A DNA stretch of 29,208 nt, taken from positions 1 through 29,208 of the IMG/VR virus record IMGVR_UViG_3300020159_000927. One strand, given 5' to 3'. The DNA is from a virus. A program made the position numbers and the translations under genes. Under the pieces are notes generated by a model that did not search any database, was not told the origin of the DNA, and saw nothing but the letters and a program-made list of their open reading frames with translations. Shown in pieces: positions 1 through 29,208 of the stretch. Each line of letters opens with the position of its first letter. Position 1 is the stretch's first letter.

Positions 1-314
1 TCTTCGCCCTCCACCATCTTCTTAGTCTCATTCAATAGAATGCTACGGTTAAACTTGTCCTTCTTAATTTCTTTATTTAATGCATCAATTCTATCAAAAT
101 TATTATAAAAGAAATTTAATGGGTGCCCCTGCTTGTTGGTAGAGAAGTAGTATATCAAAAGCTCCTGAGCACGTTGGAATCCAACACTCTCTATGACATC
201 ATTCATAGCCCACTTCTCTCTAAACTTGTTTACAGTAAGTGACTTATTATACTTTTCCTTGTATAAGGATAGGTATAATCCAATTAAGACATATGGCTCT
301 TTTTCATTTGCCAC
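1..314 (-). CDS. Unrecognised phage protein, 3' end cut by window edge
   Basis: Open frame of 104 codons running off the left edge, so the C-terminus is missing. The start is a GTG at 314-312 inside the last codons of the upstream gene (11-base overlap), in line with the overlapping style of this block. No strong ribosome site is visible; a GGAAGAAG stretch lies rather far upstream. The product is hydrophilic and probably mostly helical, begins MANEKEPYVLIG, and is rich in Lys, Asn and aromatic residues (for example LLIYYFSTN, HPLNFFYNNF). No catalytic motif, membrane segment or signal peptide is seen. I do not recognise the family. Its position at the end of a run of small non-structural genes suggests a DNA-metabolism or early function, but that is only context. 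Confidence 0.7.
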   Translation of the reverse strand, partial: MANEKEPYVLIGLYLSLYKEKYNKSLTVNKFREKWAMNDVIESVGFQRAQELLIYYFSTNKQGHPLNFFYNNFDRIDALNKEIKKDKFNRSILLNETKKMVEGE

Positions 315-507
315 GTTTTAATTCTTCTTCCACTTCACGAGTCTTTTCAATAAGCTTTTCTTCAACAAACTTATAGACTCTTTCTGTTGCATATTCTACA
401 TTTTCTCCTAAACGAAGATCGTCTTCAACTCCAATACCTATCTTGATGCTTTCGTAATTGCCTAAATTACGTGTGAACGATAGGTCCACCTTAACTCTCG
501 TTGTCAC
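304..507 (-). CDS. Small hypothetical protein, 67 aa
   Basis: GTG start at 507 preceded by AAGGAG with about six bases of spacing. The start overlaps the TGA stop of the zinc-finger microgene upstream, and the 3' end overlaps the next gene by 11 bases, so it is translationally coupled on both sides. The N-terminal half (VKVDLSFTRNLGNYESIKI) looks like beta strands. The C-terminal third is a charged helix rich in Glu, Lys and Arg and ending LKRGK. No catalytic or metal-binding residues stand out. I recall similar small acidic proteins in aquatic phage genomes but cannot assign a function. The coding call rests on the good ribosome site, the coupling and the regular composition. Confidence 0.75.
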   Translation of the reverse strand: MTTRVKVDLSFTRNLGNYESIKIGIGVEDDLRLGENVEYATERVYKFVEEKLIEKTREVEEELKRGK

Positions 508-614
508 TTGTGCTCCTTATTTGTATGGTTAGATAATGTCATATGGGCAAAATCTGATCTAACTTCTAGTTCCTTATTACAAATTGGGCAAATCACAATA
601 CGACTACTCGCCAT
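504..614 (-). CDS. Zinc-finger microprotein, 36 aa
   Basis: A 36-codon frame from ATG at 614 to TGA at 504. AAAGG lies about eight bases upstream; an in-frame ATG at 620 is too close to it. The protein has the pair C9-x2-C12 (CPIC) followed by H24, H30 and H35, a spacing able to form a small C2H2-type zinc finger. It sits in the same tight overlap series as its neighbours: its start lies within the last 11 bases of the upstream gene, and its TGA overlaps the GTG start of the next gene. The ribosome site of that next gene lies inside this frame. Such tiny fingers in phages often bind nucleic acid or host protein; here only zinc binding is inferred. The coupling on both sides and the Cys/His pattern argue against a chance frame. 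Confidence 0.6.
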   Translation of the reverse strand: MASSRIVICPICNKELEVRSDFAHMTLSNHTNKEHK

Positions 615-741
615 CGTCATCACCTTTAATGCTTTTAACTACCACTGGACCATTTAATGAATTCCAGTAGGCAACTTCTTCTTCTCTCTTACGCTTCTTT
701 GCTGCTCCCGTTTCAAGGGTGTACTGAGCATTGAATGTCAT
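604..741 (-). CDS. Small basic/acidic hypothetical protein, 45 aa
   Basis: ATG at 741 overlaps the TAA stop of the upstream helix-turn-helix gene as TAATG, with GGAG a few bases before it. The frame ends with TAG at 604, 11 bases inside the next gene. The protein has a strongly basic then acidic centre (KKRKREEEVAYW) and an acidic tail (KGDDDGE), with no cysteines or membrane segment. The stop/start overlaps at both ends are the main reason to call it real. Function unknown. Confidence 0.6.
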   Translation of the reverse strand: MTFNAQYTLETGAAKKRKREEEVAYWNSLNGPVVVKSIKGDDDGE

Positions 742-1223
742 TACTCCGCCTTCCATACTGGTATAAATCCGCTGTCTGTCTTAGTATACAATATAATGTT
801 GTGTTTGAGAAGCCCTATAAGCTCTGTTCTTGAAGGAACATTTCCAGAGTGTCCTGAATCTAATATAAACTCATGCAGTTCTAATATATCTTTTTCGCAA
901 AACATATATTTAGACCAATGCTTGTTCTCTGGATCCCCTATAGGATATATTTTTTGAGGGGCTTTAATTTTCCCGTCTAAAATATAATCATGCAAAGTAA
1001 CCGTATGTTTATTTAATAATGCCGAAACATCTTTCATGCCATAAGCTTTACCCATATATTTTTCAACCTGTGAGTATGAGTACATAACTCTTTTTTTATC
1101 GGGATAGCACCAAGCGACTAATTCGTCTTTTGATCTAGACGATCTAATAACCTTATGTATTTTATCGTTTAAGAAGAAATACCGTAGTTTTTTAAGGTTG
1201 CTGTTTCTTTTTTTTCTAGCCAT
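741..1223 (-). CDS. Putative helix-turn-helix DNA-binding protein, 160 aa
   Basis: The first 32 residues are very basic (MARKKRNSNLKK). Residues about 62-90, starting GMKDVSALLNKHTVTLHDYI and ending GKIKAP, have the rhythm of a MerR/excisionase-type helix-turn-helix: a helix holding a small-residue turn, then a recognition helix, then a Gly-Lys-Ile wing. An aromatic-rich extension follows (KYMFCEKDILELHEFI, about 106-121). A DNA-binding role in regulation or replication is inferred; no enzyme motif is seen. The ATG at 1223 lies 55 bases inside the upstream zinc-ribbon gene, a longer overlap than elsewhere. The next in-frame Met is residue 47, which would remove the basic arm, so I keep the upstream start. 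A GGAAG lies very close to the ATG. Confidence 0.75.
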   Translation of the reverse strand: MARKKRNSNLKKLRYFFLNDKIHKVIRSSRSKDELVAWCYPDKKRVMYSYSQVEKYMGKAYGMKDVSALLNKHTVTLHDYILDGKIKAPQKIYPIGDPENKHWSKYMFCEKDILELHEFILDSGHSGNVPSRTELIGLLKHNIILYTKTDSGFIPVWKAE

Positions 1224-1354
1224 CTTCCGAAAGCACTCGTCTCTTTATTGCACATCCAGCGTTTGCCGCACATGATACAAAATAACTCTACATGTAATTT
1301 TTGAGAAAATACCCTATCTACAAAAACCCTACCTCTGCATTTTCCGCACCACAT
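1169..1354 (-). CDS. Zinc-ribbon protein, 61 aa
   Basis: Carries two CxxC knuckles, C3-x2-C6 (CGKC) and C26-x2-C29 (CIMC), spaced by 19 residues, with a further C35. This is a classic zinc-ribbon layout with beta-strand residues (RVFVDRVFS, HVELFC) between the knuckles. The C-terminal half is a short basic tail. Such small zinc ribbons occur in many phage early regions and may contact RNA polymerase, DNA or another protein; I cannot say which. The ATG at 1354 overlaps the TAA of the phosphoesterase gene as TAATG, so translation is probably coupled. The 3' end overlaps the next gene by 55 bases. There is no independent strong ribosome site. Confidence 0.75.
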   Translation of the reverse strand: MWCGKCRGRVFVDRVFSQKLHVELFCIMCGKRWMCNKETSAFGRWLEKKETATLKNYGISS

Positions 1355-2154
1355 TATAAAGTAAATACCTTCCCGTCAACAACGCATGAGTAGTCTGGTG
1401 CAATATGAATCATTTGAATATGTGGATAATCATTTACGATATGTGCCACAGCAAATCCTTTTTGCCAATCGTGGTGCTGGGTATACTTCATTCCTGGACC
1501 CTTTTCGTCACACATGTGACCAATTTCATATCCACGAATTGTTTCGCCTTCTCCATCATTTCTTAGTTCATATGTCTGTAAGTGTGAAGCGATTCTATGT
1601 GAGTGACCACGAATCAAAGAAATTTGAAGGTCCTCCATGTCTTTTCTAACTGCACCACTTGCTGCAACTGATAAACCATGATGAACGTGTATGTCTCCAA
1701 AGCGACGCTTAGGAAGTTCGTTGTAGTAAATATACTCGTAACCTAATGAGTCAAGGCTCCACAAAGCTTCTGGCGTAATATCATTTAAATGCTCAGGAAA
1801 TTTAGAATCGGCATAATTAAATACTCTAATGTCGTGGTTACCTAGAGCAGAGAACAACTGCGCTTTTGGGAGAAGATCTCTAGTCTTCTTATAAAATTGT
1901 CTTGCCCCTTCGGATTCTTGTCTCATCATAGGAATAACAAAATCTGGGTTTGTGGCGTTTGGCAAATTTATAAATTCAGCAGAGGTTCCCTTTGTGAATC
2001 GGCTATAGCATGCTTGATCATCGGTATCTCCAAAGTAATCAACTACGTCTGGCTTAAACCATTTCATTACCTTAAACCATAATTCGATTGCCTTATCGTC
2101 TTGATAAGGGAACTGCTGATCGGATGAAAGCATCCATTTTAAATCGTTGCTCAT
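1354..2154 (-). CDS. Calcineurin-like metallophosphoesterase
   Basis: The 266-residue protein carries the metallophosphoesterase metal-ligand series in order: D12-x-Q14 (SDQQFPY, where the family normally has DxH), GDTDD at 42-46, GNHD at 105-108, HHG at 158-160 and GHSHR at 183-187. The family uses two metal ions to hydrolyse phosphoesters (nucleotides, nucleic acids or phosphoproteins). The substrate cannot be told from sequence, though phage members are often encoded near DNA-metabolism genes. The first motif has Gln in place of the usual His; the other ligands are intact, so it is probably still an enzyme. The start has AAGG six bases upstream and lies 48 bases below the predicted start point of a strong promoter with a leader hairpin. 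It is the first gene of the block that runs to the left edge. Confidence 0.93.
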   Translation of the reverse strand: MSNDLKWMLSSDQQFPYQDDKAIELWFKVMKWFKPDVVDYFGDTDDQACYSRFTKGTSAEFINLPNATNPDFVIPMMRQESEGARQFYKKTRDLLPKAQLFSALGNHDIRVFNYADSKFPEHLNDITPEALWSLDSLGYEYIYYNELPKRRFGDIHVHHGLSVAASGAVRKDMEDLQISLIRGHSHRIASHLQTYELRNDGEGETIRGYEIGHMCDEKGPGMKYTQHHDWQKGFAVAHIVNDYPHIQMIHIAPDYSCVVDGKVFTL

Positions 2155-2174
2155 TTTCTACCTTAATATGTAAA

Positions 2175-2196
2175 AAAGTCACGGGTACGTGACTTT
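2175..2196 (-). terminator. Intrinsic terminator-like hairpin at end of the structural region
   Basis: On the minus strand a perfect 9-bp stem (AAAGTCACG / CGTGACTTT) encloses a TACC loop and is followed by more T residues (T run at 2177-2172). It lies 51 bases past the stop of the last virion-type gene (stop at 2247). The predicted +1 of the promoter at 2209-2236 falls only about six bases before the stem, so the same hairpin also becomes the 5' leader structure of the next transcript. Confidence 0.75.
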
Positions 2197-2208
2197 GATG
2201 TTACAGTA

Positions 2209-2236
2209 ATTGTAACATATTGTTTTGGATTGTCAA
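2209..2236 (-). promoter_or_regulatory. Sigma70-type promoter for the phosphoesterase block
   Basis: Minus strand: perfect -35 TTGACA (2236-2231), 16-base spacer, -10 TACAAT (2214-2209) with a TG one base upstream (extended -10). Predicted +1 is near 2202, giving a 48-base leader that holds the 2175-2196 hairpin and the AAGG ribosome site of the phosphoesterase gene. The -10 lies in a second inverted repeat (ATGTTACA / TGTAACAT, 2198-2218) that could be an operator. Confidence 0.75.
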
Positions 2237-2246
2237 GAGGCTGAGA

Positions 2247-2669
2247 TTAACCAGCCATAGCAAAATAGTGTACTGTTACAGTTCCAATAACTGAAGCTGC
2301 CGTGCTGCTTGCGCTTTGTACTGGATTAAAGAAAATCTTGCACCCATTTTTATTTGGGCTTTGAATGTAATATGTAAAGTCTCCGTCTTTTCCAGAGGAC
2401 TCAACTGTTATTTGCACGGTTGCTGGATCGCTTGTTAATGATGGATTAAATACAATAGAGAAATCTTTTTGTGATTTTAGGGCTAATGTTCCCACATTGC
2501 ATACTTGTTTTCCAGCAGTCATTTTGGCAGCAAGGGTTGTATTTACCAAGCCCACGGTATCTGGTACCTGTAGAGCTTTAGTATTAACTTCATTTAAATA
2601 TGTTACAAGGCTTCTCAATTGATTTGCATCAATTGGAGCATTGTCATCAAATGTTAGTTTAAATGTCAT
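2247..2669 (-). CDS. Probable virion beta-sandwich protein, lectin-like
   Basis: The 140-residue protein begins with a helical section (residues about 12-35, ANQLRSLVTYLNEVNTKALQ). It then becomes beta-rich: about 70-140 has a SIVFNPSL strand, a PATVQITVESS strand, YYIQS, a CKIFF strand and an ending VTVHYFAMAG. That order resembles the H-type lectin domain found at the tips of some phage fibres, where the last strand ends in an aromatic/Ala/Gly pattern. The resemblance is by pattern only. It lies at the end of the tail accessory cassette, directly against the upstream coiled-coil gene (stop TAA then ATG), with AGGAGA five bases before the start. A receptor-binding or virion-decorating role is inferred; cysteines at about 57 and 110 could be buried or paired. 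Confidence 0.7.
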   Translation of the reverse strand: MTFKLTFDDNAPIDANQLRSLVTYLNEVNTKALQVPDTVGLVNTTLAAKMTAGKQVCNVGTLALKSQKDFSIVFNPSLTSDPATVQITVESSGKDGDFTYYIQSPNKNGCKIFFNPVQSASSTAASVIGTVTVHYFAMAG

Positions 2670-2873
2670 TTACTCTCCTAGTGTTTCAAGTTTTTCTGAG
2701 TATGCCTCAACTGCTTCAAACTTACTGTCTTCTTCTTGCTTTTGCTTATTTATCTGTTCAACAACCTGAGTAAGGTCTGCACGTAAAATTGCAATTTGAG
2801 TCTCATAGTTTGAGACAATCTCGCCTATGCGCTGTTGTAGTGCTGCTACTACCAGTTCTACTTTTTCAGTCAT
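2670..2873 (-). CDS. Small coiled-coil protein, 67 aa
   Basis: Nearly the whole protein is one amphipathic helix with heptad-like spacing of Leu, Ile and Val (VELVVAALQQRIGEIV, then ILRADLTQVVEQI) and a Glu/Lys-rich end (KQKQEEDSKFEAVEAYSEKL). There is no signal peptide or membrane segment, so it is not an obvious spanin or holin. AAGG six bases upstream supports the ATG. The stop abuts the start of the lectin-like gene, and the upstream coiled-coil gene ends nine bases before. It could be a trimerising or scaffold partner of the neighbouring virion proteins; that is inference. Confidence 0.7.
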   Translation of the reverse strand: MTEKVELVVAALQQRIGEIVSNYETQIAILRADLTQVVEQINKQKQEEDSKFEAVEAYSEKLETLGE

Positions 2874-2881
2874 TATTTACC

Positions 2882-3109
2882 TTATTCTTGTACGGGGGTC
2901 AATGAATTTTTTTCAGTGACTAGGGCTGCTCTCTTTGCATTTAACGCAGTAAGTCTTGTATTTAAATTTGTAACTTGAGAAGCGTCTGGTGTTGATGTAG
3001 CATTTATCTCTATTAGATCTAATTGGATTCCGTAGATTCCATAATCAATAGACTTAATGTGCTGCTCAACAATACCCAGCTTCTCTTCATTTGTTAGTTC
3101 AATTGTCAT
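2882..3109 (-). CDS. Small helical protein with coiled-coil C-terminus, 75 aa
   Basis: The start has the best ribosome site in the window (AAGGAGGT, four bases before ATG). The protein opens MTIELTNEEKLGIVEQHI and ends with an Asn/Leu/Ala heptad-like helix (VTNLNTRLTALNAKRAALV). I recall proteins of this type next to fibre genes in aquatic phage genomes, but no function is known to me. It begins just after the glycosyltransferase gene and just below a consensus promoter, so it and the two genes after it form a small separately transcribed set. No metal, membrane or catalytic motif is seen. Confidence 0.75.
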   Translation of the reverse strand: MTIELTNEEKLGIVEQHIKSIDYGIYGIQLDLIEINATSTPDASQVTNLNTRLTALNAKRAALVTEKNSLTPVQE

Positions 3110-3125
3110 TTTTACCTCCTTCCAT

Positions 3126-3155
3126 ATTATAGCACTGGCACAATCTTTTTGTCAA
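3126..3155 (-). promoter_or_regulatory. Consensus promoter overlapping the glycosyltransferase stop codon
   Basis: Minus strand: TTGACA (3155-3150), 18-base spacer, TATAAT (3131-3126), with TGC before the -10 (extended -10). The stop codon TAA of the glycosyltransferase lies inside the -10 box. The predicted +1 near 3119 would give a leader of about ten bases that is little more than the GGAGG ribosome site of the 75-aa gene. The spacer is one base longer than ideal, and coding sequence supplies the -35, so chance cannot be excluded. Confidence 0.55.
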
Positions 3156-4038
3156 CGAAATTGATGCCAGCAAATGTCTCATATTCTTCAAGGGTTCTAA
3201 CCGACCCTAATGCGTCTGGGCCAATGATCTTACTATCCAGTATCTTGCCTAGCTCGTATTTTGATTTACGGTCTATCTCTTGAATTATATCTGGAAAATC
3301 TTCTCCAACTTGACGCCTTTGGTTTTTTTCTCTTTTAGAGCTATCGTAATATAAATGATATAGATTTTGTTTTCTGGGAAGTAAAAGGTCGTATCCGTGA
3401 GTATAGAGCCTTACTGCTGTCAATATTTCTTCCCCCCAAAAATACATATCTTTGTTTGGTTTAATAGACGCTATGCTACCATCTGAAAATATTGATCCCC
3501 CAGAGACCGATCTTGTAAATATATTGTCGGAAAGATTTGGTACCGCTCTTTGATGAGGAATGTGACAATTATCTTGAAAGCTTAACTCTTCTACAAAATC
3601 AGTATAAGAAACTTCTGTTTTTTCATTTAATATAGTTAATCCGTTTTCACCATACTCGTATGCACCAGGGTAGCAGGACAAAACTGGTTTTAAACCAAGA
3701 TCTTTGTAAAAATTATAATCTTCAATAAGGTGTTCGTCCCAGTTTTTTTCAAATCTAGTATGTGAATCAATTTGAAGATAGTAGTCTTCTCCATTATAAA
3801 AATCATTTGCGATACCCCTGGAAGTTCCCTGGCCAAGGTTGTCTGGGGCCTCGCTAATTTTAAACTTAACATTATCTAAAATTGGAATATCTATATCATT
3901 AGTTTTATAGTAAGATACGTGTAGCCCAAAATTTATTATGTTATTTCCAGAGCTTTTTTTAATAGCATCCCTAACAGTTCTTCCAATTTCATAATCATGA
4001 TAGGAAGGGATTTGAACAAATATACTAGCCATTACCAT
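3127..4038 (-). CDS. GlcNAc-transferase-like glycosyltransferase (GT-A fold)
   Basis: The 303-residue protein matches the pattern of the Skp1/polypeptide GlcNAc-transferase family (Pfam 'Glycosyltransferase (GlcNAc)'). It starts ASIFVQIPSYHDYEIG, has a G-x-SRG donor-site segment at about 71-75, then YYLQIDSHTRF, in which D91-S-H93 is the metal-binding DxH/DxD motif. It ends the core with FWGEEILTAVRLYTHGYD at about 200-217, carrying the likely acidic catalytic pair. The family moves GlcNAc from UDP-GlcNAc to a protein hydroxyl group. There is no signal peptide or membrane segment, so it acts in the cytoplasm. Starts at M1 (4038) or M3 (4032) are both possible; M3 overlaps the upstream TAA stop. 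Its place just after the giant Thr-rich adhesin suggests the target may be a virion protein. Confidence 0.88.
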   Translation of the reverse strand: MVMASIFVQIPSYHDYEIGRTVRDAIKKSSGNNIINFGLHVSYYKTNDIDIPILDNVKFKISEAPDNLGQGTSRGIANDFYNGEDYYLQIDSHTRFEKNWDEHLIEDYNFYKDLGLKPVLSCYPGAYEYGENGLTILNEKTEVSYTDFVEELSFQDNCHIPHQRAVPNLSDNIFTRSVSGGSIFSDGSIASIKPNKDMYFWGEEILTAVRLYTHGYDLLLPRKQNLYHLYYDSSKREKNQRRQVGEDFPDIIQEIDRKSKYELGKILDSKIIGPDALGSVRTLEEYETFAGINFVDKKIVPVL

Positions 4039-4286
4039 TTACCAAGCGGGCAAGAGGCTGCTTTCATTTTTGTTTTAAGCGCCATAAAGCAACCGCATTT
4101 TTTGCATTGTTTAGTCAGGGATATAAGTTCTGGACAAAAATTGCATATATCATATCTAGCATCAGAAGTTTCTCTATCTACGTATTCGGTATTTGGATTA
4201 AGCAAGTCCCAGGGCTTTACATCTTTTTTTCCGCTTTCTTTTGCTTGTTTTTCTAAATACTTTTCAAATCTATTTTTTTCTGTCAT
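4032..4286 (-). CDS. Zinc-ribbon protein of a widespread phage family, 84 aa
   Basis: The N-terminal 45 residues are charged and helical (NRFEKYLEKQAKESGKK). The C-terminal half is a cysteine module: C48-x2-C51, then C61-x2-C64-x-C66, then C79 (RYDICNFCPEL, QCKKCGCFMALK, SCPLGKW). This block with its PLGKW ending is common in tailed-phage genomes. It surely binds zinc, but its role is not established as far as I know. The start overlaps the upstream stop as ATGA, and the stop lies seven bases inside the glycosyltransferase frame, so the three genes are coupled. It could be an accessory or adaptor protein for the transferase; that is inferred from position only. Confidence 0.85.
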   Translation of the reverse strand: MTEKNRFEKYLEKQAKESGKKDVKPWDLLNPNTEYVDRETSDARYDICNFCPELISLTKQCKKCGCFMALKTKMKAASCPLGKW

Positions 4287-4642
4287 GGGTAAAATACCCC
4301 ATCTGTATATTTAGACCCAATAGTAACCCATTGGGATCCGTCTGGAACTTCTATCAGGATAGGATTACTTAACATTATAGAGCCTAGTCTTTCGTCTAAT
4401 TGCATATATTGCTCTTCTCCATCTTGATTATGAATAAGGCTAAGTAGAATTTGCCCATCCTCATATTGCTCTTTTTCTTCCACCCGTGATTCATTAAATA
4501 GATTAAACAGTTCTTTTGAATATATTCCATTTTCAACGACTATACCGTCAATAATAAAACAGGCAAGTGTGTGCAGTTCGGCACTAAAGTTGTGCTCTTG
4601 ACCTTGCACAACAATATGCATGACACCTTTAGATAGTAACAT
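4283..4642 (-). CDS. Unrecognised protein, first gene of the glycosyltransferase cassette
   Basis: A 119-residue acidic, beta-rich protein (for example FIIDGIVVENGIYSKELF, IMLSNPILIEVPDGSQWVTIG) with no recognisable domain. Two starts compete. The ATG at 4642 has no ribosome site, but its A is exactly where the upstream promoter should start transcription, so it could be read leaderless. The ATG at 4621 (residue 8) has AAAGG at a usable distance and would give 112 residues. The stop overlaps the zinc-ribbon start as ATGA. The promoter just upstream makes this the first gene of the cassette ending with the glycosyltransferase. Its function may be tied to virion modification, which is context only. 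Confidence 0.75.
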   Translation of the reverse strand: MLLSKGVMHIVVQGQEHNFSAELHTLACFIIDGIVVENGIYSKELFNLFNESRVEEKEQYEDGQILLSLIHNQDGEEQYMQLDERLGSIMLSNPILIEVPDGSQWVTIGSKYTDGVFYP

Positions 4643-4648
4643 TATTAT

Positions 4649-4677
4649 ATTTTATCAATTCTATCTAATTCTGTCAA
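4649..4677 (-). promoter_or_regulatory. Promoter of the glycosyltransferase cassette
   Basis: Minus strand: TTGACA (4677-4672), 17-base spacer, TAAAAT (4654-4649) with TG one base upstream. All elements match sigma70-type consensus except one -10 base. It lies in the 39-base gap after the giant adhesin gene. Six bases separate the -10 from the ATG at 4642, so the predicted +1 is the A of that start codon. Confidence 0.75.
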
Positions 4678-4681
4678 TACC

Positions 4682-7600
4682 CTAGCAGCCTGCTGGGAAG
4701 TATGTGTTTCCGTCGTATAAACACTGCCCTACATATCCGCAAGGGTTATTTGGATTAGCTACGTCCGCAGAGTTACACTTCCAATAAACCAGCGGTCTAG
4801 CGGTAGTGGTCGGTGCTGCGGTAGTAGTTGTGGTTGCTACTGGCTTGCTAACATTTGGACAACATCCTCCTGAAGGAGAAAGCCCTGCAGGCAATCCAGT
4901 ATATGGAGCCCCAGCATTACAGCACTGAGGTGAATAATAATATGTACCCATGTCACTGTAGTTACATACACATTGTGTAGTGGTAGGTGCTGCAGTTGTA
5001 GTAGTTGTTGCTGGCACACAGCTTCCGTAATCATTTCTATTTGCACAACCAGATGGTGTTACGCAAATTCTGTAATATCTAGAACCTGAAGCACATGTTC
5101 CATATGGGTCTGTTGTTGTATATGGATAAGTTCCATCTGAAGGACTATAAGTATTACATGTAAGGCAAGGATCTGCTGTAGTGGTTGTAGTAGCTGCTGG
5201 AGTAGATATAACTGTATTAGATCCAACAGTAGATTCTCCAGCGGAGTTGCTTCCAACGGTGTACGCTTTAAATTGATCTGGGGTTCCAGATGCTTCACTT
5301 GCAGTAATTGTATGACAACATACACTATTGCCTGTTCCAGATCCAGAGGAAACGGCGGTTCCTGCCCCTGTTGGTGTCTGACCCGTTGCTTTACGAATAG
5401 TAGTTAGATAGCTTATTGGGCTTGTTCCTGACATTGCAGTTACGTTTGCACATATTTGTGTGCCCGCTTGTTGTGTTCCTGTTGGTGTAAGGGTTACGCC
5501 ACCACCGCTTGGTGCAGTTGTTGGATTAACATACGGAGATACTGTAGCTTGGTTTGTATATGCCGTTGCAGTACTATCTACATTTGTAGCGGTTACTTTA
5601 CATCTAATTGGACTAACGTAAGAACTAAAAAAGTTAGCAGGCGGTGAGTATGTGGAGCTTGTTGCACCTGATATATTTAAGAACAAAGAGCCTTGATCGT
5701 TATATTGCCATTGATATGAAATTGCTATTGGGGTTGTGCCGTTCCAGACTCCCTCTGTTGAGCTGTATGTTGTTACTCCAGCATTTCCAGTTGTAGGGCT
5801 AATAGATGGGGCAATGCTATTTGATACTGGAGTTGTTGGCGCAACATAGGGTGTTGATATAACAACATTAGAATATCCAGTTGTGGTTCCATAGGAATTA
5901 GTTGCTGTTCCGTATGCAATAAACCGATCTGGTGTTCCTGAAGCTTCGGTATCTGAGATATAGTGATCAGCTGATGTTGTTCCACTTTCAAGTCCAGTAT
6001 CTGCATTTGTGGGATTTGCACCTGTCTTTTTAAATATCTGAACTGAATATGTAATTGGAGATGTTCCTGAAGTTACAGACACATTTGCTGTAAGTGTTGT
6101 TCTTGCTTGCTGTGTTCCTGTTGGTGTAAGGGTTACGGATATCCCACTTGGTTCGACGCCAACTGGTGTGTTTTGTATTGAATTTGATGTAGCGGTATTG
6201 CCTCCAGCATCATTTGATGCAGTTACAACACAATAAATAGAATAGTAATTATATGTTGAGCTAGAGGTGTAACTGCTTGAATCTGTTCCAACATTTACAG
6301 TACTATAATACGGAGGATATGGAAGCGATGTCTGTGCCTTCCATTGATAGCTATACGCTGTTGGAGAGTTATTCCACGCTCCATTAGTTGTTGAGTAATT
6401 ATATGTACCACTAGTTCTAGTTACAACTGGCGGTGCTAGTTCTATTGCGGTTGGTTTAACAGCTGTAAGCCTTGTTCCAGTTACACCGTCTGCTACTGGG
6501 TACCAAGGAGATGTTCCTACAGAGTTACGTGCTCTAACCCAATACCATCTTGTAACTCCAAGACTTATTGTAGTATCTAAAAATGGTGAAGATTTGTCAG
6601 TAAAATCTGGAACTGCTGAATCTGATGGGTTTGCAGTTTGTGATGTATTCCAAAATATATCATAACCAGTTGCATCGGATGAACCACCAAATGTTAAATT
6701 AACTCCATCACTTCTATTTGTTGTTGCAGTAAGAAATGTTGGGCTTGCAGCACCAGCACTTAGGCTGATTGATACCTGTCTAGTTCCAATGCTTGTAAAT
6801 CCTTGCGGAACGGTAATTAATCTTGCAGTAAACGTTCCATTAGTTGTATAGGTATGATCCCAAGTTGTATAAGATGGATTGCTTGTTCCAGTAGGCCAGG
6901 CTATGTTTTCTACGTTACCGTCACCAAAATCTATTCCATATGATCTTGGGTATGATGCGTTGCCTGAAGGATATGAATTTCCAGTAACAGAAAACCGTAC
7001 TGTTTTAGGCGCAGCACCAGGACTATAGTTATTAGCAGATAATGCACCTTGTGTATGTGAGTGAATATATATTGATCCACCAGTTGACCCATTCATGTAT
7101 GTTGGATATATATTACTACCTGCATGATTAGAAGATACTAACCCTGTGTAATAAGATGCAGAACCTCCAGATTTTGTAGCACTTAGTCTAAACTCAAACC
7201 AGTATTTTGCTTGGCCTCCACCATATGTTGGAGAACCAGATAATATACTTGAGTTTATATAGGTTCTCCATATAACTGTAGCGGATGTACCAGACGGTGA
7301 CACGGAGTATGGGGAAACATCTGTAGGAAATCCACCGCTTATTGTAGCACCCGTGTCATAATTTAAATATACTCCAGTATCTGCTTTGTAAATTCTTGGT
7401 TCAAAATTAAAAGTTGTCCCAGACGTATAGTCTGCTACTTCAGCAACTATTTCAAAATAAGCCTGAGATACAATTCTAGGATCAGATTGATTATCCATTA
7501 CAGTGTCTACTTGACCGTCATAAGTTCTTAGGCTTACACTTGATATAGTAGGTGCTGCTCCAGTAGAACCCCAGTAGCTAACTGGAGAAGAGTAATGTGA

Positions 7601-8524
7601 AGTGTATGAATTTTCTAAATACAACTCTGCAACTATATATTGCCCACTAGATAATGGGGATGATCCAACTGAATAATTATTATATATAGTTAAAACATTT
7701 GAGGTATTAGTATCAGATAAAAAATTTGTATCAATAGAATTGGAAACATAGTCGTATCCTGTTTCAATATCAATTGATTTTAATAATGTGCCTCCAGGAG
7801 ATTTACTAGTATTTTTCCACCATCTTAATAATGGAGTTCCTCCTAGATAGCCGCCTGGTTTTATCCACCAACCCCATCTTATTTGAGCATTAACTTCAAT
7901 AACATCAAGAGTAGAAAATCCACTCTGGCCTTGTAAAACCCCGCCAGTTTCAGAAAGAACTGTATAGCTTACTAACGCTGGCTTTCTTTTAATTACTTTA
8001 ATTGGAGGAGAGTAAGCATCAAGGGCACCGTCTACGTTTGTTGCAAGCATTTGATAGAATACATAATACCCTTCAGCAAGATCTCTATTGGCTTGACTTA
8101 ATGTAGAAAAATCTATAGTGTCATTTCCAGTTAAACTAAATCTTGCTACCTGACCATCAATATTATCAGAACAAAGCATTCTTCTATTTGATAAAGTAAT
8201 TGGAGTTGTGCCCGTAAATGTACCATCATTTCCCCATAGTTTTAAAAATGTTCCAGAGGTGCCTGCGTCTGTACTACAGAATAATTGTGGGCTACTAGCA
8301 ACTGTTCCATTATATCCACCAAGCCTAATGTTAATTGGATCAGTTAGGCTAACAGCTGGCGCATTGCCAGGCCACATCTTTGTCCATCCACTTACAACTT
8401 TAGCCCAAACTCCGCTAGCAGATTTCCAACCAGTAGCGGTATCATTTACTTTTACAAATACCTTTTTTATAGTTCTCCAATCAGTTGAAGAGCCAGTGGT
8501 TGCTGCTTTTATTCTTATTGGCAT
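4682..8524 (-). CDS. Giant modular adhesin / tail fibre (PKD, FN3, Ig-like, Cys-rich tail)
   Basis: The 1280-residue secreted-style protein has no signal peptide and fits a virion adhesin. The first 55 residues carry Trp-anchored short repeats (WRTIKKVFVKVN, WKSASGVWAKV, WTKMW), a pattern I associate with phage fibre attachment regions. Beta-rich sections follow to about 500. Then comes a PKD domain at about 505-590 (FGDGNVENIAW, WDHTYTTNGTF) and an FN3 domain at about 590-690 (TGYDIFWNTS, WYWVRARN). After these, Ig-like modules (about 698-785 and 896-1000, with SYQWKAQ and SYQWQYN) alternate with two copies of a second module (about 786-893 and 1001-1105). Residues 1110-1280 are three Cys-rich modules joined by linkers of type TTTTTAAPTTT. 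The start has AGGAA five bases upstream, overlapping the previous stop. Likely role is binding the host surface. Confidence 0.88.
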   Translation of the reverse strand: MPIRIKAATTGSSTDWRTIKKVFVKVNDTATGWKSASGVWAKVVSGWTKMWPGNAPAVSLTDPINIRLGGYNGTVASSPQLFCSTDAGTSGTFLKLWGNDGTFTGTTPITLSNRRMLCSDNIDGQVARFSLTGNDTIDFSTLSQANRDLAEGYYVFYQMLATNVDGALDAYSPPIKVIKRKPALVSYTVLSETGGVLQGQSGFSTLDVIEVNAQIRWGWWIKPGGYLGGTPLLRWWKNTSKSPGGTLLKSIDIETGYDYVSNSIDTNFLSDTNTSNVLTIYNNYSVGSSPLSSGQYIVAELYLENSYTSHYSSPVSYWGSTGAAPTISSVSLRTYDGQVDTVMDNQSDPRIVSQAYFEIVAEVADYTSGTTFNFEPRIYKADTGVYLNYDTGATISGGFPTDVSPYSVSPSGTSATVIWRTYINSSILSGSPTYGGGQAKYWFEFRLSATKSGGSASYYTGLVSSNHAGSNIYPTYMNGSTGGSIYIHSHTQGALSANNYSPGAAPKTVRFSVTGNSYPSGNASYPRSYGIDFGDGNVENIAWPTGTSNPSYTTWDHTYTTNGTFTARLITVPQGFTSIGTRQVSISLSAGAASPTFLTATTNRSDGVNLTFGGSSDATGYDIFWNTSQTANPSDSAVPDFTDKSSPFLDTTISLGVTRWYWVRARNSVGTSPWYPVADGVTGTRLTAVKPTAIELAPPVVTRTSGTYNYSTTNGAWNNSPTAYSYQWKAQTSLPYPPYYSTVNVGTDSSSYTSSSTYNYYSIYCVVTASNDAGGNTATSNSIQNTPVGVEPSGISVTLTPTGTQQARTTLTANVSVTSGTSPITYSVQIFKKTGANPTNADTGLESGTTSADHYISDTEASGTPDRFIAYGTATNSYGTTTGYSNVVISTPYVAPTTPVSNSIAPSISPTTGNAGVTTYSSTEGVWNGTTPIAISYQWQYNDQGSLFLNISGATSSTYSPPANFFSSYVSPIRCKVTATNVDSTATAYTNQATVSPYVNPTTAPSGGGVTLTPTGTQQAGTQICANVTAMSGTSPISYLTTIRKATGQTPTGAGTAVSSGSGTGNSVCCHTITASEASGTPDQFKAYTVGSNSAGESTVGSNTVISTPAATTTTTADPCLTCNTYSPSDGTYPYTTTDPYGTCASGSRYYRICVTPSGCANRNDYGSCVPATTTTTAAPTTTQCVCNYSDMGTYYYSPQCCNAGAPYTGLPAGLSPSGGCCPNVSKPVATTTTTAAPTTTARPLVYWKCNSADVANPNNPCGYVGQCLYDGNTYFPAGC
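4790..5200 (-). repeat. Thr-rich linkers separating cysteine-rich modules
   Basis: Three near-identical coding stretches of Thr codons, about 4793-4843, 4968-5020 and 5175-5200, encode linkers of type ATTTTTAAPTTT. Between and after them lie Cys-rich modules with 8, 6 and 4 cysteines by eye. The DNA is a run of GTAGTNGT-like units on the plus strand. These repeats also create spurious Leu/Gln-rich frames in the same region. Confidence 0.75.
5200..6165 (-). repeat. Tandem duplicated module pair inside the adhesin gene
   Basis: A module of about 105 residues occurs twice, encoded at about 5848-6165 and 5200-5520, separated by an Ig-like module. Shared marks are LTPTGTQQA, SGTSPI and EASGTPD. 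At DNA level the copies share a 27-base identical block at 5472-5498 and 6111-6137, while most other positions differ at third codon bases. This points to an old duplication kept uniform in part by recombination or constraint. Confidence 0.75.
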
Positions 8525-8532
8525 TTAGATTC

Positions 8533-11500
8533 CTAGTACGTAATAAAAATGTCGCCGACATACCCTGTTGTAGAGGATATCGTAGTTGCAGAAGTCTGTT
8601 TAATATAAATATTTCTTACGTAAGCGCCAGTTGTCCCGCCTGGATAGGTTAAAGGGGCTCCTCTTCTCAGTCTCATTTTTGCATCAACAGTTACATAAGG
8701 AACGCTATGGTTTTGCACTGATGAGCTTGAAGAAGTATTTGGATTTCCTAAATATAGCCCTGTACTAAATATTAAAGAAGATTTTGCACTATCAAACATT
8801 GCAGATTGTGTTCCACCAGATAATATTTCTGTGTAACTAGCACCCGATATTTGCAAAATTGAGTTTGAAGAAATTTTTCCGTTAGCTAGTGTTAGAGTCG
8901 GAGTAAATGTTTGAGCTCCTACTGTGCTATCTGTTCCACCTGACGATGAGTCGTTGCTTTCATCTAGGCCAGTGTCGCTGGCAACCCTTAATCCACTGGA
9001 TGTAAATGAATCTGAAACAGTAATTGTGGCTCCACCAATAGTTCCTCCAGTTATGGTTGCAGAACTAATTGATATTCCAACATCTAGCTGTCCTTTAAAT
9101 TTTGCAGTACCGTCTGAACCTAAATAAAATTTAGGAGAAGTTATTTCTCCAGTATCTAAGTCTATTGATGTTCCTGTAGCAGAATATGGTAATAATAAAG
9201 CGTTTGTATTTGTAGCAAAGTTTGAAGATTTAATTATTCCTGTAGTTATTTTTCCGCCACTAATAGAGGTTACGTTGGTCATATCTTTTTTAGCAAGAAG
9301 TGTAAGGTCGTCTGGACCTGCATATCCAGTTATAGTAGCACTTGTCATTACTACTGATCCATCTGCTCTTACATAAAATGGTGCAGATGTGCTTCTTGAT
9401 CCGCCTGCCCAAAATACAATGTCTGCTGGATTGTTGCTATCTGGTGTTGCAATACCTGCAGTATATGTTGCGCTTGTAGCTGTAATTTGTGCGGTAGCTG
9501 AATTAAGAGTAAGTGTTCCATTATTTGAAGTCTTACTAATTGTAGAAGGAACTACATTCCATCCGCCAATGCTAGCGCTATCTGAAAATAAATAACCAGA
9601 TGTGTCAAGTCCAAATAGCTTTGATCCTTGAGCATTGTACCCAGCAATTCCTGCGCTGTTAAGGGTCACTGAGCTTACAAGCGGGTTTGTTCCAGTATAC
9701 AAAGCACCACTATCAATATTTAAATTTCCTATTTTTCCTGTAGAGGCTGTAATTTTACCAGTAATTTCTGCGTCAGTAGATGTAAGTTTTCCAGTACTTG
9801 CTGCAATTGTAGATGCACCTACAGTTAATGAACCGCCAGATATAGTTATGTTTTTAGCTTGAACTGCACCAGCTTGAGTTACGGAGAATTCTGCTTGTGC
9901 GTCTCCGCCTGCTGTAGTTGATCCAGCCCAGAACGCATACGTTCCACTTGCAGAAAGTCCTGCAAATTTTGTAATTCCTGTTATCAACTGGTTTTCTATT
10001 TTATCAGAATAGATTTTCCAATCGGCAATCTTGGCATTAGTTGTTAAAAATGTCGGACTTCCATCTGTAGCATTTGCAATTATTTGAGTAGTTGGAGAGC
10101 TTCCAGTATTATAAATATATAAACCAGTTTTATTTAATATTGCTCTTCCGCCTGATGTTGCAGAGTCTCCCGCAAGAATAGATCCATTGGTGCTTATTTT
10201 TACTTCGTTGTCTATAAGAGAAAGCATTCCTGGGTCTGCTGGAGTTACAGACTGTTCAGAAGAAATTAAAGAAGCCGAGCCATCTGTTTTAAAATATTTA
10301 ATCTTTACATACTTAAGAGTGTATACTGAATCAATTACAATACCTGGGCTTGCCCCGCTGTAGACAAGATTGGTAGCATCGCTTGGAGTAAATCCAGAGG
10401 TTGTGCTTGCATAGATTTTTGCATATGCCGCACCCGCTGGTAAAGAATAAGATACGCTATATCCATTAGATATAGAAGTTAATGTAAAGGTTGGAGTTAC
10501 AGCTGACAGCTCATTTGCTTTTTCTGCAACTGTAAAGGCTACTCCTGCGTCACGATTATCTAGGGCGTCTGCTGATACAAATAGTCCGCTAAATGATGTA
10601 AAATAAGATCCTAGAGTATTATATAATTCTTGCTCTGTTAACAAGATTGTTTGTGAAGTTCCAGCCACTGCTGGAAATTTAGTAAAGAACCCCACAGTAG
10701 AACCGTTAGTTAATCTGATAATAAACTTTTTAACGTCAGATGCAACTGTTGCTGATATTGTAATATTGTTGCCTGACCACACTGCGCTATTAATTGTAGC
10801 AGCCGTAGGCGGAGTTATATCTAATGCAGCGGCAATAAGATCTATTGGGGTTACCGCAACGGCGGTCCCGTAAGGACCGTATGACCCTACATTATCTGTA
10901 AACCTTGCACGAACCCATCTTTTAGTTGCATCTCCAGCGGGAATAATTGCTGGGCTAGATGATCCAGAAAACACTTTACCGTATCCAGTTGATGGGGCGG
11001 TTGCGCTTGCCGATTCAACTTCTTCAATTTCTATTGTATTAAAAGTAGAGTCAGTGGGTATTGTGTACGAAACGCTATATCCATTACTTATTGGTGTTGC
11101 TACAATTATAGCTGCTGGTAAAGTGTTTACATATGTTGAAGCAGAAAAAGGAACTTCTGCGCTTTCATTCCCATAAATATTAACAACACTTACTGCTCCG
11201 CTAATTGCTGTTTGAGGGACCCCAAATACTGCTCTGTTTTGAGAAAGGCTTAGAATAAATGATTGTGCTGTTACGCCTGGAGTTGCTTTTACGTCAAATA
11301 CCTTTGACACTCCACCTGCAGTTAACTTTACTTTATATGCACTAAAAAATTCTTCTGCCGCATTATGATCAAATGATACTTTAAAGTTTGTCCCAACCCA
11401 TGAACCAACAACATTTGTTGGCAAGGTACTTGGAGTAAGCTTTGGTGTTTCAAATTGAGCTGTACTAAAATCTGACTCAACTCCTTCTACATCTACAACT

Positions 11501-11940
11501 GTAAGCTTTACGCTATGCGCTCTTGGAGGAACTGCAACACGAATTGTTCCTGCAGATTTTAAAGAACCAACAAGTCTATATACTCCGCCAATTACAGTTT
11601 CATCTTTCACATAAACATTAATTCTATCAAATGCTTTTGTGTATGGATTTCCACTTGCATCAAGGCCGTTCCATGTAATAATAAGAACTCCATTAAAATA
11701 TGATAAATCTGTATTTAAAAATTTAGGTGGGTTTAATCCTGGAAGTTTTATTGTTGTAAATTGATATCCATTAGACCATAAAGACTGAACTTTATCGTTT
11801 AATGCTTGATCTTGAAAAGACCATTGAAATTTTGCTGTGTAAGCCAAGTCAGTTTTAAGCTTAGATATCTTAACAAGATAATAATCTTTGTTTGATGGGT
11901 CTGCTTGTCCAGTTAAGCTTAGATCTGCGTTATCTGCCAT
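8533..11940 (-). CDS. Large tail-tip/fibre protein with FN3 and beta-helix-like parts
   Basis: The 1135-residue protein has three parts. Residues 1-75 are an N-terminal region (YYLVKISKLKTDLAYTAKFQW). Beta-sandwich FN3-like modules run to about 585; two related copies begin ISNGYSVSY near 285 and 490, and VVDVEGVES marks another. Residues about 600-1000 form a repetitive Gly/Ser/Thr-rich section with recurring units such as ADWKIYSDKIE, STGKIGNLNIDSGAL and IGGWNVVPSTI, typical of beta-helix or triple-stranded fibre shafts in tail-tip host-specificity proteins. The last 70 residues (LRRGAPLTYPGG, GYVGDIFITY) look like a compact C-terminal knob. The ATG has AGG eight bases upstream and starts one base past the stop of the previous gene. 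Role: distal tail or fibre protein in contact with the host surface. Confidence 0.85.
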   Translation of the reverse strand: MADNADLSLTGQADPSNKDYYLVKISKLKTDLAYTAKFQWSFQDQALNDKVQSLWSNGYQFTTIKLPGLNPPKFLNTDLSYFNGVLIITWNGLDASGNPYTKAFDRINVYVKDETVIGGVYRLVGSLKSAGTIRVAVPPRAHSVKLTVVDVEGVESDFSTAQFETPKLTPSTLPTNVVGSWVGTNFKVSFDHNAAEEFFSAYKVKLTAGGVSKVFDVKATPGVTAQSFILSLSQNRAVFGVPQTAISGAVSVVNIYGNESAEVPFSASTYVNTLPAAIIVATPISNGYSVSYTIPTDSTFNTIEIEEVESASATAPSTGYGKVFSGSSSPAIIPAGDATKRWVRARFTDNVGSYGPYGTAVAVTPIDLIAAALDITPPTAATINSAVWSGNNITISATVASDVKKFIIRLTNGSTVGFFTKFPAVAGTSQTILLTEQELYNTLGSYFTSFSGLFVSADALDNRDAGVAFTVAEKANELSAVTPTFTLTSISNGYSVSYSLPAGAAYAKIYASTTSGFTPSDATNLVYSGASPGIVIDSVYTLKYVKIKYFKTDGSASLISSEQSVTPADPGMLSLIDNEVKISTNGSILAGDSATSGGRAILNKTGLYIYNTGSSPTTQIIANATDGSPTFLTTNAKIADWKIYSDKIENQLITGITKFAGLSASGTYAFWAGSTTAGGDAQAEFSVTQAGAVQAKNITISGGSLTVGASTIAASTGKLTSTDAEITGKITASTGKIGNLNIDSGALYTGTNPLVSSVTLNSAGIAGYNAQGSKLFGLDTSGYLFSDSASIGGWNVVPSTISKTSNNGTLTLNSATAQITATSATYTAGIATPDSNNPADIVFWAGGSRSTSAPFYVRADGSVVMTSATITGYAGPDDLTLLAKKDMTNVTSISGGKITTGIIKSSNFATNTNALLLPYSATGTSIDLDTGEITSPKFYLGSDGTAKFKGQLDVGISISSATITGGTIGGATITVSDSFTSSGLRVASDTGLDESNDSSSGGTDSTVGAQTFTPTLTLANGKISSNSILQISGASYTEILSGGTQSAMFDSAKSSLIFSTGLYLGNPNTSSSSSVQNHSVPYVTVDAKMRLRRGAPLTYPGGTTGAYVRNIYIKQTSATTISSTTGYVGDIFITY

Positions 11941-11941
11941 G

Positions 11942-12835
11942 CTAGAAACCTAAATTAATTCTATACTCTATGTCTACTGGCTTTCCAGCTATCTTTTCAA
12001 TTGGTGAAACGACAGATCTGCTTATAAGTCCAAAGTTTGCATCAAAGGTATCTTCATCATCTATTCTTAATGCATCAAGGTATACTACTGCCTGCCCGCT
12101 TGATTTTGCAGTAATAACAACGCCAATTTTTATAATTGAAGTTAGATCTGCATAAGCATTATTTGCAACTAGGCTAGAGAACAATACCTTAGCGATCTTG
12201 TTTGTATCTGTAACTGAGGCTGCGCCAGCAAAAGTGGCTGAGTAATATGATGAGTCTGAACTGTAAAACTTAAACACTATTGAATCTAAATTTGTATTCT
12301 CTTGGTTGTAAGCAAAAGATAAAGAATCGCTTGCAGTATATCCAGACAGATCTAGTCCAGAGTATGAACATACAAACTCCATTGACTGGCTTGGGCTAAC
12401 ACCAACTTTAGAAAAATATGAACCAACTCTAGGGCTAATATTAGATGTTGTAGTTGCAACAAGTTCGGGATTTGCTCCGTCCGACCTAAACCACATCAAA
12501 TTATTTTCAAAATCTGCAATAAATTTACTATCGTAATTGTTGATTGAAGACTTTAGGCCTGGGTACAAACCAATTTCTTTAATTATCCCTGACACATCTT
12601 GAGGAATAGTTGCCTGATATACAATAGAGTATGTGCTATTTCCAGACCCGTCTGTTTGAATATCAATGCTGCCAAAAGATACAGGGAGTCTGTAGAACTC
12701 AAAACCTAATCTAGTGTCGTTACCGTTAGACTGAACTGCAGTAGAATCAATTCCAAAGGCCAGGTCTTTTGTTGGGGACACTGTTGTTCCTGCTAAGTAA
12801 GAGGATATAAACCTTTTTCCAAATTTAGTAATCAA
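11942..12835 (-). CDS. Tail fibre/baseplate-associated protein
   Basis: A 297-residue protein. The N-terminal part (about 1-95: ITKFGKRFISSYLAG, LAFGID, FEFYRLPV, IIKEIGLYPG) follows the pattern of phage fibre N-terminal domains that end in an 'E-I-G-L' segment and attach to the baseplate. The C-terminal part (about 120-297) is a jelly-roll-like beta domain (SMEFVCSYSGLDLSGY, DSIVFKFYSSDSSYY, VVYLDALRIDDED) resembling carbohydrate-binding modules in style. The start is TTG at 12835, overlapping the upstream TGA stop, with GCGAGG about eight bases before it. An ATG start would lose the conserved N-terminus. Function as a fibre or tail-tip protein is inferred from pattern and position between hub-like genes and the giant adhesins. 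Confidence 0.78.
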   Translation of the reverse strand: MITKFGKRFISSYLAGTTVSPTKDLAFGIDSTAVQSNGNDTRLGFEFYRLPVSFGSIDIQTDGSGNSTYSIVYQATIPQDVSGIIKEIGLYPGLKSSINNYDSKFIADFENNLMWFRSDGANPELVATTTSNISPRVGSYFSKVGVSPSQSMEFVCSYSGLDLSGYTASDSLSFAYNQENTNLDSIVFKFYSSDSSYYSATFAGAASVTDTNKIAKVLFSSLVANNAYADLTSIIKIGVVITAKSSGQAVVYLDALRIDDEDTFDANFGLISRSVVSPIEKIAGKPVDIEYRINLGF

Positions 12836-13182
12836 TTTGTTAACCTCGCAGCAATTCCTTTTACTATTTGTTTAGTAGAATTTTTAATTTTAATAACTAC
12901 GTCTACTGTAGGTGGCATTGTAGTATAATTTATTGATTGCGAAACAATACTAATATCTCCTAGTTGTGGGATTAATATATTTAATGCCCCAAAATCTCCT
13001 CCGTCAAAAGTAGTTACTGCTCCTGAAGTGCTACCACTAGTGTAGCTACCATAGCCTCCTAGGCTATTTAGGATTGTCCTTTTTGTGTCGGATCCTACAA
13101 TTACAACATCTCTTTCGTCAAGGTCTGCAAGTACGTCTGCACCTTGTTTAACGAATATGGGATTAGGTCTATTTGTTGCCAT
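12832..13182 (-). CDS. Small tail protein of unknown role, 116 aa
   Basis: The protein begins MATNRPNPIFVKQGADVLADLDERDVVIVGS, has a Gly/Ser/Thr-rich centre, and ends with beta strands (PTVDVVIKIKNSTKQIVKG). No known domain is recognised. It sits between the hub-like protein and a fibre-like protein, so a structural or connecting role in the tail tip is likely. The ATG at 13182 has no Shine-Dalgarno sequence. Instead a TATAAT box lies exactly six bases upstream, which would place the transcript start on the start codon. The stop overlaps the TTG start of the next gene. Confidence 0.75.
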   Translation of the reverse strand: MATNRPNPIFVKQGADVLADLDERDVVIVGSDTKRTILNSLGGYGSYTSGSTSGAVTTFDGGDFGALNILIPQLGDISIVSQSINYTTMPPTVDVVIKIKNSTKQIVKGIAARLTN

Positions 13183-13188
13183 TTTATT

Positions 13189-13216
13189 ATTATACCATTT
13201 GTTAGCTATATATCGA
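13189..13216 (-). promoter_or_regulatory. Extended -10 promoter for a leaderless transcript
   Basis: Minus strand: -10 TATAAT (13194-13189) preceded by TGG (extended -10), with a weak -35 TCGATA (13216-13211) at 16 bases. The six bases between the -10 and the ATG at 13182 put the predicted +1 on the A of the start codon. It occupies the 19-base gap after the hub-like gene and replaces a ribosome site. Confidence 0.55.
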
Positions 13217-14920
13217 TCTAGCTGTTAAGGTAGTCTCCAATCCGTCTGACCATGATTGTCGGACATTAGTTATAACAAATTTATCAGATACTGTTAAGTC
13301 TTGATACGGATAGTCTACCGTAACAATATCCCCCACAGAAATTGTTGGGTTGGCCAATACCGTCATATTAATAACTCTCTGCCTTTTGCTCCATTGGGTT
13401 TTAATCCAATCACTTAGCTTCTTGGCATCCCCTGGATTTTGAATCCATGTGGAGTCCATTGTCATCTGCTCTTTAATTTCATACTTATTTGTTTCCTCAT
13501 CAAAATAAACTAAATCTTCGCTCTTCATAAGAGAGTTTCCAAACACGCTCAATTTAGTTCCATCTGAGGAAGAAACTTCGGTAGTTACCCCCGCAGCGTT
13601 TAATATATACGCTGTGGCCCCAAACGATGTTAAATCGTATCCCAAAAAGGCAACGGAGTTGTTTAAATTATTATACATGTATTTAGGAAGCTTAGGCTCT
13701 TGATCTTGATATTTAGAAGAGAAGACTCTTAGCTCTCTGGCCACTGAGCCAAATTCCTCTACATATCTTGTTGAAGTCTGAGAGTCTATCTGATCTATTC
13801 CGCTGGCAAGCATATCTCCGTAGGCTAAAGAAAATGATGACTTTGAAAATTGAGACCCGTATATGTTTTCTAGATCTGCAGTTTTATATTGATCCTCGGT
13901 GATTGCAAGGGCATAAACATAATCAAAATTTATTGTGCCCATATTAACAGCTAGAGATATTTTAGATGTTTTTGGCAAAATTGTGTTAGATGTAGATACA
14001 TGTGTATCTGTTGCTGTTATCTTAAATCCATTAATATATGCGGATATATAAACCTTTGTTGATGTTACCTTTACCCTGACGTCTACTTTGTATGGGACTG
14101 CCGCCGTAATTGACCCTACGTTATTCTTTGCATTAGTAACAGACTGGCTATCTGTAATTACTTTTTGAGAATTTTTTACAACTTTTCCAATAGAAAACTC
14201 GTCACCATTTGATTTTGCGTTTGCAGTAGTTTTAATTTTAATAAAGTATCCATTTGAAGAAGTTCCAGATACAAAGAATCCAAAGGCTCCCGATTGCAGG
14301 GATGTGGATTCTGTTGAAGTAAAGTATAGTGTAGTACCAAAAGCATAGTAGTTTGATGTTGTTGCTAGCCCCGTGTCTTTTACCGCAGCACAATAGCTGT
14401 TAGCGTTTGTATTTTCAGCATGTATGCTAAACAAAGATTTACTAATTGCAATTTTTGTTGACTCGCCTGGAAGCAATACGGCTGCTGGTACTTCTTCTCC
14501 GTCGTAGGTATCTTCTGGGGTTTCTGTTTTACCAAAAAGATCTGAAGAGTAGGCTGGAACTACAAAACTAAAATAATTATATGAGCCAGCCTGCCCCGTA
14601 CCAGATGCGGCTGCGTATCCTATTGACCTAGCGTAATATGTTTTTCCTGGAGTTAGCCCGCTAATTGTAAATTGCCCAACTCCGTTTGAAATCGAATTAA
14701 TAATAATATTATCTTTTATTGTTGAAAATATATAATCTGTATAAACTTGACCTCTAATGCTTAAAACATTTGATGGAGCATTAAATGTTAGTGTACCTCC
14801 TACAGATGTAGAAGAGGCAGTAAAGTTAGTAGTATCTACATCAAATAGCGGATTAGACAAAAGCAAAAGAGCTTGTGCTACTGATATGGTTTCACTTCTA
14901 TAATCGTCCCAGGCTCCCAT
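13202..14920 (-). CDS. Baseplate hub-like tail protein with lectin-like insert
   Basis: I place the start at ATG 14920, which overlaps the upstream TAA as TAATG (572 residues). An in-frame ATG at 14953 would add 11 residues inside the previous gene. Residues about 80-115 look like an FN3-type strand set (TISGLTPGKTYYARSIGY). About 160-330 resemble a concanavalin-like beta sandwich (FSIHAENTNANSYC, GFFVSGTSSNGYFIKI, VKVTSTKVYISAYING). The C-terminal section from about 440 (DSTWIQNPGDAKKLSDWI, then VGDIVTVDYPYQDL at about 525 and FVITNVRQSW) matches the closing part of tail hub proteins (gp27/XkdQ-like), where a GD-x-V strand precedes the last beta domain. The tail-tip hub role is inferred. The upstream gene seems to hold the other half of the hub. 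Confidence 0.8.
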   Translation of the reverse strand: MGAWDDYRSETISVAQALLLLSNPLFDVDTTNFTASSTSVGGTLTFNAPSNVLSIRGQVYTDYIFSTIKDNIIINSISNGVGQFTISGLTPGKTYYARSIGYAAASGTGQAGSYNYFSFVVPAYSSDLFGKTETPEDTYDGEEVPAAVLLPGESTKIAISKSLFSIHAENTNANSYCAAVKDTGLATTSNYYAFGTTLYFTSTESTSLQSGAFGFFVSGTSSNGYFIKIKTTANAKSNGDEFSIGKVVKNSQKVITDSQSVTNAKNNVGSITAAVPYKVDVRVKVTSTKVYISAYINGFKITATDTHVSTSNTILPKTSKISLAVNMGTINFDYVYALAITEDQYKTADLENIYGSQFSKSSFSLAYGDMLASGIDQIDSQTSTRYVEEFGSVARELRVFSSKYQDQEPKLPKYMYNNLNNSVAFLGYDLTSFGATAYILNAAGVTTEVSSSDGTKLSVFGNSLMKSEDLVYFDEETNKYEIKEQMTMDSTWIQNPGDAKKLSDWIKTQWSKRQRVINMTVLANPTISVGDIVTVDYPYQDLTVSDKFVITNVRQSWSDGLETTLTARSIYS

Positions 14921-16944
14921 TATTTCCAGACCACCGCCTTGTATGGAGTCCAACCAGCTGCTTCAGCTGCTGGGCTGGCATAGTGGTTTGCTTTCTTTGT
15001 TCCAAAGGCTCCTCTTGTTTTAATTCTATACCTATGTGTTGGGGCTACTGTAGTTTTGTATGTTGTAATATTTGAATCTGTTATAACTTTCCCAAGCCCC
15101 AGATACCTAGACAAATCTGACTTTGAGCTAACATCTATGTATTTATAAACTCCTGTTATGGCGTCTTGATAAACATATTCAATTGCATCATATTCAATTA
15201 TTTCTGAATCAATTAAAACGTATCCGTTAAAAGGAACAAACGTTGGTGTATTTGGGTCTAGTATTTCATTGGCCTTAACCTCAATAATCTGGAGGCCCAT
15301 ATAGTGATTAACGTGTGGTACATGAGGAGTTACCTTTGGATCTGCCGATTCTAAGATATTTGTTTTGATTGCTGCCGCCATTATAGCGTCGTCAGTGTAT
15401 TCAAGTATTTCGTGGGAAGACTTATCGTATGTTGCTTCTGATACTGTCTTATATCTAATATTAATTTGATTAATTGAAGGCATTTCTTTTTTAGATAGAT
15501 CTATGATGTTTGGCAACAAGGCTCCAGATGCGGTGTGTCTAAATTGCCAAGATGTAGGATTAGATGAGTTAAATAAGTAGTCTCTTGTATAAAACTGAAG
15601 CACATTATACTCATCAACCAAAGCTGTAATTTGAGAATCTCTACATAAGTCCTGAATGTTATCCCATACAGTTACAGATCCATTTCCGCCAGTATTTGAA
15701 GAAGAACTCCACCAGTAGGTAGGGACTATGACTGACCCGTCTGTGTCTGTATAATTGAAATTATAATTTGTATATCCTACTGAGTCTAGCATTCTTCTAA
15801 TAATTGCAATTGCTGAGTAGTTGTTACATACCATATCTGGACAAATAGTCTGCTGTAGTATTTTTGCAGAGTCTAAGGCAAATATGTTTACGTCTCCTAC
15901 GTCAGAGATGTTCCATGTGTCTATATAGAATAAACCCTGTGGAATTTTATAATAGGCTCCTTTTGAATCTGTAAATGTTCCATCTGCGTGATAGACCTTT
16001 ATGTATGCAGTTATTTCAGCATCCCTTACTAAATATACCTTTGAGGTATCAAATGTTTCAGTAATATTATATTTGTTAAATCCTTTAAACTGAAGAGATG
16101 TTTGGTTATACCTTACAATGTTAAGATCTAGGGAGTTAGCAGTACAGTACCCGACTGGTAGAAGTTCTTCTGTACTTGCATTTTGCTCTTTAACAATATC
16201 AAAAGACACGATATCATTTGATAAATCTCTTACCATATGTGGGGCTACTTCTATTACCCCAATCCATCCGCCAGGGTTTACTGCTGTAAGTCCAAGTGAG
16301 TTTACATTTACAAATGCGTTGTAATTCAATTCTGATTCTAGCAAGCTCCATGTTGTTCCTGTATAGTAAATAGTAACTGTTCCTGCATCGTAGTTTTTAG
16401 TTGTAATTAAACCCACGGTAGAAGTAAATGGCTTAACTGCTGTACCCGTCTTTAGAACAGTTCCTCCGTTTGCAGAAATTGTCCAAGAAGAAGGTGTTGC
16501 ATGAGATGTCTCAAACTTAACAACAACCTTGTTTACTGGTATTGTTTTTGGGTAAGCAATAGCAAGATTAGCATTCGTATCTTTTGGAGACACCCAATAC
16601 TTATAGTATGAATCTTTAGATGCATAGTATGTTCTATAGTTTAGCTGATATGGTGTTGTTGTTGGATTCTTAAAAGTGCCACCTGTAACATCTCCGCTAA
16701 TTGCATACTTTACTCCCGCCAGCAGGGGCCTATTTGGTTTAATAACAGTATCAATTGGAAATAGCTTTTTAAATGGAGTTCTTCCATTAATTACTGTATC
16801 TGCATTTCCTGTTACTGGGGTAGTTACTTTATCCCAGTCTATCATTGTATTTAAATTAATATCAAGGGTCGCCCCAACATTCATGGAGATGCTTGTACTC
16901 TTCTCAAAAATGTCTTTTACTTTGGAATCTACTGTGACTGCCAT
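14920..16944 (-). CDS. Minor tail / hub-like protein
   Basis: A 674-residue protein. The N-terminal third has DWDKVTTPV and beta-rich binding-type strands (KYWVSPKDTN, SSWTISANGGTVL). About 235-300 (GWIGVIEVAPHMVRDLSN, VSFDIVKEQN) matches the start of the hub domain common in actinobacterial siphophage minor tail proteins. About 365-450 contains CPDMVCNNYSAIAIIRRML, a GYTNYNF turn, TVWDNIQDLCRDSQI and VDEYNVLQFYTRDYL, the characteristic helix-strand block of that family. The C-terminus has oxidoreductase-free beta strands and a basic end. The ATG has AGG with a five-base spacer. It overlaps the next gene as TAATG. Its role is to form the distal tail ring or hub that carries fibres; this is inferred from family style and order. 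Confidence 0.83.
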   Translation of the reverse strand: MAVTVDSKVKDIFEKSTSISMNVGATLDINLNTMIDWDKVTTPVTGNADTVINGRTPFKKLFPIDTVIKPNRPLLAGVKYAISGDVTGGTFKNPTTTPYQLNYRTYYASKDSYYKYWVSPKDTNANLAIAYPKTIPVNKVVVKFETSHATPSSWTISANGGTVLKTGTAVKPFTSTVGLITTKNYDAGTVTIYYTGTTWSLLESELNYNAFVNVNSLGLTAVNPGGWIGVIEVAPHMVRDLSNDIVSFDIVKEQNASTEELLPVGYCTANSLDLNIVRYNQTSLQFKGFNKYNITETFDTSKVYLVRDAEITAYIKVYHADGTFTDSKGAYYKIPQGLFYIDTWNISDVGDVNIFALDSAKILQQTICPDMVCNNYSAIAIIRRMLDSVGYTNYNFNYTDTDGSVIVPTYWWSSSSNTGGNGSVTVWDNIQDLCRDSQITALVDEYNVLQFYTRDYLFNSSNPTSWQFRHTASGALLPNIIDLSKKEMPSINQINIRYKTVSEATYDKSSHEILEYTDDAIMAAAIKTNILESADPKVTPHVPHVNHYMGLQIIEVKANEILDPNTPTFVPFNGYVLIDSEIIEYDAIEYVYQDAITGVYKYIDVSSKSDLSRYLGLGKVITDSNITTYKTTVAPTHRYRIKTRGAFGTKKANHYASPAAEAAGWTPYKAVVWK

Positions 16945-17406
16945 TTATACCTGCTCTAAAGAAATACTTACATCCCAAAACTCTTGGGCAGCATCAGCAG
17001 ATTTAGCTTTTACATTTCTTTTAATTACATCAAAGCTACAAGAGCTAAATATAACTTCCATAGTCTCTTCTCTTGTAGGAGAATAAGATATCTTTATTTT
17101 AAAAGATCCTTGCCCCTTTGTACTATTATAAAATGTTTGAATGTCATTTGCTCCATACCCACCGTCTACGGTCATTGTTGATGATGTGGGTACCATGTTC
17201 CAAGAAACAGATATGCTCTTTTTATCGGCAATAAAAAACTTTCTCATTGTTCCATTTGAGGTTCTCTGTGTTTTTTCAATTCTATTTATCTGGATAGATG
17301 CTGGCTGTCTATTATGCTCTGTTAGTTTTGTCCATGTGGGGTTAACAGGGTCTGTTCCTGTATCAAAATATAATAGTGATCCTACTGGTAAGAATACTGT
17401 TGTCAT
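16945..17406 (-). CDS. Tail-tube-like distal tail protein
   Basis: A 153-residue beta-rich protein. It carries WTKLTEHNRQP, INRIEKTQRTSNG, MRKFFIADKKSISVSW and VDGGYGANDIQTFY, a block I recognise from distal tail / tube-related proteins placed between the tape measure and hub genes in actinophages and aquatic phages. The length fits a single tube-fold domain. The end (FDVIKRNVKAKSADAAQEFWDVSISLEQV) is the usual last strand pair. The start overlaps the tape measure stop as ATGA, so translation is coupled. The stop directly abuts the next start. Likely role is capping or continuing the tail tube at its distal end. Confidence 0.82.
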   Translation of the reverse strand: MTTVFLPVGSLLYFDTGTDPVNPTWTKLTEHNRQPASIQINRIEKTQRTSNGTMRKFFIADKKSISVSWNMVPTSSTMTVDGGYGANDIQTFYNSTKGQGSFKIKISYSPTREETMEVIFSSCSFDVIKRNVKAKSADAAQEFWDVSISLEQV

Positions 17407-20400
17407 ACGTTTACCACCTGTTGAGTTCCATTGCTATATCCTCTGTTATTTCCGCCTCTAGATACAGCCTTTGCTGTAACCATTCCAACTTCTCTTGCAA
17501 GCTGCTTAATGTCCATATTTGGAGTTGCTGTAATATAGTTATTAATAACTGGAGCCGCTCCTTCAGAAGAACCTAAAGGCATATTGCCTGTTCCTCTGTA
17601 TCCACCTGATGGAATATCGTATCTAGGCATTGTTGCAACATTTGGATAAATTACTCCTGAAAAATCAGGCTTAATCATTATACCTTCTTCTTGTGTACCC
17701 AACGAGTTAATTCTATCATTCATCTCTATAAGTTGTCCAGCGGCAAATGGTCCTCCTAAAGATTTTTGTCTAATTATAGAGTTATTAGAGTTTACCTTAT
17801 ATGTCTGACCATTATATTTAAAGTACTGCCCTGCTTGTAAATTATTCTGTCTAACAATTGCTTCTTTAGCCCATTGCTCAAGACCGCCCTTATTAGTATT
17901 TCCTCCATATGCAACGCCATTTTCGTTTGTTGTCGTTGTAATGTCCTTTGCAGTTGCTTTAGTTGTAAAACCTAGAGTTCCTTTACCACCAAGTATGTCT
18001 CTTATCTGTGTTAACAGTCCTTCGCTAACCTTCATTGCGCCACTTAAAGCCTTTGAGTCATTTTTTAATGCAACATCTGCAGCTCCTGTAACATAGCTAG
18101 ATGATAAAGATGATCCACTGTATCCTTGTGTTGTTTTCCCGCCCAGGCTCGCTCCAGTCTTTGCATCAATTAGCGTTCCGCCAAATGCAGCCTTTAGGGC
18201 CTCAGCTAATCCCTTGTCTTTGCCTGAAGCAGATTTAGAAACATCATTTGCAAGAACAGATAATGCCTGAGAAATTTTTACTCCCTCTGTATACTTTAAT
18301 GGATCTTTTTTATCTCTTGCATCATTAATTGATTGTTGTTTTATTAATTCTTCACGACGGTTTTGGAAATTTACAACTTGATCTCTTCTAACAGTTACGT
18401 TAGCTGAATTTGCTTGTGCAGAAGCAACCTTTTTATTTAAAGCATCAATTTCGTCTTGTTTCTTTTGCTTTTCTTCTTCTAATTTTTTTGTTTTAGCAGC
18501 AACATCATCTTGAATAGAAGCAATTGCCATCTCTGACTCATGTCTCTTTTGTAGTTGAGTTAGATTAAGCTGTGCTCTTACCTGTGCCTCTTTATCGCCA
18601 GAAGCAATTGCAGCCTGGAGATCAATTTGTGCCTGCTTTAATTCAATAGCATATGATTCAGCAGATTGAGTTTTTTGAATTGCTTTAATTCTGGCATCAG
18701 CTTCTTCTTGAATCTTTTTAATCTTCTTATCAATTAATTTAATTTCAGCGTTTATCTGGTCTTTTGTTCTTGCGGCATTCTTTTCAGCGTTTACGCCACC
18801 CGATGCAATAGTTTTGTTTAATTTTTTAACAATGTCTGCAACCTTTTTAATATTGCTGATAGAGCCCTCTGTTCCATTTTCTGCTGTTTGTGCATTAATT
18901 AAAGTAGCATTTTGTAATTGAGAAAATTGTGCAAGGGCTTCTGCTTCAGCGCCAGTGATCTTCTTTAAATCACCTGGAATATTTGAAAGCAAAAGTTGCC
19001 ACTTTGCAGAAACAGATCTAATGGAGTCTGTTGTATTTAATATTTCTTCCAGCTCTGGGTGTGTCTTTTTAAGGCTGTCTATTTGAGACTGAGTAAGCTT
19101 TGTATTGGTATTTGTACCAGCATTAAGTTTCTCCATTGTAATTTCCATAGCACGTTGCTGAGTAATGATTTCTCCATTAACGTCTTTTGTGCCGACAAGA
19201 GATTTCTTTGCAGACTCTATTCCTAGCACTACATTGCTTAGCGCATTACCTAAGTCGTCCCCTGTTAGGTTTTGCATATTCTTATCTAATTCTTTAAACA
19301 TATATGATACTGCTGATGCCTGATCAGTAATAGATCTAAAGCCTCCGCTAGATATTGCAGCAAATGCATGGTTTGCCATATCGGATGCTTTTACTATGGC
19401 ATAGATTTCATTAGTAGCTTCACTCATTCCCATTCCGCCTGCAACAAATTGTGCTTTCCAGTTTGTAGCCATAGCCAATGTTGCTTTTTTGTTGTCTTCT
19501 TGAGACTTGCTTAAGCCATTTAAAGTGCTTATAAATTCAGGCATATCTGTTTTTGCAGATTTAATTTTTTCCTGTAGCTCTTTAATACTCAAAGTTATTC
19601 CACTTACACCACTCCAGTTTTGTTCATTAAATGCATTTTGAGTTGAGGCTTTAGCTAACTCTAGTTGATCTCTTACTCCTTTTATAGAATCAGATAAATT
19701 ATTGTATTTAATCCCTGCTTCATCTGCACCCTTTTGAGTAATGCCGTTAAGCATTGTTTGCTCTTTTGCATTTTCTGCAACTTCAGAACGCCATTTTTTA
19801 AACACTGCGACTAGGCCAGTAATAACTGCGGTTACCGCAAGTATTGGTCCAATCTTAAAAGCATTCTTTAAAATCATTTCAAATATTTTTGCTGCTCCGC
19901 CTGCAGTTTTTAATGACCCGCCAACCCCAGTTATTCCTTTTATTAATTTTGTTATAGGAGTCATGCTAATCATAGGAAGAATAGAGGCTACTTGTAGCAA
20001 TGTTCCAGCCTGACCGCCCATCATTCCGCCTGCCATCTGCATTCCCATTCCAATACCCATACCAGCCATTGGTGAAGACATTCCACCTTCTCTTGCCTTA
20101 TTAAATGCACCCTGGCCAACAAAGCCTTCGCTTCTTGCAGAAGAAAATGCTGATCTAACTGGACCGCCTGATCCCTTATCAAAATATTGAGTTGTTGGAA
20201 CAAGCCCTCCACTTTCCATATACATGAGTCCACCCTTTGAAGGATACTTAACGTTTCTAGAGAATTTAAATGGCATAGTTCTTGATACTGCAGTTTTAAT
20301 CCCAGCTGCCATTATTCTTTGCAAAAGTGGTTTTGGCGGTGTTGCATGTGCAAAAGTTGTGTCTGCATTTCCTTGCAACTTGCCAACTTTAATTGGTGTT

Positions 20401-23400
20401 CCGCCGTGTGAAGTAAGTTTAATAGATCTTGCTGTTGTGCTTCTTCTTGAACCAAGTCCTCTTGGGGTATGGTGTCCTATTGATGAAGAGAACTCGTCCC
20501 AGAGCGCCATTGCTTCTTGATTGTGGCCTAAACCTCTTTTTAGTACAGTATTTGAGGCAGCATAAAAAGGATTGTTTCTGTCGCTTACTACAGCCCTATT
20601 TCTTATTTCCCTGTCATAAATCTTATGAATATCGTCAGACATTCTTGTTGCATCCGCAGAACTAATTGTTCCATTATTTGCAAGACTATGTAAAAATTGT
20701 TCAGTTGAACTTCTGTATTGAGTTGTTCTTGCTTTAATTCCTGCCTGCAAAACTTCTGCAGGTAATTGTTTTCCTAGAACCTCTGCTTCAAGAGCCTTAT
20801 TTATCATCTCTCTTGTAATCACGCCATCTTTTGCAAAACGTGGATATTTTGCAATAATTTCTGGATCTGTAATGTCTCCTACATAAACACCAGCTGTTCC
20901 TTTAATATCATACAGTGGTTTTTTTCCTCTAAATTTTGGATCTAGGGTTTGCATTTCAGAAGGAGTAACACCAGATAGTCTTGGTTCATCTACTATTGCT
21001 TGTTCTGGGCCTCTTGTATATCCATCGTTAATTGCTTGTAATATGGGTAGATTTTCTTTAGTGGCCTTTGCGTTTACAACAAACTCTCCCTCAGTAAGCA
21101 TTGCTGGTATTTTGTCTGTACCCTTTGGAACAAATTTTATTCCTTGAGTTTCTGGGTGAGTACTTCCATGTTCTCTATATACAACTCCGCCGTTTGCAAA
21201 TCTTTTTGGAATTGTTGTCTCTGTGCTATATCCAGCACCAAATGTCTTTACCCCTAAGCCAGCAGCGATCTTATTCAACAGGCCTCTAGTTCTTCCTGGT
21301 CTTAAAAGCTCTTTCATATTAGACTTTCCAGCAGCATTTACAACTGGCTGATTTAATAGAGGGACTGTTGTTAGTCCAATAGATCTGCCTTGTTGCCCCG
21401 CAATATCTATTGATGCTTGTGCAATCATAGATTCTACCTGTGCATTTAATTGAATAATTTTAGCTCTTGCTTGGTCTACTGTTAATTTACCAGCTTGTAG
21501 CTGTGCAACAATTGCTGCTGATTCAGTTGCCGCATTAGCGGTAAGCTTGGTCATTGTTGGAAGCAAAGCTTGATATGAATCAGATAATGATGAAGTTATT
21601 AGCCCAGTGGCAGCGACCTCTTTTCTAAGTAATTTGATTTCTGCTTCTGATTGCATTGCAAGTGCGCCTGTCATTGCATGCCATTTTGCTGCTTCTGCTG
21701 CAACGATACCTGTTGATGCTCCACCAATCGATGTTAGTCCTGGAATCTTTGGAAGATCTCCGTCCATATACATCTGCGGATTATTTCCAATTTTTTGATT
21801 AACTTTAGGTGCGCCAGGCACCACTCCGAAAATTGTTTGTTGTGACTTTTGATCTAGTGTCATTCCAGCAACTGGATTGAGGTGTGACATTGAGCGTGTA
21901 TCTTCAGGGCTAATCAAAGGATGATTGGGGTTAACAACTCTTCCGCCGCCCTTAACAACGTTTCCTGCCATTGTTGAAAGAGCTGGAGCAACCGATACTG
22001 CACCAGTCATTGCCTTGGATTGCAATAATTCGAACTCTGTTACAAGTCCTGCAATTGCTGTTTTTAATACTGTAGCTGCTTTTGCATCACTATAGAATGT
22101 TGCTTCAACTAGTGATCCAGCTTTTTGTGCTGCCATAATTTCTGGCGTAAGCATCTTCCAGCCTTCTCCGCCTTTAAATAAAGATCTAAAATGTGATGCT
22201 CCCTTAATGATATATCCAAAGAAGTTGGCAAGCACACCAGTTAACATAATTACTGGTCCAATAATTGCTGTAAGTCCTGTAACAAATGTTAGTATTGTTT
22301 TAATTGGCTGTGGAAGCTTTCCTACAAACTTTATAATTCCGTCAGTAACATTTATAAAAAATGTTTGTATCTTTAAAAACTCTTCGCCCATTCCAGCAAG
22401 ATCTGCTTTAAGTCCTTCTAGCGCTCTTCTGTATTTACCAGAAGCCGACTCAGTTACCATTGATAATTCTCGGCCTGCTACTCCTGCTAGCTCTTGAGAG
22501 CTTGCTTTCATTAAATCCATAACCTGAAGAGTTTGGCTTCCTTGCTTACCTAGGTTTGAAAATAAAGCGTTCATACGAGCAAACTGGAACTTTCCAAATA
22601 GCTGTTCAATTGCCTGTTGCTTTTGTAGTGGGTCAAGGTTATCTAATGCTTGCTGCAACTCCATAATTGTTCCTGTAAGATTGCCTGCATTTTTTGTTAC
22701 AATTCCGCCGAGGTCGATTCCCATTGCCTGAAACTTTTCTGTTGCTACGTTTGTAGGGTTAATCAAAGATGCAAGAGCTGACTTAAGAGCATTTGCTCCT
22801 TCTGCAGCATTAATTCCGCCTTCTTTCATTGCAGTTAGATACAATGCTAAATCTTTTACGCTTCCGCCCATTCCTTGAATAACTGGGCCAGCTTTTGGAA
22901 TTGCTTCAATTAAATCTGCAAGGCTGGTTGATGTTTGGTTTTCAACAGAGTTTAAGAAGTTAATAGAATCAGAAAGTTGATCGGTGTTTTGTTTAAATGT
23001 AGTTTGAATTGCCAGGGTGGCCTTCATTGCATCTTGTCTATCTACTTCACCAAGTACTGCAAGTCTGCTTGTTTCTTTAACTGAAGCAAGAAGTTCATTG
23101 CCTTGCTTACCAGTTGCTGCAATATCTGCTGCAAGAGTAATTGTGTCTTTAAATGAAACTCCATATGCTTTTGAAATCTCTTTAGCGGTTGCAGTAACTT
23201 CATTTCTTATCTTAGATAGTTCTGCTGATGATGTTGCCGCAACACCACCGTAAACCTTTGTAAGTCTTACTAATTCAGCATCTGCCATTCTAAATGCATC
23301 TGCTGCTGCTTTACCAAAGGCTGCTAGCGGTACGGTTAAACCTACTGTTAACTGACGTCCTGCCCACTGAGTATTCTTACCCCAGTTGATCATTTGAACT

Positions 23401-23906
23401 CCGCCATCTTGAATAACTTTATTCATGATTTGAAGTTCTTGTCTAGCTATTGCAGTTTTATTTTTTACAGCATCAAGTCCTTGTGGGATATGTACGCTAT
23501 ATTGCATAAGCCCCTGGGCGTTTTTACCCATGGGCTGTATGATTGCATTTTGTAGAGCAACTTGCTGTCTAGCAAGATCTCTGATTAGTCCACCTTGAGT
23601 TTTTGTATGTTGCTGAAATGTCTGAAAGTATTGTTTCAGCTTCATCTGGCCTCTGTCTAAGTTAGTACCAAACTTTTCAACATCAGATGTTAAGGTAACA
23701 AAGTGTGATGAAAATTGTCCAGTTCTTCTTAGGTTTTCGCCAAAAGATCTGTTCATGGTCGCTACTTGGCTTGCAAGCCTTGCGTCCGACTGAATTATTT
23801 GTGCCTGAAGTTTAGATAAAGATGCTGCAACCTTATTGACATCTGCAATAAGACCTGAGAAATCTGCATTAGCAACTATATTAGTTACAATTCTTTCATC
23901 AGCCAT
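17403..23906 (-). CDS. Tail tape measure protein
   Basis: The 2167-residue protein is by far the largest gene and sits directly after the chaperones. Residues about 230-395 form the TP901-type tape measure core (ISKAYGVSFKDTITLAADIA, ATLAIQTTFKQN, GGINAAEGANALKSALAS). Hydrophobic stretches lie at about 535-566 (ILTFVTGLTAIIGPVIML) and 1351-1370 (IGPILAVTAVITGLVAVF), and a Gly/Met-rich patch at about 1264-1299. MLTEGEFVVNAKAT at about 936 is a recurrent tape measure motif. A long Lys/Glu/Gln coiled coil covers about 1709-1828. No lysozyme, CHAP or NlpC/P60 active site is seen. By the usual 0.15 nm per residue the tail would be near 325 nm. A GGAG lies about 14 bases before the ATG, too far to be ideal, so translation may depend on coupling. 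Confidence 0.95.
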   Translation of the reverse strand: MADERIVTNIVANADFSGLIADVNKVAASLSKLQAQIIQSDARLASQVATMNRSFGENLRRTGQFSSHFVTLTSDVEKFGTNLDRGQMKLKQYFQTFQQHTKTQGGLIRDLARQQVALQNAIIQPMGKNAQGLMQYSVHIPQGLDAVKNKTAIARQELQIMNKVIQDGGVQMINWGKNTQWAGRQLTVGLTVPLAAFGKAAADAFRMADAELVRLTKVYGGVAATSSAELSKIRNEVTATAKEISKAYGVSFKDTITLAADIAATGKQGNELLASVKETSRLAVLGEVDRQDAMKATLAIQTTFKQNTDQLSDSINFLNSVENQTSTSLADLIEAIPKAGPVIQGMGGSVKDLALYLTAMKEGGINAAEGANALKSALASLINPTNVATEKFQAMGIDLGGIVTKNAGNLTGTIMELQQALDNLDPLQKQQAIEQLFGKFQFARMNALFSNLGKQGSQTLQVMDLMKASSQELAGVAGRELSMVTESASGKYRRALEGLKADLAGMGEEFLKIQTFFINVTDGIIKFVGKLPQPIKTILTFVTGLTAIIGPVIMLTGVLANFFGYIIKGASHFRSLFKGGEGWKMLTPEIMAAQKAGSLVEATFYSDAKAATVLKTAIAGLVTEFELLQSKAMTGAVSVAPALSTMAGNVVKGGGRVVNPNHPLISPEDTRSMSHLNPVAGMTLDQKSQQTIFGVVPGAPKVNQKIGNNPQMYMDGDLPKIPGLTSIGGASTGIVAAEAAKWHAMTGALAMQSEAEIKLLRKEVAATGLITSSLSDSYQALLPTMTKLTANAATESAAIVAQLQAGKLTVDQARAKIIQLNAQVESMIAQASIDIAGQQGRSIGLTTVPLLNQPVVNAAGKSNMKELLRPGRTRGLLNKIAAGLGVKTFGAGYSTETTIPKRFANGGVVYREHGSTHPETQGIKFVPKGTDKIPAMLTEGEFVVNAKATKENLPILQAINDGYTRGPEQAIVDEPRLSGVTPSEMQTLDPKFRGKKPLYDIKGTAGVYVGDITDPEIIAKYPRFAKDGVITREMINKALEAEVLGKQLPAEVLQAGIKARTTQYRSSTEQFLHSLANNGTISSADATRMSDDIHKIYDREIRNRAVVSDRNNPFYAASNTVLKRGLGHNQEAMALWDEFSSSIGHHTPRGLGSRRSTTARSIKLTSHGGTPIKVGKLQGNADTTFAHATPPKPLLQRIMAAGIKTAVSRTMPFKFSRNVKYPSKGGLMYMESGGLVPTTQYFDKGSGGPVRSAFSSARSEGFVGQGAFNKAREGGMSSPMAGMGIGMGMQMAGGMMGGQAGTLLQVASILPMISMTPITKLIKGITGVGGSLKTAGGAAKIFEMILKNAFKIGPILAVTAVITGLVAVFKKWRSEVAENAKEQTMLNGITQKGADEAGIKYNNLSDSIKGVRDQLELAKASTQNAFNEQNWSGVSGITLSIKELQEKIKSAKTDMPEFISTLNGLSKSQEDNKKATLAMATNWKAQFVAGGMGMSEATNEIYAIVKASDMANHAFAAISSGGFRSITDQASAVSYMFKELDKNMQNLTGDDLGNALSNVVLGIESAKKSLVGTKDVNGEIITQQRAMEITMEKLNAGTNTNTKLTQSQIDSLKKTHPELEEILNTTDSIRSVSAKWQLLLSNIPGDLKKITGAEAEALAQFSQLQNATLINAQTAENGTEGSISNIKKVADIVKKLNKTIASGGVNAEKNAARTKDQINAEIKLIDKKIKKIQEEADARIKAIQKTQSAESYAIELKQAQIDLQAAIASGDKEAQVRAQLNLTQLQKRHESEMAIASIQDDVAAKTKKLEEEKQKKQDEIDALNKKVASAQANSANVTVRRDQVVNFQNRREELIKQQSINDARDKKDPLKYTEGVKISQALSVLANDVSKSASGKDKGLAEALKAAFGGTLIDAKTGASLGGKTTQGYSGSSLSSSYVTGAADVALKNDSKALSGAMKVSEGLLTQIRDILGGKGTLGFTTKATAKDITTTTNENGVAYGGNTNKGGLEQWAKEAIVRQNNLQAGQYFKYNGQTYKVNSNNSIIRQKSLGGPFAAGQLIEMNDRINSLGTQEEGIMIKPDFSGVIYPNVATMPRYDIPSGGYRGTGNMPLGSSEGAAPVINNYITATPNMDIKQLAREVGMVTAKAVSRGGNNRGYSNGTQQVVNV

Positions 23907-23917
23907 TTATCTTTATA

Positions 23918-24289
23918 TTACTCCTTTGTATAGCCTAGACCTGCTCCAATTCCAAACCCTGCCTGTGCTGCGAAAGTTCCTTGTAGGGAAAGTACGTCAT
24001 CACCTGAAGCATGTATACCAAGAGCTTGTCTTTGTATATCGTCAAAAGTTTTTCCTTGTGGTGCTGAGTCTTCCTCATCTACATCTAGATCTATTCCTTT
24101 AAGACTTGCCGTAAACTTTCTGTCTTCCGACTTTTGTTTCTTAAAAGATTTCAATGTTTGAATAAGTTCTGGCATTGAAAGACTTTCTTCTAGTTCTTCG
24201 TAATTCTTCCAGTGGCCCAGAAGAAATACTTCACCCTCTAAAGCGGCTAAATCTAGTTCTGACCAGCCAGAACCGCTGCCGCTAGAAGG
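23918..24289 (-). CDS. Tail assembly chaperone, -1 frameshift extension (GT-type)
   Basis: This is the second reading frame of the tail assembly chaperone. It is open from the slippery site at 24289-24295 to the TAA at 23918: 372 bases, 123 residues plus stop. It begins PSSGSGSGWSELDLAALEGE, continues VFLLGHWKNYEELEESLS, and ends with a charged then Gly-rich tail (FGIGAGLGYTKE). Joined to residues 1-99 of the upstream frame it gives a 222-residue fusion like lambda gpGT, which keeps the tape measure soluble and brings tube subunits to it. An internal ATG at 24175 could start an 85-residue piece but has no good ribosome site, and conserved-looking sequence continues upstream of it. The stop lies 11 bases before the tape measure start. 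Confidence 0.9.
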   Translation of the reverse strand, partial: PSSGSGSGWSELDLAALEGEVFLLGHWKNYEELEESLSMPELIQTLKSFKKQKSEDRKFTASLKGIDLDVDEEDSAPQGKTFDDIQRQALGIHASGDDVLSLQGTFAAQAGFGIGAGLGYTKE

Positions 24290-24295
24290 TTTGGG
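24242..24295 (-). promoter_or_regulatory. Programmed -1 frameshift signal (slippery site plus stem-loop)
   Basis: On the minus strand the heptamer C-CCA-AAC (24295-24289) is in the zero frame of the upstream chaperone and fits the X-XXY-YYZ rule exactly. Five bases later a nested stem begins: outer AGCGGC (24283-24278) with GCCGCT (24247-24242), and inner GTTCTG (24273-24268) with CAGAAC (24261-24256) around a six-base loop. The zero-frame stop TAG (24255-24253) lies in the 3' arm. Spacing and structure are those of a stimulatory element. Confidence 0.9.
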
Positions 24296-24585
24296 TCGTC
24301 CATCTTAATCCCACCACATACCTCAAGTATGCGATTGATTGTGGGGACGTCAAGTGCATCTTCTAGTGCATCTCTATTTGCTACCAACTCTGGTAGTTGT
24401 TTTTCAAGTGCTACTGCAACTGCGTCAATTAATACATTGAGTGTTTGATCCTCTGTTGTTGAATCGCTTGCTGCTTGTAGAACGATCATGAATTTCCTTA
24501 GCTCTTTGATGCTTAGGGGCTTCAACTTAACTGTTGAGCCATTCTGAAGCGTTACTTCTTCTACGCTATATACTGTTGTTGCCAA
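24253..24585 (-). CDS. Tail assembly chaperone, zero frame (G-type)
   Basis: The 110-residue short form of the chaperone. KLKPLSIKELRKFMIVLQ near residues 21-38 is the typical start of the helical domain of this family, followed by acidic helices and CGGIKMDDPN, where the slippery codons lie. The start is TTG at 24585; AGGAGG lies six bases upstream, one of the best ribosome sites here, so a non-AUG start is convincing. It is the first gene below the promoter at 24615-24643, after the tube protein terminator. Most ribosomes should end here, giving the short form in excess over the frameshifted one, as in lambda gpG and gpGT. Confidence 0.9.
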   Translation of the reverse strand: MATTVYSVEEVTLQNGSTVKLKPLSIKELRKFMIVLQAASDSTTEDQTLNVLIDAVAVALEKQLPELVANRDALEDALDVPTINRILEVCGGIKMDDPNLLAAAVLAGQN

Positions 24586-24614
24586 TTTAATCCTCCTAGG
24601 ATCTAGTCTTAATT

Positions 24615-24643
24615 ATTATAACATATAGGCATTATCTATACAA
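24615..24643 (-). promoter_or_regulatory. Promoter for chaperones and tape measure
   Basis: Minus strand: -35 TTGTAT (24643-24638), 17-base spacer, perfect -10 TATAAT (24620-24615) preceded by TGT (extended -10). Predicted +1 is near 24608, giving a 23-base leader with AGGAGG. It lies seven bases below the terminator hairpin of the tube protein gene, so it restarts transcription there. Confidence 0.75.
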
Positions 24644-24649
24644 ATGGAA

Positions 24650-24671
24650 AACCCCCAGTTTCCTGGGGGTT
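24650..24671 (-). terminator. Intrinsic terminator after the major tail protein gene
   Basis: Perfect 9-bp GC-rich stem on the minus strand (AACCCCCAG / CTGGGGGTT) with a GAAA tetraloop, followed by TTCCATTTG. It lies 21 bases past the tube protein stop codon. The T run is short and broken, so termination may be partial, which would suit graded expression of the downstream tail genes. Confidence 0.85.
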
Positions 24672-24692
24672 CTCATTAATAAATTAAATTTA

Positions 24693-25400
24693 TTAAGCTA
24701 CTAATACACGGTCAATAATCTTGCCGTATTCTGAGCCAGAGTAGTTAGCATCTGGTAGAAGACGGAAAGTCACTGGGAATGTAGTTGGGGTTGTACGTGC
24801 TAGAGAGAATTGTGACTGTTGTACAGACAAAACTCTACGTGCATAATATACACGCTCTGATGCTGTTGAGCTAGCTGTTGGGGCTAGACCTACTGCAATT
24901 AGCTGACGCTCTGTTGGGGATGCACCAAGTGCACCTGCCTCTAGACCGAGTACGTCCTTCTTTGTTACTCCAGTTCCTGATGTTGTTAGTGTTGCTGAAC
25001 CTTGTCCAAATACAGCTGCGATATTCTCGAGTGTACCTTCTGACATTTCTGTTGCAATCATAACTTCCATTGCAGACTTGAACAGCTTAGCTGTATCAAG
25101 CAACTGATCAACGGTTACTGAATCGTATGTTGGGTTGTATGTAATTTGAAGACCATTGTTAGTAAAACCAACGTTGCGGTATCCAAAAAGTCCTGCTGAC
25201 TGATTAACAGCATTTAGTGAATCTGTGTATGAAACTCCTGATGCGAAAGCTGGAATACCAACTGTTCCTGCACCAGCAGCTACTGCTACTCCTGCTTCTG
25301 CGTTTGCGATGTAATCTGAATCATTAACGTCAATAGTTGACAAGAACAATGGAGATGCACCAACGAGAATGTTTTTAGCATTACCTACGGATTGTGCCAT
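24693..25400 (-). CDS. Major tail (tube) protein
   Basis: A 235-residue protein with an N-terminal arm (MAQSVGNAKNILVGASPLFL) and beta strands (LQITYNPTYDSVTVDQLLD, a usual tube-fold hairpin). A helix follows (TAKLFKSAMEVMIATEM), then LAPTASSTASERVYYARRVL and a last strand pair (TTFPVTFRLLPD). Size, position between tail terminator and chaperones, and its own downstream terminator all mark the tube subunit, made in hundreds of copies per virion. Codon use differs from neighbours: Arg is mostly CGT and many codons end in C, as in the capsid gene, which fits high expression. AGGAGG lies nine bases before the ATG. Confidence 0.9.
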   Translation of the reverse strand: MAQSVGNAKNILVGASPLFLSTIDVNDSDYIANAEAGVAVAAGAGTVGIPAFASGVSYTDSLNAVNQSAGLFGYRNVGFTNNGLQITYNPTYDSVTVDQLLDTAKLFKSAMEVMIATEMSEGTLENIAAVFGQGSATLTTSGTGVTKKDVLGLEAGALGASPTERQLIAVGLAPTASSTASERVYYARRVLSVQQSQFSLARTTPTTFPVTFRLLPDANYSGSEYGKIIDRVLVA

Positions 25401-25516
25401 AGTTATTTTCCTCCTATTTATAAAAATATATATATATTATTGTAAATCATTAAATCTTGGCTGGCTAGGCCTTTCCTCTATGTACAATAATAGAGTATAA
25501 TGCGCCCAAAGGCAAA
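25401..25516 (-). other. AT-rich leader region of the major tail protein gene
   Basis: A 116-base gap with no gene. On the minus strand it holds a TATACT box (near 25500), an alternating TA run and a T run (25439-25420), and AGGAGG. A TTTACA with TATAAA 18 bases on would start transcription inside the ribosome site, so I do not call it a promoter. A strong promoter is expected for a tube protein gene and may be atypical here. Confidence 0.4.
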
Positions 25517-26026
25517 TTAAGCAAATCTGCCAGTCAAGCCTAGGTGTCTTGCATATTTTACCTCAAGGATTACGTCTGAGGACAAAAAGCCTGCTAGTTC
25601 CTCGGATGGGGATGTTGGAGAAATGTCTGCAACAAATATGCTAAAAAATTTAAACTTGCTGGATACTCCAGAATAGGCATTTGCATCCCTAGCCGAATCA
25701 TCCATTCTTCTGAATAGGTCTGTCATTAAATTTCTAATCTCATTGATCTCTGAAACATCTGTTGAATATATGGTAAAAAGTATTTGCTCACAGCATATGG
25801 CCCAGTTGTCTTCATAGGATAGCCCTATCTTGTCATAGACTATGTGCTTTTTACCGCTCAAGAACTGATTCATTTCTGGGGACTGCTGGACAGGAATAAT
25901 TGGAACAATTTCTTCCCCTAGATTATCTGAATAGTAATCAGTATCTGTAAAAATATTATTGGACTTTAATTGGCTCCAAAGATATTTCCTTAGATCAATC
26001 ATTATGTCTGCTTTATAATCTGTCAT
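25517..26026 (-). CDS. Tail terminator / tail completion protein
   Basis: A 169-residue protein of the size and place of the siphovirus tail terminator, which caps the tube on the head side. It has an N-terminal helix (ADIMIDLRKYLWSQL), then beta strands and PIIPVQQSPEMNQFL. The long strand/helix unit CCEQILFTIYSTDVSEINEIRNLM is characteristic of the alpha/beta terminator fold, followed by FRRMDDSARDAN and the final strand VILEVKYARHLG. The ATG overlaps the upstream stop (GTATGA) with GGAGG six bases before it. Assignment is by fold pattern and gene order; I did not find a unique motif. Confidence 0.8.
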   Translation of the reverse strand: MTDYKADIMIDLRKYLWSQLKSNNIFTDTDYYSDNLGEEIVPIIPVQQSPEMNQFLSGKKHIVYDKIGLSYEDNWAICCEQILFTIYSTDVSEINEIRNLMTDLFRRMDDSARDANAYSGVSSKFKFFSIFVADISPTSPSEELAGFLSSDVILEVKYARHLGLTGRFA

Positions 26027-26847
26027 ACTATACCTCCAAATGCTGAAGCAATTGCTGATTCGGCCTGCATATTTAATGTATTGGCATTAAATGAATATTT
26101 AACTTTTTTAACATCTGATGGAAGTCTCATTGATTTAGTTAATGATGTATTAAATATCTGTTGGAATCCCGACCTTTTAATTGATAGATTTACTAAATTG
26201 CCTGTAAAGAATTGTGCGTAGGCTATTTTAAATCTTCCAGTAGCCTTGCCTCCACCAGGCCTTGTAACGGTCACAGAAGCACCTTTAGGCATATATACTA
26301 CTCCAGTACTAGTTTCAAATACTAGACGCTCTGCGAACTTAGGACGAATTACTAGAGGCATCCCAGCTTCCATCACAGAAGCTTTGTTAATAAATACGTG
26401 TCTTCTCTTTCCAAATTCATTTGGAACAGAGGATTTAGAAGGCAAAAAATTAGATGTTATTTTAAATGAAAGTCCGTCTGTAGATAGAACCTTTAGACTA
26501 AATAGTCTTGCCCCTTTATTTCCAGTCTTTTTCCACTCGTACATGTGGTGCAAAGATTTAGGATTCATTCTTGACTGTGAGTCTACATACGACCCAAAAT
26601 CTTGATCAATCTGTTTAAAGATTACAGACTGAAATTTCTTTTGAAATTGTTTATTTGTTGTAATTTTAGAAACAACCTGCGCCTGATAATATATTGCTGC
26701 TGATATTTGAGCAACAGTACTATCCTTTAAAACGCTGCCCGAAGTACCAGACATGCCCTTTTGCAATCCGCTGGCTGCTGTAACTAGTAGTGAGCTATTG
26801 TCCAATTTGTTGATTTTCCGATCTCTTGACAGTAGAGCTATATCCAA
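26023..26847 (-). CDS. HK97 gp10-like neck / minor structural protein
   Basis: A 274-residue protein with a helical first third (VAQISAAIYYQAQVVSKIT, KFQSVIFKQIDQDFG). It then has MNPKSLHHMYEWKKTGNKG, the motif of gp10-like proteins where a basic W-x-x-G segment follows the helices, and a beta-rich C-terminal half. It lies between the head-closure and tail-terminator genes, the usual place. Members of this group are larger than in lambda-type phages in many actinophages. The start is TTG at 26847 with GGCGG about five bases before, 53 bases inside the upstream gene. Another TTG at 26805 would reduce the overlap to 11 bases, so the N-terminal 14 residues are uncertain. Confidence 0.72.
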   Translation of the reverse strand: MDIALLSRDRKINKLDNSSLLVTAASGLQKGMSGTSGSVLKDSTVAQISAAIYYQAQVVSKITTNKQFQKKFQSVIFKQIDQDFGSYVDSQSRMNPKSLHHMYEWKKTGNKGARLFSLKVLSTDGLSFKITSNFLPSKSSVPNEFGKRRHVFINKASVMEAGMPLVIRPKFAERLVFETSTGVVYMPKGASVTVTRPGGGKATGRFKIAYAQFFTGNLVNLSIKRSGFQQIFNTSLTKSMRLPSDVKKVKYSFNANTLNMQAESAIASAFGGIV

Positions 26848-27223
26848 CTATTCCGCCAAGTGGATCTGTCATTGGTGTTGTTTCTATCAATTCGTAAACC
26901 GTAGGGGTATTTGTAGGAAAGTTTAGCTCTTCCCAAATAACCTCGCCCTCGGTGTTTCTAATGTTAGTAATCTTTTCTCTTAAGCTCACACTTTCTGTTG
27001 TTCTAATTTGAAGCATTTCCCCATTAGAATATTTGGTAGAAATAACTTGAGCATTTCCTGCTCTATTTGAAGAAGAGTTAGTAATGTTTCCTTTTGCGCT
27101 ACACGGTACAGTTCTGTCAAACTGCCATTCTTTTTTTATTGCTCCAGTGTCTGGGTCTTGTGAGTCAAACTGTCTATAAACGTCCATAAACATTGGCAGA
27201 ATAGAGCTAACAAGGTCATACAT
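26795..27223 (-). CDS. Head closure (head-tail stopper) protein
   Basis: A 142-residue mostly beta protein. The N-terminal helix region is MYDLVSSILPMFMDVYRQF; DPDTGAIKKEWQFDRTVPCSAKG is the typical first hairpin of the SPP1 gp16-like stopper group, and strands such as ISTKYSNGEMLQI and YELIETTPMTDPLGGIVGY follow. The ATG overlaps the adaptor stop as TAATG, so it is coupled to it. It follows the adaptor and precedes gp10 and tail-terminator-like genes, which is the normal order of the connector. Assignment rests on order, size and hairpin pattern rather than a diagnostic residue. Confidence 0.75.
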   Translation of the reverse strand: MYDLVSSILPMFMDVYRQFDSQDPDTGAIKKEWQFDRTVPCSAKGNITNSSSNRAGNAQVISTKYSNGEMLQIRTTESVSLREKITNIRNTEGEVIWEELNFPTNTPTVYELIETTPMTDPLGGIVGYSSTVKRSENQQIGQ

Positions 27224-28203
27224 TATATGACAACCATTTGATTTAAGACGTATGGAAGAAGTAGTTGATCTGCATATAGATTACCTGTTCCTGCATATAT
27301 CCCAGAATTATACTCGAATTTCCAGTCAAATGTTTGTATTGACTTCATGTACTTGTTGCGCCAAACCTTGTCTTTTGAAAAATAATCTTTCATTAACTCA
27401 ATACATGCAAGATCAACCTCATCTGGAACTTCTTTCCACCCAAACTTACCTTGCACACGGTAGGTTGCTCCTGTATTAAAAGAGCCACCCCATGTATCAC
27501 TTATAGTTGGAGGAACCATTCCGTTTGCTATATATACCGTATTGTCTAGCATGTTGGCTCTGTTAACTCTTATGCCAAATCCGCTTTCAGAAATTACTGT
27601 ATTAAAATTCCAATTATTAACTGAATTTAATGTGTCTAAGAGCAGAATGTCGTTTTGATATAGTTTGTATAGAGTTGATATTCTGTACGGAAGCGGAAGC
27701 ACATCGGACCCTGAGCCGTACGCTGTTTGAATATCATCATATAAAAAGAATTGCTGCCTTGTGTAAGCCTCAATAAGTTTTCTTGCATATCTTTCAGCAT
27801 TGGCCAACTCAGCATATGATCTAGTGTTAGGATCTGAATAGTCAGAGCCTAACCCTAAAGACTCTATTGCTTGGCTCATATCGGTATATGGAGTCTGCAC
27901 AAATATTTTATTATCTTTTTGTGTAGAGGTTCCGCCAACTGAATATGTCCAGCTTAATTTTAATTGTCTTTGTCTGTCTGTGTAGGCTAAAGGAATATAG
28001 ACAATGTATGTTCCCGCATCTACTTCTGACTTGACAGGGGTTAATGTTGAAAGTATCGTAGCAGGATTAATTGCTGGAGATACTCCTGGATCTTCTGTAA
28101 TGTCATATAATCTTACAACTGGAAGGCTATCTGAATCAGTTAGCTGTCCCTGCCAAAACACCTTATGTGTTATTGGTGAATTTGAACCTACTAGAATTTC
28201 CAT
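27223..28203 (-). CDS. Head-tail connector adaptor protein
   Basis: A 326-residue protein with a beta domain at about 1-105 (YIVYIPLAYTDRQRQLKLSW) and then the helical adaptor domain. NAERYARKLIEAYTRQQF at about 134-152 is the usual second helix of HK97 gp6 / SPP1 gp15 adaptors. VQGKFGWKEVPDEVDLACIE at about 252-271 is the 'G-x-x-GW-x-x-VP' segment that opens the closing helix. Long adaptors with an N-terminal beta domain are usual in actinobacterial siphophages. The ring bridges portal and head-closure protein. There is no clear ribosome site before the ATG, ten bases past the previous stop, so it probably depends on translation of the upstream gene. Confidence 0.85.
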   Translation of the reverse strand: MEILVGSNSPITHKVFWQGQLTDSDSLPVVRLYDITEDPGVSPAINPATILSTLTPVKSEVDAGTYIVYIPLAYTDRQRQLKLSWTYSVGGTSTQKDNKIFVQTPYTDMSQAIESLGLGSDYSDPNTRSYAELANAERYARKLIEAYTRQQFFLYDDIQTAYGSGSDVLPLPYRISTLYKLYQNDILLLDTLNSVNNWNFNTVISESGFGIRVNRANMLDNTVYIANGMVPPTISDTWGGSFNTGATYRVQGKFGWKEVPDEVDLACIELMKDYFSKDKVWRNKYMKSIQTFDWKFEYNSGIYAGTGNLYADQLLLPYVLNQMVVI

Positions 28204-28213
28204 TTAATAAAGG

Positions 28214-28621
28214 TTAAGCGTAGTACTCCTGAACTTCCTTTGGAGTTGCTAAGCGGAAACCCTCCTCCTTGTCAAAAATTTCTTGAGCATCTTCTTCTGT
28301 CATAGCAACAAATGGGTGCTCTTTTGTGAATGTGAATCCTTCTATATCATACCTGAAATTTTCTCTAGTCATTCTAACTAGAACCGTATTTTCTGGTTGA
28401 GCATCTGGATTAAATCTAGGCAAAATCTCTTCTGCGTTTTCACTAAACTCGTCTGTTGCATCTTCAATATCTTTAATAGTTTTTTGATAAACAGACCATG
28501 TAACTCCCTCTCCTGCAAGGGCGGCAACGATATCTGCCTTACTCTTAATTCCATCAGTGTCAACTGCAAAGTCCTCTGCAACTTTTCTGAGTTCTGCTAT
28601 TTTCAATGTCTCAAATGACAT
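28214..28621 (-). CDS. Small head-region protein with SAP/HeH-like N-terminal domain
   Basis: Residues about 4-38 (FETLKIAELRKVAEDFAVD, then GIKSKADIVAAL) have the helix-extended loop-helix pattern of SAP, HeH or Rho-N-type domains, which bind nucleic acid or protein. The middle is acidic. The C-terminal half (VLVRMTRENFRYDIEGFTF, FVAMTEEDAQEIF) is a conserved-looking beta/alpha unit that I associate with proteins encoded just after the capsid gene in actinophages. It could be a head decoration or connector-associated protein; neither is proved. AGGAG with five bases of spacing supports the ATG, and the gene lies just below its own promoter after the capsid terminator. Confidence 0.72.
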   Translation of the reverse strand: MSFETLKIAELRKVAEDFAVDTDGIKSKADIVAALAGEGVTWSVYQKTIKDIEDATDEFSENAEEILPRFNPDAQPENTVLVRMTRENFRYDIEGFTFTKEHPFVAMTEEDAQEIFDKEEGFRLATPKEVQEYYA

Positions 28622-28646
28622 ATTATCTCCTTTGTTAGGTTCTTCA

Positions 28647-28675
28647 ATTATAGCATTGATAAATTAAAATGAAAA
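28647..28675 (-). promoter_or_regulatory. Promoter for the connector genes, fused to the capsid terminator
   Basis: Minus strand: -35 TTTTCA (28675-28670), 17-base spacer, -10 TATAAT (28652-28647), preceded by TGC (extended -10). The -35 is built from the T run of the terminator hairpin. Predicted +1 is near 28640 with a 19-base leader holding AGGAG. Confidence 0.7.
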
Positions 28676-28697
28676 GCCCCTAAAATTAATTAGGGGC
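28676..28697 (-). terminator. Intrinsic terminator after the major capsid protein gene
   Basis: Perfect 8-bp stem on the minus strand (GCCCCTAA / TTAGGGGC) with a six-base TTAATT loop, followed by TTTTCATTTTAATTT. It lies 26 bases past the capsid stop codon. Its T run doubles as the -35 of the next promoter. Confidence 0.87.
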
Positions 28698-28723
28698 CTT
28701 TCGGGGGTTTTATCTTAAATTAA

Positions 28724-29208
28724 TTAAGAAGCAACCTTAACGTTCTTAATAACTACCCAAGCGTCTGCCTGCTCGATCTGAACTCCAACACGAGTATACA
28801 TTGTGTACTCGATTGTGTCCTTACGTGGCTGGAAGAAGCGGTAAACAGTTACATCACGCTTGATACCAATAACTACGTTATTTGGGAATGTCAAGTGGAC
28901 GTCTCCGTGTGAACCAGCGGCTCCTGAGTGTGTTCCAGTCTGTGTCTCTGAAAGAAGTGGTACTTCAACAATCGGAATACCGAATGCGAATGGTGCCACA
29001 TATCCTGCAGGTCCACCTAGTGGTGCAACTCCACCACGGATAACGCTTGAAGCGATATCTTGTGGAATTGTTTGGTTTGTTCCAATGCTGTTAGCATATA
29101 GGAAGTCCTGAATCAAGTTTGATCCAGCAAGGAAGCGAAGGTCTCCACGACGTTGCTTGTACTTACGTGGCATAGCCTTAAGTGCCTTGTTGAATACTTC
29201 ACGAGAAA
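28724..29208 (-). CDS. Major capsid protein (HK97 fold), C-terminal part
   Basis: The frame is open to the right edge, so the N-terminus lies outside the window; 160 residues are seen. NKALKAMPRKYKQRRGDLRF followed by LAGSNLIQDF is the hallmark segment of HK97-fold capsid proteins of siphophages, the long helix and following strand of the A domain. IPIVEVPLLSETQTG and the closing strands (IGIKRDVTVYRFFQPRKDTIEYTMYTRVGVQIEQ) complete the P and A domains. The internal ATG at 29173 is not the start, as the family motif extends upstream of it. Codon use is markedly different from neighbours (Arg almost only CGT/CGC), as expected for the most abundant virion protein. It is followed by a strong terminator. 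Confidence 0.9.
   Translation of the reverse strand, partial: SREVFNKALKAMPRKYKQRRGDLRFLAGSNLIQDFLYANSIGTNQTIPQDIASSVIRGGVAPLGGPAGYVAPFAFGIPIVEVPLLSETQTGTHSGAAGSHGDVHLTFPNNVVIGIKRDVTVYRFFQPRKDTIEYTMYTRVGVQIEQADAWVVIKNVKVAS

Follow-up and report, generated by a model that had tools for sequence, protein, structure and literature searches.

Our analysis suggests that the minus-strand genes lying between positions 4642 and 3127 of a 29.2-kb virus fragment (the window, that is, the whole stretch of 29,208 nucleotides analysed here) form a modular cassette of a freshwater phage, and that its PF11397 enzyme quite probably O-glycosylates the linkers of the adjoining upstream adhesin, although no direct chemistry supports this. 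A sequence-only reading of the same DNA had already raised the possibility that the phage glycosylates its own adhesin. This proposal is supported by the predicted fold of the enzyme, by a natural swap between two near-isogenic phages (L002 and L269) and by the co-occurrence of transferase and linker among related phages; the support is thus comparative, and we show no glycan on any virion.

The window carries a siphovirus tail module with its main genes on the minus strand, encoding a head-tail adaptor, the tape measure, minor tail proteins, the tail protein, a 1135-aa protein and the adhesin, whose gene is preceded by the tail genes and the tape measure (Table 1). A split in a minor tail gene at ~14.9 kb is also conserved in relatives and is hence no error. 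The nearest isolates for the tail protein are Streptomyces phages (~32-33% identity), which makes an actinobacterial host plausible for this phage, as far as can be judged from sequence. The elements named in the sequence-only reading, i.e. the adhesin, the 119-aa open reading frame, the zinc ribbon and the transferase, all proved to be real.

Table 1. Coordinates of the adhesin, its linkers and tip, and the cassette in the window.
Feature	Position	Strand	Remarks
Adhesin, 1280 aa	4682..8524	-	Final structural gene in the tail module
Linker 1, STPAATTTTTA	5174..5206	-	
Linker 2, PATTTTTAAPTTT	4976..5014	-	Predicted O-glycosylation substrate; role inferred from co-occurrence
Linker 3, ATTTTTAAPTTTA	4799..4837	-	Predicted O-glycosylation substrate; role inferred from co-occurrence
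C-terminal Cys-rich adhesin tip, VYWKCNSADVANPNNPCGYVGQCLYDGNTYFPAGC	4685..4798	-	
Promoter-like site TTGACA-17-TAAAAT	4649..4677	-	11/12 match; just ahead of the 119-aa gene
119-aa partner protein, function-unknown family	4283..4642	-	AlphaFold pLDDT 85.4
Zinc-ribbon protein, 84 aa, C-terminal CPLGKW	4032..4286	-	phrog_13558, E=6e-17
PF11397 glycosyltransferase, 303 aa, predicted polypeptide O-glycosyltransferase	3127..4038	-	
Second promoter-like site TTGACA-18-TATAAT	3126..3155	-	12/12 match; where the transferase gene ends, ahead of the next gene

The adhesin, for which searches of Pfam and PHROG gave no match, consists of a beta-rich body followed by three Cys-rich domains with Thr/Ala/Pro linkers between them. 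Homologues are present in loci L002-L012 and in other loci, and L074 has almost the same tip sequence, on an adhesin that differs elsewhere. The linkers had been described as runs of Thr with Ala and Pro; they are indeed rich in these residues, but the Thr runs in the window itself are short (five and three Thr, broken by AAP), those of relatives reaching 15 or more. Linkers of this kind are found in only 7 of the 589 open reading frames of at least 180 aa in 80 sister loci. Their mixed Thr codons (ACT, ACA and ACC) argue against a simple DNA repeat; slippage was rejected as their origin, adjacent codons being mixed and identical neighbours occurring mostly at chance frequency or below.

Within the cassette, the genes for the 119-aa protein, the zinc ribbon and the transferase overlap, the first two by ATGA and the zinc-ribbon stop and the transferase by TAATG, and the three are thus coupled. 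The earlier suggestion that they are driven by a promoter holds as a sequence prediction. The promoter-like box upstream of the 119-aa gene ends a few bases short of its ATG, and similar boxes are observed near the same ATG, again a few bases away, in most of the relatives compared, which suggests that the cassette mRNA is probably leaderless. The second promoter-like site is predicted to bound the cassette. No 2OG oxygenase gene was found in this cassette in the list of open reading frames or with Pfam, the transferase being its only modifying enzyme.

The assignment of the transferase, by motif, to a protein-type GlcNAc transferase family was borne out by profile searches: it matches Pfam family PF11397 ('GlcNAc') over ~190 residues (E=2e-34, 120 bits with a cut-off of 21) and the glycosyltransferase family phrog_24687 (E=3.5e-29). 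The Met at 4032 is probably the start used in common with its relatives, giving a 301-aa protein. Residues D89, H91, W98, E202 and H226 are invariant across 44 phage homologues, and G200 and E201 are conserved in at least 90% of them; the conserved DxH motif (D89, H91), later His and WGEE are presumably the metal and acceptor residues of a GT-A enzyme. We compared an AlphaFold model made from the 44-member phage alignment (pLDDT 94.5, pTM 0.93) with known structures. The top 49 Foldseek matches in the PDB were all polypeptide GalNAc-transferases, as were the top 29 rows from VIA-align (Z 18-22 over ~260 residues), in which other glycosyltransferases reached Z 17.3 at most. Identity to the GalNAc-transferases in the structural alignment is 12-17%. 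The 44-sequence profile matched no PDB chain at E<=1, GT27 included, and phmmer returned only unrelated lipases (E>0.7). The 301-aa protein also has no C-terminal ricin-type lectin domain, the alignment stopping near residue 439 of GalNAc-T2. Because both a sequence relation to GT27 and a lectin domain are missing, we file the enzyme under PF11397/GT60 and not under GT27. No GT60 crystal structure was among the Foldseek and VIA-align matches listed, which is not evidence of absence. As modelled, the fold is closest to that of the polypeptide O-glycosyltransferases, a match that is no proof of function.

Characterised members of GT60/PF11397 act on protein hydroxyls. The window enzyme shares its Pfam family with the polypeptide GlcNAc-transferases of GT60, such as Skp1 Gnt1 of Dictyostelium and Toxoplasma, and a GlcNAc donor is expected; it differs from them in being encoded by a phage beside an adhesin, and in the lack of any PDB chain matched by its profile. 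The mucin-type polypeptide GalNAc-transferases of GT27, whose substrates are peptides rich in Thr, Ser, Pro and Ala, match its structure best, along the full length of the catalytic domain. The window enzyme shows no sequence-level similarity to them and has no lectin domain, and its donor may differ.

The prediction that the transferase and a Thr-rich gene co-occur in related phages was tested in three differently anchored sets of loci and was not refuted. A linker was defined as a 10-residue T/A/P stretch, in place of a stricter definition (12 residues of only T/A/P) that was dropped because it missed runs of 11 Thr, for instance in L002-L004. In the first set, consisting of transferase-anchored phage loci with near-duplicates removed, a linker protein was sought within 4 kb; it was encoded just upstream in 38 of the 41 phage loci having both transferase and zinc ribbon, and downstream in 0 of 35. 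These proteins range from ~170 aa to more than 1500 aa, and many are seemingly unrelated at their N-termini. The three loci with no detected linker were L039, whose adhesin lies off the contig, L051 and L064; some viral PF11397 genes without a zinc ribbon (L067, L069, L070, L073) have no linker nearby either. In the sister set of 80 phages, picked via a common tail protein, a linker was found in 4/5 loci with the transferase vs 3/75 without it (Fisher p=1e-4), the three transferase-free positives including L266, where the contig ends inside the cassette, and L271, which has a TPTP linker and an oxygenase. In the third set, found by means of the zinc ribbon, the figures were 12/16 and 10/42, respectively (p=6e-4). 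The strict definition gives like counts (34/41 upstream and 0/35 downstream; p=0.002 for 3/5 vs 3/75 among the sisters), and the conclusion therefore does not depend on which of the two is used; requiring at least 11 Thr in 15 residues gave 3/5 vs 1/75 in the sister set (p=5e-4). As a few loci belong to more than one set and full independence of the sequences cannot be assumed, the p-values are indicative only.

The dependence is one-way: poly-Thr is common in viral contigs, mostly without a PF11397 enzyme, and its use as a predictor of the enzyme was rejected, PF11397 being present in 2 of the 80 poly-Thr viral contigs sampled. Co-inheritance could partly reflect linkage, tail-fibre regions being recombination hot spots; the two controls, downstream genes and sister phages, speak against this as the sole cause. 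Transferase homologues in the bacterial genome collection are only ~28-33% identical and linkers occur in 5 of 80 bacterial PF11397 loci; no recent bacterial donor was thus found there. Among isolated phages in the phage collection there was no close homologue of the transferase and only three distant ones (24-30% identity), in Xanthomonas phage XacN1 and two Stenotrophomonas phages, where annotated tail genes are not adjacent. At least two glycoproteins have been reported in virions of XacN1, but they have not been linked to its transferase homologue.

It is possible, though in our view unlikely, that the transferase instead alters the host surface, by modifying a cell-wall polymer, a capsule or a glycoprotein, for instance to prevent superinfection, and that it adjoins the adhesin simply as a result of the clustering of host-interaction genes. 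Glycosyltransferases of the pelagimyophage host recognition cluster, where glycosyltransferase and radical SAM cassettes lie beside the tail fibres, have been read in this way, with modification of LPS proposed (PMC7029224), and the presence of a promoter-like site belonging to the cassette itself would be in agreement. The pelagimyophage genes resemble the cassettes described here in adjoining fibre genes; they belong to different phages, however, are mainly GT8, and were not proposed by those authors to glycosylate fibres. An action on the host surface is less readily reconciled with a predicted fold closest to that of the polypeptide O-glycosyltransferases, with the observation that the presence of the transferase among close relatives tracks the adhesin linker, and with the fact that in-cassette oxygenases track the Pro content of the linkers (see below). 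Furthermore, no cell-wall synthesis genes were recognisable anywhere in the window from its open reading frames, Pfam or PHROG.

A natural swap in which transferase and Thr run go together is seen on comparing L002 with L269, which are 97% identical on both flanks (1511 and 2123 bases) of a block in which the distal adhesin, the partner and the zinc ribbon are replaced. The L002 block contains the transferase and PPACTTTTTTTTTTTSC, with an 11-Thr run; in L269 the transferase is absent and PPACPTTTWYC, shared with the likewise transferase-free L265, takes the place of the Thr run. The end of the adhesin, the partner and the zinc ribbon are evidently exchanged as a block, and this would also be consistent with the enzyme modifying some other virion or host protein, the Thr linkers being passive correlates of Cys-tipped adhesins carried in the same recombination block, as would the association between zinc ribbon and Cys-rich tip, which is independent of linkers. 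We consider this quite improbable, since the transferase still tracks the linker within the zinc ribbon-bearing loci of the third set, and since the sisters that have a zinc ribbon and a Cys-rich tip without the transferase (L203, L265 and L269) have no Thr run. Glycosylation of phage DNA bases or of a small molecule is hardly tenable: phage DNA glucosylation is well known, but the enzyme families differ, no adjacent base-hypermodification gene was recognised, and the gene lies where the tail module ends, with a predicted fold matching protein-acting enzymes.

The zinc ribbon and the 119-aa partner had been counted as parts of a possible dedicated glycosylation system. Both do adjoin the transferase, but they seem to be tied to the Cys-rich tip instead. 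All Cys and the terminal KW of the zinc ribbon are invariant in 28 homologues (CPxxKW C-terminus), and its score against DUF6171 (26.8 bits) falls just below the 27-bit cut-off. A Cys-rich adhesin tip was present in 9/9 zinc ribbon-bearing loci of the sister set vs 2/71 others (p=2e-10), and in 39 of the 58 proteins adjacent to the zinc ribbon in the set anchored on it vs 4 of 340 other open reading frames. The divergence of the partner follows that of the tip (Mantel r=0.68, or 0.59 with transferase divergence removed). Since both proteins track the tip in this way, they probably serve it, while the transferase serves the linkers; the 119-aa protein, whose model matched no PDB structure at E<=0.001, is probably a chaperone or adaptor for the tip. 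Both genes are also found without the transferase. The idea that the zinc ribbon is a dedicated transferase subunit is unsupported, the transferase being absent beside it in L203, L265, L269, L271 and many more loci.

We propose that the PF11397 transferase would add a HexNAc, probably GlcNAc, to the linker Thr hydroxyls of the adhesin, the identity of the sugar being inferred and undecided. Modification is inferred to take place in the cytoplasm of the host, while virions are being assembled or earlier, and would turn the linkers into stiff mucin-like spacers that separate the Cys-rich tip domains, with the 119-aa protein and the zinc ribbon acting in folding, metal loading or enzyme recruitment at the tip. 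The inferred benefit may lie in spacing, protease resistance, shielding or altered adhesion.

Self-glycosylation by phages is already known; what is new here is the PF11397 enzyme, the adhesin linker as predicted target and a modular cassette exchanged together with the adhesin end. A literature search that did not cover most subscription journals gave nothing relevant on PF11397/GT60 in phages or on the glycosylation of Thr-rich fibres. Virion glycosylation occurs in mycobacteriophages Che8 and Rita, with the major capsid protein as the reported target (Freeman et al. 2023, cited in PMC11256854), and the transferase genes of the related phage Maravista lie near the 3' end of the genome (PMC11256854). 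These phages encode glycosyltransferases thought to decorate their own structural proteins; in the window, an adhesin is predicted as the target, and its gene and that of the PF11397 enzyme lie close together. In serine-rich repeat adhesins, the adhesin and its transferases are likewise encoded together. Unlike the window protein, these are bacterial surface proteins that rely on accessory Sec export and different transferase families. Those of Gram-positive bacteria are low-complexity, hydroxyl-rich and glycosylated intracellularly before export (PMC7948813).

Phage receptor-binding proteins are usually regarded as plain polypeptides. If our proposal is true, and a widespread, recombining cassette glycosylates adhesin linkers, in relatives probably with hydroxylation or other modification as well, host range, adsorption and particle stability would hinge on post-translational chemistry that is unseen in the adhesin sequence, recombinant adhesins produced without the cassette may misbehave, and mucin-type O-glycosylation would have a phage counterpart. 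The cassette would also offer compact, side-by-side enzyme-substrate pairs for the study of polypeptide O-glycosylation in bacteria.

Related cassettes contain further enzymes. A 2OG-Fe(II) oxygenase (PF13640) is encoded inside the cassette in 6 of the 8 clusters with a linker P/T of at least 0.4 and in 0 of the 27 below (p=1.7e-5), being present in Pro-linker cassettes such as L055, L077 and L267, and an NAD-dependent (sugar) epimerase follows the transferase in several cassettes. Both observations fit protein glycosylation, as expected. In the Skp1 pathway, a prolyl hydroxylase and then glycosyltransferases including Gnt1 build a glycan on hydroxyproline (PMC11570480). The pairing of PF11397 with a 2OG oxygenase in some related phage cassettes resembles this in its components without demonstrating a pathway. 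The window cassette differs in having no oxygenase, so that its acceptor would be Thr and not hydroxyproline. It is an evenly balanced question whether aquatic phages hold an unrecognised class of interchangeable adhesin-maturation cassettes, recognisable by their CPxGKW zinc ribbon and a partner specific to the tip, whose chemistries at the adhesin end would include O-glycosylation of poly-Thr (PF11397), hydroxyproline glycosylation of TP/AP repeats (2OG oxygenase with PF11397, which would parallel the eukaryotic Skp1 pathway in phages) and radical SAM/SPASM reactions, perhaps on Cys-rich tips. Radical SAM/SPASM enzymes are encoded in many of the related cassettes, and DUF7164 or GT61 proteins in others.

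The zinc ribbon of the window's cassette is very common in viral contigs, where it has at least 592 relatives. In loci anchored on it (L364-L443), it usually comes after a protein with a Cys-rich tip, and the enzymes encoded downstream of it differ, including oxygenases, PF11397 transferases, GT61, GDP-mannose-dehydratase-like proteins and DUF6065. The divergence of the 119-aa partner family tracks the Cys-rich tip of the adhesin; its predicted model is fairly confident and had no match in the PDB.

In a number of loci, listed in part below, a radical SAM/SPASM enzyme is encoded between the zinc ribbon and the transferase, behind an adhesin with a Cys-rich tip, and may perform peptide maturation chemistry on the adhesin. 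Where the adhesin linker consists of TP/AP repeats, a 2OG-Fe(II) oxygenase gene occupies the same position or follows the zinc ribbon, and it is possible that the phages bearing these cassettes glycosylate hydroxyproline. Poly-Thr runs of at least 12 residues are frequent in viral contigs, and most of the contigs sampled for them (L082-L161) lack PF11397.

Features of the window and of compared viral loci (L-numbers)
Feature	Locus	Coordinates
119-aa partner family member	window	4283-4642
Two overlapping ORFs whose matches to a single minor tail protein family (phrog_10359) cover successive portions of it	window	13202-16944
Radical SAM/SPASM enzyme	L045	9000-10004
Radical SAM/SPASM enzyme	L021, L029, L037, L040, L062, L074 and others	
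2OG-Fe(II) oxygenase with TP/AP-repeat linker	L055/L059, L061, L077, L267, L271, L033, L041	
PF11397 fused behind DUF7164, single 594-aa protein	L053	9140-10924

In L018 and L020, DUF7164 genes lie ahead of the transferase gene. Together with the DUF7164-PF11397 fusion, this suggests that DUF7164 is itself a glycosyltransferase, with the same adhesins as its targets. Other viral PF11397 proteins, of 398-418 aa, form a second class that lacks the zinc ribbon and is encoded next to TPTP-linker proteins (L066, L078, L079, L081), and the PF11397 genes of L067, L069, L070, L073 and L076 lie in another conserved viral neighbourhood, with neither linkers nor zinc ribbon nearby.

The split of the minor tail gene is kept in 67 of 77 sister loci, which were chosen by a shared tail protein, and this conservation rules out a sequencing error as its cause.
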